Notes under the pieces: model-generated
The model's input: the letters and a program-made list of their open reading frames with translations, nothing else
What the model was told of the DNA's origin: nothing
Databases searched by the model: none
Part shown: piece by piece, positions 1-64,000 of the stretch
Position numbering within the stretch: the first letter of the stretch is position 1
Layout of the letters: each line of letters starts with the position of its first letter
Assembly (NCBI GenBank): GCA_001314845.1
Contig: LJZQ01000004.1
Location: 62,001 to 126,000 of the forward strand
Direction of reading: 5' to 3'
Length of the DNA: 64,000 nucleotides
DNA from: Marinobacter excellens HL-55
GTDB lineage: Bacteria > Pseudomonadota > Gammaproteobacteria > Pseudomonadales > Oleiphilaceae
Position numbers and translations under genes: made by a program

Positions 1-767
1 GCAAAGAGACCGTCGATGCCGACACCCTGGTGCTCATACATGGCTTTGGCGCCAATAAGGACAACTGGACGCGCCTTGCCAAAGAACTCGAAGGAGAGTT
101 CAACATTTATGCATTTGACCTTCCGGGCCATGGAGACAGCAGCAAGCCCCTGGATATCGGCTACCGGTTTGAAGATCAGGTTCGCTATCTGAATCAGGTA
201 TTCGCTGAACTGGGCATTACCCAGGCGCACATGATGGGCAACTCCATGGGCGGCGCCATCACCGCCCTCTATGCGGCCACCCATCCGGAACAGATTCAGA
301 CCGCCGTACTGTTCGACCCCGCGGGCATTTTTGAGTATGAAAGTGAGCTGGTCGACCTGGTGCTGGACGGCGACAACCCCCTGATCCCGAAAAAGGCAGG
401 CGACTTTGACCGGCTGCTGGATTTTGCCCTCGAGAAGCGACCATTTGTACCCTGGCCAATCTTCGATGTTATGGAAGAAAAAGCCATCGCCAACCGGGAC
501 GTGAACGAAGTCATCTTTGCCGCCATTCGCGACAGCGGCTTTGAACCGGACTTCCGCAACGCCATCACTCACATTGAAGCACCCGTGCTCGTGGTCTGGG
601 GCAAACTTGACCGGGTGATCGATTACCGCAACGCCGATGTCTTTGTTGAGGCTATTCCTGACGCCCGCAAAGCCATACTGGACGACGTAGGCCATGCCCC
701 GATGGTTGAAGTGCCGGCAGAGTCCGCACGGTTGTTTCGTGAGTTTCTGGTTGACAGCCAACATTGA
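1..767 (+). CDS. alpha/beta hydrolase, 5' end outside window
   Basis: Serine hydrolase of the alpha/beta fold. The reading frame is open to the first base of the window, and residues before the first possible GTG (position 30) already fit the fold, so the true start lies upstream. Visible elements are the HGFGANKDNW oxyanion strand, the nucleophile elbow GNSMGG, an acidic residue in GKLDRVID and the catalytic histidine in GHAP. The cap region between elbow and Asp is of ordinary size. No signal peptide can be judged because the N-terminus is missing. Substrate unknown; small lipase, esterase or C-C hydrolase are all possible. It ends 78 bases before the next gene on the same strand. Confidence 0.85.
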   Translation, partial: KETVDADTLVLIHGFGANKDNWTRLAKELEGEFNIYAFDLPGHGDSSKPLDIGYRFEDQVRYLNQVFAELGITQAHMMGNSMGGAITALYAATHPEQIQTAVLFDPAGIFEYESELVDLVLDGDNPLIPKKAGDFDRLLDFALEKRPFVPWPIFDVMEEKAIANRDVNEVIFAAIRDSGFEPDFRNAITHIEAPVLVVWGKLDRVIDYRNADVFVEAIPDARKAILDDVGHAPMVEVPAESARLFREFLVDSQH

Positions 768-845
768 AACCTTCGACTACTACATTTAACACCTGAAAGA
801 CGGTAGGCTTCGGGTTCTCTTTTAACCCCGTGATAAGCACCCGCT

Positions 846-2417
846 ATGCCCGAAGCCATCTGGATTTCCTTCGCTTTTACCCTTGGCCTGTTTGTTAAGG
901 CGATCGGCCTCCCCCCCCTGGTAGGTTACCTCGCCGCCGGCTTTGCGCTGAGCGGCATGTCTGTCATGACAGGCATCGAGGTTGAAGAAACGGCCGTGCT
1001 AAAGCACATCGCGCACCTGGGCGTCTTGTTGCTGTTATTTACGGTTGGGCTCAAGCTCAAACTTCGGTCGATAGTCAGCCCGGAAGTCATCGGCGGAAGC
1101 CTGCTGCACTTCTCAATCACCTGCCTGGTATTCGCCCCAGGGTTGTATTGGCTTCTTGATCTGGACTGGACAACGGCCCTGATGCTTGCCATTGCCCTGT
1201 CGTTTTCCAGCACGGTATTGGCAGCAAAAGTTCTAGAGAGCAAGCGTGAACTACGAGCATTTCATGGTCGTGTTGCAATTGGTATTCTGATCATGCAAGA
1301 CCTGATCGCCTTGGTTGTGATGAGCATTGCTGCTGGCAAATCTCCTTCCGAATGGGCGCTCCTGATCTTTGGACTACCCCTACTAAGACCGTTTTTATTC
1401 CGATTACTGGACGCCAGTGGACACGATGAACTGCTTGTACTCCTGGGCTTGCTGCTGGCACTGGTTGTGGGGGGGCTGGGCTTTGAAGCCGTCGGGCTGA
1501 GTTCAGAACTCGGTGCGCTGATCTTCGGTGCGATGCTGGCCAACCATCCACGATCCCAGGAACTCGCCAAGTCCTTATGGAGCGTAAAAGAAGTCTTTCT
1601 CGTCGGCTTTTTCCTGCAGATCGGCATTGGCGGGCTACCGGATCAGCAAGCACTTACATTTGCGGTTGTGACCGCATTAGTCCTGCCTTTGAAGGGCATT
1701 CTGTTCTACTTCCTGTTGCTGCTTTTCCGTTTGCGCGCCCGCAGCAGCTTTCTGACCTCGCTATCGCTCACCAACTACAGCGAATTCGGCCTGATCGTCG
1801 CCAGTGTTGCCCTACCCGAATGGCTGGTGCCGCTAGCCATCACCGTGTCGATTTCCTTTGTCATTTCAGCCCCGCTAAATCGCTTTGCGCATGGCATCTA
1901 TGAGAAAATCGGCTACCGGATTTCCCGTTTTGAAAGCCACAAACGACACCCGGACGAACAACCGATTTCACTCGGCGATACCAGAATTCTGGTTATGGGT
2001 ATGGGGCGGACCGGTACGGCAACCTACGATTGGCTATTACCCCACGAGCCTAAACTGATGGGGCTTGACTCCGATCCGGCCAAAACCGAACAGCATCAAA
2101 ACCAGGGGCGCAATGTTGTGTTCGCAGACGCCGAAGACACCACGTTCTGGGAGGGCCTTCATATGCCAGACCTGCAATCAGTTGTCCTCGCCATGAACGA
2201 CATCGAAGGCAAACTGATTGCTGCCCGCATGCTGCGTAAACTTGGCTTCACGGGTTATATTGTGGCCCACACCATGTATGCCGACGAAGCGAAAAAAATA
2301 CACGAGGCAGGCGCAGACGACGCCTACCTGACCATGAGCGAGACCGGTGTTGCCTTAGCCAGCCACCTGATGGAGAAGACCGAACTTCAACCAAGCCCAG
2401 CTCAACAGCCATCTTAA
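846..2417 (+). CDS. CPA2 family K+/H+ antiporter with TrkA-N domain (KefB/YbaL-like)
   Basis: Inner-membrane monovalent cation:proton antiporter. The first 380 or so residues are strongly hydrophobic with about twelve membrane segments and CPA2-like stretches (AIALSFSSTVLAAKVL, GILIMQDLIALVV, SSELGALIFGAMLAN). A cytosolic Rossmann domain follows, with the nucleotide-binding turn GMGRTG near residue 387. The family exchanges K+ or Na+ for H+ and is gated by ligands at the RCK/TrkA-N domain. The 523-residue length is normal for YbaL-like members. Ion specificity cannot be read from the sequence. It may share transcription with the downstream methyltransferase 46 bases away. Confidence 0.88.
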   Translation: MPEAIWISFAFTLGLFVKAIGLPPLVGYLAAGFALSGMSVMTGIEVEETAVLKHIAHLGVLLLLFTVGLKLKLRSIVSPEVIGGSLLHFSITCLVFAPGLYWLLDLDWTTALMLAIALSFSSTVLAAKVLESKRELRAFHGRVAIGILIMQDLIALVVMSIAAGKSPSEWALLIFGLPLLRPFLFRLLDASGHDELLVLLGLLLALVVGGLGFEAVGLSSELGALIFGAMLANHPRSQELAKSLWSVKEVFLVGFFLQIGIGGLPDQQALTFAVVTALVLPLKGILFYFLLLLFRLRARSSFLTSLSLTNYSEFGLIVASVALPEWLVPLAITVSISFVISAPLNRFAHGIYEKIGYRISRFESHKRHPDEQPISLGDTRILVMGMGRTGTATYDWLLPHEPKLMGLDSDPAKTEQHQNQGRNVVFADAEDTTFWEGLHMPDLQSVVLAMNDIEGKLIAARMLRKLGFTGYIVAHTMYADEAKKIHEAGADDAYLTMSETGVALASHLMEKTELQPSPAQQPS

Positions 2418-2463
2418 ATATCAACGTCCAAGGGTAAGGATGCCAACTATATGAGACCCTGCC

Positions 2464-3105
2464 ATGTTTGACCTTGATGAAATGACCCGCGGCAGCATGA
2501 CCCAGATGACATCGCTGCATGAACATCGGCTGGACTTTGTGGCACGCACCCTCTGTAGTCGGGGAGGAAAAACAGTGCTGGATCTTGGCTGCGGCTCCGG
2601 CTCGCTACTTTACCGGCTGGCCAAGACTCCGGAATTCGAGCGGATTGTGGGCCTTGAGCAGTCGGGCGTGTCTATCCGCCAGGCTCGACTGAACCTGGCA
2701 AACTGGATCGAAGACCGTCCCGATCGCATTCGCCTCGTGACCGGTTCCTACAGCGAACCGCAACCCGAACTCACCGGCTTCGACCTTGCCGCCATGGTTG
2801 AAACCATCGAACACGTGAATCCGTCGGAACTGTCAAAAGTCGAGCTTGCCGTGTTTGGTAGAATGCGCCCGACGTTCCTGTTCATGACCACGCCCAACAG
2901 TGAATACAACCCACTGTTTGACCTGGAACCCGGAGAGTTTCGCGAAGAAGACCATAAATTCGAGTGGAACCGCATGAAATTCCGCCAGTGGGCCAGCGGC
3001 GTGGCCAACCGCAACGGCTACAGCGTCCGCATTGGCGGCATCGGTGACCAGCACCCGGATCTAGGCCACCCCACCCAGACCGCCGCGTTTGAATTAATCG
3101 CTTAA
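2464..3105 (+). CDS. Hen1-like 3'-terminal RNA ribose 2'-O-methyltransferase domain protein
   Basis: SAM-dependent methyltransferase of 213 residues. Motif I is LDLGCGSGS (residues 39-47). The Hen1-specific metal site is complete: Glu113, Glu116 and His117 in ETIEH, and His164 in EEDHKFEW, with the spacing seen in bacterial and plant Hen1. The stretches FGRMRP, TTPNSEYN and FEWNRMKFRQW are also Hen1-like. Known Hen1 enzymes methylate the 2'-OH of the 3'-terminal ribose of RNA; bacterial Hen1 carries an extra N-terminal domain and works with the repair enzyme Pnkp. Here only the methyltransferase domain is present and no Pnkp, ligase or kinase is nearby. The RNA target is unknown. The 3' end overlaps the convergent EgtB/SenA-like gene by 12 bases. 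Confidence 0.75.
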   Translation: MFDLDEMTRGSMTQMTSLHEHRLDFVARTLCSRGGKTVLDLGCGSGSLLYRLAKTPEFERIVGLEQSGVSIRQARLNLANWIEDRPDRIRLVTGSYSEPQPELTGFDLAAMVETIEHVNPSELSKVELAVFGRMRPTFLFMTTPNSEYNPLFDLEPGEFREEDHKFEWNRMKFRQWASGVANRNGYSVRIGGIGDQHPDLGHPTQTAAFELIA

Positions 3106-4461
3106 TGCACAGGTGCGGAAACCGGTATAAGCATCGTTACGCACAGGCAGATAGGCCTGCCGGTAAGTGCCCCGGATCAGATTCGATGAGGTGGCACAGC
3201 CACCGCCTCGGGTCACCTTGTGATCACCAAACTGCAGTGTCGACATAAACGGATACATATCCACCTTGAACCCGTCATAAGGCAAGAACTGACTGCTGGT
3301 CCACTCCCAAACAGTACCCACCATCTGCCGGCAACCAAAGGGACTGTCTCCTGCCGGATAATCAAATACCGGATTACGGGCCATGGACCGGGCATCCATA
3401 TCCACCCGCGAGCAATCCGGCGCCTCATTGCCCCAGGGATAACGCCGGAACGACACTCCCGGTTTGTTGGCCAGCGCAGCCACCTCCCACTCATACTCCG
3501 TCGGCAACCGCCGCCCGGCCCAATTACACCAGGCCTCAGCCTCCCAGTAAGTCACATGAGTGACCGGCGCGTCAGGCTCCGGTGACAACCACTGATCAAA
3601 CACCCGCTCCTGCCACTGTTTCTCATGCCAGCGCCAATACAGCGGATGCCTGGGCGAGCGCATCATCGGCTCAGAGGCGCCATGCACCAACGCCACATCC
3701 ACCTCCGACTCCAGCCACCTGCGCCCTCCAAACGACCACAACTCCTGCCGCTGATAGCCACCGTCCTCAACAAACACCAGAAACTCCCGATTGGTCACCG
3801 GCGTTCGACTCATCGCAAACGCCTGCAACTCCACCTCAAACCGCGGCTTCTCGGCATCAAAGGCAAAATCCCCACCGGCAAAATCATCCGACTCGCCCGG
3901 CATGCCGATCAACCAACGCCCGGCCGGAATCTCCACATCCCCGCTGACCGGCTGACCCGGCGCAGGGCGATCACCCTTAAACTCCGCCGGCGCCGGATAG
4001 CCCACCGTCTGCCGGCACCAGATCAGAGACTCGATGTGCATGTTCTGATGAAACACCGCATACCGGTAGAGATACAGCTCCCGATCCGTCAGTTCCCGAC
4101 TCTGAATACGCTCGGCCATCCGTTCGTAGATGGTATTGAAATATTTGAGGGTTTCCGCACGCCCCGGAAACAGATCCCGCCGCCAGCGATCACGGTGTTC
4201 AACGTGAAAAGAGTCCCACAAGTCATCCATTGAAGGATCGTAACTGGGCGTTCCATCCAACAGGTTGAACACGAACACCTCGTAGAAGAATGCTGAGTGG
4301 CCCATTTCCCACAGGGGCGGATTCACACCCGGGTGGTATGGCACATCCAGCCTCTCCTCTGGAAGGGAACGAACCAGCCGCTCAGTGCGGGAACGGGCCA
4401 GCTCCAACTCTTCCAATATTTGTGCCTTGTAGCTTTCAGCTACCATATCTTCAGACTCCAT
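3094..4461 (-). CDS. EgtB/SenA-family non-heme iron sulfoxide (or selenoxide) synthase
   Basis: About 455 residues: an N-terminal DinB-like helical domain followed by an FGE-sulfatase-like domain. Iron ligands match EgtB exactly in spacing: His55 in EMGH, then His138 and His142 in HQNMHIE. C-terminal family stretches include RRLPTEYEWE, MVGTVWEWTSS and GGGCATSSN. EgtB makes the C-S bond of ergothioneine; SenA is its selenium paralogue. No egtD, senB or senC lies nearby, so the substrate is open; the PPLWEMGH context looks to me closer to SenA than to classical EgtB. The ATG at 4461 has GGGAG nine bases upstream; a longer frame to 4575 would run into the inverted repeat and is rejected. Confidence 0.75.
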   Translation of the reverse strand: MESEDMVAESYKAQILEELELARSRTERLVRSLPEERLDVPYHPGVNPPLWEMGHSAFFYEVFVFNLLDGTPSYDPSMDDLWDSFHVEHRDRWRRDLFPGRAETLKYFNTIYERMAERIQSRELTDRELYLYRYAVFHQNMHIESLIWCRQTVGYPAPAEFKGDRPAPGQPVSGDVEIPAGRWLIGMPGESDDFAGGDFAFDAEKPRFEVELQAFAMSRTPVTNREFLVFVEDGGYQRQELWSFGGRRWLESEVDVALVHGASEPMMRSPRHPLYWRWHEKQWQERVFDQWLSPEPDAPVTHVTYWEAEAWCNWAGRRLPTEYEWEVAALANKPGVSFRRYPWGNEAPDCSRVDMDARSMARNPVFDYPAGDSPFGCRQMVGTVWEWTSSQFLPYDGFKVDMYPFMSTLQFGDHKVTRGGGCATSSNLIRGTYRQAYLPVRNDAYTGFRTCALSD

Positions 4462-4484
4462 AGAATCCAGCTCCCCAGTTACGG

Positions 4485-4597
4485 GAAGTAGTGGTGGGAA
4501 GGCCTTTTGGAAACCTTGCGGAGCCAAGGATGGCGGAGCAGAGCGTACATGGATGTATCCACAGCGTGTTTCCAAAAGGCCTTCCCACCACTACTTC
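4485..4597. repeat. perfect 30-bp inverted repeat with 53-bp centre
   Basis: Bases 4485-4514 are the exact reverse complement of 4568-4597. The 53-base centre (4515-4567) is not self-complementary over its length but contains ACATGGATGT. The element lies between the EgtB/SenA-like gene and the RND terminator. The arrangement looks like a dispersed intergenic palindromic unit (REP or MITE-like) or a large leader hairpin for the gene to the left. No second copy was seen in this window. Confidence 0.9.
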
Positions 4598-4621
4598 TTA
4601 CTCAAAAACAGGATAACAAAG

Positions 4622-4655
4622 AAAAAACCGCCGGGGGCAGAAACCCGCGGCGGTT
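4622..4655 (-). terminator. intrinsic terminator of the RND operon
   Basis: Read on the minus strand, a GC-rich hairpin (AACCGCCG/CGGCGGTT stem extended by GGG/CCC with one bulge) is followed by TTTTTT. It lies about 43 bases after the stop codon of the RND permease. Confidence 0.8.
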
Positions 4656-4697
4656 CGGTAGCTATGGATACGATAGGTAAAACGGAATCAGCTCAAC

Positions 4698-7600
4698 CTA
4701 CGCTGCCTTCCTGTGGCTTTTTCGCCAATCGGCCAGATCTTCGATCAGCTTGTAGAACAACGGCACAAAGAACAGCGCCAGAGTACTGGCTGCCAGCATA
4801 CCGCCGACCACCACCGTACCGATCTCCTGGCGACTGACCGCACCAGCTCCGGAACTGAACGCCAACGGCAGCGTACCCACAATAAACGTCAACGCAGTCA
4901 TCATAATCGCCCGGAAACGCTGACGTGCCGCGGTGCTGGCCGCCTCAAACGAACTCATACCCGCCTTCCGGTTCTGGGCCGCAAACTCCACGATCAAAAT
5001 GGCGTTTTTGGCCGCCAGACCAATCAACACCAGCAGACCCACCTGGAAATAGATATCATTCGGGAACCCCCGCCACAAAGACGCCAGCGCCGCACCGAAC
5101 ACACCAAACGGTACTGCCGTTGCGACGGCCACCGGCAAGCCCCAACGCTCATATTGGGCCGCCAGAATCAGGAACACCAGCAGCAGGCCCATGCCAAACG
5201 CCAGCGCACCGGAATCCGCCGAATCCTGCAACTGATAGGCCTCACCCGTCCAGCCCAGCAACGTATTGCGATCAAACTGCTCACCCGCAACCGCCTGTAG
5301 CGCCTGAATTGCATCACCGGTGGTGTAGCCTGGGCCCGGATCCGCCAGCAGCTTGGCCGCAGGGTTCACGTTGAACCGGTTCAGAATATCCGGACCACTG
5401 GTGCGCTCCAGGTTGACCAGAGAGCTCAGCGGGATCATCTCGCCATAGTTGGAACGGACAAACACCTTACGCAGATCGTCCGGATGGCTGCGGAACTCCC
5501 CTTCAGATTGCAGATTTACCTGCCAGTTACGGCCCTGCAGAGTGAAGTCGTTCACGTACAACCCCCCAAACGTGCTCTGCATGGTGGTAAAGATCTGATC
5601 AATCGGCACACCCGCAGCCTGTGCTTTCTCTCGGTCTACGTTGGCCTGATAGCGGGGAATGCCGGTGTCCAGGGTAACCCGGACATTCTGCAGTTCCGGG
5701 CGCTCATTAGCGGCCTGGGTGAACTGATCCGCCATTGCCTTGATTTCAGTCGGGGTACGCCCGCCTCTGGCCTGGATATAGCCCTCAACGCCCCCAGTGG
5801 TGGAGAGTCCCTGGATTGGCGGCGGCGAGAATGCCATCACAAAGGCCTCTGGCATGCCAGCGCCAATGCCCATCACCTTGTCGGCAATCTCAGCAGCACC
5901 CTGGCCTTCGCCTTCCCGCTCGGCCCAATCCTCCAGCGTCACAAAAGCAACGCCACTGTTGGTCCGCAAAGCGCTGGAGATGATGTCAAAGCCGGCGAAC
6001 GCGACGACGTCCTTCACCTCTGGCAAGTCGAGCATCTGCTCCACCAGTTCATCGCGAGTCTGTTCGGCTCTGCTAAGGGAAGACGTTGCAGGCAGCGATA
6101 ACGCCGTCAGCACGAACCCCTGGTCTTCTTGTGGCACCAGGCCAGTCGGCATTCGGTCAAGCAGGAAGACCACACCGCCAATCATGGCGGCAAACAGTAA
6201 AACACCCACAATTGCGTGCCTCAAAAGCCAGTCAACACCGGCGGAGAATCCGTTGGTCAGCCTATCGAAACCGGCGTCAAACCAACGGAATACCGTCAAC
6301 TGCTTACCTTCGTCTTTACCCAGCAGCAGTGCACACATGGCCGGCGTCAAGGTCAACGCCACCACGCCGGAAATCACCACCGATACCGCAATGGTGATGG
6401 CAAATTGCCGATACAGTTCGCCACTCAGCCCTCCAAGGAAAGCCACCGGGGCGAACACGGCCACCAGCACCAGCGTGGACGACACCACCGCGCCCGACAC
6501 CTGACCAATCGTAGCGACTGCGGCGTTGTAGGCTGACATGCCTTCTTCTTTCATTAATCGTTCAGCGTTCTCCATGATGATGATGGCATTATCCACCACC
6601 ACCCCAATGGCCAGTATCAGCCCGAACAGAGTCAGAAGATTGACCGAAAAACCTAGGGCCTGCATGCCCGCGAAGGTGCCAATCAGCGACACCGGAATGG
6701 CAATCAGTGGAATCAACGTGGCCTTGATATGCTGCAGGAACAGGAAAGTAACCAGCACCACCAGCAAGACCGCCACCACAAACGTGCTGATCACCTCCTG
6801 AATGGAGATATCAATAAACCGGGTGGTGTCGTAGGGCGCGCTGTATTCCAGTCCTTCCGGGAAGCGTTCGGAAATCTCGGCCATGGCCTGATTGACCGCA
6901 TCGGCAGCGTCCAGCGCGTTGGCACCAGGCTGCAGGTATACCCCCATCGGAACGGTCGCGCCGCCATTGTAGGTGGCCGCAAAGTCATAGTTCTGGGCAC
7001 CCAACTCTATGCGGGCCACATCCTTCAGTCGCAGTGAGGCACCTTGCTCATCGCTTCGCAGGATCACTTCGCCGAATTCTTCCGGGCTGGTCAGTCGGCC
7101 CGGGGCCGATACGCTGAAGGTAAAGGCCTGGCCCTCGGGTGCCGGCTCTGCACCGATCCTGCCGGCCGCAAACTGGGCATTCTGGGCCCTGAGCGATGCC
7201 GCCACATCGCCGGGAGTCAGCTCATACTGGGCCAGTTTGTCTGGCCGCAACCAGACCCGCATCGAGTAATCCTGCGCCCCAAACAATGAGGCATCACCAA
7301 TACCCGGCAAGCGCACCAGTTCGTCCAGCACATTGAGCAGGGCATAGTTGGATATCTCCACCACATCCATCGAGTTGTCCGGAGATGACAGGGTAATAAC
7401 CTGCAGAATAGAGGTCGACCTGGCCTCTACTTTCAGGCCCTGATCCCGGACCGACTGAGGCAGTCGCGCCAACGCCTGCTGTACGCGGTTGTTGACGTTG
7501 ATGGTAGCCTGGTCAGGATCGGTTCCGATCTCGAAGGAAACCGTCACCCGGAAACTTCCAGAGTCCGTCGCGTTGGACTCCAGATAAATCATGTCATCAA

Positions 7601-7814
7601 CGCCGTTGATTTCCTGCTCCAGTGGCGCCACCACGGAATCGGCAATAACACCGGCACTGGCACCCGGAAAGCGACCATCAACCACCACTTGTGGCGGCAC
7701 TACGTTGGGGTACTGCTCCACGGGCAGACCCACAAGAGACAGCGCACCGCCCAGCGTGATGATGATCGAGACGACCGTCGCAAAGATCGGCCGGTCTATA
7801 AATGTGCGCAACAT
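4698..7814 (-). CDS. RND efflux pump inner-membrane transporter, HAE1 family (AcrB/MexB-like)
   Basis: Proton-driven multidrug exporter of 1038 residues, the usual length. It starts MLRTFIDRPIFATV, has two large periplasmic loops and the duplicated six-helix halves. TM4 carries GVVVDNAIIIMEN at 404-416, so the second aspartate of the AcrB D407/D408 pair is Asn409 here; the TM10 lysine is present in LAAKNAILIVEFA. The start codon overlaps the stop of the adaptor gene by one base (TGATG), so the two are translationally coupled. No TolC-like gene is in the operon. Expression is probably controlled by the divergent TetR gene. Substrates unknown. Confidence 0.93.
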   Translation of the reverse strand: MLRTFIDRPIFATVVSIIITLGGALSLVGLPVEQYPNVVPPQVVVDGRFPGASAGVIADSVVAPLEQEINGVDDMIYLESNATDSGSFRVTVSFEIGTDPDQATINVNNRVQQALARLPQSVRDQGLKVEARSTSILQVITLSSPDNSMDVVEISNYALLNVLDELVRLPGIGDASLFGAQDYSMRVWLRPDKLAQYELTPGDVAASLRAQNAQFAAGRIGAEPAPEGQAFTFSVSAPGRLTSPEEFGEVILRSDEQGASLRLKDVARIELGAQNYDFAATYNGGATVPMGVYLQPGANALDAADAVNQAMAEISERFPEGLEYSAPYDTTRFIDISIQEVISTFVVAVLLVVLVTFLFLQHIKATLIPLIAIPVSLIGTFAGMQALGFSVNLLTLFGLILAIGVVVDNAIIIMENAERLMKEEGMSAYNAAVATIGQVSGAVVSSTLVLVAVFAPVAFLGGLSGELYRQFAITIAVSVVISGVVALTLTPAMCALLLGKDEGKQLTVFRWFDAGFDRLTNGFSAGVDWLLRHAIVGVLLFAAMIGGVVFLLDRMPTGLVPQEDQGFVLTALSLPATSSLSRAEQTRDELVEQMLDLPEVKDVVAFAGFDIISSALRTNSGVAFVTLEDWAEREGEGQGAAEIADKVMGIGAGMPEAFVMAFSPPPIQGLSTTGGVEGYIQARGGRTPTEIKAMADQFTQAANERPELQNVRVTLDTGIPRYQANVDREKAQAAGVPIDQIFTTMQSTFGGLYVNDFTLQGRNWQVNLQSEGEFRSHPDDLRKVFVRSNYGEMIPLSSLVNLERTSGPDILNRFNVNPAAKLLADPGPGYTTGDAIQALQAVAGEQFDRNTLLGWTGEAYQLQDSADSGALAFGMGLLLVFLILAAQYERWGLPVAVATAVPFGVFGAALASLWRGFPNDIYFQVGLLVLIGLAAKNAILIVEFAAQNRKAGMSSFEAASTAARQRFRAIMMTALTFIVGTLPLAFSSGAGAVSRQEIGTVVVGGMLAASTLALFFVPLFYKLIEDLADWRKSHRKAA

Positions 7815-8983
7815 CAGTCTGCGCCCTCCCCGCCATCATCGTTGGTGACATTAACCTCAGCGCCGTCGCGCAGGTTAACCAGGCCGCTGACGATGTAACG
7901 ATCACCGGCATCCAGGCCGCTCAGCAGTATCTGCCGACCATCGCTGACCGGGCCCAGCTCAACCTGCCGGCTGCGGGCTTTACCCTCATCATCAACCACA
8001 AAAACCACCTGGTTTTCTCCGGACTGGCCGATGGCCTTCTCCGGCACCGTGATGACATCTTCGAAATTCTGCAGCTCAACCCTTACCCGAACAAACTGAC
8101 CCGGCACAATGACATTTTCCGGATTGGGGAAGACCGCCCGAGCCGATACCGTGCCAGTACGCGGATCAAGAGTGGACGCAGTGAAATCAATGCGCCCCTC
8201 GCGCTCGTACTCCTCACCGTTCGCCATAATCAGCCTGGCAGACACATTCTGCTCCTCACCCGTACCGACCATTCCCTCACGGGCCACCCGGCGAATATTG
8301 GCATCGTTCTCCGGCAACGCGAAACGTACGTGAATCGGGTCCAGTTGCACTATGGTGGTCAGCAAGGTGCCGGTATCGATAAGACTGCCTTCCGGGAAAT
8401 CTTCCAGACTGGTTACTCCGCGAACCGGCGCGGTAACCTCAGTATAGCCAAGGTTCAGTTCGGCCTGCGACACGCCAGCATTGGCCACCGCCAAGTTGGC
8501 CTCCGCCAACTCCTGTGCGGATTGAGCAGAATCACGCTCCCGCTCACTCACCGCATTACGCTGAAACAGCGAAGATATCCGGTTCCACTCACGCTCAGCC
8601 TGGCGCAGATCAGCCTGGGCTACCTGGCTCTGGGCTCTTGCCCGCTGCAAGGCCGCCTCTGCCGGCTTTCGGTCAATGCGGAATAGCGCATCACCCTCTC
8701 GCACCATCTGGCCCTCGTTATACAGGCGCTCTTCCAGAATGCCTTGTATACGCGCACGAACCTCCACCTCACGGGCACCTCTGGCACGGCCGGCGTAATC
8801 CTGTCTGACACTCACGTCTTCGCTCTTGGCGGTCTCTACAACCACTGCGGCCGGTGGCATACCACCATCCTGCTGACCATCCGATTCGTCATTACTACAG
8901 CCCACCAGCAGTAGGAAAAAAGACAGGCCGACAACCACAAGCCCTCTCGGGACCGTTGGACGTTGGGACAGTTGTTTTGGCAT
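7814..8983 (-). CDS. RND efflux periplasmic adaptor (membrane fusion protein, AcrA/MexA-like)
   Basis: Lipoprotein adaptor of 389 residues linking the RND transporter to an outer-membrane channel. The N-terminus has a charged n-region, a hydrophobic core and the lipobox LLVGC at about residues 26-30. Biotinyl-lipoyl-like halves (RARIQGILEERLYNEGQMV and LNLGYTEVTAPVRGVT) flank a helical hairpin around residues 100-170. AGGAG lies eight bases before the ATG. It is the first gene of a two-gene operon with the transporter and is divergent from the TetR gene; the AcrR-like operator sits 58 bases upstream of its start. Confidence 0.93.
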   Translation of the reverse strand: MPKQLSQRPTVPRGLVVVGLSFFLLLVGCSNDESDGQQDGGMPPAAVVVETAKSEDVSVRQDYAGRARGAREVEVRARIQGILEERLYNEGQMVREGDALFRIDRKPAEAALQRARAQSQVAQADLRQAEREWNRISSLFQRNAVSERERDSAQSAQELAEANLAVANAGVSQAELNLGYTEVTAPVRGVTSLEDFPEGSLIDTGTLLTTIVQLDPIHVRFALPENDANIRRVAREGMVGTGEEQNVSARLIMANGEEYEREGRIDFTASTLDPRTGTVSARAVFPNPENVIVPGQFVRVRVELQNFEDVITVPEKAIGQSGENQVVFVVDDEGKARSRQVELGPVSDGRQILLSGLDAGDRYIVSGLVNLRDGAEVNVTNDDGGEGAD

Positions 8984-9040
8984 GGCACGATCTCCTGAAA
9001 AACCGGTGTTGACTGAAAGCGGGGTAAAGGCCGCCTAAAA

Positions 9041-9064
9041 TACATTCAGTCGTGTATGTATGTA
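9041..9064. promoter_or_regulatory. putative TetR (AcrR/TtgR-type) operator
   Basis: A 24-bp imperfect palindrome, TACATTCAGT then CGTGTATGTATGTA, lies between the adaptor gene and the divergent TetR gene. From memory it resembles the E. coli AcrR operator (TACATACA, 8 bases, TGTATGTA). It is placed to repress both directions. Confidence 0.65.
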
Positions 9065-9113
9065 AACTGCTATACGATATACTGCGGTTTTTTCGAGCAG
9101 ATGACACTGCACC

Positions 9114-9716
9114 ATGGCACGAAGAACAAAGGCAGAAGCAGAGGCTACCCGCGAATCGATCCTGGATGCCGCCGAACAGGTGTTTATGGACAAAGGCGTT
9201 GCCAAAGCCTCACTGGAAGAAATCGCACGCGCGGCCGGGGTCACCCGGGGTGCGGTGTATTGGCATTTCCGCAACAAGCCCGACATCCTGGACGCCATGC
9301 TTGAGCGCGTGCGCGCGCCACTGGCCGAAATGATCGACGAAGCCATTGCTGTCGGTGACAGCCTGGAACGCCTGAAACAGGTGTGCATCATTGCCCTGCA
9401 GAAGCTGGCGAACGATACCCGTTACTTCAGGGTTTACTACATCCTGTTCCACCGAAACGAGTCGGACCAGGCCATTGAAAAGCACAAAGCGCTGTCGATC
9501 GAAGCCATCACGCTTGTTGGTGACATTTTCGCAAGACCTGACAATGCAGGCCGCCTTCATGCCACCCTGACTCCAGAGACTGCTGCGTTCCTGCTGCATA
9601 CCCAGATGCTCGGCATCTTTTTTGACTGGTTAGCCGCACCCGACCGCCGGCCGCTTTCCGACATGGCACCACTGCTGGTCGAGACCGCATTCCGGGGTTT
9701 AATGGCTAATCACTGA
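9114..9716 (+). CDS. TetR family repressor of RND pump (AcrR/TtgR-like)
   Basis: Transcriptional regulator of 200 residues. The N-terminal helix-turn-helix is typical of AcrR, TtgR and MexR-linked TetR proteins (ILDAAEQVFMDKGVAKASL, then IARAAGVTRGAVYWHFRNK, residues 17-58), followed by a variable all-helical ligand domain. It is transcribed divergently from the RND operon across a 130-base gap that contains an AcrR-like palindrome, so it very likely represses the pump and itself and is released by pump substrates. It ends immediately before the convergent SLC13 gene. Confidence 0.9.
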   Translation: MARRTKAEAEATRESILDAAEQVFMDKGVAKASLEEIARAAGVTRGAVYWHFRNKPDILDAMLERVRAPLAEMIDEAIAVGDSLERLKQVCIIALQKLANDTRYFRVYYILFHRNESDQAIEKHKALSIEAITLVGDIFARPDNAGRLHATLTPETAAFLLHTQMLGIFFDWLAAPDRRPLSDMAPLLVETAFRGLMANH

Positions 9717-11543
9717 TCAGCCCCAGACCCAAAGAATCATCGGCACACCGACCACGGTGACCACCATCGATAACGGCAGACCAAGACGCCAGTAATCACC
9801 AAAGCGATAGCCACCCGGCTCCATCACCAGGGCATTCGACTGGTGCCCAATCGGTGTCAGGAATGCGCAAGAGGCGCCCACCGCAACCGCCATCAGCACC
9901 GCATCAGAGGCCAGTCCGAGCTGGGCCGAAATACCCAGAGCAATCGGCGCCACGAGAATGGCCGCCGCGGCATTGTTGACCACATTCGACAACAGCATGG
10001 TACCCACCAGAATAATGGTCACGGCCACCCAGGCCGTCTGGCCTTCCGCAATGGCCAACACCTGATCGGCAATCAGTGCTGCACCGCCGGTTGTTTCCAG
10101 CGCCTGCCCCACCGGAATCATCGCCGCCAACAGCACAATGACAGGCCAATCAATAGACCGGTAAGCATCGCTGGCATCAATCAGACGAACCAGCACCATG
10201 GCCACTGCACAGGCAACCAGCGCCACCGGCGGCGCCAGCCATCCTGAGACAATCAACACAATGGCCGCGATAAACAGACCAGCGGCCAACCACAATTTGT
10301 TTTGTTTGCCCAAAGTTAAGCCCCGCTCCGCCAATGGCAAACAGCCCAGGGCCTGTAGGGTCGACAGCAGATTCTCCTCATGACCCTGCACCAGCAGAAT
10401 ATCCCCGGACCGGAATCGGATGTCTGCCAGTCGCCGCTTCAATCTCTGGCCCTGGCGAGCGACCGCAACAATGTTCAGGCCATAGCGCTCTCGCAGATTC
10501 AGCCGGTTTGCGGAACGCCCGATCAATCGTGAGGAGGGCGCGATGACCGCTTCAGTTAAACGGACATCACCGGTGGTCACGCGATCTTCAGCACCCTTGC
10601 CCGGCTGCCCGGAAGCTTGCTGCGACTCGTCGTCATCCACCTTGTCATCACTGACGGTGGTTGCCAGAACCAACCCGCTGTATTCAATAAACGCCTGCAG
10701 ACTCTCGGTATCCGCCTCCACCAGCAACACATCGCCCTCTCGTAGTACGCTGAACGTCGACGGTGCAGGCGAGGTCTCGTCATCCCGAATCAGCGCCAGC
10801 ACCACCAGGCCTTCGTCAGTGTCACCGGAGGTCAGCAAATTGTGCAGTGTGCTGCCCGCGTAGGCAGAGCCCTCTGGCACTTTCAACTCAGTGACGTATT
10901 CGCCGACGCTGAACAGTTTCTCACCACTGGCTGGATCGTCCCGCTTGGGCGTCAGGCGCCAGCCTGCCAGACCGATAAACGCAAGACCCGCTGCGGTGAT
11001 CGCAAGGCCTACAGGGGCAAAGTCAAACAGACCGAAGGAGCCAGCTTCCCGATAACTGGCAATGATGATGTTTGGCGGTGTCCCGATCAGGGTAATGGTC
11101 CCGCCCAGTAAAGAGCCGAAGGCCAGGGGCATTAACAACAACGAGGGCGAGCGGCCGGACTCTCGAGACATCCAGATGGCCACTGGCATCAGCAGGGCAA
11201 GAGCTCCAACGTTATTGATAAACCCCGAGCACAGGGCAACCACCAGCGTAAGGGTGATCACCTGCAAGACTGCATTATGACCGACTTTGCCAAGCAACCG
11301 GGCAACGGCATCCACCACTCCGCCATTGACCAATCCCTGACTGATCACCAGCACCGCCGCCACGGTAATCACAGCCGGATGGCCAAACCCCGCAAACAGC
11401 TGGTCAGCCTCAATCAACCCGGTCAATGCCACTGCCAGCAAGGCCAGCATGGCAACAACATCAAATCTCAGACGGTTCCAGACAAACAGCGCGAGGGTCA
11501 GCCCCAGAATAAGGAACACAATCCATTGGTCAGACAACATCAT
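9717..11543 (-). CDS. SLC13-type anion permease with paired RCK_C domains
   Basis: Inner-membrane transporter of about 608 residues. The N-terminal and C-terminal hydrophobic halves match the divalent anion:Na+ symporter/ArsB-like fold (VITVAAVLVISQGLV, GTPPNIIIASYREAGSFG, PIGHQSNALVMEPGGYRFGDYW). Between them, around residues 200-400, are two soluble TrkA-C-like domains (KVPEGSAYAGSTLHNLL, then IAPSSRLIGRSANRLNLRERYG). Family members carry sulfate, dicarboxylates or other anions. A frame open to 11630 would add about 29 residues; the tandem ATG at 11543/11540 gives the normal family length and is preferred although its ribosome-binding site is weak. Confidence 0.8.
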   Translation of the reverse strand: MMLSDQWIVFLILGLTLALFVWNRLRFDVVAMLALLAVALTGLIEADQLFAGFGHPAVITVAAVLVISQGLVNGGVVDAVARLLGKVGHNAVLQVITLTLVVALCSGFINNVGALALLMPVAIWMSRESGRSPSLLLMPLAFGSLLGGTITLIGTPPNIIIASYREAGSFGLFDFAPVGLAITAAGLAFIGLAGWRLTPKRDDPASGEKLFSVGEYVTELKVPEGSAYAGSTLHNLLTSGDTDEGLVVLALIRDDETSPAPSTFSVLREGDVLLVEADTESLQAFIEYSGLVLATTVSDDKVDDDESQQASGQPGKGAEDRVTTGDVRLTEAVIAPSSRLIGRSANRLNLRERYGLNIVAVARQGQRLKRRLADIRFRSGDILLVQGHEENLLSTLQALGCLPLAERGLTLGKQNKLWLAAGLFIAAIVLIVSGWLAPPVALVACAVAMVLVRLIDASDAYRSIDWPVIVLLAAMIPVGQALETTGGAALIADQVLAIAEGQTAWVAVTIILVGTMLLSNVVNNAAAAILVAPIALGISAQLGLASDAVLMAVAVGASCAFLTPIGHQSNALVMEPGGYRFGDYWRLGLPLSMVVTVVGVPMILWVWG

Positions 11544-11652
11544 GTCATCGCATCTCAATTCAAGTATCCAGGCAAGCATCAAGGATGATAAGGCATAACG
11601 TATGCCGGAAGTAGCAAAGCCAAGCAACAAGCAGAATTAAATCTTGCACATA

Positions 11653-11691
11653 AGAAAACCCCGCATAGCCAGAAGCCATGCGGGGTTTTCT
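11653..11691 (-). terminator. intrinsic terminator after isocitrate lyase
   Basis: A 14-bp perfect stem (AGAAAACCCCGCAT with ATGCGGGGTTTTCT) and an 11-base loop lie 50 bases past the isocitrate lyase stop. On the minus strand a TTTTCTT run follows the stem. Confidence 0.85.
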
Positions 11692-11741
11692 GTGGCCAGT
11701 AAACGCCGGAGCCCTTACTGGAACATCATGATGTCAGTCGA

Positions 11742-13331
11742 TCAGAACTGGTTCATGGTGTTGTCTTTACCACCGGCCTTAAGAGCCGCGTCGCCAGCAA
11801 AGAACTCTTTGTGGTCGTCGCCGATGTTAGAACCAGCCATGTCCTGGTGCTTAACAGTCGCGATACCCTGGCGGATTTCCTTACGCTGTACGCCAGCAAC
11901 GTAGGCCAGCATGCCTTCGTCACCGAAGTAGCCTTTGGCCAGGTTGTCGGTAGACAGAGCGGCAGTGTGGTAAGTCGGCAGAGTGATCAGGTGGTGGAAC
12001 ACGCCTGCTTCACGGGCTGCGTCACGCTGGAAGTTAGCAGTCCATTCGTCAGCCAGCTTGCCCAGTTCAGTGTTGTCGTACTCGGCGCTCATCAGAGCAG
12101 CGCGGTCGTAGGCAGACACGTCCTTGCCTTCTTCCTTCATCGCATCGAATACCTGCTGACGGAAGTTCAGGGTCCAGTTGAAGGACGGGCTGTTGTTGTA
12201 AACCAGCTTGGCGTCGGGCACCACTTCCTTGATGCGGTTAACCATAGCAGCGATCTGACCAACGTGCGGCTTCTCAGTTTCAATCCACAGCATGTCGGCG
12301 CCGTTCTGCAGGCTGGTGATACAGTCCAGAACAACACGGTCTTCGCCAGAACCTTCTTTGAAGCAGAACAGGCCAGAGGCCAGACGCTTCGGCTTCAGCA
12401 GCTTGCCGTTGGACTTGACTACCACGTCGCCGTTCTCGATCTGGGAAGCGTCTTCGATGTACTCGCCATCCAGGAACGCGTTGTACTGGTCGCCCAGGTC
12501 GCCCGGCTCGTTGGTTACAGCGATCTGCTTGGTCAGGCCAGCACCCAGGGAGTCAGTACGGGCAACGATCACGCCGTCGTCCACACCCAGCTCCAGGAAC
12601 GCCAGACGAACCGCATTGATCTTGGACAGGAAGTCGGCGTGAGGAACGGTCACTTTACCGTCCTGGTGGCCACACTGCTTCTCGTCAGATACCTGGTTTT
12701 CGATCTGGATACAGCAAGCACCGGCTTCAATCATCTGCTTGGCCAGCAGGTAGGTCGCTTCGGCGTTACCGAAACCAGCGTCGATGTCGGCAATGATCGG
12801 CACAACGTGAGTTTCGTGGTTGTCAATCTGCTTGATCAGCTCAGCAGCCTTGGCACTATCGCCAGCATTTTCAGCTTCTTCCAGAGCACGGAACAGGTGG
12901 TTCAGTTCCCATGCGTCAGCCTGGCGCAGGAAGGTGTACAGCTCTTCGATCAGGCCAGAAACAGCAGTCTTCTCGTGCATGGACTGGTCAGGCAGAGGAC
13001 CAAATTCGGAACGCAGAGCGGCAACCATCCAGCCAGACAGGTACAGGTAGCTGCGCTTGGTGGTTCCGAAATGCTTCTTGATAGAGATCATTTTCTGCTG
13101 GCCGATAAAACCGTGCCAGCAACCCAGAGACTGGGTGTACTTGGAGGTGTCGGCATCGTACGCAGCCATATCTTCACGCATGATCTTGGCGGTGTACTTG
13201 GCGATGTCCAGGCCTGTCTTGAATTTGTTCTGAGCGCGCATGCGGGCAGCGTGCTTAGGGTTGATCGCGTTCCAGGTCGGGTTTTGCTTCAGGATGGAAG
13301 CAATCTGATCGACGTCTTGTGAGTAGGGCAT
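11742..13331 (-). CDS. aceA: isocitrate lyase (Pseudomonas-type long form)
   Basis: Cleaves isocitrate to glyoxylate and succinate, the first step of the glyoxylate shunt needed for growth on acetate and fatty acids. The 529 residues match the long isocitrate lyase of Pseudomonas (about 531). The catalytic cysteine motif is KQCGH in DEKQCGHQDGK; IADIDAGFG supplies metal ligands. The ATG at 13331 has AGGA about ten bases upstream; an upstream in-frame ATG at 13361 has no such site. It is monocistronic, with a strong terminator downstream and an AT-rich promoter region upstream. In an oil- or lipid-using marine bacterium this is a central enzyme. Confidence 0.95.
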   Translation of the reverse strand: MPYSQDVDQIASILKQNPTWNAINPKHAARMRAQNKFKTGLDIAKYTAKIMREDMAAYDADTSKYTQSLGCWHGFIGQQKMISIKKHFGTTKRSYLYLSGWMVAALRSEFGPLPDQSMHEKTAVSGLIEELYTFLRQADAWELNHLFRALEEAENAGDSAKAAELIKQIDNHETHVVPIIADIDAGFGNAEATYLLAKQMIEAGACCIQIENQVSDEKQCGHQDGKVTVPHADFLSKINAVRLAFLELGVDDGVIVARTDSLGAGLTKQIAVTNEPGDLGDQYNAFLDGEYIEDASQIENGDVVVKSNGKLLKPKRLASGLFCFKEGSGEDRVVLDCITSLQNGADMLWIETEKPHVGQIAAMVNRIKEVVPDAKLVYNNSPSFNWTLNFRQQVFDAMKEEGKDVSAYDRAALMSAEYDNTELGKLADEWTANFQRDAAREAGVFHHLITLPTYHTAALSTDNLAKGYFGDEGMLAYVAGVQRKEIRQGIATVKHQDMAGSNIGDDHKEFFAGDAALKAGGKDNTMNQF

Positions 13332-13642
13332 GATCTCTATCCTTTCTACGTGAGTGTTCAAAAGGGACGAAACGCCGCTGCCAGGCAGCGTCCGGAGCCA
13401 GCATCCTGCTCAACAACCGAGCAGTTGGCTGACGTTGGGCGTTACTTTAGTGCTTTCGAATTTATAATTGAAATTTATATTATGTATTTCCGGCATTTTT
13501 TGTATGAATACATCAAAAGCATGGATAACCAGGTTGAATGCTCACTTGCGCTCGGTCATTCTCAGCATACGGCAACATGCTATGATTCAATCACTTGATA
13601 AACTTCACGGGCGCATGCGCCCACGTATGCCAGAGGTATTGA
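13332..13642. other. divergent intergenic promoter region
   Basis: 311 bases between isocitrate lyase and the DUF1538 operon. Bases 13456-13506 are markedly AT-rich, with repeated AATTTATA/TATAAATT words that offer several minus-10 candidates for isocitrate lyase. No convincing ORF, RNA gene or terminator was seen. Confidence 0.5.
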
Positions 13643-15130
13643 GTGTTCTACATCCGCGCATTCGGCCATTCACTGCTGCACGCTCTGAAAAATCTGCTGC
13701 CGATCGTGGTTGTGGTTGTCTTTTTCCAGTTGGCAGTATTGCAGCAGGTTCCCGACAATACATTGAGCATGGCCATCGGTTTGCTGATCGTGGCTGTGGG
13801 CGTGGCTCTGTTCCTTCAGGGCCTGGAGCTTAGCATCTTCCCAGTCGGCAAAAGTCTGTCCAACCAGTTTGCCAAAAAAGGATCGCTGCCTATCCTGCTG
13901 TCTTTTGGCTTTGCCATGGGGTTTTCTGCCGTGGTGGCCGAGCCGGCACTGATTGCCGTGGCCCAGCAAGCGCAGGACATCAGTGAAGGTAAGATCGACG
14001 CACTCACTCTGCGATTGCTGGTCGCCACCTCCGTGGGCATGGTCATTGCGCTCGGCGTATTCCGCACCATCATAGGCTACCCGCTGCACTGGTTCATGAT
14101 CATCGGCTACATCACCGTAGTGATCGTCACCTGGTTTGCGCCTGAAGAAATTATTGGCCTGGCCTACGACTCCGGCGGAGTTACCACCAACATTGTGACT
14201 GTCCCCTTGATTGCCGCCCTGGGTATCGGTCTGGCCGCCTCTATCCGGGGCCGCAACCCGCTGACCGATGGCTTTGGCCTGGTGGCGCTGGCGGTTATGG
14301 TGCCGATGATCACTGTGCAACTCTACGGCATTATAGTCTTCAGTGGAGGGGTGTCAGAGGACGCCTCGATGATGACACTTCATGATGATAGTCAGGCTAT
14401 TTCCGGCGCCCTGAAAATGCTGCTGGAACTGGCCGAGATGGTGCGGGATGTTCTGCCGATCATACTAACCATTCTATTCTTCCAGTACATCGTACTGAAG
14501 CGTGGACTGTCCAACCCACGCAAAATCCTGTTTGGCTTTGTTCTGGTCATTTTCGGCCTGTACGCCTTTGTGGTGGGCTTGAAAATGGGCCTGTTCCCGA
14601 TTGGCACCAGCATGGCCGAGCAGTTGATTGAACTGGAACGCTTCGGCTTCATTTACCTGTTCGCGTTTTTGATCGGCTTTGCCACCACCATGGCCGAACC
14701 CGCTTTACTGGCAGTCGGCAAGCAGGCAGAAGAAGCTGCTGCCGGGCGAATCAATGGCAACGCCATCCGGCTTCTGGTTGCCCTGGGCGTGGCCATCGGT
14801 ATCAGCATCGGGGTGCACAGGATCATCGTCGGTGGCTCCATGCATTATTACATTATGGGTGGCTACACCCTGGTGATTATTCTCACAGCGCTGGCACCCA
14901 AATACATCGTGGCACTGGCCTATGATCTTGGCGGGGTTACTACATCGGAGGTGACCGTGCCACTGGTAACCGCTCTTGGCATTGGCCTGGCCACCAACAT
15001 TGAGGGCCGCAACGTGCTGATTGACGGCTTCGGACTGATTGCTTTCGCTTCTATATTCCCTATTGTTACCGTGATGCTTTACGCCATTATCATGCAATGG
15101 CGGGCAGACCGCAGAGAGGTGCACACATGA
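13643..15130 (+). CDS. double DUF1538 membrane protein (UmpAB-like transporter)
   Basis: Polytopic inner-membrane protein of 495 residues made of two homologous DUF1538 halves. Each half has EPAL-AV-QA (VVAEPALIAVAQQA; TMAEPALLAVGKQA) and LAYD-GGVTT-VTVPL-ALGIGLA-GRN-DGFGL. In Halomonas two separate DUF1538 proteins (UmpA and UmpB) were reported to form a Na+/H+ antiporter; here both halves are fused. GTG start with AGAGG six bases upstream. The stop overlaps the next start (ATGA), so it is coupled to the PII-like gene. Transport of a cation, or of bicarbonate by analogy with PII-regulated carriers, is inference only. Confidence 0.8.
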   Translation: MFYIRAFGHSLLHALKNLLPIVVVVVFFQLAVLQQVPDNTLSMAIGLLIVAVGVALFLQGLELSIFPVGKSLSNQFAKKGSLPILLSFGFAMGFSAVVAEPALIAVAQQAQDISEGKIDALTLRLLVATSVGMVIALGVFRTIIGYPLHWFMIIGYITVVIVTWFAPEEIIGLAYDSGGVTTNIVTVPLIAALGIGLAASIRGRNPLTDGFGLVALAVMVPMITVQLYGIIVFSGGVSEDASMMTLHDDSQAISGALKMLLELAEMVRDVLPIILTILFFQYIVLKRGLSNPRKILFGFVLVIFGLYAFVVGLKMGLFPIGTSMAEQLIELERFGFIYLFAFLIGFATTMAEPALLAVGKQAEEAAAGRINGNAIRLLVALGVAIGISIGVHRIIVGGSMHYYIMGGYTLVIILTALAPKYIVALAYDLGGVTTSEVTVPLVTALGIGLATNIEGRNVLIDGFGLIAFASIFPIVTVMLYAIIMQWRADRREVHT

Positions 15131-15477
15131 AGTTTTCCGTTCTAGTCGCCATTGTTCCGGAAGAGCAGGAACAGGAATGCATTGACGCTGCCCGTGATCT
15201 GGGCGCCGGTGGCATTACGGTTCTTTCCGGCCGGGGCATCAGCAATACCGCCAAAAAAACCTTCTTCGGCCTCACCTACGACGGCAGTCAGAGTGTGTTG
15301 GTGATGGTGCTTGAAAAAGGCCTGTCATTGCAGATCCTCAAGGCCATCCAGCATCTGCTGATGCCGAAAGAAAACGATTCGCAGGGCCTGGTGTTTACCC
15401 TGCCACTGGAACACCTGGGAGGCATTGATATGTCCCAGTTCCACAAATTTGAACAGCACTTGAAAGACAACTTCTGA
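15127..15477 (+). CDS. PII-like nitrogen-regulatory-family protein
   Basis: Small cytosolic protein of 116 residues with the ferredoxin-like PII fold pattern: FSVLVAIVPEEQEQECIDAARDLGAGG, the GRG turn in ITVLSGRGIS, a T-loop-like stretch AKKTFFGL, and VLVMVLEKGLSLQILKAI. Classical GlnB uridylylation features are not evident, so it belongs to the broad PII-like group that binds nucleotides and controls adjacent transporters. Its ATG overlaps the transporter stop by four bases, which implies that it gates or senses for the DUF1538 protein. A CBS-pair gene follows after 12 bases. Confidence 0.8.
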   Translation: MKFSVLVAIVPEEQEQECIDAARDLGAGGITVLSGRGISNTAKKTFFGLTYDGSQSVLVMVLEKGLSLQILKAIQHLLMPKENDSQGLVFTLPLEHLGGIDMSQFHKFEQHLKDNF

Positions 15478-15489
15478 GGAGCGCCAGGC

Positions 15490-15879
15490 ATGAAGCTGGT
15501 TAAAGATGTGATGGTTAGCAATGTGGTTTGTGTGTCTCCCTTCGCCAAACTGAGGGAAGCCCTGAGCCTGATGAAGATGCACAATGTAAAATCCCTGGTG
15601 GTGGAAAAGCAGCACCCCAACGATGCTTACGGGCTGATCACCTATACCAATGTGCTGAAAACAGTGATTGCAGAGCAAGGTGATATTGACCTGCTCAACG
15701 TGTACGACGCCTGCGCCAAACCCGCTCTCGCGGTAGGTAAAAGTCTGGCCGTGCGCCACGTCGCCAGTCTGATGACCGAGCATCGGGTCAAGCGCGTTCT
15801 GGTGCTTGAAGACAATGACTTACTGGGCTTTGTCACCATGGACGATATCATGGCGGTGTTGCTGGAGCAGGTGGAATAA
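15490..15879 (+). CDS. CBS-domain pair protein
   Basis: Cytosolic protein of 129 residues consisting only of two CBS motifs: residues about 8-55 (VCVSPFAKLREALSLMKMHN, then YGLITYTNVL) and 75-125 (AVRHVASLMTEHRVKRVLVL, then LGFVTMDDIM). CBS pairs bind adenosine nucleotides and act as energy sensors. GAGGAG lies just upstream of the ATG. It is third in the operon with the DUF1538 transporter and PII-like protein, so a second nucleotide-sensing input to the same membrane protein is likely. Confidence 0.88.
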   Translation: MKLVKDVMVSNVVCVSPFAKLREALSLMKMHNVKSLVVEKQHPNDAYGLITYTNVLKTVIAEQGDIDLLNVYDACAKPALAVGKSLAVRHVASLMTEHRVKRVLVLEDNDLLGFVTMDDIMAVLLEQVE

Positions 15880-15891
15880 CCCACCGCCCAG

Positions 15892-17838
15892 TCATCCGCA
15901 GCTCAGCACCACCAAACGGTCACCGCCCTGCAAATCGAGATACTGATCCCGGGGAGGATTCAACGTCAGGTGTCGACCCCGATCATCGGCGCTCGCCCGA
16001 AACACGCCTAACGCAATTTCGCCTCGTTCGGCGACAATCTTTTCGAGCAGCTGAAAATCGGCACTGGCCGGCAAAGGGTAGTCGTGCGGATCGCGGAACT
16101 GAATTTCTGCGCCGCCCACGGTAAACAGCTCATCCAGCACCACTCGCAACTCCCGGCGCAGTGCAACCTGGGCCAGAACGTGGCTTAAAATCATGGGACT
16201 GATCAACATTTCACTCTGATGGCCATACAACAGGTGCCGGTTGTCCGGGTCACTCAACTCCATGATCACCTGTGGCCGGTGCAGTGATTCAGCCAGAATA
16301 TCCTCCAGTTGCAGATACCCCACCATGGCGCGGGCGTCTGCCTCCTCACCGGAACCGATGCGATCGCTGCTCAGTAACATCACCGTGTCGTAACTGGCTG
16401 GGTCCAGACTTCTCAAGTCCTCTTCTACCATATAATCTGCTTCGAGCAGGCGGCCGTTAATGGCGTCCAGGTCAACGCCATAACGGGCAATCTCCCGCTG
16501 ACGCTCTTCCAGGGGTATGGCCGACACCATGTCCAGCTGAAAATGACGACCACTGTAGCTGCCAAATTCGGCAGACAAACTGGGTACACGGCGATTCCAG
16601 CCAAGCACCAGAACCCTGTGAGTACCAGGCCCTGCCTGTTCGGCAGCCTGAGCTTGGGCCCGTTTGATGCTGGCCAGCGGTTGCACTTTCGGATCTGGGC
16701 CGGTGTGCTGATAATCACTGGCAAGCAAGACAACGCGGTCTTCATTACGAACAACCGTGTCGGACGGTGCAAGCAAATTTACCTTCCAACCGCTGCCAGC
16801 AGCGGGGTGCAACAAGCCCAGCACAATGGCATGGGGCCTTTGGGTTGCCAGCTCCGCCAGGGTCAGGCCCTCTGCCGTTTCGCCGCCGCGCACGAAGATT
16901 TCACTGCCCTCACCGGCAGTCAGTAATTCGTTGTAGACTTCCGACAGGTTGGGATGAAGGACATTTTGCACCATCAATCGGCTGATGGTGACATCGCCTG
17001 CCACCACTTCCACCGCACCGGGATAGGCCCGTTCGATGACCGATAATTTGCGCATGTCCTGAATTTCAGCCACCACATAGGGCAAGGGTGCGCTCAGGTG
17101 CCGCGCCTGTGCAGCAATGGACAAGAGTGCCTTGACGGTCTCGACATCGGAGGTCACCAGACTGCCAGCATGATGCGTCTGGCTGGGCACGATCACGGCG
17201 GCGGCATCCAGGCATGCCACCCGGTGCAGGGCGTCTGGCTGAATCGCCGAACCACTCCGCAGAATTACCTCGCGGGCGCGACTGCCCACTCCCGGTTCGT
17301 TTTGCAATTCGTGCAGCTGCGCTGCGCTGGCTTCTTCCGCCAGCACCACTAACCGCAACTTCTGGGTGTCGTGTTTTTCCAGGAACCGCTGCATACGGCC
17401 GGACGATCCGAACAACTCGGCCACCAGCGGCGGCGTTTGGGCGGTCCAGCCCAGCACGACAAAATGATTTTTCAGGGTAACCGGTGTCAGCCCCCGCTCA
17501 AGCTCTTCCATCTTGGCAATCAGCCAGCGAGTCAGGATAGCCACCAGCGTACCCATGAACACCACGTAGCCCAGAATCGTCAAAGCCGTGGAGATTATGC
17601 GTTGCCAGGTGCCGACATCATCACCGAGGTAGCCGGGATCGGTCAGCCGTAAAAAGGCCCACCAGACGGCGGCACCCGGATCATCAAACTCCCCGCCCTG
17701 AGGCACCACCAGTAATCCGCCAATCAGCGAAATCAAACCGATAAACAGTCCGACAACCAGCAACTGAAAGCCGGCACCTTTGACAAGCTGGCGTTCAAGA
17801 ACGAACTTAACGCGATCAATAATTCGAAAGGGCAACAT
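15892..17838 (-). CDS. CASTOR/POLLUX-related ion channel with two RCK domains
   Basis: Membrane protein of 648 residues. Two membrane helices (residues about 20-46 and 85-108) flank a pore-like segment WWAFLRLTDPGYLGDD. Two large Rossmann/RCK halves follow, starting KNHFVVLGWTAQTPPLVAELF and THRVLVLGWNRRVPSLSAEF. This arrangement matches plant CASTOR/POLLUX/DMI1 channels and their bacterial relatives. The filter region is not the GYG of K+ channels, so selectivity is uncertain. It is convergent with the CBS gene and 75 bases from a divergent outer-membrane protein gene. Confidence 0.75.
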   Translation of the reverse strand: MLPFRIIDRVKFVLERQLVKGAGFQLLVVGLFIGLISLIGGLLVVPQGGEFDDPGAAVWWAFLRLTDPGYLGDDVGTWQRIISTALTILGYVVFMGTLVAILTRWLIAKMEELERGLTPVTLKNHFVVLGWTAQTPPLVAELFGSSGRMQRFLEKHDTQKLRLVVLAEEASAAQLHELQNEPGVGSRAREVILRSGSAIQPDALHRVACLDAAAVIVPSQTHHAGSLVTSDVETVKALLSIAAQARHLSAPLPYVVAEIQDMRKLSVIERAYPGAVEVVAGDVTISRLMVQNVLHPNLSEVYNELLTAGEGSEIFVRGGETAEGLTLAELATQRPHAIVLGLLHPAAGSGWKVNLLAPSDTVVRNEDRVVLLASDYQHTGPDPKVQPLASIKRAQAQAAEQAGPGTHRVLVLGWNRRVPSLSAEFGSYSGRHFQLDMVSAIPLEERQREIARYGVDLDAINGRLLEADYMVEEDLRSLDPASYDTVMLLSSDRIGSGEEADARAMVGYLQLEDILAESLHRPQVIMELSDPDNRHLLYGHQSEMLISPMILSHVLAQVALRRELRVVLDELFTVGGAEIQFRDPHDYPLPASADFQLLEKIVAERGEIALGVFRASADDRGRHLTLNPPRDQYLDLQGGDRLVVLSCG

Positions 17839-17913
17839 ACCGATCCTTTTTGCGAATACCCTGATGTGTCACCTAGGATAGAACAAACCTCCCCCATAAG
17901 GTGACCCCCAACC

Positions 17914-19152
17914 ATGAATCGACGAAACATAAGAGTGGGACTGTCGCAGCCTGTGGCGTTACTGCTTGCCATGGTCACTTGCTCAGCGGCGCTCGCCAGC
18001 ACCGCTCACATTGCTCAACCCTGGCGCGCGGATGCCGTCGTACTTGGTCGTGATGAAGCCTTTGGCACCGAACGGTTTCTGCATGAGCTGACCTTTCGGC
18101 ATCTGCAAGCATTGCCCTCAGCCACCGGCAACGGCATTCGCGGCACCGGCGGCAGTGTCAGCAGCCGCCGGTTGTACTTCGACTTCCGGTTTCGTCAGGA
18201 CTTCGGTTTCCGGGACGATCAGAACGGCTTTTTGCTGGACATTCAGAGGGGCGAAGACCTGGACGGCCCATACCAGAGACAGCTGGTCGGGTTCCGGCAA
18301 AATCTCGGGGATAAAACCGAAGTCTGGCTGCAAGGCGATGTGTTTTCCGACAAGGCCGAGTCCGACATTTATCTCAGCACCCGCCATCACCTGACCGACC
18401 AAAGCTGGCTGCACGCCACCGTGATCCTGCCGGACTACTACTTCAACGACAAAACCGATACCGATGACCGCTTTGAAAAGAAGCCTGGATCCTGGTTTCT
18501 GCAATGGCACAGTCAGGGCTCGTCTGCCGCCGAGGGTACAACGGTGTCGGTCAACCTGTCCCCTGATTCACGGTTCAGCAGCCAGCGGCAAGCGCTGACG
18601 GTCAGCAACGAATCCCAGAGGGCCGCGATCAGCCATCGCCAGCAAGCGGGCGACTGGCTGTTCAGTTTACACCTGGAGGGGGAGCACACGCGGCGCGACT
18701 ACTGGCTGCAGGACCCCGAGGAAAATCGCACCACGGGTTTTGAGCGGGATCATATTAAAGCCCGGGGATCGGTGACTCTGACGCCACACACGTTATTGCC
18801 AACCTTCGGCCTCGCCTGGTTGCAACTGGATGAAACCGGCTACTTTGGAAGAGAGCTGGATGATAACGGCAGCATCCGCCGGCGGGAGCCAACGGTCTTC
18901 GGGGAAGTCACCCTGCAGACAAGCCGCAATACCACCGTCAGCCCGGGCATATACCTGAGCGCACCCGAGATACGGCAAACCTTCGGGCACGGAGAAGATC
19001 GTAGACACACCGGCTTTACCGGCAAGCTAGCAGTCCCCTTTGCAACCCGGCTGTCCGCGAATAATCAGGCGATATTGACCCTGAACCCCACGTTCTACCT
19101 GCACAAATTCGGGTTTGGCGGTGGCAACCTGCAACTGCACTGGCCGTTGTAA
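17914..19152 (+). CDS. predicted outer-membrane beta-barrel protein of unknown function
   Basis: Secreted protein of 412 residues with a signal peptide ending near residue 29 (LLLAMVTCSAALAS). The rest shows alternating polar/hydrophobic strands such as LYFDFRFRQDFGF, TEVWLQGDVFS, SWLHATVILPDYYF and TVFGEVTLQ, ending GGNLQLHWPL, consistent with a barrel of roughly 14-16 strands. I do not recognise the family. A short gap separates it from the divergent channel gene and six bases from the convergent SulP gene. Confidence 0.7.
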   Translation: MNRRNIRVGLSQPVALLLAMVTCSAALASTAHIAQPWRADAVVLGRDEAFGTERFLHELTFRHLQALPSATGNGIRGTGGSVSSRRLYFDFRFRQDFGFRDDQNGFLLDIQRGEDLDGPYQRQLVGFRQNLGDKTEVWLQGDVFSDKAESDIYLSTRHHLTDQSWLHATVILPDYYFNDKTDTDDRFEKKPGSWFLQWHSQGSSAAEGTTVSVNLSPDSRFSSQRQALTVSNESQRAAISHRQQAGDWLFSLHLEGEHTRRDYWLQDPEENRTTGFERDHIKARGSVTLTPHTLLPTFGLAWLQLDETGYFGRELDDNGSIRRREPTVFGEVTLQTSRNTTVSPGIYLSAPEIRQTFGHGEDRRHTGFTGKLAVPFATRLSANNQAILTLNPTFYLHKFGFGGGNLQLHWPL

Positions 19153-19157
19153 ACGGC

Positions 19158-20926
19158 TCAGACCATTTGCGGGGCGCCACGACGGGCACTGAGCGTCTCC
19201 AGGGCCGCGGCCAGCGACGGGTAGAAGCTGCTGACTCCCGGTTCCGGCTTGAGCCCGGCACGGGCCAGTGCCCGAAGGGGCTGGAACTGAAGGTCAGCAA
19301 TGATCACTTCCGTTCCTGTTTTTCGGCACTGGTCGATCAGTTTGTTCAGCGCAGCCAGGCCGCCGGCGTCCAGTACTGTTACGCCATCCATATACAGCAC
19401 AAAGCCGCGGGTTTCCCGGGACAGCTCCGCCAGCTCACCGAACACCCGGTCTGCGGCGGCAAAAAACAGCGGGCCATTGATCTTGAACACACGCCAGCCT
19501 CTGGGCAGCCCCACCTGCACTACACGCTTGTTGTCGGTAATGTCAGTGACCTTCGTCATCTGCGCCATTTCCCGCATAAACAGCACCGCGGCCAGCAACA
19601 CCCCGGTGGTGATGGCAATCACCATGTCCAGCGCCACGGTCAGGCCAAAACAGGTCAGAAATACCAGCACATCGCTGCGCGGGGCGGTTTTCAGGAGATG
19701 CACAGCCTTGGGGGCTTCACTCATGTTCCAGGCCACCATAATCAGCAAAGCCGCCATGGCAGGCATCGGCAAGTAAGCGAGCACTCCCGCCAAAGACACC
19801 AGTGCCAGCAACACCACAAGCGCGTGGATCATGGCAGACACCGGCGATTCTGCACCGGCCCGGTAGTTGGCCGCAGACCGGGCTATGGCAGCGGTGGCGG
19901 TAATACCGCCAAAGAAGGGCACCACAATGTTACCGATGCCCTGCCCCATCAGCTCGCTGTTGGCGCTGTGGCGCTTGCCGGTCATGCCATCCAGCACCAC
20001 CGCGCACAACAGCGATTCGATGGCACCGAGCATGGCGATGGCAAAGGCCGCTGGCAACAGTTCCTGAACAAGACTCCAGGACAGCCCCACCGGCTCACCC
20101 TGGGCGTTCAGCTGCTGCCAGGGCCAGGCAAACTCCGGGAGGAAAGGCGGAATGCCGGCCCCGGTACTGCCATCCGGTAACAGATAGCTGAAACGGGAAC
20201 CGATGGTTTCAATGCCGGCGCCGTTGGCGTTAAACCAGATTGCCAGCAGGCTGCCGATAATCACCGCCGGCAGGTGCGGCGGCACCGGGGTTTTCAGCCG
20301 GGGCCAGAGCAACATGACCGTCAGGGTGATGGCAGCTACCAGCGTACTCATGACATCCAGAGCCGGCAGCTGCTGGACCAGTACTGCCAGCTTGTCCCAG
20401 TAATGCTCTGGCATGGCTTCAACTGACAAGCCGAAGAAATCTTTTACCTGCAGGGTGGCGATCACCACCGCAATGCCGCCGGTGAAGCCCAGAGTAACGG
20501 ATTCCGGGATATACTCGATAAAACGACCCAGGCGCATCACCGCCATTATCACCAGCAGCACCCCGGACATAAGGGTGGCCAGCAGCAAGCCACCCAGACC
20601 ATAGCTTTGGGCAATGGGATACAGAATCACCACAAACGCGGCGGTAGGGCCGGAGATGCTGTAGCGGCTGCCTCCGAACAGGGCAATCACAAAACCGGCA
20701 ATAGGGCAATCACAAAACCGGCAATAAAGGCGGTATACAGACCATACTGGGGGGCAACGCCACTGGCGATGGCCAGCGCCATGGCCAGGGGGATGGCAAT
20801 AATACCGACGGTCATGCCGGCCATCAGGTCTTTCAGGAAACGGCCACCGTTATAACGCTCATCCACACAGGCTTCACGGAAGGCATGGGCAATCCTCAGA
20901 GAAAACAGATGAGCGCGGTGCGACAT
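19158..20926 (-). pseudogene. SulP family sulfate/bicarbonate permease, frameshifted by tandem duplication
   Basis: SulP anion transporter. The 5' frame (79 residues, from ATG 20926) gives [24 protein letters not shown] and [14 protein letters not shown], then reads out of frame and stops at TGA 20689-20687. The rest continues from 20690 as FGGSRYSISGPTAAF through about ten more membrane segments to a C-terminal STAS domain (GPLFFAAADRVFGEL, VLYMDGVTVLDAGGLAALNKL). Removing one 23-base repeat at 20680-20725 restores one frame of 581 residues, normal for SulP. The TGA overlaps an in-frame GTG (GTGA), so termination-reinitiation could still make a split protein. An assembly error is also possible. 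Confidence 0.85.
20680..20725. repeat. 23-bp perfect tandem duplication inside SulP gene
   Basis: Bases 20680-20702 are repeated exactly at 20703-20725. Twenty-three is not a multiple of three, and the duplication is what breaks the SulP frame. The downstream edge after the second copy returns to normal coding sequence for TAFIAG on the minus strand. Confidence 0.95.
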
Positions 20927-20965
20927 AAACCTTTTCCCAGTTGCGACGATGACCCAGTCATTATA

Positions 20966-21015
20966 TGCTCATAGGAATTACATTCAATGTTAACCTGATT
21001 AACATGCTATGAGCA
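20966..21015. promoter_or_regulatory. nested inverted repeats in divergent SulP/RHH promoter
   Basis: TGCTCATAG (20966-20974) is inverted at 21007-21015 (CTATGAGCA), and between them GTTAA-CCTGA-TTAAC forms a second inverted repeat at 20989-21003. The sites lie in the 98-base gap between the SulP gene and a ribbon-helix-helix gene, just before the latter's ATG. Paired short palindromes suit a dimeric ribbon-helix-helix repressor. Confidence 0.5.
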
Positions 21016-21024
21016 CTGCTACCT

Positions 21025-21213
21025 ATGACCAAGGAAAACCGAACCGCCCGATTGACGCTACTGATCGATCCGGAGAAGAAAGCGGTCTTTGAGGAACTGT
21101 GTAAGGCGGAGGATGTCACTCCTTCCCAGAAAGTCCGCCAGTTTATCCGCGAATACGTTGAACAGAGACTGGGCGAAGACTGGCGCGAACGGCGCACCGA
21201 CAAACCTGAGTGA
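21025..21213 (+). CDS. small ribbon-helix-helix (CopG/Arc-like) DNA-binding protein
   Basis: Protein of 62 residues. TARLTLLIDPEKKAVFEELCKAEDVTPSQKV has the beta-strand then two-helix pattern of ribbon-helix-helix regulators; the tail is charged. It is divergent from the broken SulP gene with inverted repeats between them, and nine bases before the ChaN-like gene. It may repress itself and SulP. No toxin gene is adjacent, so I do not call it an antitoxin. Confidence 0.7.
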   Translation: MTKENRTARLTLLIDPEKKAVFEELCKAEDVTPSQKVRQFIREYVEQRLGEDWRERRTDKPE

Positions 21214-21222
21214 GCACCGCCA

Positions 21223-22251
21223 ATGGCCGTACCCAAAAGCTTTCGTACCCCTGTGCTGGCCCTCTGCATGGCACTGACGGCAGGTTGTGCCCAGCTGCCC
21301 AAACCGTCTGGCACAGGGCCAGCGCAACCGCAAACCCTGTATGACAGCGTACTGTTCGACAGCCATTCAAGCCAGCCAGTCACCATCGACAACCTGGCCC
21401 GCGTACTGGCCAGCACCGATGTGGTGGTGATTGGCGAATATCATGGTCATCAGGGCTCGCACCTTCTGCAGGCGCGGTTACAGCAACAGCTTTACCAACA
21501 CCGTCCGCGCCAGGTGCTGACCCTGGAGCAGTTCAATCTGGATTTCCAGTCGGCGCTGGACAGTTATCTGGCGGGCATGACCGGCGAAACCGAAATGATC
21601 GAAGACACCAATGCGTGGGACAACTACCGGGCTTCTTACCGTCCGCTGGTAGAATTTTCCCGGCGCCATGATCTTCCTGTTTTTGCCGCCAATGCCCCTG
21701 CCGATGTGGTTCGTTGCGTTGGCCGCACCGGCCCGGACTACCTCGATCGCTTGCCCGCCGACCAACGGCAAACACTGCCGGAGCAGCCTTTCCAGGACAC
21801 GCCCGCTTACCGGGAAAAGTTTGTCGAGGCCATTAGCGGCAGCCATGGCCAGGGCGATCCCACCATGGCCGAGCGCATTGATAACACCTACAAAGCCCAA
21901 CTACTTCGCGACAACACCATGGCCATGCGTATTTTGCAGGCCCACCAGCAACACCCGGACCACCAGGTGGTGCACCTCACGGGCACCTTTCACAGTGAGC
22001 AGGGGCTGGGTACCGTGGCCTTACTTAAACAACAAGCGCCTGAGCTTTCCGTGGCGGTGATCAGTCCGGTGTTCTGGCCAGACGACGAACAGGAAGCACC
22101 GCTGGCCGGCAACCTCGACAAAGGCGATTACCTGTATCTGATCCAGCCTTTGCCGGCAGAATTCCGGGACACGGATCGTCGGCAGAACGCCATTCGGGAA
22201 CGTTTTAGCAGTGGACCAGAAGTCCAGTGCATCACAGAACAGGCACTTTGA
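21223..22251 (+). CDS. ChaN-family (DUF399) lipoprotein
   Basis: Lipoprotein of 342 residues. The lipobox LTAGC is at residues 18-22. The Tiki/TraB-like core is visible as VVVIGEYHGHQGSH, VLTLEQFNLDFQSALDSYLAG, and near the end VVHLTGTFHSEQGLG. ChaN of Campylobacter binds haem and has been linked to iron uptake; the wider fold includes metal-dependent proteases. Only this gene and the RHH and SIMPL neighbours are present here, with no haem receptor nearby, so a haem role is inference. Confidence 0.8.
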   Translation: MAVPKSFRTPVLALCMALTAGCAQLPKPSGTGPAQPQTLYDSVLFDSHSSQPVTIDNLARVLASTDVVVIGEYHGHQGSHLLQARLQQQLYQHRPRQVLTLEQFNLDFQSALDSYLAGMTGETEMIEDTNAWDNYRASYRPLVEFSRRHDLPVFAANAPADVVRCVGRTGPDYLDRLPADQRQTLPEQPFQDTPAYREKFVEAISGSHGQGDPTMAERIDNTYKAQLLRDNTMAMRILQAHQQHPDHQVVHLTGTFHSEQGLGTVALLKQQAPELSVAVISPVFWPDDEQEAPLAGNLDKGDYLYLIQPLPAEFRDTDRRQNAIRERFSSGPEVQCITEQAL

Positions 22252-22271
22252 TTCACACAAGGGATTGAACC

Positions 22272-22979
22272 ATGAAAGTTGTTGTTGCCATCATACTTGG
22301 CCTAAGCCTTGTCCTCTCTGCATCATTGCTGAAAGAGGGGCTAACCGGCCTGAAAACGTCGGATCGCTATGTCACCGTCAAGGGCGTTGCCGAACGGGAA
22401 GTGCAGGCCGACCTCGCCCTCTGGCCAATCCGCTTTGTGGCCACGGGTAACACGCTTGAGCAGGCTCAAGATAAAGCGCGCAGCAGTCGGGAAGCCATCT
22501 TCGCCTTCCTCGAGTTACAGGCCATCGACAGGAACGCCGTTGAACTGCAGCGGCTGGATGTCACCGACACCCGTGCCAACCCCTATCAGGGCGAGGGCGA
22601 ACAGAAGTTCATCATCAACCAGACTCTGATGGTGCGCAGCAACCAGATAGACCGCATTCGCCAGGCGGCCCAGAACGTCAGCGAACTAGTGGATTCAGGG
22701 GTGCTGCTGACCACGGATTACGGCCCGGGCGGGCCCACCTACCTGTTCAGCGGCCTGAACGATATCAAACCGGCAATGATTGCCGAAGCCACCTCCGCGG
22801 CTCGGGAAGCGGCCCAGCAGTTCGCCCGGGATGCCAACGCCAGTGTTGGTGGTTTGCGCCGGGCCAATCAGGGGGTATTCCAGATACTGGCCCGGGACCA
22901 GGCTCCGGGCGTCTCGGAACAGCAGCAGCCGGTGAAAACGGTGCGCGTGGTCTCAACCGTCGACTATTACCTCGAGTAA
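22272..22979 (+). CDS. SIMPL domain (DUF541) protein
   Basis: Membrane-anchored or secreted protein of 235 residues. One N-terminal hydrophobic helix (VVVAIILGLSLVLSASLL) is followed by a SIMPL domain from residue 34 (RYVTVKGVAEREVQADLALWPIRF) to the C-terminus (TVRVVSTVDYYLE). The family takes its name from a mouse signalling protein; bacterial members such as BP26 and YggE are periplasmic and have poorly defined stress roles. It follows ChaN by 20 bases and is probably cotranscribed. Confidence 0.85.
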   Translation: MKVVVAIILGLSLVLSASLLKEGLTGLKTSDRYVTVKGVAEREVQADLALWPIRFVATGNTLEQAQDKARSSREAIFAFLELQAIDRNAVELQRLDVTDTRANPYQGEGEQKFIINQTLMVRSNQIDRIRQAAQNVSELVDSGVLLTTDYGPGGPTYLFSGLNDIKPAMIAEATSAAREAAQQFARDANASVGGLRRANQGVFQILARDQAPGVSEQQQPVKTVRVVSTVDYYLE

Positions 22980-22986
22980 CGCCCGC

Positions 22987-24054
22987 TTACTGGGTTTGCA
23001 CCATTTCGTCGGTCACCTGATAGTCACCTGCCAGCCAGCGCAGAACCTCGTTGGCGGCCGGGTGATCAAAGGCATCGTAGGTGCGGATCAGCGCTTGCTT
23101 CTTTTCATCACTGATCCGCCCCAGCCCGGCATCCTGCAGCACCAGCAAATCCGTCTGAAGCTGGTTCGCCAGATCAACCCCCAGCAATTCCCGGGCTGCA
23201 TGGTGAAACGCCTGGCCATACTGGTAGTTCGGCCCGTGGCGGTACGACTCCGCCAGCGTTAATGCCGGTATGGCGGTCAGCGCGGGCTGCAAAGCCGGGT
23301 TAATGGCATGACCCGCCAGGTGCGCAGCGTTGTTGGCGGGGCGCCCGGTGAAGGCCCGCAGGTGCAAATGCCGGGACATACGGTCGCCATCATTCACCGG
23401 GTAGTTATCCCAGAGTACCGGTTTTCGGCCCAGGCGATCCCCGACACGCTTCAGGTGCCCGGGCGAGATTTCCCGCGAACAGACCTCTTCGCCGGTCCAG
23501 AACACCCTTACCTCCTTCGGTAACTCAGCACCCAGGGTTTCCAGATAGTCCGCCGGGCGTTCGCCGAACACCCGGTCAAGCACCGGGTCGTCAGAGTAGT
23601 AGGTGGGGCACATGCTGATGGCGGGAGCCTGGGTATGATCCCGGACCCACCGGATGATGTCCGCCTGAGTGCGCGCCAGCTCCGGCACTTCAGAGCGCAT
23701 GTCATCAAACAGGATGGCCAGCTCCTGAATCCCCATCCGGTCAAGCAGCCGCAGTTTGGCCGCCAGTGCTTCCCGGGCGGCATCATCAAACTGGTTGAAA
23801 ACCTCGAACGGGCTCAGGCCTACCCCGAAACGCACCCCTTCGCGCCGGCACAGCCGGGCAAAGGATTCCAGCTCGGCCGCCTGGTCTGCCGGATGGGGCT
23901 CCTGCCAGCGACGCCGAAGAAAAGGGTCAGCCTTGGGGGCATACAGGTAAAAGCTGTAACCGTGGGCTGCCAGTTGCGTCATCAGCCGCCCCCGTTCGGT
24001 CCAACTCCACATCGGGCCATAGAAACCTTCAATCACACCCAGTTCAACAGTCAT
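22987..24054 (-). CDS. GH84 family beta-N-acetylglucosaminidase (O-GlcNAcase-like) domain protein
   Basis: Glycoside hydrolase of 355 residues. The family signature GVIEGFYGPMWSWTER (residues 6-21) starts the barrel, and the catalytic aspartate pair is Asp117-Asp118 in ILFDDM. KADPFLRRRW and VFWTGEEVCSREI also fit bacterial and human O-GlcNAcases. There is no signal peptide or carbohydrate-binding domain, so it should act in the cytosol. Known GH84 enzymes remove beta-linked GlcNAc from proteins or hyaluronan, with substrate-assisted catalysis. No O-GlcNAc transferase or hexosamine pathway gene is adjacent, and the natural substrate is unknown. Confidence 0.8.
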   Translation of the reverse strand: MTVELGVIEGFYGPMWSWTERGRLMTQLAAHGYSFYLYAPKADPFLRRRWQEPHPADQAAELESFARLCRREGVRFGVGLSPFEVFNQFDDAAREALAAKLRLLDRMGIQELAILFDDMRSEVPELARTQADIIRWVRDHTQAPAISMCPTYYSDDPVLDRVFGERPADYLETLGAELPKEVRVFWTGEEVCSREISPGHLKRVGDRLGRKPVLWDNYPVNDGDRMSRHLHLRAFTGRPANNAAHLAGHAINPALQPALTAIPALTLAESYRHGPNYQYGQAFHHAARELLGVDLANQLQTDLLVLQDAGLGRISDEKKQALIRTYDAFDHPAANEVLRWLAGDYQVTDEMVQTQ

Positions 24055-24214
24055 GACCTGCTCGCTCCCTGATTATCGCATTCATTGCTCAGCTACGTTC
24101 AAGTGTACTCCGGATCGACTGGATAACCATGAACGAAACGTCAGTGACCGGCAAGGCAATCGTATACTCCGGCGATAGGCGCCCGGGCACCAGCGGGCTA
24201 AACTATCGGCTCAC

Positions 24215-25291
24215 TTGCAAGGGAACCCGGCGCACCATGCCGATGCCCGAAATCGCCTGACAGGTCTGGACGCCCTGCGTGGACTTGCAGCACTGGGCGT
24301 TGTCTTGTTCCATTACCAGCCCTATTACGACCGGCTCTATGGCCACTCTTTCAGCAGCCCCGGCTTCCTCGGTTTCGGGCGCTATGGTGTGCACCTGTTC
24401 TTCATGCTCAGCGGCTTTGTGATTTTCATGACCCTCAAACGCACGCGTACTTCCGGCCAGTTCGCACTGGCTCGTGCGTTCCGCCTGCTCCCCGCTTTGT
24501 GGGCCGGGATCGCCCTCAGCTATCTGATCGTTCACTGGCTTAGGCCGGCAGACAGAACCGTCAGTTTCGAGGCCGCCCTGATGACTCTCACGCTGATGCA
24601 TGAGTATCTGGGCTTCCCCCATGTTGACGGCGCATACTGGAGCCTGGTGATTGAAGCCACCTTCTACGTGTGGATTGCGTTGCTGTTCTATGGTCTGGGC
24701 GAATGGCGCAGGATGCGTCTGGCGCTCTGGCTCTGGGTGCTGGTCAGCTATGCCGGCGTTATCTGGTGGAAAGCCATACCGGACGCCCTGGATTTTCTGC
24801 TGAAGGATCTGTTGTTTGTTCGCTACGCGCCACTGTTCATCAGCGGCATGCTGATCTACCGGGCCTATCGTGACCGGCGCTTGCCCGCCATCGATATCGC
24901 CCTGCTGGCCCTGAGCATCGGCCACTGCCTGATCGCCTACAAGGCGCCGTTTAATCTCTTCGTGCTGGCCTGCTACGGCACTTTTGCGCTGGCGGTCGCC
25001 GGCCACCTGAATATGCTGTCACGCCCCAGCCTGCTCTGGCTGGGAAGCATTTCCTATACGTTATACCTGGTTCATCAGAACATTGGCTATGGGCTGATCG
25101 ACCTGACCTATCAGGCAGGCCTTCCGGGACAACTGGGGGTAGTGCTGGCACTGACTGTAGCGATTGCCCTGGCCGCTGTCCTGCACTCCGGCATCGAGAA
25201 GCCAGCCCTGGCTTATTATCGACAATGGCGCGCCAACCGGCCGACACCTACAGCACGCACCGTCATTGCGGCGGAGCGCCCTCAAGAATGA
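24215..25291 (+). CDS. acyltransferase 3 family membrane protein (OafA/YrhL-like)
   Basis: Integral membrane O-acyltransferase of about 358 residues with roughly ten helices. The family start is RLTGLDALRGLAALGVVLFHY, with the conserved histidine in LFHY and arginine in LDALRG; later HLFFMLSGFVIF and WSLVIEATFYVW match the family. Members acetylate or acylate surface polysaccharides, lipids or peptidoglycan. No ATG precedes the conserved start in frame; TTG at 24215 is the best available codon and has no clear ribosome-binding site, so the exact start is uncertain. The 3' end overlaps the convergent MotB gene by 29 bases. Confidence 0.8.
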   Translation: MQGNPAHHADARNRLTGLDALRGLAALGVVLFHYQPYYDRLYGHSFSSPGFLGFGRYGVHLFFMLSGFVIFMTLKRTRTSGQFALARAFRLLPALWAGIALSYLIVHWLRPADRTVSFEAALMTLTLMHEYLGFPHVDGAYWSLVIEATFYVWIALLFYGLGEWRRMRLALWLWVLVSYAGVIWWKAIPDALDFLLKDLLFVRYAPLFISGMLIYRAYRDRRLPAIDIALLALSIGHCLIAYKAPFNLFVLACYGTFALAVAGHLNMLSRPSLLWLGSISYTLYLVHQNIGYGLIDLTYQAGLPGQLGVVLALTVAIALAAVLHSGIEKPALAYYRQWRANRPTPTARTVIAAERPQE

Positions 25292-25976
25292 TTTCGACGC
25301 GGCGATTACGGGAACGCCCCTGCCCAGTGTCGTTCCGGTACAGGGGCCGGGTGTCGGCATAGCCGACAGCCTGCAAGCGGCTACGGGCGACACCAGCTGC
25401 TTCGAACAGGCGCACAACACTGCCCGCCCGGGCTGATGACAGCTCCCAGTTGGAAGGAAAACGCGAGGTTTGTATCGGCAGGCTGTCGGTATGGCCGGCT
25501 ACCGTAATCTGGTATTTCGACTCTGCCAGCAGGGGCACCAGATTTTCCAGCTGCCGGATACCCTCTGCTGACAGAACCGCTTCGCCGGAGCCAAACAAAA
25601 TATCGTTACTGATCCGGAAACGGACACCATCCTGCTGTGGAATCACCGTTATATCATCGCTCAGGCCTGCCACCTGCAGAGCTTCCCGGGCCCGCTCGGC
25701 AAAGGCTTCAGATTCGTCAGCCTCCGGTGTCACTGCCAGTTCCGACTCGGCCGCTATCGGCTCAAGCGCTTGCGGCGCGGCAGTCACCGTTTCGTCTGTC
25801 AGCGCCGAAGGGCCGCCAGACAACGCCAGCATCACCACAAACATCACCAGCAACAGGGTGATCACATCCAGATAAGTGATCAGCCAGCTTTCCTCCTCGG
25901 TGCTGTGGGTCACCGGAATGCGCAGGTAATCCGCCCGTTTCGCGACACCGGAGGTGGCGTGTTCCAGATCAGGCAT
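25263..25976 (-). CDS. MotB/OmpA-family stator protein
   Basis: About 237 residues: one membrane helix with the proton-binding aspartate in YLDVITLLLVMFVVML, a periplasmic linker, and a C-terminal OmpA-like peptidoglycan-binding domain (ITVAGHTDSLPIQTSRFPSNWELSSARA, then GRSRNRRVEIIL). This is the MotB half of an H+-driven stator. The chosen ATG at 25976 overlaps the MotA stop by eight bases; a longer frame to 26066 would overlap MotA heavily and is rejected. No other flagellar gene is in the window, so the pair may be an accessory stator. Confidence 0.82.
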   Translation of the reverse strand: MPDLEHATSGVAKRADYLRIPVTHSTEEESWLITYLDVITLLLVMFVVMLALSGGPSALTDETVTAAPQALEPIAAESELAVTPEADESEAFAERAREALQVAGLSDDITVIPQQDGVRFRISNDILFGSGEAVLSAEGIRQLENLVPLLAESKYQITVAGHTDSLPIQTSRFPSNWELSSARAGSVVRLFEAAGVARSRLQAVGYADTRPLYRNDTGQGRSRNRRVEIILEGAPPQ

Positions 25977-26676
25977 CGGCTGCGCCACCTGTACGACCGG
26001 CCTTGCCCCTTGCTCCGGCAGCTGCTGCCGGCCGTGGATCACGGATTTCATCTTCGTAACTAGCAACGAAGGACTTGAGCGTTTCCCGCATCAACGACGG
26101 ACTGCGCTTTTTGCACATCATCGAAATACCCTGCATCACCATCCGCATCAGAATGATGCGCTGCTCGGTGCGCCGCTCAAGCTTGACCGCCACCGGCTTG
26201 AAAATCAGATTGGCCAGCAGAATGCCGTAGAAGGTGGTCATCAGCGCGATGGCCAGCTGCTGGCCGATCACCGCCATGTTGCCACCGCCCAGCAGGAACA
26301 TCATGTTGATCAGCCCCACCAGGGTGCCGATCATGCCAAAAGCAGGGGCAAAGCTGGCCATCACCCGGAACAGCTGGGCTTCGGCATGCTCCCGGGCGCG
26401 TAGCCGGGCCACCCGCCATTCCAGAAAATCCATGATGTCCTGTTCCGGGTTCAGCTCGATCACCAGCTGCACGCCGGAGCGCAGGAACGGATTGCGAACA
26501 TGCTCCAGCTCCCGCTCCACCTGGGGCAGTTTGCCATCGATCCACAACCGGGAAATCCGCACCAGTTCGTCAATGTCTTGCTGGGTATAGAGTTTCTCGT
26601 TGCGCACCACCGTGCCCAGCAACTTGAAAACCCTGAGCACTTCTTTGAGAGGAAAGGATATGAACGTTGCCGCCAT
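25969..26676 (-). CDS. MotA-family stator protein lacking its N-terminal membrane helices
   Basis: 235 residues of a MotA/TolQ/ExbB-type channel. It begins MAATFISFPLKEVLRVFK, which in ordinary MotA proteins follows TM2; about 45-50 residues containing TM1 and TM2 are missing, and an in-frame TAG lies nine bases upstream of the ATG. TM3 (SFAPAFGMIGTLVGLINMMF) and TM4 (ALMTTFYGILLANLIFKPV) are intact. The upstream DNA encodes another incomplete protein on the opposite strand. Together this suggests a deletion that removed a divergent promoter and both 5' ends. Probably not a functional stator in this form. Confidence 0.75.
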   Translation of the reverse strand: MAATFISFPLKEVLRVFKLLGTVVRNEKLYTQQDIDELVRISRLWIDGKLPQVERELEHVRNPFLRSGVQLVIELNPEQDIMDFLEWRVARLRAREHAEAQLFRVMASFAPAFGMIGTLVGLINMMFLLGGGNMAVIGQQLAIALMTTFYGILLANLIFKPVAVKLERRTEQRIILMRMVMQGISMMCKKRSPSLMRETLKSFVASYEDEIRDPRPAAAAGARGKAGRTGGAADA

Positions 26677-26733
26677 GAGGACCTACTGGCAAAAGCCGTT
26701 GCAGAGTATGAAAATCAAGCCGACCCGAAAGCC

Positions 26734-26997
26734 ATGAACACCCGCCTTTATGACTATGGCGTGCACAAACCTATCGAGAATGAACGCACCTGCGACACCC
26801 ACTACAACGACCTGGATTTTGCCGGCATTGCACGGGAAATTTTCGATTTTCACGACCAGGTGATGAACCTTTATGAGAATCTTATTGGCAAGGCCGAGAT
26901 TCCGGAGGCCGAAGCTCTGTTGGAGAATCTGAAATCCCTGGAGGAACACGAAGCCATGCGCATGGCCAGCCAGATCGGTCGAATGGAAGACCTTTGA
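26734..26997 (+). CDS. hypothetical protein, probably 5'-truncated
   Basis: 87 residues from the ATG at 26734 (MNTRLYDYGVHKPIENERTC). Coding-like sequence in the same frame continues upstream (DLLAKAVAEYENQADPKA) to about 26680, where it meets the truncated motA, but there is no start codon there. The C-terminal part (AREIFDFHDQVMNLYENLI, then LLENLKSLEEHEAMRM) has the E-x-x-H helix spacing of ferritin-like proteins, a weak resemblance only. I do not recognise the family. It is likely a remnant left by the deletion proposed for motA. Confidence 0.5.
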   Translation: MNTRLYDYGVHKPIENERTCDTHYNDLDFAGIAREIFDFHDQVMNLYENLIGKAEIPEAEALLENLKSLEEHEAMRMASQIGRMEDL

Positions 26998-27154
26998 GAT
27001 TAGACCTATGTCGTAGATAGCCACATTTTTACTGCGACCGCACCGCCGTAGTTGTTAACCTGAACTAGAATTGCAGAACACATTGCGCTTTTTAATAAAA
27101 GCCCGTTCTGATCATTAGAAACAATTACAACAAAGACAAGAGGATAGAAGAGCA

Positions 27155-28231
27155 ATGAAAATCCGTTCTGTTCTTTCCGCGGCTGTGCTGGCAGTAGCAA
27201 CAACATTTGCCGCCACTCAGGCGCTCGCGCAAGAGAAGTTCACCCTGAAACTGGCCGAAACCTGGGGCCCAAACTTTCCGATCTTTGGTGACACCACCAA
27301 AAATTTCGCCGAAACCGTTGAGAAGATGTCCGACGGGCGACTGGTCATACGCATCGACTCAGCCAACAAGCACAAGGCTCCACTGGGCGTGTTTGACATG
27401 GTCAAGGCCGGTCAGTACGACATGGGCCACTCGGCCTCCTACTACTGGAAAGGCAAAGTACCCGAAACCCTGTTCTTTACCAGCATGCCCTTTGGCATGA
27501 ACGCCATGGAACAGTACGCCTGGTTCTACCATGGCGGCGGTATGGAGCTAATGCAGGAAGTGTATGAGCCCCACAACATGCTGTCGTTCCCGGGCGGCAA
27601 CACCGGTGTGCAGATGGGCGGCTGGTTCCGCAAGGAAATCAAATCCCTAGACGACCTGAAAGGTCTGAAAATGCGTATTCCGGGCTTTGCCGGCGAAGTC
27701 TTCGCCGAAGTGGGCGTAAACCCCACCAACATTGCCCCGGGCGAGCTCTACACCGCCCTTGAGCGCAACACCATTGATGCGGTTGAGTGGGTAGGCCCGG
27801 CACTGGATCTGCGCCTTGGTTTCCAGCAGATTGCCGACTACTACTACACTGGCTGGCATGAGCCTGCCACCGAGCTGCAGTTCCTCGTCAACAAGCGTGT
27901 CTGGGAACGCCTGCCGGCAGACCTTCAGGAAATCATGCGCGTTGCCATGCGCACTGCCTCCTATGACATGCTGGTGCATTCCCAGCACGCCAATGCGGAA
28001 GCCTGGGCCAACATCAAGGAAGAGCACCCGAACGTGCAGATCAAGCAATTCCCGGATGACATCTTCAAGACCATGTATGACGCCAACAAGCGACTTCTGA
28101 AAGCAGCCGCTGAAAGGAATGAGCTGTCTGCCCGAATCGTGGAATCCCAGGACACGTATCTGCGCCAGAGCAGAGCCTATACTGACATCTCGGAGCGCGC
28201 CTACCTGAACACCATGGCCGAAGTCGAGTAA
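27155..28231 (+). CDS. dctP: TRAP transporter substrate-binding protein DctP
   Basis: Periplasmic binding protein of 358 residues. The signal peptide ends at about residue 25 (VATTFAATQALA). The mature part shows TRAP family hallmarks: KLAETWGPNFP, GGWFRKEIKSLDDLKGLKMRIPGFAGEVF and NTIDAVEWVGP. The TRAP arginine that holds the substrate carboxylate fits MRIPGF. It resembles binding proteins annotated for mannitol/chloroaromatic-type carboxylates, but the ligand cannot be set from sequence. First gene of a dctP-dctQ-dctM operon; the small permease follows after about 100 bases. Confidence 0.92.
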   Translation: MKIRSVLSAAVLAVATTFAATQALAQEKFTLKLAETWGPNFPIFGDTTKNFAETVEKMSDGRLVIRIDSANKHKAPLGVFDMVKAGQYDMGHSASYYWKGKVPETLFFTSMPFGMNAMEQYAWFYHGGGMELMQEVYEPHNMLSFPGGNTGVQMGGWFRKEIKSLDDLKGLKMRIPGFAGEVFAEVGVNPTNIAPGELYTALERNTIDAVEWVGPALDLRLGFQQIADYYYTGWHEPATELQFLVNKRVWERLPADLQEIMRVAMRTASYDMLVHSQHANAEAWANIKEEHPNVQIKQFPDDIFKTMYDANKRLLKAAAERNELSARIVESQDTYLRQSRAYTDISERAYLNTMAEVE

Positions 28232-28332
28232 ACTCAGGCCATTAGGCAACAGAGCCGGGATCGCTCAAAATAGTGATCCTGGCTTTTTCGTTTAACAACT
28301 ACTGGCATCCGCTTTGCGGAGGAACAAGCTCC

Positions 28333-28878
28333 ATGCGCTGGATTATCAAACTCGACAAGAGCCTCGCCTGGCTCTCCAAACTGTGCGGCTGGATCGCCTG
28401 CCTGGCCATGATATTGATGGCTCTGAACGTGTTCTATGACGTGGTCGCACGCTATGCATTCAATGAAGTATCCATCGCCATGCAAGAGATGGAATGGCAT
28501 TTGTACTCAGTGGTGTTCCTGCTGGGCATTCCCTACGCCCTGCGCACTGACGGGCATGTGCGGGTTGACGTGTTTTACACCCGATGGAGCAACAAAGCCA
28601 AGGCTTGGATCAACATCATTGGCGCTGTCGCGTTTGTGATTCCTTTTGCTTACCTGATCGGCCGCTATGGTTACAGCTTTGCGCTGGACTCTTTCCAGAT
28701 GGGCGAAGGCAGCGGCGATCCTGGCGGGCTGCCGCACCGATGGATTATAAAAGCAATTATTCCCCTCAGCGCGTTCTTTATGGCCACCGCCGGACTGAAC
28801 ATGGTTACCTATGCCATCCGAGTGCTGTCCGGAGAGAAAGGATACGTCGGTGAGCACAGCGCAGGAGGCCTCGCATGA
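28333..28878 (+). CDS. dctQ: TRAP transporter small permease DctQ
   Basis: Four-helix inner-membrane subunit of 181 residues. SLAWLSKLCGWIACLAMILMALNVFYDVVARYAF is the typical first segment, and MQEMEWHLYSVVFLLGIPYALRTDGHVRVDVFY is the DctQ signature. The ATG at 28333 has GGAGG ten bases upstream; an in-frame ATG at 28273 has no such site. The stop overlaps the dctM start by four bases (ATGA). DctQ joins the large permease and is required for Na+-coupled uptake of the DctP-bound carboxylate. Confidence 0.9.
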   Translation: MRWIIKLDKSLAWLSKLCGWIACLAMILMALNVFYDVVARYAFNEVSIAMQEMEWHLYSVVFLLGIPYALRTDGHVRVDVFYTRWSNKAKAWINIIGAVAFVIPFAYLIGRYGYSFALDSFQMGEGSGDPGGLPHRWIIKAIIPLSAFFMATAGLNMVTYAIRVLSGEKGYVGEHSAGGLA

Positions 28879-30170
28879 TTGGCATGATTATGTTTGGCGT
28901 GGCCCTGATCATGCTGATGTTTGGCTTTCCTGTTGCGTTTACCTTCGGCGGAGTGGCGTTGTTTTTTGGTATCTTTGCGGAAGGCATGGATCTGTTCGCC
29001 TTCATGCCCTACCGCATCATGAGTGTGATGCAGAACACCGTGCTGATGGCGGTGCCCCTTTTTATTTTCATGGGCGTAGTGCTGCAACGCACCAAGCTTG
29101 CTGAACAGTTGCTCACCTCCATGGGCCGACTGTTTGGCGGTTTACCCGGCGGCCTCGCCATTTCAACCGTTCTGGTTGGTGCTCTGCTCGCGGCCTCGAC
29201 TGGTGTGGTGGGTGCCAGTGTTGTCGCCATGGGCCTGATCTCGCTGCCGGTCATGCTGGCGCACAACTATGACAAGCGCCTGGCCACCGGCACCATCTGT
29301 GCGTCTGGCACCCTCGGTCAAATTGTACCCCCGTCGATTATCCTGATCATTCTGGGTGACGTTCTGGGCCTGCCGGTCGGTGACCTGTTCAAAGCCGCAG
29401 TCGGGCCAGGCATGGTTCTGATCGGCCTGTACATCTTTTACATTCTGATCCTGACCCGGTTCAAACCGCAGACGGCGCCGCCCATGCCACCGGACGACAG
29501 CATCAGCCGCGGTAAAGAAATCCGCGATGCCCTGCTCGCCATTATCCCGCCCCTGGCGTTGATTGTGGTAGTGCTTGGCTCAATCTTTACCGGCATTGCC
29601 ACACCTACCGAGTCTTCAGCCCTGGGCGGTGTGGGCGCAGTGATCCTGGCCATCATTTACCGCCAGTTCACCTTCAAAATGGTATGGGACGCGTCGAAGG
29701 ATACCGTCAAGGTGACCGCCATGGTGTTTGCCATTCTGATAGGTGCCACAGCTTTCTCGATGGTGTTCAGCTACACCGGCGGCGATTACCTGCTGGAAGA
29801 ATGGCTGCTGATGCTTCCTGGTGAGCAGTGGGGCTTTATTATCCTCGCCATGCTGGTGATCCTGATCCTTGGTTTCTTTATCGACTTCGTAGAGATCTCC
29901 TTCATCATCGTGCCCATTCTGGCGCCGGTTGCCGAAGCACTGGGCATTAACATGGTGTGGTTTGCCATTCTGGTGGCGATGAACCTGCAAACCAGTTTCC
30001 TGACACCGCCATTCGGATTCGCTTTGTTTTACCTCAAAGGCGTGGCACCGCCCAACGTGAAGACGACGGACATCTATAAAGGCATTATTCCGTTTATTCT
30101 GATCCAACTGCTGGTGCTTGGGCTGATCATCGTGTTCCCGGAATGGTTTGGGATGAGTTCCTCCTACTGA
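28875..30170 (+). CDS. dctM: TRAP transporter large permease DctM
   Basis: Inner-membrane transporter subunit of 431 residues with about twelve helices. Family stretches are MLMFGFPVAFTFGGVALFFG, VPLFIFMGVVLQRTKLAE, AASTGVVGASVVAMGLISLP and GTLGQIVPPSIILIILGD; the C-terminal half ends with the usual TPPFGFALFYLKGVAP. It carries the substrate delivered by DctP using a Na+ gradient. It overlaps dctQ by four bases and is followed by a strong terminator, so the operon ends here. Confidence 0.93.
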   Translation: MIGMIMFGVALIMLMFGFPVAFTFGGVALFFGIFAEGMDLFAFMPYRIMSVMQNTVLMAVPLFIFMGVVLQRTKLAEQLLTSMGRLFGGLPGGLAISTVLVGALLAASTGVVGASVVAMGLISLPVMLAHNYDKRLATGTICASGTLGQIVPPSIILIILGDVLGLPVGDLFKAAVGPGMVLIGLYIFYILILTRFKPQTAPPMPPDDSISRGKEIRDALLAIIPPLALIVVVLGSIFTGIATPTESSALGGVGAVILAIIYRQFTFKMVWDASKDTVKVTAMVFAILIGATAFSMVFSYTGGDYLLEEWLLMLPGEQWGFIILAMLVILILGFFIDFVEISFIIVPILAPVAEALGINMVWFAILVAMNLQTSFLTPPFGFALFYLKGVAPPNVKTTDIYKGIIPFILIQLLVLGLIIVFPEWFGMSSSY

Positions 30171-30178
30171 CCCCTTCA

Positions 30179-30210
30179 GGATCGGGCCTCCGGCCCGATC
30201 CTTTCTTCTT
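30179..30210 (+). terminator. intrinsic terminator of the TRAP operon
   Basis: A perfect 10-bp stem GGATCGGGCC/GGCCCGATCC with a three-base loop is followed by TTTCTTCTT, nine bases after the dctM stop. Confidence 0.88.
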
Positions 30211-30350
30211 CCGATGTTTCTGTTTGCCGGCTCTTCTGCTTTCGCCACCTGACAATTCCTGATCATTTTCTATACTAAAGGCTAACCGCGACTCTCAGTT
30301 CTGCATTCGGGACGACGCCGAAAAACGCGAAACAAAGGGAGAAAGTATTC

Positions 30351-31664
30351 ATGCCACAGGGGACAGCCCGTAAAGCCGACTATTCAGACAAATCCACCAA
30401 GGCTAACATTCTGAGCTTACCGCTGGACGCCATGGAGGCAGAGCGGGAGCTACATGGCTACGAACGTTGGCTGATTAACAAATTGATGCGTACGGCGGGC
30501 ACACCACCGATCCGTTTCCGCCTTTGGAACGGCGACCTGATTGAGCCGGAGCAGTCACCGGCCCGATTTACCTTGCACTTGAAAGACCACAAGGCGATGT
30601 ATGCCCTGGTGGCCAATCCTAATCTTGCCTTCGGCGACCTCTACAGCGCAGGGCGCCTTGATGTGGAAGGGGATTTGCCAGATTTGATGGAAAGCCTGTA
30701 CCGGTCCGTGCACGCCGCCCGTCAAAAGTGGCCTCGCTGGCTGGATGCGCTGTGGCGCAATCATAATCCCCGCTCAACAGGCATTACCGAGGCCAAAGAG
30801 AACATTCATCACCACTATGATCTGGGCAACGAGTTCTACCGACTTTGGCTGGATCAGGCTGAGATGCAGTACACCTGCGCCTATTACGAAAACGCCGACA
30901 ACACACTGGAACAGGCGCAGTTGGCCAAGCTCGAACATGTTTGCCGGAAACTGCGATTGAAGCCGGGCATGACCGTGGTCGAAGCGGGTTGCGGCTGGGG
31001 TGGCCTGGCTCGGTACATGGCTCGAAACTACGGAGTGAAGGTTCATTCCTACAACATCTCCCGGGAGCAGCTGGCTTACGCTCAATCGGAGTCTGAAAGC
31101 CAGAAGCTGGACCATCTCATTACCTACGTGGAAGACGATTACCGCAACATCACCGGCCAGTACGATGCCTTCGTCTCGATCGGTATGCTCGAGCACGTCG
31201 GCAAGGAAAACTACCAGGCTTTGTCGGAGTTGATTAAGCGCAGCCTCAAGCCCAGCGGCATCGCGCTCCTGCACAGCATCGGGCGTAACCGCCCCATGCT
31301 GATGAACGCCTGGATCGAGAAACGGATCTTCCCCGGTGCCTACCCGCCCAGCATCGGTGAGTTCATGGCAATCTGCGAACACAGCGATTTTTCTGTTCTG
31401 GACGTAGAAAACCTGCGCCTGCATTACGCCCAGACGCTGGACCATTGGACCGAGCGCTTCGAGGCCAGGGCCGACGAGGTCACCGCCATGTACGACGAGC
31501 ACTTCACCCGCGCCTGGCGCCTGTATCTGGCCGGTTCCATCGCGGCGTTCCGGGCCGGCTCCCTGCAGTTGTTCCAGGTGGTGTTCACCCACGGCGACAA
31601 TAATCAGCTGCCTCAGACCCGGCAGGAACTCTACACATTTCCGGCTACACCAGAGGGGGCCTGA
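30351..31664 (+). CDS. cfa: cyclopropane-fatty-acyl-phospholipid synthase family methyltransferase
   Basis: SAM-dependent enzyme of 437 residues that adds a methylene (or methyl) group to unsaturated phospholipid acyl chains. Visible motifs are ENIHHHYDLGNEFY, the active-site cysteine in YTCAYY, SAM motif I VVEAGCGWGG, and FEHVG- and LLHTIG-like elements (LEHVGKENY, LLHSIGRNR); the tyrosine of the bicarbonate site fits LHYAQTL. It has a normal N-terminal lipid-binding domain. Its stop overlaps the start of an FAD oxidoreductase (TGATG), so the two act together, perhaps making a methylated or further oxidised fatty acid rather than a plain cyclopropane. Confidence 0.88.
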   Translation: MPQGTARKADYSDKSTKANILSLPLDAMEAERELHGYERWLINKLMRTAGTPPIRFRLWNGDLIEPEQSPARFTLHLKDHKAMYALVANPNLAFGDLYSAGRLDVEGDLPDLMESLYRSVHAARQKWPRWLDALWRNHNPRSTGITEAKENIHHHYDLGNEFYRLWLDQAEMQYTCAYYENADNTLEQAQLAKLEHVCRKLRLKPGMTVVEAGCGWGGLARYMARNYGVKVHSYNISREQLAYAQSESESQKLDHLITYVEDDYRNITGQYDAFVSIGMLEHVGKENYQALSELIKRSLKPSGIALLHSIGRNRPMLMNAWIEKRIFPGAYPPSIGEFMAICEHSDFSVLDVENLRLHYAQTLDHWTERFEARADEVTAMYDEHFTRAWRLYLAGSIAAFRAGSLQLFQVVFTHGDNNQLPQTRQELYTFPATPEGA

Positions 31665-32788
31665 TGGATTACTGCGACATCATTATCGTGGGTGCCGGCC
31701 CCGCCGGCTCAACCCTGGCACGGGCCATGGAGGGCTCAGGCAAACGGGTTCTGATCATCGACAAACAATCCTTCCCGCGCGACAAAACATGCGCCGGCTG
31801 GGTGACACCGGCCGTGATGAACAGCCTTGGCATTGATCCGGACCACTACGCTACGGGCCGGACACTGCAACCCATTCGCCGGTTCCGAATCGGCATGATG
31901 GGACAGAACGCGGTTGAGAACGACCATGGTGATATCGTCAGCTACGGTATCCGGCGCTGCGAATTCGATGCCTACCTTCTGGACCGGGTTGATGGCGATA
32001 AAAAGCTGGCAACACCGGTAAAATCCATCAACCGGAGCAACGGCAACTGGGTGATCAACGAACAATGGCAGACGCCGCTTCTGGTGGGTGCCGGCGGTCA
32101 TTTCTGCCCTGTGGCCCGGCTGTTGGGTGAAGGCCCCGGCAAGCATGAAACCGTTGTCGCGGCCAAGGAAGTGGAATTCGAGATGACCCCGGAACAGGCA
32201 CGCGCCTGCGAAGCTCGCGGCGACACACCGGAGCTCTGGTTTTGCCGGGATCTCAAGGGCTACGCCTGGGTCTTCCGGAAAGCCAGCTTCCTGAATATCG
32301 GCCTGGGCCGCGAGGACAACCATCGGTTGACCGATCACCTGGAGGCTTTTGTCGAGGAAATGAAACAGGCTGGCCGGATACCTTCTGACCTGCCCGGCCG
32401 CTTCAGGGGCCACGCTTACCTGCTTTACGCCCATGCCAACCGGCCGCTGGTGGATGATGGTGTGTTGCTGGTTGGAGATGCTGCCGGCCTGGCCTATACC
32501 CAGAGTGGCGAGGGCATCCGGCCCGCCATCGAATCGGCACTGATTGCCGCCAATGTGATCAGGAGCGCCCCGGATTATTCCGCGCTGTCGCTGCAGACTT
32601 ATGGTGAACGGATTGCCAAGCGTTTCGGAACCCGGGCCACCGATCAGGAACCTGGATTTGAAATACCGGAGTGGCTGAAACAACCCATCGCAAGCACACT
32701 GATGCGCTCGCACTGGTTCACCCGAAAGGTGGTAACGGAGAAGTGGTTTCTGCACCAGGAGGTGCCACCATTGGATGTCGCGGTTTAG
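31664..32788 (+). CDS. FAD-dependent oxidoreductase (geranylgeranyl-reductase-like)
   Basis: Flavoprotein of 374 residues. An N-terminal Rossmann motif IIVGAGPAGSTLARAME, the CAGWVTP region after RDKTC, and the second FAD motif GVLLVGDAAGLAYTQSGEGI define the PHBH/GGR fold. Members reduce isoprenoid or acyl double bonds or oxidise lipids and halogenate aromatics. No signal peptide. It is translationally coupled to a CFA-type methyltransferase, which points to a lipid substrate; the exact reaction is unknown. A bidirectional terminator follows. Confidence 0.8.
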   Translation: MDYCDIIIVGAGPAGSTLARAMEGSGKRVLIIDKQSFPRDKTCAGWVTPAVMNSLGIDPDHYATGRTLQPIRRFRIGMMGQNAVENDHGDIVSYGIRRCEFDAYLLDRVDGDKKLATPVKSINRSNGNWVINEQWQTPLLVGAGGHFCPVARLLGEGPGKHETVVAAKEVEFEMTPEQARACEARGDTPELWFCRDLKGYAWVFRKASFLNIGLGREDNHRLTDHLEAFVEEMKQAGRIPSDLPGRFRGHAYLLYAHANRPLVDDGVLLVGDAAGLAYTQSGEGIRPAIESALIAANVIRSAPDYSALSLQTYGERIAKRFGTRATDQEPGFEIPEWLKQPIASTLMRSHWFTRKVVTEKWFLHQEVPPLDVAV

Positions 32789-32792
32789 ATGC

Positions 32793-32824
32793 ACAAAAGC
32801 CGGGCGATAGTGCCCGGCTTTTGT
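32793..32824. terminator. bidirectional intrinsic terminator
   Basis: A perfect 13-bp stem ACAAAAGCCGGGC/GCCCGGCTTTTGT with a six-base loop lies between the convergent FAD oxidoreductase and porin genes. The T run serves the plus strand and the A run serves the minus strand. Confidence 0.88.
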
Positions 32825-32879
32825 TTACCGCTGATGCCACCCACGATTCAGAAGCGGGTTGGCACCGTAACGGTTATGC

Positions 32880-33806
32880 TCAGAACTTCACGCGCATGCC
32901 GGCCAGGAAGCCCAGGTCCGCATCTTCACCGTTCTCCTCGAGATCGCTGTCTGCGATTTCGGCAAAGGCACTGACGTTCTTCGCAGCCGGGAACTTGTAG
33001 GTCACGTTGGCGTACCACTCGGTGATATCGTCAGCGTCATCCACTTCTTTATTACCCATACCTACCGCAACGTCTGTAGTGCTGGCAACAGCGAACACAG
33101 CAGCAATGTTGTACTGGGTGGTTTCGAAGTCATCTTCATCGGTCATGCTGTAGTCAGCTGCCAGATTCATGAAACCAAAATCATAGGAGGCACTGACACC
33201 CCAGGTATCGGCGGATTCAGCAGCGTCGGCAGCGCGGGATTGCTGATAGGCCGCAGCCAGCTCAAGATCAGCCAGTTTCGTTGCTACGAACAGGTCATAG
33301 AACTCACCTTCATCATCAGCAGCATCCATTTCATGAGAGGCTGCGATGTAGACATTTTCCAGCTCGACATCAACTCGAATGCTGTCATTGCCACTGGTCG
33401 CGATGCCGTCAAACCGATCCTCATCAATGGTTTCTACTTCATACGCCTCTTCGATACCAAACTCGTCACCTGCGAAATTCTGATTACCGAAAGAGAAGGA
33501 GACGTTCTGGTACTTCAGACCAAGGTAAGCCTCTTCAAGACCATTCTCGCCATCTTTGTTATAGCCATAGTCCAGACGACCAAAGGCGGTCAAGTCGTTG
33601 CCCAGATCGTAAGCTACGTAGTTTTTCAGCTCCAGATCGTCATACTCAACCTTAAGCCGCTCATCGAAGCCGGTTTTCTCACGGAACTGAACCTGGAAAT
33701 CACCATTCAGCTTGTAAGTAAAACCGTCTTTCTCATAAATAGTTGCAGCGTTTACAGAACCTGCGGCAACAGTAGATACAGCAACAGCCAGAAGAAGCTT
33801 CTTCAT
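32880..33806 (-). CDS. general porin, outer-membrane beta-barrel
   Basis: Outer-membrane protein of 308 residues. The signal peptide ends at VNA near residue 20 (LLLAVAVSTVAAGSVNA). The mature protein begins ATIYEKDGFTYKLNGDFQVQF, typical of trimeric general porins, then continues in alternating strands with acidic loops, and ends DLGFLAGMRVKF with the C-terminal phenylalanine required for BAM recognition. A clear Asp/Glu-rich composition fits a marine halophile. Monocistronic, with a terminator on the far side of its stop. Confidence 0.88.
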   Translation of the reverse strand: MKKLLLAVAVSTVAAGSVNAATIYEKDGFTYKLNGDFQVQFREKTGFDERLKVEYDDLELKNYVAYDLGNDLTAFGRLDYGYNKDGENGLEEAYLGLKYQNVSFSFGNQNFAGDEFGIEEAYEVETIDEDRFDGIATSGNDSIRVDVELENVYIAASHEMDAADDEGEFYDLFVATKLADLELAAAYQQSRAADAAESADTWGVSASYDFGFMNLAADYSMTDEDDFETTQYNIAAVFAVASTTDVAVGMGNKEVDDADDITEWYANVTYKFPAAKNVSAFAEIADSDLEENGEDADLGFLAGMRVKF

Positions 33807-33838
33807 TTTGGAACTCCACTTTCAGTTTGGTTTGGTGA

Positions 33839-34483
33839 TTATTGGTTGCTGGAATCAACCCAGCTGTCCCACTCTTTTCGAGTTTGTTCATCAGCTTTCA
33901 GATACCAGTAGCGCAGCATCCTGCTGACCATTTCCTGATCCGGATCGGCTTGCGAATCCAGCAACAACCCTTCCTGGTTGGTTAACGGTGCACCGCCTGC
34001 GGTGGCTGCCGGAGCAGTCACTGCGGCCGCTGCGCCGGAACGGTTATAGGCCGCCAGCTCGCGGGCATAGTCCCGTACCAGCTGAAAACCTTCTTTCTTG
34101 AGCACGTCAGCCGTGAATGCCACTGGCTGGCCCTGGCGATCAGCCAGCTGCCAGTTACCCTGGTGATTAAGGCTGTCCATCTCGTTACGGGAATCGATGT
34201 CCGGGGCACTCAGGGTCAATTCGGTGTCAGCTGTGTCGAAGCGCACAACAAACGCGTCGCTGGTTTCCAGAAGCTCTTCCCGGCCAATCTCGGTGGTGCA
34301 TTCCACCACCAGCTGCTGGGTACCATCAGCCAAAGTCATGGTCTGGCCAGGTGAAGCTGTCTGCTCGCTGCCCTGAACCGCCTGCACGTTCACGCAGGAC
34401 CCGAGGGTCAGCTGCACCTCAGCCATGACTGGCAGTGGCATAAGAGCCATCATCAAACTGGTAATGCGGGTAAATCTCGTCAC
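33839..34483 (-). CDS. DUF2057 (YccT-like) periplasmic protein
   Basis: Protein of 214 residues with a signal peptide to about residue 21 (LMMALMPLPVMA). The mature start EVQLTLGSCVNVQAVQG and the strand pattern LADGTQQLVVECTTEI resemble YccT/UPF0319 proteins; the end MLRYWYLKADEQTRKEWDSWV fits the family C-terminus. Its role is not known. It is followed closely by the porin gene on the same strand (33 bases) and may share its transcript. Confidence 0.7.
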   Translation of the reverse strand: MTRFTRITSLMMALMPLPVMAEVQLTLGSCVNVQAVQGSEQTASPGQTMTLADGTQQLVVECTTEIGREELLETSDAFVVRFDTADTELTLSAPDIDSRNEMDSLNHQGNWQLADRQGQPVAFTADVLKKEGFQLVRDYARELAAYNRSGAAAAVTAPAATAGGAPLTNQEGLLLDSQADPDQEMVSRMLRYWYLKADEQTRKEWDSWVDSSNQ

Positions 34484-34583
34484 GCTCTGAATCCAATATC
34501 TGGTTACCGGCGATTTCTGGAAGCAGGCTAACCACTGAATGTTAAAAACAGGTTTCAGTTAATCCTTTTCACGCCAAGGCGTT

Positions 34584-34606
34584 AAAAAAGGCCGGGCACA
34601 CCCGGC
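34584..34606 (-). terminator. second hairpin terminator upstream of DUF2057 gene
   Basis: On the minus strand GCCGGG-TGTG-CCCGGC is followed by a T6 run. It lies between the phnE terminator and the YccT-like gene and would stop read-through from the phn operon. The rest of the 254-base gap shows no ORF or RNA. Confidence 0.6.
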
Positions 34607-34702
34607 ACAGGAGTTAACTCAATTGAGACGACACTATGGAGGGGGGTTATGACAGAGCTATTACAAAACGGTATGGAAAGGCGTTTTTTTAGACTTAGCA
34701 CT

Positions 34703-34732
34703 AAAAAAATGAGCCGCACCCGAAGGTGCGGC
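34703..34732 (-). terminator. intrinsic terminator of phn operon
   Basis: GCCGCACC-TTCG-GGTGCGGC on the minus strand, then a seven-base T run. It starts six bases after the phnE stop codon. Confidence 0.9.
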
Positions 34733-34737
34733 GCGTC

Positions 34738-35544
34738 TCAGATCACCCGTTTTCGAATGACGGATGACAACTGCTCAAAACCAATGACAACAACCAGTAT
34801 TACAAGAATGATGGCGAGCGCCTTATCGAACTGGAAAAGCCGCATTGCCGTAGACAACTCGACACCAATCCCCCCAGCGCCAACCAGGCCCAGGGTGACA
34901 GCTGAACGAATTGCTTTTTCGACACTGTACAGACTGGTCGCAGACATGGAGGCCAGGGTTTCAGGCAGGATGGCCCCCATGATGACAGACACTCGGCCAG
35001 CGCCGCTGGCGGTCAGCGCGTTAGCCGGCCCCGGGCGCACTTCTTCAATTCGTTCTGAGAAGAACCGCGCAGCAAAGCCTATGGTGTCCAGAATAATGGC
35101 GAGAATGCCTGCCAGGGGCCCCAGCCCAACAGCGACAACGAAGATCAAGGCCCAGATCAGATCCGGTATCGTCCTCATGGTGGCAATCAGAAATCGGGTA
35201 ACCGCTCGGACAATCGGGTGCGGCGATGTATTGCTCGACGCCAACAATGCGAATGGAACGCTGAGAATAATTCCAAGGGCCACACCCACGATGGCCATAT
35301 AGAGAGTTTCCAGCATGGCGTTGGCAATAACGTCCATATTCGACCAGTCGGGTGGTATCGCTTGGCCAATGAAAGTCGTCAGATTCCGCGCGCCTTTCAC
35401 CAACCTGTCCCAGGAAATCTCGGCCGAACTGAATCCCTGTGCGAACAGAAACACAAAGGCCAGAATGACAAACCAGGCAAACCAGGACGGCGAGGTAAAT
35501 CTTGCTGGGGTACTAGCACTCAGAGGCTTATGCTCAACACTCAT
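34738..35544 (-). CDS. phnE: phosphonate/phosphate ABC transporter permease PhnE
   Basis: Inner-membrane permease of 268 residues with about six helices. The EAA-type cytoplasmic loop ALTASGAGRVSVIMGAILPETLASMSATSLYSVEKAIRSA and the preceding RTIPDLIWALIFVVAVGLG are typical of PhnE. It overlaps phnC by four bases. The complex imports phosphonates, phosphite or phosphate esters depending on the binding protein; the substrate is not fixed by sequence. A terminator follows immediately. Confidence 0.88.
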   Translation of the reverse strand: MSVEHKPLSASTPARFTSPSWFAWFVILAFVFLFAQGFSSAEISWDRLVKGARNLTTFIGQAIPPDWSNMDVIANAMLETLYMAIVGVALGIILSVPFALLASSNTSPHPIVRAVTRFLIATMRTIPDLIWALIFVVAVGLGPLAGILAIILDTIGFAARFFSERIEEVRPGPANALTASGAGRVSVIMGAILPETLASMSATSLYSVEKAIRSAVTLGLVGAGGIGVELSTAMRLFQFDKALAIILVILVVVIGFEQLSSVIRKRVI

Positions 35545-36359
35545 GCCGGCTCCTCCTGCATTCCGGTGCCAACCCCGGGCAAACCGTAACCATTCGAGGC
35601 ACTGTCCACGCGAGTATCTCCCTGATAAAGCTCCGCCAACGATTCGTTGTCTGCGTTAACCTGCTGGGTATCAAGAACGATCCGGCCCGCCTTCATTCCA
35701 ACAATTCTGTCTGCGTAGTTCTTCGCAAGGTCTAACTGATGCAGCGAACAGAACACGGTCATTTTGTGCTCTGTTACAACTTCCCAAAGCAGATCCATCA
35801 CCTCCCTACCGGCCTTGGGATCAAGACTGGCGACGGGCTCATCAGCAAGAATAACCTTAGGGTTCTGCATCAACATTCTGGCGATGGCAACTCGTTGCTG
35901 CTGTCCTCCTGACAGGTCCCGGCAGCGATAGCCGGCCTTATCCGCCATTCGAACCCGCTCCAGGCAATGCATGGCTTTTTCCCGGGTAGTGTTTGGCGCC
36001 AGCGAATTCCATACGGTTAACAAGCCGCCCGGTCGCTGCCCCATCGCACCATACAGCACGTTCTGGAACACACTGAGGTTTTCAACCAGATTGAACTGTT
36101 GAAACACAACACCAACGTCCCGGCGGATGCTGCGCAACTGCTTGCCCTTAGCCGACGTAACGTCTTTGTCGTCTATTGAAATGGTTCCCGATTGTGGCCT
36201 CTCCAGTCCGTTGAGGCACTTCATCAGAGTGGACTTTCCGCAACCGTTAGCGCCCAGCAGCACGACCCCTTCACCGGCACCAATGGTGAGGTCCAGGGAG
36301 CGTAAAACATGCAAAGCCCCGTAATATTTGTTCAAACCGCTAATCTTTATCGAACTCAT
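35541..36359 (-). CDS. phnC: phosphonate/phosphate ABC transporter ATPase PhnC
   Basis: ABC ATPase of 272 residues: Walker A GANGCGKST (residues 36-44), Q-loop VFQQFN, signature LSGGQQQR, Walker B VILADEPVASLD and H-loop CSLHQ. The C-terminal extension after residue 230 is longer than usual but ordinary. It lies between phnD and phnE, separated from phnD by a hairpin and T run that would lower its expression relative to the binding protein. Confidence 0.92.
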   Translation of the reverse strand: MSSIKISGLNKYYGALHVLRSLDLTIGAGEGVVLLGANGCGKSTLMKCLNGLERPQSGTISIDDKDVTSAKGKQLRSIRRDVGVVFQQFNLVENLSVFQNVLYGAMGQRPGGLLTVWNSLAPNTTREKAMHCLERVRMADKAGYRCRDLSGGQQQRVAIARMLMQNPKVILADEPVASLDPKAGREVMDLLWEVVTEHKMTVFCSLHQLDLAKNYADRIVGMKAGRIVLDTQQVNADNESLAELYQGDTRVDSASNGYGLPGVGTGMQEEPA

Positions 36360-36372
36360 ACTCTTAACCTGG

Positions 36373-36404
36373 AAAAAAGCCCGGGAATGCAGGCACCCCG
36401 GGCT
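36373..36404 (-). terminator. attenuating terminator between phnD and phnC
   Basis: On the minus strand an 8-bp stem AGCCCGGG/CCCGGGCT with an 11-base loop is followed by T6. It lies within the operon, after phnD and 14 bases before the phnC start, so it probably sets excess of the binding protein over the membrane complex. Confidence 0.75.
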
Positions 36405-36432
36405 GTGTTGTCTGTAACAGGAAACCTCATTC

Positions 36433-37329
36433 TCAGTTCAGGTCGATACCTGCGTTCACGTAGGCTTCCTCAACAACGGCGTAATCTTCGGGATGAATAT
36501 CGAAAGCCATGTAGGAGTCACGGTTGAGGAACTTGCCCTCATTCCGTTCAGTAGCAATCAATGCCTCCCACAACTTGTCCCGGTTAGCTTCGAGCGTTTT
36601 GCGCAAGCCGGTTTTGCACTCTTCCGCGAGGTTTGCCCTCATAACAACCGGATCACCGGGAAGGCGGTCGCTTTTCGCGATTACACGGTAGCTTCCACCC
36701 GGGTCCAGCGCTTCGATCTTCTCGATATCGCGATTGCCACCGCCCATTGCGGCGACATCGTCATTTACCAGGGCGGCAATCCGGGCATCACCCGCCATGA
36801 CGATGTCCAGGTCGCGGTCCAGGTCCAGCCCCGCCTGAACCAGCATCTGGCTCGGGAAGATATGGCCGCTGGTAGACCCCACATCTTTGAGTGCCACGCG
36901 CTGACCCTTGAGGTCTTTCAGGCTTTTAACCGTGCTGTCGCTCTTCACGAAAAAGCTACTTCCGTAATGGGGACGCTCAATGGTAAAGAGGATGTCTACC
37001 GGCTGACGCTTGTTAAACAGTACAAATTCTGACGGGCCGGCAAACACCAGTTCAACATCATCGAATTGCAGCGCACTGCCAGCCGCCGTGCGGTTGCTCA
37101 GAGAGAACATTTCCAGGTCCAGGCCGGTTACAGCCTTGAATTCTTCGCTGAACGGGCCGAAGGCGTCCCGTAACTGGCCCATGCCTTCAATACCGGTATC
37201 GGCCATACGTATGGGGTTGGGGCAGACTTCGTTAAGATCCGACTCGGCTGCAAGAGCCGGAATATTCATAACAACGGAAAGCGCAGCGACGGCGGCACCC
37301 TTTACAGCGACTTCACGGATAAACTTCAT
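36433..37329 (-). CDS. phnD: phosphate/phosphite/phosphonate ABC transporter substrate-binding protein PhnD
   Basis: Periplasmic binding protein of 298 residues with a signal peptide to about residue 27 (VVMNIPALAAESD). Family stretches include FVKSDSTVKSLKDLKGQRVALKDVGSTSG, GDARIAALVNDDVAAMGG and MAFDIHPEDYAVV. The ATG at 37329 with GGAG twelve bases upstream gives a proper signal peptide; a longer frame from 37368 does not. The promoter region has a Pho-box-like site, so induction by phosphate starvation is likely. The ligand is unknown. Confidence 0.9.
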   Translation of the reverse strand: MKFIREVAVKGAAVAALSVVMNIPALAAESDLNEVCPNPIRMADTGIEGMGQLRDAFGPFSEEFKAVTGLDLEMFSLSNRTAAGSALQFDDVELVFAGPSEFVLFNKRQPVDILFTIERPHYGSSFFVKSDSTVKSLKDLKGQRVALKDVGSTSGHIFPSQMLVQAGLDLDRDLDIVMAGDARIAALVNDDVAAMGGGNRDIEKIEALDPGGSYRVIAKSDRLPGDPVVMRANLAEECKTGLRKTLEANRDKLWEALIATERNEGKFLNRDSYMAFDIHPEDYAVVEEAYVNAGIDLN

Positions 37330-37403
37330 AGTTTTATTTACTCCAGAATAAGGACCCAACAAGGTCATAGGAATTTATAGTGTGGAGAAGCTAACAATCA
37401 TTG

Positions 37404-37421
37404 ATGACAAGTCGTTTACAG
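37404..37421 (-). promoter_or_regulatory. putative Pho box upstream of phnD
   Basis: Minus strand CTGTAAA-CGAC-TTGTCAT against the PhoB consensus CTGTCAT-AAAT-CTGTCAT: five and six of seven matches in the two half-repeats. A TATAAA sits about 24 bases further on, longer than the usual spacing, so the promoter fit is imperfect. Confidence 0.5.
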
Positions 37422-37496
37422 CATTCTGCAGTCTGGAGGGCAAAACCAGTAGCAGTCAGCCGTGACTGCCACTGATTCAATATGAGCAGGGAGGGG

Positions 37497-39173
37497 TTAC
37501 TCAGCACTCAATTCAATGACGTCGATTCCGAAAAGGGTTGTCGTTCCGCTTACCTCATTACCAACCACCAGCATCGGCTTTCCGTTCGGACTATTCTCTG
37601 ACGAAATAAAAGCAAAGCCCTCAGGACCAAGGTCGCCAGCCATTCCGTCTTTCAGATCATTCTCAGACACGGAGAAATCCCGGTTGTTCAGGTACTGTAC
37701 GAACTCCGGATTCTGAGGATTGGTGACGTTGTAGACCATGATGCCGCCGACACGCTCCAGGCCGATAAAGGCAAAGGTCTGGCCGTTAATTTCACCAACG
37801 GTCACGCCCTCCGGCTCTGGACCTTTGTCGTCTGAGCGGTTATCAAAGGAGTTCTCGTCGTTGTTGCCGTTGAAGTTGTCAGGGATCAGGCTGGCGGTGA
37901 TGCGTTCGAATTCGCTGCCGCTGTCAAATACCCGGGTGCCGTCGGCAGACCAGATGGAGAAGGAACGTGCGCCGTAGGAGTACAAGGTGTCGTATTCGCA
38001 GTTGTTTTCCACGTAGATTTTAACGTCGTCCACGTCCACGTTACCGTCGTTGTTGAGATCACCCAGGTCGGCAGGCAACTGTGAAGGATTACAGTCGTTG
38101 CTAATGCCCATGGTAGAAGTTGTTTTAAGGCGACCCAGGTTTTCGTCGTCCTGAATTCCGGCGATTCCGGCAAGGGTGCCAGTCAGGGTAAGGTCTTTGA
38201 CCCGGAACTCTTCGGTCCAGGTGTCGTAGTCCCTAGCGTCACCTTCATTGGCGGTAATGTAGTAGGTCTTACCGTTGAACCCGTAGCTGGTAATTGCATC
38301 CGGCTGGTACATGCCTTTAACCGGCCAGTTACGGATGTTTATACCGCTGTCACGGTTACTGGCGTCTAATTCATTGCCTAGGATGCTATGGTCCTTAAAG
38401 CCAAGCGGCACGATGGCCGTGATTTCACCGGCGGCGATGTCCAACTCGGCCACGGCGTTGTTTTCCTGCAGGGCAACCCAGGCTTTGGTGTTGTCGATGG
38501 ATACGGCAATGTATTCCGGTTCCAGGTCCTGTGCCAAGCTGGCATCGGGGCCGAATATCCGCAATCCAGTCGCTTCCAGGTCTGCCTGCTCAGCATCGAA
38601 CCCGGTGAAACCGGCGGTGGTCACGGTGGCAGAAGCAACGCCATTGGAGAGATCAATGATGCTTACAGAGCCTTCCGGATCAATCGTGTAGTCGTCGCTG
38701 GGCTCACCTTCGTTGGCAACCAGGACTTTCTTGCCATCGCGCGTGAACGTCAGCATGTCTGGCAGGGCACCAACTGTGACTTCACCAATTTTGTTCAGGT
38801 CAGTGGAGTCATAAAATACAACTTTGCCGGGATCTGTCTTTGGATCTGCTTCGATGGCCACAGCCACAATATCGCCGTAGACAGCCACACTGTTTGCGGG
38901 GCCGCCTTCTGCGGTCGCATCAATGCTACCTAGAAGGTTGGGCATCTCAGGGTCATTGATATCCAGTACATCAACAACTTTGTCATTCGCATTGATCACG
39001 AACAACCTCTGATTGGCAGGGTCATGGGCCACAATCTCTGCGGCTGATTCGTCGAAAACACCACTGGCGTATGTGCCGAGCACATTCAATTCAATCAGGG
39101 TCTTACTGGTGCCTGGTGCACCGTCATTTCCATCATCGCCATCACAACCGGCAAGCACAATCGCGGATGCCAA
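37497..39173 (-). CDS. choice-of-anchor I family lipoprotein (phytase/alkaline-phosphatase-like beta-propeller)
   Basis: Secreted protein of at least 558 residues with the lipobox VLAGC. It has propeller-like repeats (RLFVINANDKVVDVLDIN, PDMLTFTRDGKKVLVANEGEPSDDY, TAFVALQE-like KAWVALQENNAVAELDI) and the family element KGMYQPDAITSY. An EF-hand/dockerin-like insert DLNNDGNVDVDDVKIYV lies near residue 365. Members are often labelled alkaline phosphatase, without proof. TTG at 39173 leaves only ten residues before the cysteine; in-frame coding-like sequence (SRTLLSTAVL) extends upstream without a start, so the N-terminus is unclear and may be frameshifted. A Pho-box-like site is upstream. Confidence 0.78.
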   Translation of the reverse strand: MASAIVLAGCDGDDGNDGAPGTSKTLIELNVLGTYASGVFDESAAEIVAHDPANQRLFVINANDKVVDVLDINDPEMPNLLGSIDATAEGGPANSVAVYGDIVAVAIEADPKTDPGKVVFYDSTDLNKIGEVTVGALPDMLTFTRDGKKVLVANEGEPSDDYTIDPEGSVSIIDLSNGVASATVTTAGFTGFDAEQADLEATGLRIFGPDASLAQDLEPEYIAVSIDNTKAWVALQENNAVAELDIAAGEITAIVPLGFKDHSILGNELDASNRDSGINIRNWPVKGMYQPDAITSYGFNGKTYYITANEGDARDYDTWTEEFRVKDLTLTGTLAGIAGIQDDENLGRLKTTSTMGISNDCNPSQLPADLGDLNNDGNVDVDDVKIYVENNCEYDTLYSYGARSFSIWSADGTRVFDSGSEFERITASLIPDNFNGNNDENSFDNRSDDKGPEPEGVTVGEINGQTFAFIGLERVGGIMVYNVTNPQNPEFVQYLNNRDFSVSENDLKDGMAGDLGPEGFAFISSENSPNGKPMLVVGNEVSGTTTLFGIDVIELSAE

Positions 39174-39266
39174 AACTGCTGTACTGAGAAGAGTTCTAGA
39201 AAACGTCGTACAAACCTCGTCAACTATACCAATGTGTCATTTCACAACACACCCTATGGGGTCTGC

Positions 39267-39284
39267 ATGACAACGAAGCGTCAG
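39267..39284 (-). promoter_or_regulatory. weak Pho-box-like site upstream of choice-of-anchor I gene
   Basis: Minus strand CTGACGC-TTCG-TTGTCAT. The second half-repeat matches six of seven PhoB positions, the first only four of seven. It is supported mainly by context beside a second Pho-box-like site at phnD. Confidence 0.35.
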
Positions 39285-39314
39285 ATTAACGATAGTTCCG
39301 AGTCAGATTTGTTA

Positions 39315-39347
39315 CACCAAAAAAATGGCGGCCAACTGGCCGCCATT
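39315..39347 (-). terminator. intrinsic terminator of dps
   Basis: On the minus strand a perfect stem AATGGCGGCCA/TGGCCGCCATT with a minimal loop is followed by a seven-base T run, 24 bases after the Dps stop. Confidence 0.88.
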
Positions 39348-39370
39348 CACGATAACGCCTGAGCTCTAGA

Positions 39371-39844
39371 TCACTGACCCAGATAACTCCGATACATCCA
39401 CACCGTTTTTTCCTGCTGAGAAATGTAATCGCTCATCAGGGCTGCGGTACCTTCGTCGTCGGCCTCGCCGGCCAGGCTCAGCAGCTCACGCTGCTTGGCG
39501 ATCAACTTGCCGAAGCTTTCTACGATGTTGCCTACGGCTTCTTTGCCATCGGCTACGTCTTTGCGCTCTGGCACATCAGACGTCTCAATGTAGGTGCTGT
39601 AGGCGTGGGAGGGCTGATGACCCAAGGTCAGTACCCGCTCTGCGATCTCATCGATTTTCAGCAGCAGATCGTCATACAGCTCCTCAAACTTGGCGTGCAG
39701 TTCGAAGAAGTTATCACCCTTGATGTTCCAGTGGTAACCGCGCACGTTCATGTAGAATATCTGGTAGTTAGCCAGCAGCCCATTCAAAGAATCTGCAAGC
39801 TTTTGCGTCTTGTCTGTATCCAGACCGATGAAATTCTTACCCAT
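39371..39844 (-). CDS. dps: Dps-family ferritin-like DNA-protection protein
   Basis: Cytosolic four-helix protein of 157 residues that forms a dodecamer, oxidises and stores iron and protects DNA in starvation or peroxide stress. The ferroxidase elements are YHWNIKGDNFFELHAKFEELYDDL (His and acidic ligands at the dimer interface) with IDEIAERVLTLG. The ATG at 39844 has AGGAGG six bases upstream; a longer frame to 39877 lacks this. The N-terminal tail has few lysines, so direct DNA binding is uncertain. Monocistronic with a strong terminator. Confidence 0.92.
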   Translation of the reverse strand: MGKNFIGLDTDKTQKLADSLNGLLANYQIFYMNVRGYHWNIKGDNFFELHAKFEELYDDLLLKIDEIAERVLTLGHQPSHAYSTYIETSDVPERKDVADGKEAVGNIVESFGKLIAKQRELLSLAGEADDEGTAALMSDYISQQEKTVWMYRSYLGQ

Positions 39845-40074
39845 ATTGAACCTCCTGATTCGCGTTAGGGTTTTCACTTGCTATAGCGACGAGCTTACGC
39901 CCGAGCGCCTGGTGACTGAAGTTTAGTTGTTTAATCCCGTTGATAGCATTGGATTATATCAAAATCTTAAAATCTATAGCCCCCACCTATCAATGAGCAT
40001 TGCACAATCTATTTGGAAATAGTTCTCGTTTGTCTTTAAATGGATACAACAACTTGAACGATGCGGAGCTGATC

Positions 40075-40350
40075 ATGAGCGCACTGAAAGATTTTGTTCA
40101 CAACCACGGTGCAAAGGGTGACCAGTCACTGTTAAAGACGATTACCTTTGCCATAACCCACTTTATCGTGGCGTTCTCCGTCGCTTACCTGCTGACCGGC
40201 GACATCCTGATCGGCAGCCTGATTGCGATGGTCGAGCCTGCCATCAACACTGTGGCCTACTTCTTCCATGAAAAGATATGGGCCCGGCATCAGCAAAATA
40301 CAACCGTTGAAGGCCCCAGCTTACGGCACAATACCGCACCGGGTTGCTGA
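40075..40350 (+). CDS. DUF2061 membrane protein
   Basis: Small protein of 91 residues with two hydrophobic helices (ITFAITHFIVAFSVAYLLTG and ILIGSLIAMVEPAINTVAYFFHE), the DUF2061 pattern that includes LLKT, THF and EPAINT-AYFFHE-W. The ATG at 40075 has GGAG six bases upstream; an upstream frame start at 40000 is less likely. Function unknown. It stands alone between Dps and the convergent oxidoreductase gene. Confidence 0.8.
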   Translation: MSALKDFVHNHGAKGDQSLLKTITFAITHFIVAFSVAYLLTGDILIGSLIAMVEPAINTVAYFFHEKIWARHQQNTTVEGPSLRHNTAPGC

Positions 40351-40388
40351 TTGAGATCAAACCAACTGCACTCCAATAGTGGGCCGGG

Positions 40389-41828
40389 TCAGACCCCGGG
40401 CCCACAATCCATGCAACCTTCGGCCGGTTGGGGGCCAATTTTGAGGTTTCGGTTCAGGTCTTTCAGTGCCGTGCGCAGACCCTCTTCAATCACCGGGTGG
40501 TAAAAAGGCATTTCCAGCATCTCACTGATCGTCAGCCGCTGCTGTGCTGACCACGCCAACAGGTGGGCGATGTGCTCTGCCGCTGGCCCGAACATTTCGG
40601 CACCCATAAACAAACCGCTGCCATGTTCCCCGTACACTCTCAACAGGCCCCGGTCTTTACCAAGCACCTTGCTGCGGCCCTGATCTTCGAAACAGACTTC
40701 ACCCACCGCAAAACAGCCCTGGCACTTTTCATCAACCTGACTGATAGTCAGCCCGACCGAGGCAATTTGCGGGTCGGAAAACACCACCGCCAGCGGCGTT
40801 TTGCGCAATCCGGCCTGCACATCCGGCCAGGCCGCCGCGTTGTCTCCGGCTATGCGGCCTTCATCGGCTGCCTCGTGCAGCAATGGCCGATGGTTGTTCA
40901 CATCACCGGCAATAAAAATATGACTGTCGCCGCAGCGCAGGGTGTGGTCGTCAAAATTCGGCATGCCCCGGTCATCCAAATCAATTCCCGCATTCTGGAT
41001 ATCCAGGTTATCGACGTTCGGGCGCCGACCGGTGGCTGCCAGCAGGTAATCAAACCGCTCCTGATGCTCCTTGCCATCCTCCACCCAGGTGACCTCAACA
41101 CCTTGCTCTGTGCGCTCCACCTTTTTGGTGTCGGCTTCCGGGCTGAGGGCAAATTCCTCACGGAAGGTGTTCAGGGCATAGTCACGAATCTTTTCATCCC
41201 GCAGGCCACCAATGCCGCCGCTGACGCCAAACAGTCGGACACACACGCCCAAACGGCTCAGCGCCTGGCCCAGCTCCAGACCAATCACACCCGGACCAAA
41301 GACCGCGACCGAACCGGGCAGATCCTGCCAGTCGAATATATCGTCATTCACAATCAGACGGTCTTTGGCTTCTTTCAGAATGCCTGGAATGTTGGCCCTC
41401 GACCCAGTGGCAATGATAATGCGCCCGGCCCGAACTTCGGTGTGATCGCCCACGGCAAGTCGATGGCTGTCGACAAACCGGGTATGCCCCATCAACCGGT
41501 GTTCTGCCGGCAGAGACTCCATGGAGCGAACCACCGGCGCGACAAACCGGTCCCGCTCGGCACGAACCCGCTCCATCACTCGCCGTCCGTCGACCCTGAC
41601 ATCACCCGCCAGCACACCAAATTGATCTGCCGTGGCAACATCGTGAGCCCGCTCGGCGGCCGCAATCAGCAACTTGCTGGGCATACAACCGACCCTTGCG
41701 CAGGTGGTGCCATATTGCTCACCCTCGATCAGCACCACGCTGTCGGTTACTTTGCGCACCCGCTGATAAGCGACCATGCCAGCGGTACCTGCGCCAATAA
41801 TCGCGACATCTACTTCACGCTTGTCCAT
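40389..41828 (-). CDS. dihydrolipoamide-dehydrogenase-like pyridine nucleotide-disulfide oxidoreductase
   Basis: Flavoenzyme of about 479 residues. FAD motif VAIIGAGTAGMVAYQ, redox-active disulfide GTTCARVGCMPSK, NAD(P) motif VAVFGPGVIGLELGQ, second FAD motif HIFIAGDVNNHRPLLHEA and the C-terminal catalytic base region EMPFYHPVIEEGL are all present. The tail ends CMDCGPGV, an extra CxxC not standard in lipoamide dehydrogenase. No 2-oxoacid dehydrogenase genes are nearby, so it may act on another disulfide or quinone. Two adjacent ATGs exist; the second (41828) has better spacing from GGGAGG. Confidence 0.85.
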   Translation of the reverse strand: MDKREVDVAIIGAGTAGMVAYQRVRKVTDSVVLIEGEQYGTTCARVGCMPSKLLIAAAERAHDVATADQFGVLAGDVRVDGRRVMERVRAERDRFVAPVVRSMESLPAEHRLMGHTRFVDSHRLAVGDHTEVRAGRIIIATGSRANIPGILKEAKDRLIVNDDIFDWQDLPGSVAVFGPGVIGLELGQALSRLGVCVRLFGVSGGIGGLRDEKIRDYALNTFREEFALSPEADTKKVERTEQGVEVTWVEDGKEHQERFDYLLAATGRRPNVDNLDIQNAGIDLDDRGMPNFDDHTLRCGDSHIFIAGDVNNHRPLLHEAADEGRIAGDNAAAWPDVQAGLRKTPLAVVFSDPQIASVGLTISQVDEKCQGCFAVGEVCFEDQGRSKVLGKDRGLLRVYGEHGSGLFMGAEMFGPAAEHIAHLLAWSAQQRLTISEMLEMPFYHPVIEEGLRTALKDLNRNLKIGPQPAEGCMDCGPGV

Positions 41829-41990
41829 CATGCCTCCCGGCGATCAAAAACCCGATATTTCGGCCAGTTAAACTGCAAGTATAGAAACCTTACCGGTACC
41901 TGACAGGTGAAACCGGGAAAAAATCCGCTTATGCTTGCGAGTCACGAGCAACCTGTTTAGCAACCTATACACGTTTACCGGAGATCTCAG

Positions 41991-42662
41991 GTGCACAATT
42001 ACTGGCTGGAATTCTTCTCGGTCGCACTGGTCCACCTGCTGGCAGTCGCCAGTCCGGGCCCGGACTTTGCCATCATGCTCAGGCAAGCGCTGACCCAGTC
42101 ACGCCCTAATGCCTTGCTCAGTGCCTGCGGTATCGGTCTGGGTATTTTGCTGCATGTGGGGTATTCCTTGCTGGGCATCGGGCTGATCATTCAGCAATCG
42201 ATTATGCTGTTCACCATACTGAAAGTCGTCGGGGCACTGTATCTGCTCTGGATTGCCTGGCATTGCCTGCGGGCAAAACCGGGCGGCGTTCACATCGAGG
42301 CAAAGGACGTCAAAGTCCAAACCGGCTGGGGAGCGTTTCGGCTGGGGTTTCTGACCAACGCCCTCAACCCTAAAGCCACGCTGTTTTTTGTGTCGCTGTT
42401 TTCAGTGGTGATCAACCCCGGCACACCCATGTTGCTGCAGGCCGGCTATGGCCTTTACATGGCGTTTGCAACCGGGCTCTGGTTTGCCATGGTGGCGGTG
42501 TTCTTCACCCAACCCCGTGTCCGCCGCGGATTTAGCCGATTCGGACACTGGCTGGACAGGCTGATGGGGGGCGTTCTGGTGCTGCTGGCCGGACAACTGC
42601 TGCTGTCTACAGTGACCGGATCAGAGCCTCCGTCTGTTCCCACGCCAGGCACGGATCAGTAA
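41991..42662 (+). CDS. LysE/RhtB family amino acid exporter
   Basis: Inner-membrane exporter of 223 residues with six helices. The family signature ASPGPDFAIMLRQALTQSRPNAL follows the first helix, and LGFLTNALNPKATLFFVSLF is the conserved second-half element. GTG start with GGAGATC upstream. It probably exports an amino acid or small amine. The last 56 bases overlap the convergent DAHP synthase gene, and the neighbour makes an aromatic amino acid precursor, but a functional link is only a guess. Confidence 0.88.
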   Translation: MHNYWLEFFSVALVHLLAVASPGPDFAIMLRQALTQSRPNALLSACGIGLGILLHVGYSLLGIGLIIQQSIMLFTILKVVGALYLLWIAWHCLRAKPGGVHIEAKDVKVQTGWGAFRLGFLTNALNPKATLFFVSLFSVVINPGTPMLLQAGYGLYMAFATGLWFAMVAVFFTQPRVRRGFSRFGHWLDRLMGGVLVLLAGQLLLSTVTGSEPPSVPTPGTDQ

Positions 42663-43659
42663 TAGAGCAACCGTAGATCAGATCGTCACCGTCATCCTGG
42701 CGGCCGAAGGTCAGGAAGCTTTCCAGCATCAGGCCTTTAATGTGCGTGTTGCCCGCGCGCTTCTGGGCCATGACCTCACGGGCAATGCCCAGTTGCCGCT
42801 CCGCTTGCTTGCAGGCGTTGTCGTGACTGCAATCCACCATAACAGCGGTCGACACACCAGCCTTCTGCAGTTCGGCCACGGCCTTGGCAATACTCCCGGC
42901 GTCGTAATTGGTCACGCCACGGCCACCACGCAGCACCAGATGAGTGTCCGGGTTGCCCGCCGTCGTGACCATCACCGGCGCCCCGGCGTGGGAAATACCC
43001 AAGTGGTGATGCGGGTACGAGGCAGACTGCATGGCATGGGTGGCCACCGCTATTCCGCCATCGGTGCCGTTTTTGAACCCGGTCGGCATGGGCAAACCGC
43101 TAACCATTTCCCGATGAATCTGGGATTCGGTGGTGCGCGCGCCGATCGCCGTCCAGCTCACCAGATCCCCCAGGTAGTCCATCATGAAGGGGCTCAGGGC
43201 TTCGGTCGCCAGGGGCAGTCCAAGCTCCGACAACTCTAGCAACAGCTTGCGGGAACGCTCCAGGCCTTGTTTCAGATCGCCCTGGCCGGTGCGTTCGGGA
43301 TCGTACAACAGTCCTTTCCAGCCAACGGTGGTGCGAGGTTTCTCCAGGTAGGCCCGCATGACAATCAGAAACTGGTCACTGACATCGTCCGCCAGCGTTT
43401 TGAGCCTGGCACCGTACTCCAGCGCCGCCTTTTCATCGTGCAGGGAGCAGGGCCCCATCACGATCAGGGTACGCGGGTCCTGGCCGTGGAGCACGCTCCG
43501 GATCTGGTCCCGGTAGCCGGCAATAGCGCGGGTCAACGGCTCACCGGCCGGAAACTGCTGGCGTAATTCGGCCGCTGTCGGCAAGGTTGCTTCCTGGCGG
43601 TGCTGGCAGGCACTCACCGTGTGGGTATCCAGCGTCTCAGATTTCAGAGGCATGTTCAT
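42607..43659 (-). CDS. 3-deoxy-7-phosphoheptulonate (DAHP) synthase, class I
   Basis: Condenses phosphoenolpyruvate with erythrose 4-phosphate, the first step of the shikimate pathway. The 350 residues carry GPCSLHDEKAALEY, MRAYLEKPRTTVGWKGLLYDP, ATEALSPF, GARTTESQIHREM and the metal site in VDCSHDN. Feedback class (Phe-, Tyr- or Trp-sensitive) cannot be assigned safely. The leader is a textbook attenuator: an aromatic-rich 19-residue peptide and a terminator lie upstream (43695-43853), so transcription should fall when aminoacyl-tRNAs for Phe, Tyr and Trp are plentiful. Confidence 0.93.
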   Translation of the reverse strand: MNMPLKSETLDTHTVSACQHRQEATLPTAAELRQQFPAGEPLTRAIAGYRDQIRSVLHGQDPRTLIVMGPCSLHDEKAALEYGARLKTLADDVSDQFLIVMRAYLEKPRTTVGWKGLLYDPERTGQGDLKQGLERSRKLLLELSELGLPLATEALSPFMMDYLGDLVSWTAIGARTTESQIHREMVSGLPMPTGFKNGTDGGIAVATHAMQSASYPHHHLGISHAGAPVMVTTAGNPDTHLVLRGGRGVTNYDAGSIAKAVAELQKAGVSTAVMVDCSHDNACKQAERQLGIAREVMAQKRAGNTHIKGLMLESFLTFGRQDDGDDLIYGCSITDPCLAWEQTEALIRSL

Positions 43660-43694
43660 GTCAGTGTTCCCAATTTCCCTGTGTCAGAATCAAA

Positions 43695-43726
43695 AAAGCC
43701 CCGGCTGGGCTACCAGTCGGGGCTTT
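43695..43726 (-). promoter_or_regulatory. attenuator terminator in DAHP synthase leader
   Basis: On the minus strand AAAGCCCCGACTGG-TAGC-CCAGCCGGGGCTTT (one G-U pair) is followed by TTT, an intrinsic terminator 36 bases before the DAHP synthase ATG and 67 bases after the leader peptide stop. Its descending arm can instead pair with AGCCCGGC at 43756-43763, an antiterminator candidate. A further hairpin GGCAGCC/GGCTGCC spans 43739-43766. Confidence 0.85.
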
Positions 43727-43793
43727 GTGGAGTCCGGTGGCAGCCTGGGTTTCTTGCCGGGCTGCCTTCCTCGTTGTTCAGTCGATGAAGATC

Positions 43794-43853
43794 TTATGGG
43801 CGGCCCGGGCTCTGGATAAAGTAAAAGCCATAACCAAACCACCAAAAATACAC
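43794..43853 (-). CDS. aromatic-rich leader peptide of DAHP synthase attenuator
   Basis: GTG-initiated ORF of 19 codons: MYFWWFGYGFYFIQSPGRP, stop TAA. Residues 2-12 contain nine aromatics (three Tyr, four Phe, two Trp). AGG lies eight bases upstream of the GTG. Stalling at these codons when charged Phe-, Tyr- or Trp-tRNA is scarce would free the antiterminator and allow read-through into DAHP synthase. The peptide itself is unlikely to have another role. Chance occurrence of such a run immediately before a terminator and this gene is very unlikely. Confidence 0.9.
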   Translation of the reverse strand: MYFWWFGYGFYFIQSPGRP

Positions 43854-44021
43854 AGCAGAACCTACGGCCTTCAGTTTTTCACCGAAAGCTTTCAGAACAT
43901 TCAATTGACAGGCTGCGTGTTGTGTCTTCATGCTTTTTACTATAACCCCGTGGTTTTCAGATTGGCAACCCGCAATCCGGATTATTTTGCGGGACCACTT
44001 GACGCGGCTCCGGAGGCCCAG

Positions 44022-44810
44022 ATGACGATACGCCCAACGCACTTGTCGATAACTACCCTGCTGGCCCTCGTGTTGGCAGTGTTTTCGACACTGACCCATG
44101 CCCAGACCGAATCCCGGGTGTATCAGCTTAACAATCGCACTGCCGCTGATGTTGCCATTCAGGTCCAGGAGCTTTACCAGCAGGCTCCGGTCTCGGTCAC
44201 CGCCCGGGGCCAGCAACTCGTTGTCCGTGGGCAACCCGAATTGCTGGATGAGATCGGCATGCTGGTCCAGTCCATTGATGTCCCACCAGTGCAAATGCGC
44301 ATCAGTGTGCGCTACCGCCAGGACATAGGCGGCAAAGAATCCGGCGGCGGCGTGACGGTGTCTGGCAACCGGGCCGGCGCCAATGTCGAGCGCCGGACCA
44401 TCAGCACCAATTCCAGCACCGAACGACAACTGGTAGTGCAGGATGGCCAGTCAGCACACATTACTTCCGGCAATGTACGCACGCTGCCTTTCGCGATACA
44501 GGGTGGCCGCAATCCGGCTGCCATACTGCAACAGGTCGAAACCCGGAGCGGCTTTGTGGTCTCACCACAAGCCATTTCCGATCAGGCGGTTGAACTGAGC
44601 ATCATGTCGTTTGAGGCAGACCCGGCAGCGATTCCCGGGTACGAAACGGAGGCGTTGATGACCACACGCCGGGTTGAGCCCGGGCAATGGGTGTCACTCG
44701 GTGGCACCAGCACTTCCAGCAGTCAGCAGCAGGATGGCATTACCTATCGGGTGACCGGAAACCGTTCCGAAAATCAGTCGGTTGATTTAAAAGTCGACAT
44801 CCTGCCCTGA
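44022..44810 (+). CDS. secretin short-domain (NolW-like) periplasmic protein
   Basis: 262 residues with a signal peptide to about residue 28 (LLALVLAVFSTLTHAQ). RVYQLNNRTAADVAIQVQELYQQAPVSVTARGQQLVVRG and LLDEIGMLVQSIDVPPVQMRISV are the N-terminal secretin/NolW domain. A Ser/Gly-rich linker and a second small domain follow (AIQGGRNPAAILQQVETRSGFVV to VDLKVDIL), but the secretin pore domain is absent. GGAGG lies five bases upstream of the ATG. It is divergent from the DAHP synthase leader. It could be a stand-alone relative of secretins; no secretion genes are near. Confidence 0.7.
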   Translation: MTIRPTHLSITTLLALVLAVFSTLTHAQTESRVYQLNNRTAADVAIQVQELYQQAPVSVTARGQQLVVRGQPELLDEIGMLVQSIDVPPVQMRISVRYRQDIGGKESGGGVTVSGNRAGANVERRTISTNSSTERQLVVQDGQSAHITSGNVRTLPFAIQGGRNPAAILQQVETRSGFVVSPQAISDQAVELSIMSFEADPAAIPGYETEALMTTRRVEPGQWVSLGGTSTSSSQQQDGITYRVTGNRSENQSVDLKVDILP

Positions 44811-45308
44811 TCAGGGGCTGCCCTTGCCCAGCAAGAGTTCCCGGGCTTCATTCAGCTTGGCGGCCAGGTAATCATTGCCGCCCCGGTCCGGGTGCACCTT
44901 CAACATCAGCCGGCGGTGAGCGGCAGTGATTTCCTCCGGCGAACAGCCGGGCTTTACACCCAGAATATCGCAGGCTTCTCGCTCGGTCATCGAGCCACCG
45001 GCGGCAACCTTGGCGCCACTTCCTGACTGGCCACCTCCGGAATCGCCACTATCCCCCATGGCCTTGCGAAACATGGGCGCAAACCGGAGCAAGGCCGGCA
45101 GCTTGCGCAACAGTGGAATCACTGCCGCCACGGCTGCCGTCAGCACATGCACACGTCCGGTCAGTACCATAAACAGCAACATGGCTCCGCCAACCACCAG
45201 GACTGCCTTCCATACCGCCGCTTTTTGACCCTCTGGTGACAGCGCCCCCCATTTTTTCAATATCACAAACACGGCGGCAGCCAGTGCCAGGCCGAGAATC
45301 AGTTGCAT
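44811..45308 (-). CDS. membrane-anchored J-domain protein
   Basis: 165 residues: two or three N-terminal helices ([52 protein letters not shown]), a Gly/Ser linker around residues 85-105, and a C-terminal J-domain ([36 protein letters not shown]). The HPD motif needed to stimulate DnaK is intact. The layout resembles the mitochondrial import protein TIM14. ATG at 45308 has AAGGAG five bases upstream. It is convergent with the secretin-domain gene and directly adjacent to its stop. Confidence 0.82.
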
Positions 45309-45632
45309 TGCCACTCCTTATCATCAAAATGCTTGAGGCAAAATTAACGGGCCAGGGCTTTCGTTGGTCAATATGCACTGACACTGCCAACCTCTACAAT
45401 CTGAATTGCCTGTCTCGCCGTAAAACCTGCGCAGTAGATGTACTATGTATTGAAGGCAAACTAGTGACAAATAAAGACTCATTTTGTAGCATCCTATTTG
45501 TTATAGCTGAGCCAGCATTCTGTTAGAAGAATGTCGTTATGGTCGCCACAATCTGATTCGCTAGGACAGCTTTCAGCCTTCCCATCAAGGTGACCCAGCC
45601 AGCATCAGGAACCCAGCCCCAGGAATTCATTT
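45309..45632. other. intergenic region without recognised feature
   Basis: 324 bases between the divergent J-domain gene and the second RND operon, relatively AT-rich. It must hold promoters for both but no operator, RNA or convincing ORF could be picked out. Confidence 0.5.
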
Positions 45633-46730
45633 ATGCGCACCGCGTCCCGTTTTGTCATCGTCATCATTTTTCTGGGTGTCGTCCTCGGCGGCATCTTCGG
45701 TTACAAGTTCTACGAATTTGGCCAGATGCAGGAAATGTTCTCCCAGCCCCAGCCACCCGCCATTATTTCAGTGACAGAGGCCACCACCGAAAACTGGCAG
45801 CCGAGCATCAAGGCTGTTGGCAGTGTTGAGGCCATCAATGGTATTGAAGTAGCCAATGAGGTGCCCGGGGTTATTGAAAGTATCAATTTCGAATCTGGTG
45901 ACGCAGTACAGAAGGGTGACGTCCTGATTCGCCTCGATGCCGCCATCGATGAAGCTGCACTGCGTACCCGCCGTGCCGAAGCCCAGCTGGCACAGCAGGA
46001 ATTCAAGCGCGTATCAGACCTGCTACCAAAGCGGGCGGTGTCGCAGTCCCAATATGATGAATCCAAAGCCAACTATGACGCCGCCCAGGCCCGGGTTAAC
46101 GAAGCCGAGGCTCAGCTCAGCAAGAAGGTGATCCGCGCGCCCTTTGACGGCAATTTGGGCATCCGCATGGTCGACCAGGGCCAGTACATCGCCACCGGCA
46201 CCCCGATTGTGGAGATCAACATGCTCCACCCGATCTACGTGGATTACACGTTGTCGGAGAAATACCTGCCCAATGTTGATCGAGGCTATCCGGTTACCGT
46301 GACCGTTGCCGCTGCTCCCGATCACCTGTTCGAAGGCGAGGTCAGTGCCATTAATACCTCAGTGAATCCGGAAACCCGAACCGTTCGCATGCGCGCCACT
46401 CTGGATAACCAAGACGGCACACTTCGCCCGGGCATGTTCGCCTCTATTCAAACCGGACAGCCCAGGGATAACGAAGTCGTCACCCTGCCCAGAACCGCGG
46501 TTTCCTACAACACCTACGGAAACTTTGTCTTCGTGGTGGAGGAAAATGACGATGGTGAGCGAGTGGTTAACCGCCGCAGCGTCACCACGGGTGAGGTTCG
46601 TAATGAACGAGCCGCCATTCTGTCTGGCCTGGAATCCGGCGAAACTGTCGTTGCCAAGGGCCTGTTGAGGCTGCGTGCCGGTCAACGGGTGGAAATACAG
46701 GACGAGTCCGATCAGGAGGCGTCTGAGTAA
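45633..46730 (+). CDS. RND efflux periplasmic adaptor (second system)
   Basis: Adaptor of 365 residues anchored by one N-terminal helix (FVIVIIFLGVVLGGIFGYKF) rather than a lipobox. Biotinyl-lipoyl halves GIEVANEVPGVIESINFESGDAVQKGDVLIRLD and AQLSKKVIRAPFDGNLGIRMVDQGQYI flank a short hairpin near residues 105-150; a barrel domain follows (PIYVDYTLSEKYL). AGGAA is seven bases before the ATG. Stop and start with the transporter overlap by one base (TAATG). This differs from the first RND pair in anchoring and lack of an adjacent TetR gene. Confidence 0.92.
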   Translation: MRTASRFVIVIIFLGVVLGGIFGYKFYEFGQMQEMFSQPQPPAIISVTEATTENWQPSIKAVGSVEAINGIEVANEVPGVIESINFESGDAVQKGDVLIRLDAAIDEAALRTRRAEAQLAQQEFKRVSDLLPKRAVSQSQYDESKANYDAAQARVNEAEAQLSKKVIRAPFDGNLGIRMVDQGQYIATGTPIVEINMLHPIYVDYTLSEKYLPNVDRGYPVTVTVAAAPDHLFEGEVSAINTSVNPETRTVRMRATLDNQDGTLRPGMFASIQTGQPRDNEVVTLPRTAVSYNTYGNFVFVVEENDDGERVVNRRSVTTGEVRNERAAILSGLESGETVVAKGLLRLRAGQRVEIQDESDQEASE

Positions 46731-49700
46731 TGCGCTTCACTGACATCTATGTGCACAGGCCAGTATTGGCCACCGTCGTCAGCTTGCTGATCCTGTTGCT
46801 TGGTGCCCGGGCGGCCATGGAAATGGAAGTTCGCCAGTATCCAAAGCTGGAGAGCACCACGGTGACGGTCACAACCGCCTACCCCGGGGCCAGCTCAGAC
46901 CTGATCAAAGGCTTTATCACCACCCCACTTCAGCAGGCCATTGCTGAAGCCAGTGGCATTGATTATCTGAGCTCAACCAGCTCCCAGGGCGTGTCAACGA
47001 TTGAGGCCAAAATGGAGCTCAATTACGACGCCAACGCCGCCCTTGCCGAGATTCAGTCCAAGGTTGCCAGTCAGCGTAACGTCTTGCCGGGCGAAGCGCA
47101 GGACCCCGTGATCACCTCCAGCACCGGTGACGACAACGCCCTGATGTATATCGCGTTCTACAGCACCGAACTGGAAGTGCCCCAGATCACCGATTACCTG
47201 ACCCGCGTGGTGCAACCCAAACTGCAGGCTCTCGCCGGCGTGGGCAAAGCCCAGTTGCTGGGCCGTACCTTTGCTCTCAGAGTCTGGCTGGATCCTGAGC
47301 GGCTGGCCGCAGTCGATATGACTCCGGTCGAAGTTGCAGACAAACTGCGGGCCAACAACTACCAGGCAGCCGTGGGCACCACTCGTGGCAAATACACGGA
47401 GATCAGCCTGACCAGCGACACCGACATCGCTGACCCCGATGCCTTCCGCAACCTGGTGGTCAAACAGGCCAACGGCACCCTGATTCGCCTGCAGGACATT
47501 GCAGAGGTCGAGCTGGGCTCCCAAACCTATGACCAGCTGGCGCTGTATAAGGGTGAACCGGCCACCTACGTTGCTATTGAGCTGGCGCCGGGCGCCAACC
47601 CGCTAACCGTCGCGGGCCTGGTGAAAGACGAACTGCCCGATATCGAAAGCCAGCTGCCCAGCGGTCTGGACGTTCGCCTCGCCTACGATGCCTCAGACTT
47701 TATCGAAGACTCCATCAACGAAGTCATCGCCACCCTGCTGGAAGCGATGGTGATCGTGCTTGTGGTGGTGTTTTTGTGCCTGGGATCCATCCGCGCAGCC
47801 ATCGTACCCTCGGTGGCCGTGCCGCTGTCCTTGATCGGTGGCGCATTCATCATGCTGATCTTCGGCTTTTCCTTGAACCTGCTGACACTGCTGGCACTGG
47901 TCCTGGCCATCGGACTGGTGGTAGACGACGCCATAATCATGGTTGAGAACGTGCACCGGCACATCGAACAGGGTGAATCCCGATTTGAAGCTGCCCTGCA
48001 CGGCGCCCGAGAAATGGCCACCCCGATTATTGCGATGACCACCACGCTGGTGGCGGTCTATGCACCGATCGGATTCATGGGTGGCCTCGTGGGCTCCCTG
48101 TTTACCGAATTTGCCTTCACACTGGCGGGTACTGTCGTCATTTCCGGCATCGTGGCGCTGACCCTGTCGCCCATGTTGTCGGGCAAGGTGCTCAAGCCCC
48201 ACGGCAATCCTGGCCGGTTTGAAATACTGGTAGAAAAGACCTTCAATGGCCTGGCCAGTGGCTACAAAACAGCGCTCACCTCCCTGATGCAAACCAAGTC
48301 TGTGGTGGTGTTTTTTGCCGTGGTGGTGCTGGGTTCGATCTACTTTATGGTGATGATGAGCCAGAACGAACTGGCGCCGACCGAAGATCAGGGCATCCTG
48401 TTCTACCAGGGACTGGGGCCACAAACCTCAACACTCGACTATCTGTTTGAGCACGGTCAGGAAGTGCAGCAGCGCATGTCAGAGGTGCCTGGCTACAATG
48501 AAGACTTCATGATTCTGGGCATCACCAGCCCCAATGCGGTATTTGGTGGTTTCAAACTGGCACCCTGGAGCGAGCGGGAAATCAGCCAGTTTGATGTGCA
48601 GCCCCAGCTGGATGAGGAACTCCGGAAAGTGACCGGCCTGCAAACAGCGGTCTTCCCGCTTCCGGCGCTGCCTGGCTCCGGTGGCGGCCTGCCCTTCCAG
48701 TTCGTGATCACCACGGGCGGCAGCTATGAACAGCTCGATGAAGTGGCCGATGAACTGCTGGGCAAAGCCATGCAGAGCGGCAACTTCATGTTCCTGCAAA
48801 AATCCATCAACTTCGACAAGCCGGTTACCCGGATCAACGTTGACAGAGACCGGGTGGCGGATCTGGGGCTGTCCATGCGCGATGTTGGTCAATCACTCTC
48901 CAGCATGCTCAGCGGTGGTTACATCAACCGGTTCAACATGGAAGGGCGCTCCTACCAGGTCATCCCCCAGGTGGGCAACGACTTCCGCATCAGCCAGGAA
49001 GCGCTGGACGACTACTACATTCGTACCGGTGGAGGCCAACTGGTGCCTTTATCGAGCGTGGTCAGCTTCAGTCAGGATGTTGAGCCCTCCAACCGCACCC
49101 AGTTCAATCAGCTGAACTCTCTGACACTGCAGGGCGTTGTCATGCCAGGTGTCGCGGCAGGCACGGCCATGGACTTTATGGAACAAAGTGCGGCCGACGT
49201 GTTCCCGCAGGGCTTCAACTTTGACTACACCGGCGAATCCCGCCAATTGGCCACCCAGGGCAGCGCCCTGATGGTGACGTTCTTCCTGTCGCTGTTGGTG
49301 ATTTATCTGGTGCTGGCCGCACAGTTCGAAAGCTGGCGTGACCCCTTCATCATTCTGGTGTCGGTTCCCATGTCGGTGGCGGGTGCCATGGCCTTCATTG
49401 TTCTGGGCTTTGCCTCCATGAACATCTACACCCAGGTGGGATTGATTACCCTGATCGGGGTGGTGTCCAAGAACGGCATACTGATCGTGGAATTCGCCAA
49501 TCTGCTGCAGAAGGAACAGGGGCTAAGCAAGTCGGATGCCGTCATCGAGGCAGCGGCCATCCGGCTGCGCCCAATCATCATGACATCCCTGGCCCTGATC
49601 TTTGCCATGGTGCCGTTGCTGATTGCCGTCGGCCCGGGCGCAGAAAGTCGTTTCGCGATCGGACTGACCATCAGTGCCGGACTGGGCATCGGTACGCTGT

Positions 49701-49822
49701 TTACGGTCTTTGTGCTACCGGCGTTCTACATTTTGCTGGGCCGTGATCACCACGGTTCCGAGATGAGTGAAGATGCTGGCGATGAAGGCAAGGATGACAG
49801 CGCGGTCAAAGCCGGCGGCTGA
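46730..49822 (+). CDS. RND efflux inner-membrane transporter, HAE1 family (second system)
   Basis: Proton-driven exporter of 1030 residues. The TM4 relay pair is intact: Asp399-Asp400 in LVVDDAIIMVENVHRH; the TM10 lysine is in VSKNGILIVEFANLLQ. Periplasmic docking elements and both six-helix halves are normal. The family exports drugs, detergents or solvents. No outer-membrane channel gene accompanies it. The 3' end overlaps a convergent AraC-type regulator by 76 bases, so that regulator may or may not control it. Confidence 0.93.
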   Translation: MRFTDIYVHRPVLATVVSLLILLLGARAAMEMEVRQYPKLESTTVTVTTAYPGASSDLIKGFITTPLQQAIAEASGIDYLSSTSSQGVSTIEAKMELNYDANAALAEIQSKVASQRNVLPGEAQDPVITSSTGDDNALMYIAFYSTELEVPQITDYLTRVVQPKLQALAGVGKAQLLGRTFALRVWLDPERLAAVDMTPVEVADKLRANNYQAAVGTTRGKYTEISLTSDTDIADPDAFRNLVVKQANGTLIRLQDIAEVELGSQTYDQLALYKGEPATYVAIELAPGANPLTVAGLVKDELPDIESQLPSGLDVRLAYDASDFIEDSINEVIATLLEAMVIVLVVVFLCLGSIRAAIVPSVAVPLSLIGGAFIMLIFGFSLNLLTLLALVLAIGLVVDDAIIMVENVHRHIEQGESRFEAALHGAREMATPIIAMTTTLVAVYAPIGFMGGLVGSLFTEFAFTLAGTVVISGIVALTLSPMLSGKVLKPHGNPGRFEILVEKTFNGLASGYKTALTSLMQTKSVVVFFAVVVLGSIYFMVMMSQNELAPTEDQGILFYQGLGPQTSTLDYLFEHGQEVQQRMSEVPGYNEDFMILGITSPNAVFGGFKLAPWSEREISQFDVQPQLDEELRKVTGLQTAVFPLPALPGSGGGLPFQFVITTGGSYEQLDEVADELLGKAMQSGNFMFLQKSINFDKPVTRINVDRDRVADLGLSMRDVGQSLSSMLSGGYINRFNMEGRSYQVIPQVGNDFRISQEALDDYYIRTGGGQLVPLSSVVSFSQDVEPSNRTQFNQLNSLTLQGVVMPGVAAGTAMDFMEQSAADVFPQGFNFDYTGESRQLATQGSALMVTFFLSLLVIYLVLAAQFESWRDPFIILVSVPMSVAGAMAFIVLGFASMNIYTQVGLITLIGVVSKNGILIVEFANLLQKEQGLSKSDAVIEAAAIRLRPIIMTSLALIFAMVPLLIAVGPGAESRFAIGLTISAGLGIGTLFTVFVLPAFYILLGRDHHGSEMSEDAGDEGKDDSAVKAGG

Positions 49823-50736
49823 TCCTGCAGCTGGCGCCGCCACTGGACCGTCTCGCTGGGCAGTTCGCCGAAGTGCTCACGATAGAGCGCAGCGAACCGC
49901 CCAAGGTGTGAAAAACCTGCGTCTGCTGCATACCAGGAGATGTGGGGCACGTCGCACTGACAGTCCACGAGGCGTCGGCGTACCCGGATCAGGCGGCAGC
50001 GTTGATAGAAACGGTAAGGCGTCAGGCCAGTTTCCCGTTTCATCAGGTAATACAGATTGCGCTCACTGGCACCCGAATGCTGGGCCAGTTCCGGCAGGTT
50101 GAACACCCAGTCGGGCTCGCCTCTCATCTTCTCGATAACCCGAACCAGACGCCGGTCCAGCACCGGAAGTTCTTCCGGTACCCGCGCAAGTCCAGACGCC
50201 AACTGCTGATTCAATCGGTCAAAGAGCGCCGCTGTCTCAAGGCGTGCGTCCTGATGATCCTGAAAATAATCCGATTTCACCAAAAACCGCTGGACGTGCC
50301 CGGCCAATGCCGCCTCCAGTCCAGGCGGATGCCAGGCTGGCACAGACGCAGCAATCGGGTAAACCAGCACCAGCCGACTGCCCTCACCGGCCTGCAGAGA
50401 AAAACGCGTCCCCGCCGGAAGGATCGCCAAAGGAAATGCCGTCAGCCGACAACCATCCTGTAACCTGACTTGCCCCTTCACCACAGCCACAAGCAGAGTC
50501 CGGGGCAACAGCCAACGATCAAATGACATATCCTGGGCCACGTCCAGAACGCAAACGGCACCGGCCTCCACCTCGAGGGCAGACATCGAACCCGCGACCG
50601 CCTGGGGACGAGCCAGCTGACAAGCCTCCCCCGGGCAAGCCAGCAGCTCGCGAATAGCCGCCAGCCACTCGCCACAACCCGCTCTGTTCAGGCGCAGATA
50701 GGCTTCCAGTTCCGGATTGGCATTGAGATTGCGCAT
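49747..50736 (-). CDS. AraC family transcriptional regulator
   Basis: About 329 residues. The C-terminal 100 residues hold two helix-turn-helix units (FNLPELAQHSGASERNLYYLMKRETGLTPYRF; VPHISWYAADAGFSHLGRFAALYREHFGELPSE). The N-terminal part fits a cupin-like sensing domain (LAILPAGTRFSLQAGEG). ATG at 50736 is preferred over 50781 because it starts just before the conserved domain. It is convergent with the second RND gene. A perfect FNR/Anr box lies 109 bases upstream of this start, suggesting oxygen control. Confidence 0.85.
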   Translation of the reverse strand: MRNLNANPELEAYLRLNRAGCGEWLAAIRELLACPGEACQLARPQAVAGSMSALEVEAGAVCVLDVAQDMSFDRWLLPRTLLVAVVKGQVRLQDGCRLTAFPLAILPAGTRFSLQAGEGSRLVLVYPIAASVPAWHPPGLEAALAGHVQRFLVKSDYFQDHQDARLETAALFDRLNQQLASGLARVPEELPVLDRRLVRVIEKMRGEPDWVFNLPELAQHSGASERNLYYLMKRETGLTPYRFYQRCRLIRVRRRLVDCQCDVPHISWYAADAGFSHLGRFAALYREHFGELPSETVQWRRQLQDQPPALTALSSLPSSPASSLISEPW

Positions 50737-50844
50737 AGGTCTCGAAAAAACAATGGATGACTCAGTCGTTGTAAGCCACACCGGTCCATCGCCCTAGCCA
50801 AATCTTGCAAAATGCCCATTAAAAGGGCGCAGACTCAATTTTTA

Positions 50845-50858
50845 TTGATGTTCATCAA
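50845..50858. promoter_or_regulatory. FNR/Anr box
   Basis: TTGATGTTCATCAA is an exact match to TTGAT-N4-ATCAA and extends to a 16-bp palindrome. It lies between the AraC gene (minus) and the DUF3301 gene (plus), in a 290-base gap, and is closer to the AraC start (109 bases). Apart from this site the gap shows nothing recognisable. Confidence 0.7.
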
Positions 50859-51026
50859 TCTTGAACCAGGAATCACACCGGCATTAACTCGGCAAACGGC
50901 AACGGCCGGGCCAGGCCGGATCCACGCAAACAGCAATTTCCCGAGCCGACACAATAAGGTAGTCTGACGATCCAGCGGTTTGTTTTAACCGGTATCATCA
51001 ACGCCATCATCAGGATCGTCAGCACC

Positions 51027-51338
51027 TTGACCCTCGGAACACTCTTCTGGCTGTTTGTCGCCGGCTTTCTTGTCTGGTACTGGTGGCGCGCCAAAGACAT
51101 CAAGGACTTTGTCCTGCAGGCGGCGAAGCGCTACTGCAAAACCATGGATGTACTGCTGCTGGATGAAGCCGTGTATCTGCGCGGGCTTTGGTTCAAGCGG
51201 GATCAACACGGCAACCTGCGGGTATGGCGCCGCTTTCTGTTTGACTTCACCACCACCGGTGAGGAGCGTTACACCGGCAGGATCATCATGCTTGGCCGCA
51301 ACATTCTGCAGATGGAGCTGGAACCTCACCGGTTCTAA
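51027..51338 (+). CDS. DUF3301 protein
   Basis: 103 residues: an N-terminal helix (LGTLFWLFVAGFLVWYWW), then a soluble domain with AAKRYCKTMDVLLLDEAVYL and RFLFDFTTTGEERYTGRIIMLG, the DUF3301 pattern common in gammaproteobacteria. Function unknown. Only TTG (51027) is available as a start in frame, with no good ribosome-binding site. Probably a small membrane-associated protein. Confidence 0.72.
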   Translation: MTLGTLFWLFVAGFLVWYWWRAKDIKDFVLQAAKRYCKTMDVLLLDEAVYLRGLWFKRDQHGNLRVWRRFLFDFTTTGEERYTGRIIMLGRNILQMELEPHRF

Positions 51339-51454
51339 GTCTGCGCAGCGCGCTAAAACCCACCTCACCCAAATGGGTGATTACCGTCACATACCCTGCT
51401 CCGCAATACTCCTGAGTGCATTACGACAACCAACAAAAACAACAGGAGTCACCT

Positions 51455-52381
51455 ATGCATTACGCCATGCCTTTACGGCTGATGGCCACGGCCTTCATGC
51501 TGGTTTTCTCAATGATGAGCCACGCCAACTACACCAAGACCCAACACCCGATCGTGCTGGTTCATGGGGTCACCGGGTTCAATACCATCGGTGGCCTGGT
51601 CAACTACTTCCACACCATCCCCTGGAATCTGGAGCGCAGTGGCGCCCGGGTATACAGCGCCAGCGTATCGTTTGTGAACAGCAGCGAGCAGCGAGGCCAG
51701 CAGCTGGCCAACTATGTGAATGGACTGGGCCATGCCAAGGTAAACCTGATGGCCCACAGCCAGGGCGCACCCACATCCCGGGTCACCGCCTCACTGATTC
51801 CCCATCGTATCGCCTCTGTCACCTCCATTAACGGCGTGAACAAAGGCTCGAAAGTCGCCGATGTGCTTCGCGGCGTACTGCCACCGGGCAGCAACATTGA
51901 AGGTGGCGTAAACGCCATTGCCAATGCGGCCGGCAGCCTGATCAACGCCCTGTCAGGTGCCAGCAATCCTCAGGATGGCCTTGCCGCCCTGCAAACTCTG
52001 ACCACACCCGGCACCACCAACCTGAACAATGCCCTGGGCTGGAAAGGGGTCAACCGTAACGCCTGCGCCGGCACCGCTGAAGATGTCTGGATCAACGGTA
52101 ACAAGGTCAAGTTCTTCTCCTGGACCGGCCGCGGTGTGTGGACCAACGTGTTCGACATTACCGATCCGTTCCTGGGTGTTACCTCTCTGGTCTTCGGCAG
52201 CGAACCAAGCGACGGCCTGGTCGGCGTTTGCTCCACCATGATGGGCAACGTTATCGGAACCCATTACGACATGAACCATGTCGACGCCATCAACCATCTG
52301 CTGGGCGCACGCTCGCTCTGGACCAACCCCGTCAGCCTGTACCGCAGCCACGCCAACCGACTGAAAAACCGAGGACTGTGA
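51455..52381 (+). CDS. secreted triacylglycerol lipase, foldase-dependent class
   Basis: 308 residues with a signal peptide to about residue 24 (MLVFSMMSHA). Mature length near 284 fits Pseudomonas/Burkholderia lipases. Oxyanion strand HPIVLVHGVTGF, nucleophile Ser102 in AHSQG, acid in PSDGLVGVCS and histidine in DMNHVDAINH. The two cysteines (NACAG and VGVCS) fit the usual disulfide. The pentapeptide starts with Ala instead of Gly, as in Bacillus lipases. AGGAG precedes the ATG by six bases. The foldase gene follows after seven bases, so export is Sec then type II. Confidence 0.9.
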   Translation: MHYAMPLRLMATAFMLVFSMMSHANYTKTQHPIVLVHGVTGFNTIGGLVNYFHTIPWNLERSGARVYSASVSFVNSSEQRGQQLANYVNGLGHAKVNLMAHSQGAPTSRVTASLIPHRIASVTSINGVNKGSKVADVLRGVLPPGSNIEGGVNAIANAAGSLINALSGASNPQDGLAALQTLTTPGTTNLNNALGWKGVNRNACAGTAEDVWINGNKVKFFSWTGRGVWTNVFDITDPFLGVTSLVFGSEPSDGLVGVCSTMMGNVIGTHYDMNHVDAINHLLGARSLWTNPVSLYRSHANRLKNRGL

Positions 52382-52388
52382 GAAAAGC

Positions 52389-53480
52389 ATGACCAGAAAA
52401 TCCATCGCAACACGTCGGTGGCTGGTTCCCGGAGCACTGCTGGCCCTTGTGGCCGGCGGTGCTTTTTGGTGGGGACTGGATGCGCCAACCGCCACATCTC
52501 CGGATGCCTTCACCGCCGCGCCCGACACCTTTCAGGAATCCGCCACAGTCGCAGAAGCGCCGGCCTCACCCTCACCGAAACCGGATAATCCGCCGGCACC
52601 CGAGTATCGCACTCCCTCGAGTCTTGGCCCCAATCCCTTTGCCAGCTCACTTGAAGGCACGGATATAGACGGCGTTTTGCAGGCCGATGCCAGCGGCCGC
52701 TTGCTAGTCGGGCTTGAGGTAAGGGACTTCTTTGATTACTTCCTCAACACCGTGGGGGAAGTCTCGCCAGAAACGGCGATTGGCCAGATTCAGCAGATGG
52801 CTTCACAGCACCTGCCCGAAGCGGCGGCCCAAGAGGCAATGGTGCTGCTTGACCAGTACCTGGCCTACAAGCAGGCGTCACTGACCGTCATGCAGACAGA
52901 ACTGGACCCGAGCCGTCAGTTTGATCCCGACTATCAGCTGACGGCTCTGGGAGATGCCCTTGCGCAACTGAAAAGTTTGCGGCGAGAGACCTTTGAAGCC
53001 GACGCCCGGCAAGCGTTTTTTGGCATGGAAGAAGCCTACAGCGAATACACGCTGGCAACCCTGGCCGTTCAACAGCGCCCCGACCTGACGGATGAGGGCA
53101 GACAGGCCTTGTTGGACTGGCACAGAAATCAGTTGCCGGAGGCATTAAGAAATACCGAGCAACGCCTGCACGACAACACCATTGAGCACCAACAACGAGT
53201 GCACGCAGTGGAGGCCGCAGCCTCACCCGAAGCCGCCGGACAGCGATTGACGGAACTTGGGCTGGATCAGGAAAGTGTCGACGGTGTGGTAGGTTACCTG
53301 CAACAACGACAGGCGTTCGACCAGCGCTTTCAGACCCTCGACAAGGCGTTGCAAGACCGAACAACATCCGGGCTGGTAGAGGCCGAGCGTCAGCAGCAAC
53401 GAGAAGACCTGTTGCAGCAGTATTTTCCTGACGAGCAGGAGCAAACCTGGGCCCGCCTGAAGCTGCTGGATCAAACCTGA
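52389..53480 (+). CDS. lifO: lipase-specific foldase (lipase chaperone LifO)
   Basis: Steric chaperone of 363 residues, anchored by one N-terminal helix (WLVPGALLALVAGGAFWWG) with a Pro/Ala-rich linker to about residue 75. The conserved RxxFDY motif is at 112-117 (RDFFDYFL), and the rest is helical and Gln/Glu-rich, embracing the lipase in the periplasm. It is needed for folding of the lipase encoded just upstream and ends in LKLLDQT. Tight coupling of the pair is the usual arrangement. Confidence 0.92.
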   Translation: MTRKSIATRRWLVPGALLALVAGGAFWWGLDAPTATSPDAFTAAPDTFQESATVAEAPASPSPKPDNPPAPEYRTPSSLGPNPFASSLEGTDIDGVLQADASGRLLVGLEVRDFFDYFLNTVGEVSPETAIGQIQQMASQHLPEAAAQEAMVLLDQYLAYKQASLTVMQTELDPSRQFDPDYQLTALGDALAQLKSLRRETFEADARQAFFGMEEAYSEYTLATLAVQQRPDLTDEGRQALLDWHRNQLPEALRNTEQRLHDNTIEHQQRVHAVEAAASPEAAGQRLTELGLDQESVDGVVGYLQQRQAFDQRFQTLDKALQDRTTSGLVEAERQQQREDLLQQYFPDEQEQTWARLKLLDQT

Positions 53481-53551
53481 CGGCAAGATGTAATAGCTCC
53501 CGAATGCCACAGCACATTACAATCGGGTGACGAACACTGCTGGAACCCGAC

Positions 53552-54904
53552 ATGACGGCCGACCAGATCAAACACCAGCAAGCCAGTGGTTTTGTATCAC
53601 TGCGATTTGCAGCGCCACTGGAAGGCCACTATCGATTAACCCGCTCCGCCATGATCCGGCAACGGGCACGCGTGGCGTCCGTTGCCGGACTGCTGATCTT
53701 CGTGATCTATGCCATGGTTGACATACTGACGCTGCCGCCCGAGCTGGCCAGAATCACCGCCAGTATCCGCCTGCTGATCAGCTGCCCGATCATTGCCACC
53801 ACGCTCTGGCTGGCCCACCGCGCCAGACCTTCGGATCAAGCCTTCGAGAAGCTTTATACCCTGGCCTACATCGGCGGTGGGCTCAGTGTTATCGCGATTA
53901 TTGTGGTCGCGAGGCTGCAGGCTTACCCCCTGCCCTACGAGGGCATGATTCTGATGCTGATGTTTGGCTACTTTGCCATGGGCCTGCCGTTTCTGGCGGC
54001 GTCTCTGTCTTCCGGGCTTTTGGTCGGTGCCTATCTGATGGCGGAATGGTGGGCGGGCACACCGATGGAGACAACGTTGACCAACGGTTTCTTTTTGATG
54101 ACCGCCAATATCATCGGCATGATCGGTGCCTGGATCAGCGATCACCGTCACCGGGCTCACTTTCTCGACCGCCAGCTACTGGACCTGATGCACCAGGCCG
54201 CCGAAGACGAGAGCCGGCGCAAAACCGAACTGATCACTGCCGCCAGCCATGATTTGCGCCAGCCGTTGAATGCCATCGATGTAACACTGGAGACCCTCAG
54301 GCCAAGCCACGACAGTCAGCAGCAAGCGGCCATGGTTGGCCAATTGAAAGAGACGGTAGTGCACCTGCGCCGTCTGCTGGAGACCGTTTTTGACAGCGCT
54401 CGCCTCAGTGAGGGCATGATCCGGCCAGATATCCAGCCGGTAGGCTTGCACAACATCCTGCAAGATATCCACGACCTGATGGACTGCACACTCGCCAGCC
54501 GGGGCATCCGATTGAGCCTCCCGGAAGACGCCTACCGTCACTGTGTTATGGCCGATCCAAGCCTGCTGTTGCGGGTGTTACAGAATCTTGTTGCCAATGC
54601 CGCCGATCACAGTGGCTGCGACAGCATTCATCTGGCAATCCGGAACCACGGCACTCACCTGCGGCTGCTGATCGAAGATAATGGTCAGGGCTTACCCGCA
54701 GAACTGGAGGACCGGTTATTTCAGCCCTACGTGCGCGGCCGTGGCCCGAGCCATTGCCCCGGCCTCGGGCTTGGCCTCACCATCGTGCGGGAATTCACCA
54801 GCCTGATGCACGGGCGTTGTGGGGTTGAGCCACATCCAAAAAGGGGATCGGTATTCTGGGTCGATCTGCCGTCTACAGCCAACCCAGACGCCGGGCCTTG
54901 TTAA
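53552..54904 (+). CDS. membrane sensor histidine kinase
   Basis: 450 residues. About six helices (residues 42-195), then HisKA with phospho-acceptor His233 in AASHDLRQPLNAID and a HATPase domain (LQNLVANAADHS, then IEDNGQGL, GLGLGLTIVREF). The DLRQPLNA wording is that of kinases that work with LuxR-type partners. No periplasmic sensing domain is obvious. The 3' end overlaps the convergent response regulator gene by 32 bases. Its signal and the regulon are unknown; the lipase genes lie directly upstream. Confidence 0.9.
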   Translation: MTADQIKHQQASGFVSLRFAAPLEGHYRLTRSAMIRQRARVASVAGLLIFVIYAMVDILTLPPELARITASIRLLISCPIIATTLWLAHRARPSDQAFEKLYTLAYIGGGLSVIAIIVVARLQAYPLPYEGMILMLMFGYFAMGLPFLAASLSSGLLVGAYLMAEWWAGTPMETTLTNGFFLMTANIIGMIGAWISDHRHRAHFLDRQLLDLMHQAAEDESRRKTELITAASHDLRQPLNAIDVTLETLRPSHDSQQQAAMVGQLKETVVHLRRLLETVFDSARLSEGMIRPDIQPVGLHNILQDIHDLMDCTLASRGIRLSLPEDAYRHCVMADPSLLLRVLQNLVANAADHSGCDSIHLAIRNHGTHLRLLIEDNGQGLPAELEDRLFQPYVRGRGPSHCPGLGLGLTIVREFTSLMHGRCGVEPHPKRGSVFWVDLPSTANPDAGPC

Positions 54905-55532
54905 CGCACTCGGTCCGGTTATGCACTCCAAGCTGTGAAAAGATGGCCTTCAGGTGGGTTTTGACGGTGTGTTCGGTCAGATCCAGGCTCTGGCAAATAC
55001 GCTTGTTGGGAAACCCCTGAGCCAGCAGAGACAGGACCTCGAGCTGCCTCGGAGTCAATGGCACCTCGGCATTCAATGGCGCAACACCGCCCGGAAAATA
55101 GCCCTGCCCCTGACTGATAGCCCGCATCATACGAACCAGCGAGGCGCGGCTGGCCGATTTAGCCAGAAAACCGCTGGCACCCGCCGCACGAGCCGCCCGG
55201 ACGGTACATTCGTCGTCACTGCTGGAAATGATCACGACCGGCGGCAGTTGGTCATGAACGGACATTCGAGCGAACAGAGACAAGCCCGCCTCGCCACCTA
55301 AAGCAAGGTCCAGTAACACCAGATCGAACTCCCGGCGATGCACCAGGCAGTCGGTCGCGGCTTCAACCGAAGACACGATAACCACCGACTCCGCCAACCC
55401 CTCTTGCTGAACCAGTCCCGACAGTCCTTGGGCAAACAGGACATGGTCGTCCACCAACAAGATCTGCTTGAAAGGCAGGCCAGTCGATGGGGCTTCAGGC
55501 AATGCGCCATGCTCAGGCATTGTCACTATCAT
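54873..55532 (-). CDS. LuxR/NarL-type response regulator
   Basis: 219 residues. Receiver domain from about residue 22 (ILLVDDHVLFAQGL) with the phosphorylation site Asp75 in LVLLDLALGG, conserved SSS and lysine in FLAKSASRAS; C-terminal helix-turn-helix LTPRQLEVLSLLAQGFPNKRICQSLDLTEHTVKTHLKAIF. It is the likely partner of the overlapping convergent kinase. It is divergent from the PstS-OmpA gene. Confidence 0.92.
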   Translation of the reverse strand: MIVTMPEHGALPEAPSTGLPFKQILLVDDHVLFAQGLSGLVQQEGLAESVVIVSSVEAATDCLVHRREFDLVLLDLALGGEAGLSLFARMSVHDQLPPVVIISSSDDECTVRAARAAGASGFLAKSASRASLVRMMRAISQGQGYFPGGVAPLNAEVPLTPRQLEVLSLLAQGFPNKRICQSLDLTEHTVKTHLKAIFSQLGVHNRTECVNKARRLGWL

Positions 55533-55739
55533 TATCGGATTCCCGCGCTGTTTATTTTTGTTACTGCGGATACGCCACTATCAGCCAGACAGACCAGCCA
55601 CTCAGAGGCCTGCTTAACATTTTATGACAAAAAAGGCCGATAATAGTGCCAGAAATCCAGCAGGTTGAAACCAAACCGTCATATTTCTGAAGCATCCTTC
55701 CCCAGTCCAACCATCTGTTATCCCGAAGGTTTTCAGAAA

Positions 55740-57056
55740 ATGACACAGCCAGCACGGAAAATCCTCAAGCACTGCCTGTCACTTGTTGCCCTGACGGTGC
55801 TGTCACAGGCGTCGGCCCATGAACTGGAGATACACGGCTCCAATACCGTGGGCGCCACGCTCGCACCGATGCTGGTAACCGGATACCTGCAGCAGATGGG
55901 TGATGGCGAGGTGCGCAGTCGTCCAACCGGAGAAGAGAACGAACAGGTGCTGAGCACCACGGCAAAAGGCCAGAGCCTGAGCGTATTGGTTGCCGCTCAC
56001 GGATCCAGTACCGGTTTCCGGACGCTCGCCAGTGGCCAGGCCGGCATCTGGGCTTCGTCCAGACCGGTGAAAGGCGATGAAGCCGAGCAGGTGCAAGCGC
56101 AGGCAGATCTCACCGGACTACAGAGCGAACACGTCATCGCGATTGACGGCCTGGCGATTCTGGTACACCCGTCCAACCCCGTCAGCGAACTGAGCATTGA
56201 TACCCTGGGCCAGATTTTTGCGGGACAGATCCGCAACTGGTCCGAATTGGGCGGAACCGATCGGCCGATCAACCTGTATGCCCGAGACGATCGCTCCGGC
56301 ACCTGGGACACGTTCAAATCTCTGGTGCTCGGCAAATCCTACCGTCTGGATAGCTCAGCTCAACGCTACGAATCCAACGATCAGTTGTCAGACGACGTAT
56401 CCAGTGATCCCGGCGGCATTGGTTTCTCCGGCCTGGCCTCGGTACGTTCCAGCAAACTCCTGGCGGTCTCTGAGGGCGATGCACCGGCGTTACGACCCAA
56501 TCAGCTAACCGTTGCCAGCGAAGACTATCCGTTGTCTCGACGCCTGTTCATGTACACCATGGGCAGCCGCACACCGGCGATCGCCAGCGAGCTCATCGAA
56601 TTCGCGCTCGGCTCCGATGGCCAGGCCCTGGTGGCTGAGTCTGGCTTCATCTCCCAGAACCCCATAGCCGTGAAGCCGGAGTTCGAGGCCTCTGTGCCAA
56701 AAACCTTCCGCCGCCTGACAGAGAATTATCTCAGATTGACCGTCAATTTCCGGTTTTCCGAGGGCCGCACTCAGTTGGACAACAAGGCTCACAGGGATCT
56801 GCGCCGGATCAAGCACTATCTTGAGCAGCAGGGACGATCCGCAGATGAACTGCTTCTGATTGGCTTTGCCGATACCCAGAGCCACGAACTGCGGGCCCAG
56901 ATGATTTCGGAACTGCGAGCGCTGTCTGTCCGCCGGGCTCTGAATGACGCGGGAATCCCCCGTGTTGCCTACACCGGCTATGGTCATTACATGCCCGTGG
57001 GTGGCACCGGCAATCAGCGCAATGGCCGGGTGGAAGTCTGGATCAAGGAGCGCTAG
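55740..57056 (+). CDS. PstS-like phosphate-binding protein fused to OmpA C-terminal domain
   Basis: 438 residues. Signal peptide to about residue 26 (LVALTVLSQASA). Residues about 27-290 are a PstS-type binding fold (LEIHGSNTVGATLAPMLV, LAILVHPSNP, DRSGTWDTFKSL, SSDPGGIGFSGLAS). Residues 320-438 are an OmpA/MotB peptidoglycan-binding domain (NFRFSEGRTQLDNKAHRDLRRI, LIGFADTQS, RNGRVEVWI). No PstCAB genes follow, so it probably senses or scavenges phosphate or another oxyanion while tethered to the cell wall. ATG at 55740 has GAAGG upstream. Confidence 0.85.
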   Translation: MTQPARKILKHCLSLVALTVLSQASAHELEIHGSNTVGATLAPMLVTGYLQQMGDGEVRSRPTGEENEQVLSTTAKGQSLSVLVAAHGSSTGFRTLASGQAGIWASSRPVKGDEAEQVQAQADLTGLQSEHVIAIDGLAILVHPSNPVSELSIDTLGQIFAGQIRNWSELGGTDRPINLYARDDRSGTWDTFKSLVLGKSYRLDSSAQRYESNDQLSDDVSSDPGGIGFSGLASVRSSKLLAVSEGDAPALRPNQLTVASEDYPLSRRLFMYTMGSRTPAIASELIEFALGSDGQALVAESGFISQNPIAVKPEFEASVPKTFRRLTENYLRLTVNFRFSEGRTQLDNKAHRDLRRIKHYLEQQGRSADELLLIGFADTQSHELRAQMISELRALSVRRALNDAGIPRVAYTGYGHYMPVGGTGNQRNGRVEVWIKER

Positions 57057-57185
57057 CCACCAGAACTCCGGGGATTGCCCACCGTCCGCCCATAACCTTC
57101 GGCAATCCCCTATCCGTGCCCGTATCACAAGGCTGTTGGGGTTACCTATACTGCCGGTATCATCCCCCAACAACAGACCGGGACA

Positions 57186-58481
57186 ATGGACATCAAAAAC
57201 GACCACCGTTACGCGATCAACCTGAACGTACGGGGCATCCAGCCCTCCGCCACCCTTCGCATCAACGAGCTGAGCAACCAGTTGCGGGCCGAAGGCAAGG
57301 ACATTATCAAGCTGGGCCTTGGCCAGTCACCGTTCCCGGTGCCCGAGCGGGTGGTCGACGCACTGAAAGTACACGCGCACGAGAAAGACTACCTGCCGGT
57401 CAAAGGTCTGAAAGGCCTGCGCGAGGCCATCGCCGGCTACATCAACCGCAATGAGCGCATGCGCTGCACCTGGGAAGACGTACTGATCGGCCCGGGTTCC
57501 AAAGAGCTGCTTTTTATTCTGCAGCTGGCTTACTATGGTGATTTACTGATTCCACGCCCGAGCTGGGTGTCTTACGCGCCCCAGGCCCGCATCATCGGCC
57601 GCTCGGTACACTGGCTGCCCACCCACGCTGAAAACAACTGGCAACTAACCGCAGAAGAGCTCGACATCGTCTGCCGTGACGACCCCTCGCGTCCGCGCAT
57701 TCTGATTCTCAACTATCCGTCCAACCCGACCGGCTGCACTTATACCGATGACCAACTGCTGGCCATTGCCAACGTGGCCCGTAAATACAAGATCATTCTG
57801 TTGTCCGATGAGATCTACGGTGAGGTTCACTTTGAAGGCCGGCAAAAGTCCATCGCCCGTTACTACCCGGAAGGCACCATCATCAGCACCGGCATGAGTA
57901 AATGGCTCGGTGCCGGCGGCTGGCGCCTCGGTACATTCATCTTCCCGCCGGAATTGCGTCCCCTGCAAGACGCCATGGCGATCATCGCCAGCGAGACCTT
58001 CACCTCCACCGCCGCCCCCATTCAGCATGCGGCCATCACCGCCTTCAATGGTGGTGAAGACATCGACGAGTATCTGGCCCAGTCCCGCCGGGTGCTCAAG
58101 GTCGTCGGCGAGTACATGTATCGTCGCCTGAGCGACATGGGCGCGGTGGTGCAGAAGCCGGAAGGTGCTTTCTATCTGTTCCCGGATTTCTCCAGCTTTC
58201 AGAGCCAGCTGGCCCGCAAAGACATCAAAACGTCCCAGGCGTTTTGCACCGCACTGCTGGAAGACACCGGCGTGGCCATTTTGCCCTCCAGCGATTTCGG
58301 CTTTGTACCGGATCACATGGGCGCACGACTCGCGTTTGTCGACTTCGATGGCACTCAGGCGCTGGCCCTGGCCGGTGGCGATTACGCCAATCAGGATCTG
58401 GGTGACGACTTTGTCAAACAGGCCTGCCCACGCCTGATGGTGGCGATGGACAAGATGGAGGCGTGGCTGAAGAGCCTGTAA
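57186..58481 (+). CDS. class I/II PLP-dependent aminotransferase
   Basis: 431 residues. The PLP lysine is in STGMSKWLGAGGWRLG; NYPSNPTGCTYTDDQL and the aspartate-tyrosine element LSDEIYGEV are conserved. The N-terminal LRINELSNQLRAEGKDIIKLGLGQSPF fits aspartate-like aminotransferases. Donor and acceptor cannot be fixed. It has a short gap to the inositol phosphatase-like gene on the same strand. Confidence 0.9.
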   Translation: MDIKNDHRYAINLNVRGIQPSATLRINELSNQLRAEGKDIIKLGLGQSPFPVPERVVDALKVHAHEKDYLPVKGLKGLREAIAGYINRNERMRCTWEDVLIGPGSKELLFILQLAYYGDLLIPRPSWVSYAPQARIIGRSVHWLPTHAENNWQLTAEELDIVCRDDPSRPRILILNYPSNPTGCTYTDDQLLAIANVARKYKIILLSDEIYGEVHFEGRQKSIARYYPEGTIISTGMSKWLGAGGWRLGTFIFPPELRPLQDAMAIIASETFTSTAAPIQHAAITAFNGGEDIDEYLAQSRRVLKVVGEYMYRRLSDMGAVVQKPEGAFYLFPDFSSFQSQLARKDIKTSQAFCTALLEDTGVAILPSSDFGFVPDHMGARLAFVDFDGTQALALAGGDYANQDLGDDFVKQACPRLMVAMDKMEAWLKSL

Positions 58482-58531
58482 CCACACCGTGGTAGACTGG
58501 CACCCTCACGTATTGAACAACCGGGGGTGTC

Positions 58532-59377
58532 ATGTCTGATTCTGTTTCGCTGAAGGAAATCACCGACTTTGCCGAAGCACTGGCTAAAGAAGCCGGCGAG
58601 CTGATCCACCATGAGCGGGACCAGAACACCCTGCGCACCGACTACAAGGACCAGACCGAGCTGGTCACCCATGCCGATGTGATGGCCGATGAATTCATCA
58701 CCGGTGCCATCCGCGCACGCTTCCCGAATCACCGCATTCTGTCTGAAGAAACCATGCCGGACCTGTCTCAAGCAGAGTCGCTGGACACCCCGCTGTGGAT
58801 CATCGACCCGATCGACGGCACGGTCAATTACGCCTACGGCCACCCACAGGTCGCGGTGTCCATCGCCTACGCCGAAAAGGGTCAAGTACAGGCGGGCGTG
58901 GTGCATGCACCCTTCCCGGGCGAAACCTTCCGGGCCACCAAGGGCGAAGGCTCCACGCTCAACGGCATGCCCATCAACCACAGTGGCGCCACTGCCCCCC
59001 GGCAGTCCCTTTTCGCCACCGGCTTTCCGTACACCAAGGACAATCTGCAGCCGCTGATCAGCCGCCTGGATGCCATGATTCACCAGTGCCGCGACCTGCG
59101 CCGTATCGGCTCCGCAGCGCTAGACATCTGCTGGGTGGCCTGTGGCCGACTGGATATCTACTACGAGAACGTCAGCCCATGGGACTTCGCGGCGGCCCGT
59201 CTGATTGCCTGGGAAGCCGGCGCCACGGTGGGTCACTTCGGTGAGGTGCCGGAAGGCTATCCGGCCGACCTCTGGGGACGGGATATACTGATTTCTGCAC
59301 CGGCGGTGTGGGAACCGGTTCGGTCTATCCTGCGGTCAGCCTCCGGCTACGACCTGGGCTCGGCACCCAGCTTTTGA
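58532..59377 (+). CDS. inositol monophosphatase family phosphatase
   Basis: 281 residues. Metal site DPIDGTVNYAYGHPQ and the second region WDFAAARLIAWEAGATVG match the family, along with ILSEETMPDL. Substrates of the family include inositol phosphate, fructose-1,6-bisphosphate and PAP; this member is not SuhB-like enough to name. Normal length. It converges on slmA. Confidence 0.85.
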   Translation: MSDSVSLKEITDFAEALAKEAGELIHHERDQNTLRTDYKDQTELVTHADVMADEFITGAIRARFPNHRILSEETMPDLSQAESLDTPLWIIDPIDGTVNYAYGHPQVAVSIAYAEKGQVQAGVVHAPFPGETFRATKGEGSTLNGMPINHSGATAPRQSLFATGFPYTKDNLQPLISRLDAMIHQCRDLRRIGSAALDICWVACGRLDIYYENVSPWDFAAARLIAWEAGATVGHFGEVPEGYPADLWGRDILISAPAVWEPVRSILRSASGYDLGSAPSF

Positions 59378-59402
59378 AGTTTGGAAGGCTGAACACCCAA
59401 GT

Positions 59403-59990
59403 TCAGCCCCAGACCGACTCTGAAACCAGCGCCCAGGCCTCATCGAAATCGGCCGAGGGCAAGCGGGAAAACGACGACCGCACAAAGCGCTGAATGCGGC
59501 CTTCGAGGAGGACCATGACGAAGTCGGCGCTACGGGCCGCACTGGTGCGGGGCCGCAGGTTCTGACGGATTTCGCCTTCTTTCAGAGCCTGCCGGAACTG
59601 GGTTTCCAGGCGTTCGAAGAACTGCGAGGCGCGCTTGCGCAGCGACTCGTCTTCGCCCATCAGGGCATCGCCGGTCAGCACACAGCACAGACCCGGATTG
59701 CGTTCAGCGAACACCAGCACCAGATGCACTAGCTGCTGCAAACGCACCCGCACATCTCCCTGCTCCTGCAAGATCACCTGGCAACGGGAAAACACTGCCT
59801 CTTCGGCGAACTCGATGAGCGCTTCGAACATCTTCCGCTTGCTGGGAAAGTGCCGGTACAGCGCGGCTTCGGTCACGCCCACGGTTTTGGCCAGGCCCGC
59901 CGTGGTAATGCGGGCGCCCGGATCGTTTTGCAGCAATTCAACAAGGGCCTGCAGGATGCTCTCCCGCCGGCTGGGTTTCTGGTTGGTCAT
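59403..59990 (-). CDS. slmA: nucleoid occlusion factor SlmA
   Basis: TetR-fold protein of 195 residues that binds chromosomal SBS sites and blocks FtsZ assembly over the nucleoid. The helix-turn-helix ITTAGLAKTVGVTEAALYRHFPSKRKMFEALIEF is nearly as in E. coli SlmA, as are FAERNPGL and the tail RFVRSSFSRLPSADFDEAW. It lies in the conserved gene neighbourhood downstream of thiG. Confidence 0.92.
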   Translation of the reverse strand: MTNQKPSRRESILQALVELLQNDPGARITTAGLAKTVGVTEAALYRHFPSKRKMFEALIEFAEEAVFSRCQVILQEQGDVRVRLQQLVHLVLVFAERNPGLCCVLTGDALMGEDESLRKRASQFFERLETQFRQALKEGEIRQNLRPRTSAARSADFVMVLLEGRIQRFVRSSFSRLPSADFDEAWALVSESVWG

Positions 59991-60029
59991 AACAGGACTA
60001 CAGCGCTCTGGTTTTTGATTCTTCTGTAT

Positions 60030-60839
60030 TCAGAAAAACGTGCCGTCGATGGGCGACGACGCACTGGCGTACAGCTTCTTCGGCATACGTCCAGCAAGAT
60101 AGGCCTCACGGCCGGCTTCAATAGCCAGACGCATGGCATTGGCCATTCTGATCGGGTCTTTGGCCTGGGCAATGGCGGTGTTCATCAGTACGCCGTCGCA
60201 GCCCAGCTCCATGGCGATGGTGGCGTCAGACGCGGTGCCCACGCCGGCATCCACCAACACCGGCACCTTGGCGTTCTCAACAATCAAACGGATGTTGTAA
60301 CGGTTCTGGATGCCCAAGCCGGAGCCAATAGGCGCCCCCAGCGGCATGATTGCCACGCAGCCCATTTCTTCCAGGCGCATGGCCAGCAGCGGGTCATCGG
60401 AGCAATACACCATCACCTTGAAACCGTCTTTGATCAACTCTTCTGCGGCGGTCAGGGTTTCTGGCATGTTCGGGTACAGAGTTTTGTGTTCACCCAACAC
60501 TTCCAGTTTGACCAGATCATGGCCATCCAACAGCTCTCTAGCAAGCTTACAGGTGCGCACCGCATCTTTGGCGGTATAGCAGCCGGCGGTGTTGGGCAGG
60601 ATGGTATAGGTTTTCGGAGAAATCACATCCAGCAGGTTCGGTTCGTCCGGGTTCTGGCCCAGATTGGTCCGGCGCACGGCCACGGTGACGATTTCGGCGC
60701 CACTGGCTTCGATGGCGTGACCGGTTTCCATCAAGTCGTGATACTTACCGGTGCCCACCAACAGGCGGGACTGGTAGATCCGGCCTGCGATTTCCAGAGG
60801 TTTGTCTTCGGGGAGCTGGATGTGCGGTGTGTCTGTCAT
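60030..60839 (-). CDS. thiG: thiazole synthase ThiG
   Basis: TIM-barrel enzyme of 269 residues that makes the thiazole phosphate of thiamine from DXP, dehydroglycine and ThiS thiocarboxylate. The Schiff-base lysine is in [33 protein letters not shown] and [20 protein letters not shown] are family motifs. thiS lies 62 bases upstream on the same strand. Confidence 0.95.
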
Positions 60840-60901
60840 AACCTACCTGCGTTCAGTGAAAAGAGGGTTGCGTTCGCGGTGCAATCAAAAGGAACGCTTA
60901 A

Positions 60902-61102
60902 TCAACCGCCGCCAATGGCATGAACCACTTCTACCCGGTCGCCTTCGTTCAGAGCAAACTCGGGATGCTGGCTACGGGGCACAATGTCTTCGTTAACCTC
61001 GACTGCCAACCGTTTTCCGGTCAGCGTGAGGCGCTCAATCAGCACTGCGATGGTAGCTCCCTCAGGAAGTTCCATGCCTTCACCATTTACCTGAACCAGC
61101 AT
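60902..61102 (-). CDS. thiS: sulfur carrier protein ThiS
   Basis: Ubiquitin-like protein of 66 residues, ending in the required Gly-Gly (HAIGGG), which is thiocarboxylated. MLVQVNGEGMELPEGATIAVLIERL is the family start. GGAGGTGATCC lies upstream of the ATG at 61102, a strong ribosome-binding site that excludes the longer in-frame start. It lies just before thiG. Confidence 0.92.
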   Translation of the reverse strand: MLVQVNGEGMELPEGATIAVLIERLTLTGKRLAVEVNEDIVPRSQHPEFALNEGDRVEVVHAIGGG

Positions 61103-61119
61103 GATCCGGATCACCTCCG

Positions 61120-61494
61120 TTATTTTTTCAGGGCCGCTGCCGCCAGCAGAGCCCAGCCAATCATGAAACAGACACCACCGACTGGCGTCACCGGCCCGAG
61201 CCAACGGGCACCAGACAACACCAGCAGGTACAGACTGCCACTGAATAACACAATACCCACCAGCCAGAAGCCGCAGGCCATCACCAATAACCGGCGCGAC
61301 AGGCCCAGAGCCGGCATCAGGCTGGCGGCGACCAGTATCAAGGCGTGGTACATCTGATAGCTGACGGCAGTCTGGAACACCTCCAGACCCCGCTCGCTGA
61401 CCACCTGGCGTAAGCCGTGGGCTCCGAAAGCACCGGCCATGACCGCCAGCAAGCCCGCGAATGCACCAACCGCGAGTGCCCAGCGAATCGCCAT
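61120..61494 (-). CDS. DUF423 membrane protein
   Basis: 124 residues with four helices. MAGAFGAHGLRQVV and FQTAVSYQMYHALILV, then FSGSLYLLVLSGARWLGPVTPVGGVCFMIGWALL are the DUF423 signature. Function unknown. ATG 61494 chosen over GTG 61518 because the latter sits inside apaH. It lies between apaH and thiS, all on the same strand. Confidence 0.88.
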   Translation of the reverse strand: MAIRWALAVGAFAGLLAVMAGAFGAHGLRQVVSERGLEVFQTAVSYQMYHALILVAASLMPALGLSRRLLVMACGFWLVGIVLFSGSLYLLVLSGARWLGPVTPVGGVCFMIGWALLAAAALKK

Positions 61495-61504
61495 TACCGG
61501 GGGA

Positions 61505-62308
61505 TTAACTGCAGTCACAGTGAATCAGCTCTCCGCTATCCAGGTTCATCAGAGTCAAAGCGCCACCCCAGACGCAGCCGGTGTCCAGGCCGATAAAACT
61601 CTCACTGCCGGTATGACCCTCCAGTGCCGCCCAGTGGCCAAAGATGACCTTTACGTCGTCCGTTCGGGGATAGGTAAACCAGGGCGCGAAACCCGCCGGC
61701 GCGTTGTCTGCGGATTCTTTGGTGGTCAGCTCCAGGCTGCCGTCTTCCGCGATAAAGCGCATACGGGTAAAGTAATTGGTAATCACCCGCCAACGGTCCA
61801 TGCCGGTGAGGGTATCACACCAGCGCTCGGGCTGATTGCCATACATCTGGCTGAAGTATTCCTGCGCATGGCCACCACGGATCACCGCCTCCACTTCCCG
61901 GGCGCAGGCGATCGCCTGATCTACGCTCCAGATATGCGGCAGTCCGGCATGGGCCATCACCAGATTGCGAGTCTCGTCCCGAACGCACAGGTATTGCTGA
62001 CGCAGCCACTGAATCAATCGGTCGTGGTCCGGCGCCTCCAGAATGTCGTGCAAGGTGTCTTTCTTTTTAGGGCTGTGACCACCCAGCGCGACCGCCAACA
62101 GGTGCAGATCGTGATTACCCAGAACCACCACCGCGGCGCTACCCAGACTTTCGATGTAACGCAGAGTCGCCAGTGAGGACGGGCCACGGTTAATCAGATC
62201 GCCCGCCACCCAGAGCCGATCCCGGGACGGTGAAAAGTCCACCTTGGCCAGCACGTCCTGCAAGCGTTCATAACACCCCTGAATATCGCCGATGGCGTAG
62301 TCAGTCAT
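61505..62308 (-). CDS. apaH: symmetrical diadenosine tetraphosphatase ApaH
   Basis: 267 residues. Metallophosphatase motifs [19 protein letters not shown] and [11 protein letters not shown]. Hydrolyses Ap4A to two ADP and removes Np4 caps from RNA. It overlaps rsmA by eight bases (ATGACTGA). apaG, which normally lies between rsmA and apaH in Gammaproteobacteria, is absent. Confidence 0.95.
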
Positions 62309-63131
62309 TACTTACCTCGTCAGCTCCGGTATGCGCCGCACCAGCATCGACCAGCAAATCTGCAATCTGTACGTAATCGGCCAGGCTCAGATTCTCCGGG
62401 CGTAATCCATCGTTGATTCCCAGAGACTGCAGCTGCTCGACGGTCACCAGCGTCGCCAGAGCCTTGCGCAGGGTTTTACGACGAGCGTTGAACGCGGTAC
62501 GCACCACCGCCTGCAGGGTTTTCAGGTCTTTGGCCGGATGAGGCAGTTCTTTGTGAGGAACCAGCCGGACAATGGCGGAGTCGACTTTCGGGGCCGGCCG
62601 GAACGCGCCCGGGCCTACCTCGAACAGAGGCTGCACCTTGCAGAAATACTGAGTCATGATGCCCAGGCGACCGTAGTTGTTGTCACCCGGTGTGGCCGAC
62701 ATTCGCTGCACCACTTCTTTTTGCAACATAAAGTGCATGTCTTGCACCACACCGGACTGCGCCAGCAGATGGAAGATCAACGGTGTTGAGATGTTATAGG
62801 GCAGATTGCCAATGATGCGCAGGGGGCGGTCCGTGACCAACTGGCTGAAATCGAAGCTGAGTGCGTCGGCCTCATGAATCCGGAACTCCGGATAATTGAA
62901 GAACTTGGTGCGCAACACCGGAATCAGGTCCCGATCCAGCTCCACCACTTGCAAGCGCGGGTTCACCGCCAGAATTTCTTCGGTGATGGCGCCCAGGCCA
63001 GGACCAATTTCAACCATCGAATCGTCAGGCTTGGGACCAATCGAACGGACGATCCGTTCGATCACACCCGGATCGTGCAGAAAATTCTGGCCGAAGCGTT
63101 TGCGCGCCTTGTGGCCGTGCTGGTTACTCAT
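62301..63131 (-). CDS. rsmA: 16S rRNA adenine dimethyltransferase RsmA (KsgA)
   Basis: 276 residues. Motifs [29 protein letters not shown] and [15 protein letters not shown]. Dimethylates A1518 and A1519 of 16S rRNA during small-subunit assembly. It overlaps pdxA by four bases (ATGA). Confidence 0.95.
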
Positions 63132-64000
63132 GAGTACTCTCCGGCTTTGGCCGCCCGACGACTGCGGGCCATGTGCTCGCCCACGCGAATAGCTGTGTGC
63201 AGGCTGCCGGCATCGGCTTTACCGGTACCGGCAAGATCCAGCGCCGTGCCGTGATCCACCGACGTGCGCACAATTGGCAAACCCAGGGTAATGTTGACGG
63301 CGCGGCCAAAGCCCTGATATTTCAGTACCGGCAGCCCCTGGTCGTGATACATGGCCAACACGGCATCGGCATTCTCAAGCCAGTGAGGCGTAAACAAGGT
63401 GTCGGCCGGCAGTGGCCCGGTCAGCTCAATACCATCCTGACGCAGTTGTGCCAGCGTCGGTTCGATCACCTCGATTTCTTCCCGGCCCAGATGGCCACCT
63501 TCTCCGGCGTGGGGGTTCAAGCCCGCCACCAGAATGCGAGGCTTCTCAATGGCGAAGAAGGTTTTCAGATCGGCATCAAGAATACGCGTCACCTGCGTCA
63601 ACCGTTCCGGAGTGATCGCCGCTGCCACCTCTTTCAGGGGTAAGTGAGTGGTTACCAGAGCCACCCGCAATTCTTCGGTGACCAACATCATGACTACCCG
63701 CTCAACGCCGCAGAGCTCTTGCAGAAATTCGGTATGGCCACTGAAGGCAATACCGGCCTGGTTGATCACACCTTTATGGACCGGCGCGGTCACCATGCCG
63801 TCAAAGTCGCCATTCAGGCAACCTTCAGCGGCAACGGTCAGGGTATCCAGAACATACTGGCTGTTGGCTATGTCCAGCTGGCCGGCAACGGTCGTTTGGC
63901 AGCCGTTGACGTGAAAGACCGACAGGTGGCCTGCGCGGGTTTCCGGTGCCTGACCCGGCTGCCAGTCATGCAGCGTTACCTGCAGGCCCAGTTGGATGGC
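63128..64000 (-). CDS. pdxA: 4-hydroxythreonine-4-phosphate dehydrogenase PdxA, 5' end outside window
   Basis: The last 291 or so residues of PdxA; the frame is open to the window edge. [41 protein letters not shown] and [13 protein letters not shown] are family motifs with metal-binding histidines. Oxidises 4-phosphohydroxythreonine in pyridoxal 5'-phosphate synthesis. It is the first visible gene of pdxA-rsmA-apaH. Confidence 0.93.

Follow-up and report, generated by a model that had tools for sequence, protein, structure and literature searches.

The window is the whole 64,000-nucleotide stretch of DNA analysed, and the nearest named relatives of its genome are Marinobacter. On its minus strand, to which all feature coordinates below refer, a short leader ORF with its promoter, a series of complementary RNA segments, and an intrinsic terminator precede a gene for DAHP synthase (3-deoxy-7-phosphoheptulonate synthase) at 42607–43659, the putative regulated gene. 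The protein matches TIGR00034 with an E value of 2.5e-124 and has PRK12755 as its best model. DAHP synthase catalyses the first step of the pathway shared by Phe, Tyr, and Trp. In the 600 bases upstream of the second DAHP synthase of this genome (L002), no aromatic leader is seen.

The leader ORF (43794–43931) is composed of 45 codons and a TAA stop, running from the ATG at 43931 to the stop at 43794, and encodes MKTQHAACQLNVLKAFGEKLKAVGSAVYFWWFGYGFYFIQSPGRP. Residues 28–38 constitute an aromatic block, YFWWFGYGFYF. Among 94,409 stop-free stretches in the six frames of the window, it is the sole case of an 11-residue stretch with at least nine F, W, or Y residues. A preliminary description of the locus had proposed a 19-codon ORF starting at GTG 43853, with nine aromatic residues among residues 2–12. 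Codons 43853–43794 indeed translate as VYFWWFGYGFYFIQSPGRP followed by the stop, and the nine aromatics, with Y, F, and W all present, are at the described positions. The proposed start is ruled out, as the GTG lies inside a 45-codon frame whose ATG, at 43931 in the window, is kept by all 118 aligned relatives. The interval given at that time, 43695–43853, contained the aromatic end of the leader, but left out the promoter, the start, and 26 codons. The downstream order of a terminator (43692–43726) and then DAHP synthase is as originally described. When two leader peptides were scanned, no known family was above cut-off in Pfam or NCBIfam; the peptide of a relative gave one sub-threshold match, to DUF2752, in Pfam and none in NCBIfam.

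Promoter and conservation of the leader in Marinobacter

The leader peptide is found in nearly the entire genus. When the 124 genus genomes were searched with the 45 residues, 122 gave a match at E ≤ 1, including three weak ones (G074, G081, and G086); G087 and G092 gave none. From 123 loci, 118 leaders, including that of the window, were aligned together with their own DAHP gene, which supplies the comparison among relatives that had been suggested earlier. Four loci were dropped because the DAHP gene is absent from the stretch examined (L009, L203, L204, and L205), and L202 was dropped because its block is deleted. L204 is the second match in G046, and L203 and L205 are the weak matches in G081 and G086. 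L203 (G081:C26) comes from a 99% complete genus member and lacks a DAHP gene within 2 kb, possibly a true loss. L202, from the incomplete genome G074, has the same N terminus and is missing the aromatic block and the following segments, reflecting either a natural deletion or an assembly error. The set of relatives retained 80 of 563.

All 118 aligned leaders start with ATG, are 43–49 codons long, and end in TAA (65) or TAG (53). In loci with a DAHP match from residue 1 onward, 122–140 bases separate the leader stop from the DAHP start. The aromatic block contains Trp, Phe, and Tyr codons in the aligned relatives. Its first Trp is kept in 118 and its second in 117 of the 118 leaders, and the Tyr preceding the last Phe is present in all of them.

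A −35 element, TTGCCA (43963–43968), and a −10 element, TATAGT (43939–43944), precede the leader. In 108 of the 118 relatives, the first base of TTGC(A/C/T)A is at −37 relative to the leader ATG. The −10 element occupies exactly −13 to −8 in 114 of them, as TATATT in 81 and TATAGT in 33. With the usual spacing, transcription should start at the leader ATG or within about two bases before it. As the −10 box ends seven bases before the ATG, the leader mRNA is probably leaderless in Marinobacter. Over positions −16 to −4, the mean anti-Shine–Dalgarno energy is −1.0 kcal/mol ahead of the leader and −4.1 kcal/mol ahead of DAHP synthase. When all 20 bases are taken, the values are −6.6 and −5.2, respectively, but the leader value takes in a G run of the promoter, located between the −35 and −10 elements, that would lie outside the transcript. 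By eye, the outgroup loci L250, L253, L255, L257, and L083 display a similar promoter geometry.

Outside the aromatic block, leader codons 8–16 (43884–43910) retain unusual codons at the nucleotide level. Gln 9 is encoded by CAA in 118 of 118 leaders, although the usage of this codon is 0.15, and GTT and TTG are kept in 112 of 112 and 107 of 113 cases, respectively. The attenuator proposed below does not account for this N-terminal codon conservation. An overlapping promoter on the opposite strand was considered and rejected, as a TTGACA is present but, by eye, a −10 box is absent at normal spacing.

Alternative helices and ribosome position

An alignment of 45 sequences, selected from the available loci and including 32 core Marinobacter and 13 others, among them L064 (Marinobacter mangrovi), reveals five conserved RNA segments. 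They form the alternative helices 1:2, 2:3, 3:4 (the antiterminator), and 4:5 (the terminator). As placed by the alignment and the pair counts, segment 1, CCGGGCCGCC (43799–43808), contains the codons for PGRP before the leader stop, and segment 2, GGCAGCCCGG (43757–43766), can pair with segment 1 or 3. The pair counts also place segment 3, GGCUGCCA (43738–43745), for which segment 2 and the terminator are alternative partners. Segment 4, UGGUAGCC (43708–43715), lies within the upper part of the 5′ arm and the loop of the terminator and is the partner of segment 3 in the antiterminator. The intrinsic terminator itself reads AAAGCCCCGACUGG UAGC CCAGCCGGGGCUUUUUU (43692–43726). What had been called a plausible antiterminator can now be specified as 43738–43745 paired with 43708–43715.

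Pairing is well kept in these helices. Helix 1:2 is paired in 84.4% of cells, compared with 17–48% for slid versions, and helices 2:3, 3:4, and the terminator in 97.8%, 96.5%, and 92.6%, respectively. Cells changed on both sides, a count of sequences and not of evolutionary events, number 5 in helix 2:3 against 0.8 in shuffles, 10 in helix 3:4 against 1.7, and 23 in the terminator against 6.1. Those of helix 3:4 are G-C to A-U in seven rows and C-G to U-A in three rows. Counted as pairs, the double changes in helix 3:4 (2 versus 1.3) and the terminator (5 versus 3.6) are not above shuffles, and the excess of cells may therefore stem from a few inherited events. For helix 1:2, the double-change cells number 4 where shuffles give 1.6, but slid versions reach as many, and the covariation support for this helix is modest. 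The terminator loop is almost invariant in 36 core sequences, a constraint that an antiterminator partner would need and a terminator alone would not.

Directly after the leader stop lies UCUUCAU (43785–43791), the complement of the leader start AUGAAGA (43925–43931). A complement of at least six nucleotides is present in 96 of 118 relatives, with no compensatory change seen by eye. From its complementarity, the element is a possible block to re-initiation.

The effect of a stalled ribosome was scanned in silico by folding transcripts that end just past segment 4, with a 29-base ribosome footprint placed at each codon. Pair probabilities were summed and divided by 7 to give the 3:4 score, which can therefore lie slightly above 1. 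In the genus, 117 of 118 leaders were scored; L166 was skipped because the pattern was not found. With the A site 8–18 codons before the stop, corresponding to the aromatic block, the mean score is 0.57–0.99, and with the ribosome at the stop codon it is 0.19. At codons 1–7 before the stop, the mean is 0.29–0.47, of which codons 4–6 give 0.42–0.47. On the upstream side, it is 0.55 at codon 19 and 0.24–0.34 at codons 20–23. The scan is not clean further upstream, where stalls 24–29 codons before the stop give 0.40–0.51. Without a ribosome, the state is ambiguous, with a mean of 0.46 and a value of 0.24 in the window leader.

The window leader scores 0.01 at the stop and 0.01–0.31 at codons 1–7, 1.08–1.12 at the last five codons of the block, and 0.40–0.76 at the other block codons. 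Codon 19 gives 0.63, codons 20–23 at most 0.05, and the codons beyond 0.14–0.49, save for an isolated 0.98 at codon 26. Making the footprint three bases shorter or longer moves the stall window by about one codon in the 11 sequences folded. Thirteen outgroups follow the same mean pattern, but individual leaders are uneven: the antiterminator window is weak in L254, L257, and L067, and leakage at the stop occurs in L248 and L064. In these models, the position of the ribosome on the control codons would thus decide the fold, unevenly so in the outgroups. In the full-length transcript, the terminator is the most stable fold in every state folded; the decision must therefore be kinetic. Attenuators generally rely on a kinetic decision.

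The scan and the alignment bear on a different explanation, in which free aromatic amino acids, and not uncharged tRNA, would cause the nascent peptide to arrest the ribosome, as with TnaC. The peptide is conserved outside the aromatic run, at CQLNVL, GFYFSQ, and the terminal GRP before the stop, as an arrest peptide might be. The GRP end coincides with RNA segment 1, however, and varies as RNA: the rows with GHP or GHS (L174, L176, and L193) change together with segment 2. An arrest peptide at the terminus is therefore unneeded. In addition, the aromatic run accepts F, Y, S, C, L, and R swaps at several positions, and a stall close to the stop would, by the folding scan, promote the terminator. 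Nascent-chain arrest is thus improbable.

Relation to the Rfam RNA P15 and occurrence in the order

The leader of the window resembles RF00627, the Pseudomonas sRNA P15. In a permissive search of 371 bases, it gives a full-length match of 20.3 bits with an E value of 0.038. Because this score is below the gathering score of 70, the leader is called a P15 homolog and not a member. Of the loci tested, 26 come from records that bear the name Pseudomonas, and RF00627 exceeds its threshold in 25 of them; the exception, L067, is a metagenome bin labelled Pseudomonas sp., and its DAHP synthase shares 62% identity with that of the window. RF00627 is also above threshold in L076 (gamma proteobacterium L18), L289, and L302, and below it in L072, L292, L300, L307, L249, L261, L254, L003, and L126. 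In L073, for example, P15 (1123–1242) coincides with the end of an aromatic leader ORF and a terminator before DAHP synthase. In Pseudomonas, the leader usually ends in FYFGYWFSHWRA before the stop, and that of L073 has a GGAGA site before its ATG.

These P15 loci were left out when a covariance model, R1, was built. All 56 sources scanned with R1 match at E ≤ 0.0044; 17 of these sources were brought in by R1 itself and 39 were not. The stall scan was extended to 51 P15 loci (47 distinct sequences), 50 of which were scored, L076 being skipped as the pattern was not found. In 50 of the 51, helix 1:2 exceeds helix 2:3 with the A site 6–12 codons before the stop, with sharp edges. The codons of this stall window are F-W-Y-G-F/Y-F/Y and one more. 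Helix 3:4 contains 1.8–4.0 pairs in the stall window, 0.3–1.2 at codons 0–5, and 1.3–2.5 upstream; it is weaker than in Marinobacter, and its values overlap those upstream (codons 15–18).

Rfam files P15 under the type "Gene" (sRNA), and PMC2527527 suggests a riboswitch from synteny with a TPP riboswitch. The RNA could accordingly be a small RNA that acts in trans, or a riboswitch for a metabolite, with an incidental leader ORF. The same article places P15 among previously confirmed P. aeruginosa loci, and parts of the element are highly conserved. Nevertheless, this reading is improbable. The Marinobacter ORF is conserved in codons and frame, and all 26 loci measured have the leader stop 42 bases downstream of the P15 start. 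These 26 P15-positive loci were reached through the DAHP gene and provide no independent count of the linkage. In the genus of G241, perhaps Pseudomonas in the narrow sense, 25 genomes were searched with P15 itself; all 25 have P15 above threshold, with DAHP synthase downstream and an aromatic leader end, although they may overlap the records named Pseudomonas. Riboswitch families are below threshold in the window and in 38 loci, where P15 is the sole family listed. A terminated leader of an aromatic attenuator fits P15 better than the riboswitch suggestion. The type "Gene" (sRNA) looks wrong, and "sRNA P15" is best read as such a terminated leader. G519 has a second, sub-threshold P15 match without a DAHP gene.

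In the order, R1 matches 95 of 390 genomes at E ≤ 0.01, many of them weakly and probably by chance. Of 33 R1 loci examined, 28 have a small aromatic ORF before DAHP synthase; 8 of the 28 are from genomes used to build R1, and 20 of the 25 new loci qualify. The R1 matches L298, L301, L303, L308, and L311 have no DAHP gene in the stretch examined. L311 (G190:C3; E value of 7e-4) lies near a gene that, from its ORF, resembles acetolactate synthase, and is possibly an ilv attenuator of similar build.

Many relatives contain a second small ORF between the attenuator and DAHP synthase, which the window does not have. A Pseudomonas example reads MNYATYYRYDxxxAWRFxxLRSGQPAASDRS..., and the ORF of Marinobacter mangrovi ends in GRTGWRFIGGWRY and a stop. 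Among 70 distinct upstream regions, more than half of them from Pseudomonas, 60 have a candidate ORF with W/L/F-Arg-Phe, and 58 have exactly TGGCGATTT with the CGA codon kept; in L068, the candidate is a different ORF. The second ORF is present in L070, most of the Pseudomonas loci L073–L112, L072, L064, L065, L252, L253, L261, and L285, and one with a Trp-Arg-Phe core is also listed in part of L289–L309.

These findings raise a broader, tentative idea, which we regard as somewhat less probable than its negation. Pseudomonas, Marinobacter, and their relatives may share an ancient, order-wide RNA class, identical with P15, that acts as an OR gate for the three aromatic tRNAs and is leaderless in Marinobacter and perhaps others. 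In many relatives outside core Marinobacter, the stacked ORF with its near-invariant WRF core (UGG CGA UUU) may add a second level of aromatic control, perhaps a translational one.

Proposed mechanism and known attenuators

The locus is very probably a ribosome-mediated transcription attenuator of DAHP synthase that uses Trp, Phe, and Tyr codons together. It contains an ORF with codons for the products of the pathway, a terminator between leader and gene, and a mutually exclusive antiterminator with paired changes, which are weaker in helix 1:2. The case for attenuation by an aromatic leader peptide is strong and draws on the conservation of the leader, the terminator, and the alternative helices, on their pairing, and on the stall scans, in which the computed stall window coincides with the aromatic block. 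The codon content of the block suggests that all three aromatic amino acids are sensed. An ordinary constitutive terminator preceded by chance aromatic codons, without regulation, is highly improbable: terminators between genes are common, but this one is conserved over many genera, pairing is kept in the alternative helices, and the stall window matches the aromatic block.

For the attenuator, we infer that the leader is translated, that its translation is coupled to transcription, that transcription starts at or close to its ATG, and that the element responds to each of the three amino acids. RNA polymerase would make a transcript, probably leaderless, from the leader ATG, and a ribosome would follow. 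As long as all three of Trp-, Phe-, and Tyr-tRNA are charged, the ribosome would reach the stop and cover segment 1, allowing segments 2 and 3 to pair and the terminator to form. When any one of the three tRNAs is short, the ribosome would stall in YFWWFGYGFYF and leave segment 1 free. Segment 1 would then pair with segment 2, and the released segment 3 would hold the 5′ arm of the terminator in helix 3:4, such that transcription enters the DAHP synthase gene. In Pseudomonas, the prematurely terminated leader would be the RNA named P15 in Rfam.

This would be a known form of control in a new variation. The enterobacterial trp, pheA, and his leaders share the control codons, alternative helices, and terminator, but the present leader combines all three aromatics and has one more alternative segment than the classical scheme of segments 1–4. 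None of the Rfam families Trp_leader, Phe_leader, and His_leader reaches threshold in the window. The best sub-threshold matches are Phe_leader, with 17.0 bits against 55, and His_leader, with 13.6 against 49 on the other strand; Trp_leader is not listed.

The preliminary description had set the leader apart from those that sense a single amino acid, such as trp or phe. This contrast was overstated. The ilv leaders sense several amino acids, Ile, Val, and Leu; one leader likewise serves several end products of a shared pathway, but these are the branched-chain amino acids. In Corynebacterium glutamicum, AroR is a leader with Phe and Tyr codons (Phe-Tyr-Phe) before a DAHP synthase gene and acts by ribosome stalling (Neshat et al. 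2014, as described in PMC11802643 and PMC4046766). The aroR-aroF attenuator is reported to respond to Phe, with tyrosine being without effect. As there described, it differs in having Phe-Tyr-Phe only and in being actinobacterial. A Tyr-tRNA-sensing attenuator of Shewanella aroF is tabled in PMC2659441, which cites Camakaris 1980 on E. coli; from the description in the table, it is likewise a proposed DAHP synthase attenuator, but for Tyr only. A description of the present leader was not found in full-text literature, the coverage of which leaves out most subscription journals. The main text of PMC8297930 does not mention PA1750 or aroF, and the available part of PMC2965389 does not mention DAHP.

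If the proposal is true, the committed step of aromatic synthesis is controlled by the charging of all three end-product tRNAs. The Rfam RNA P15 gains a concrete, testable function, and the locus points to a leader peptide, conserved in gammaproteobacteria, that is translated from leaderless mRNA. The element may also have a practical bearing on the engineering of aromatic production in Pseudomonas, where it precedes a DAHP synthase.
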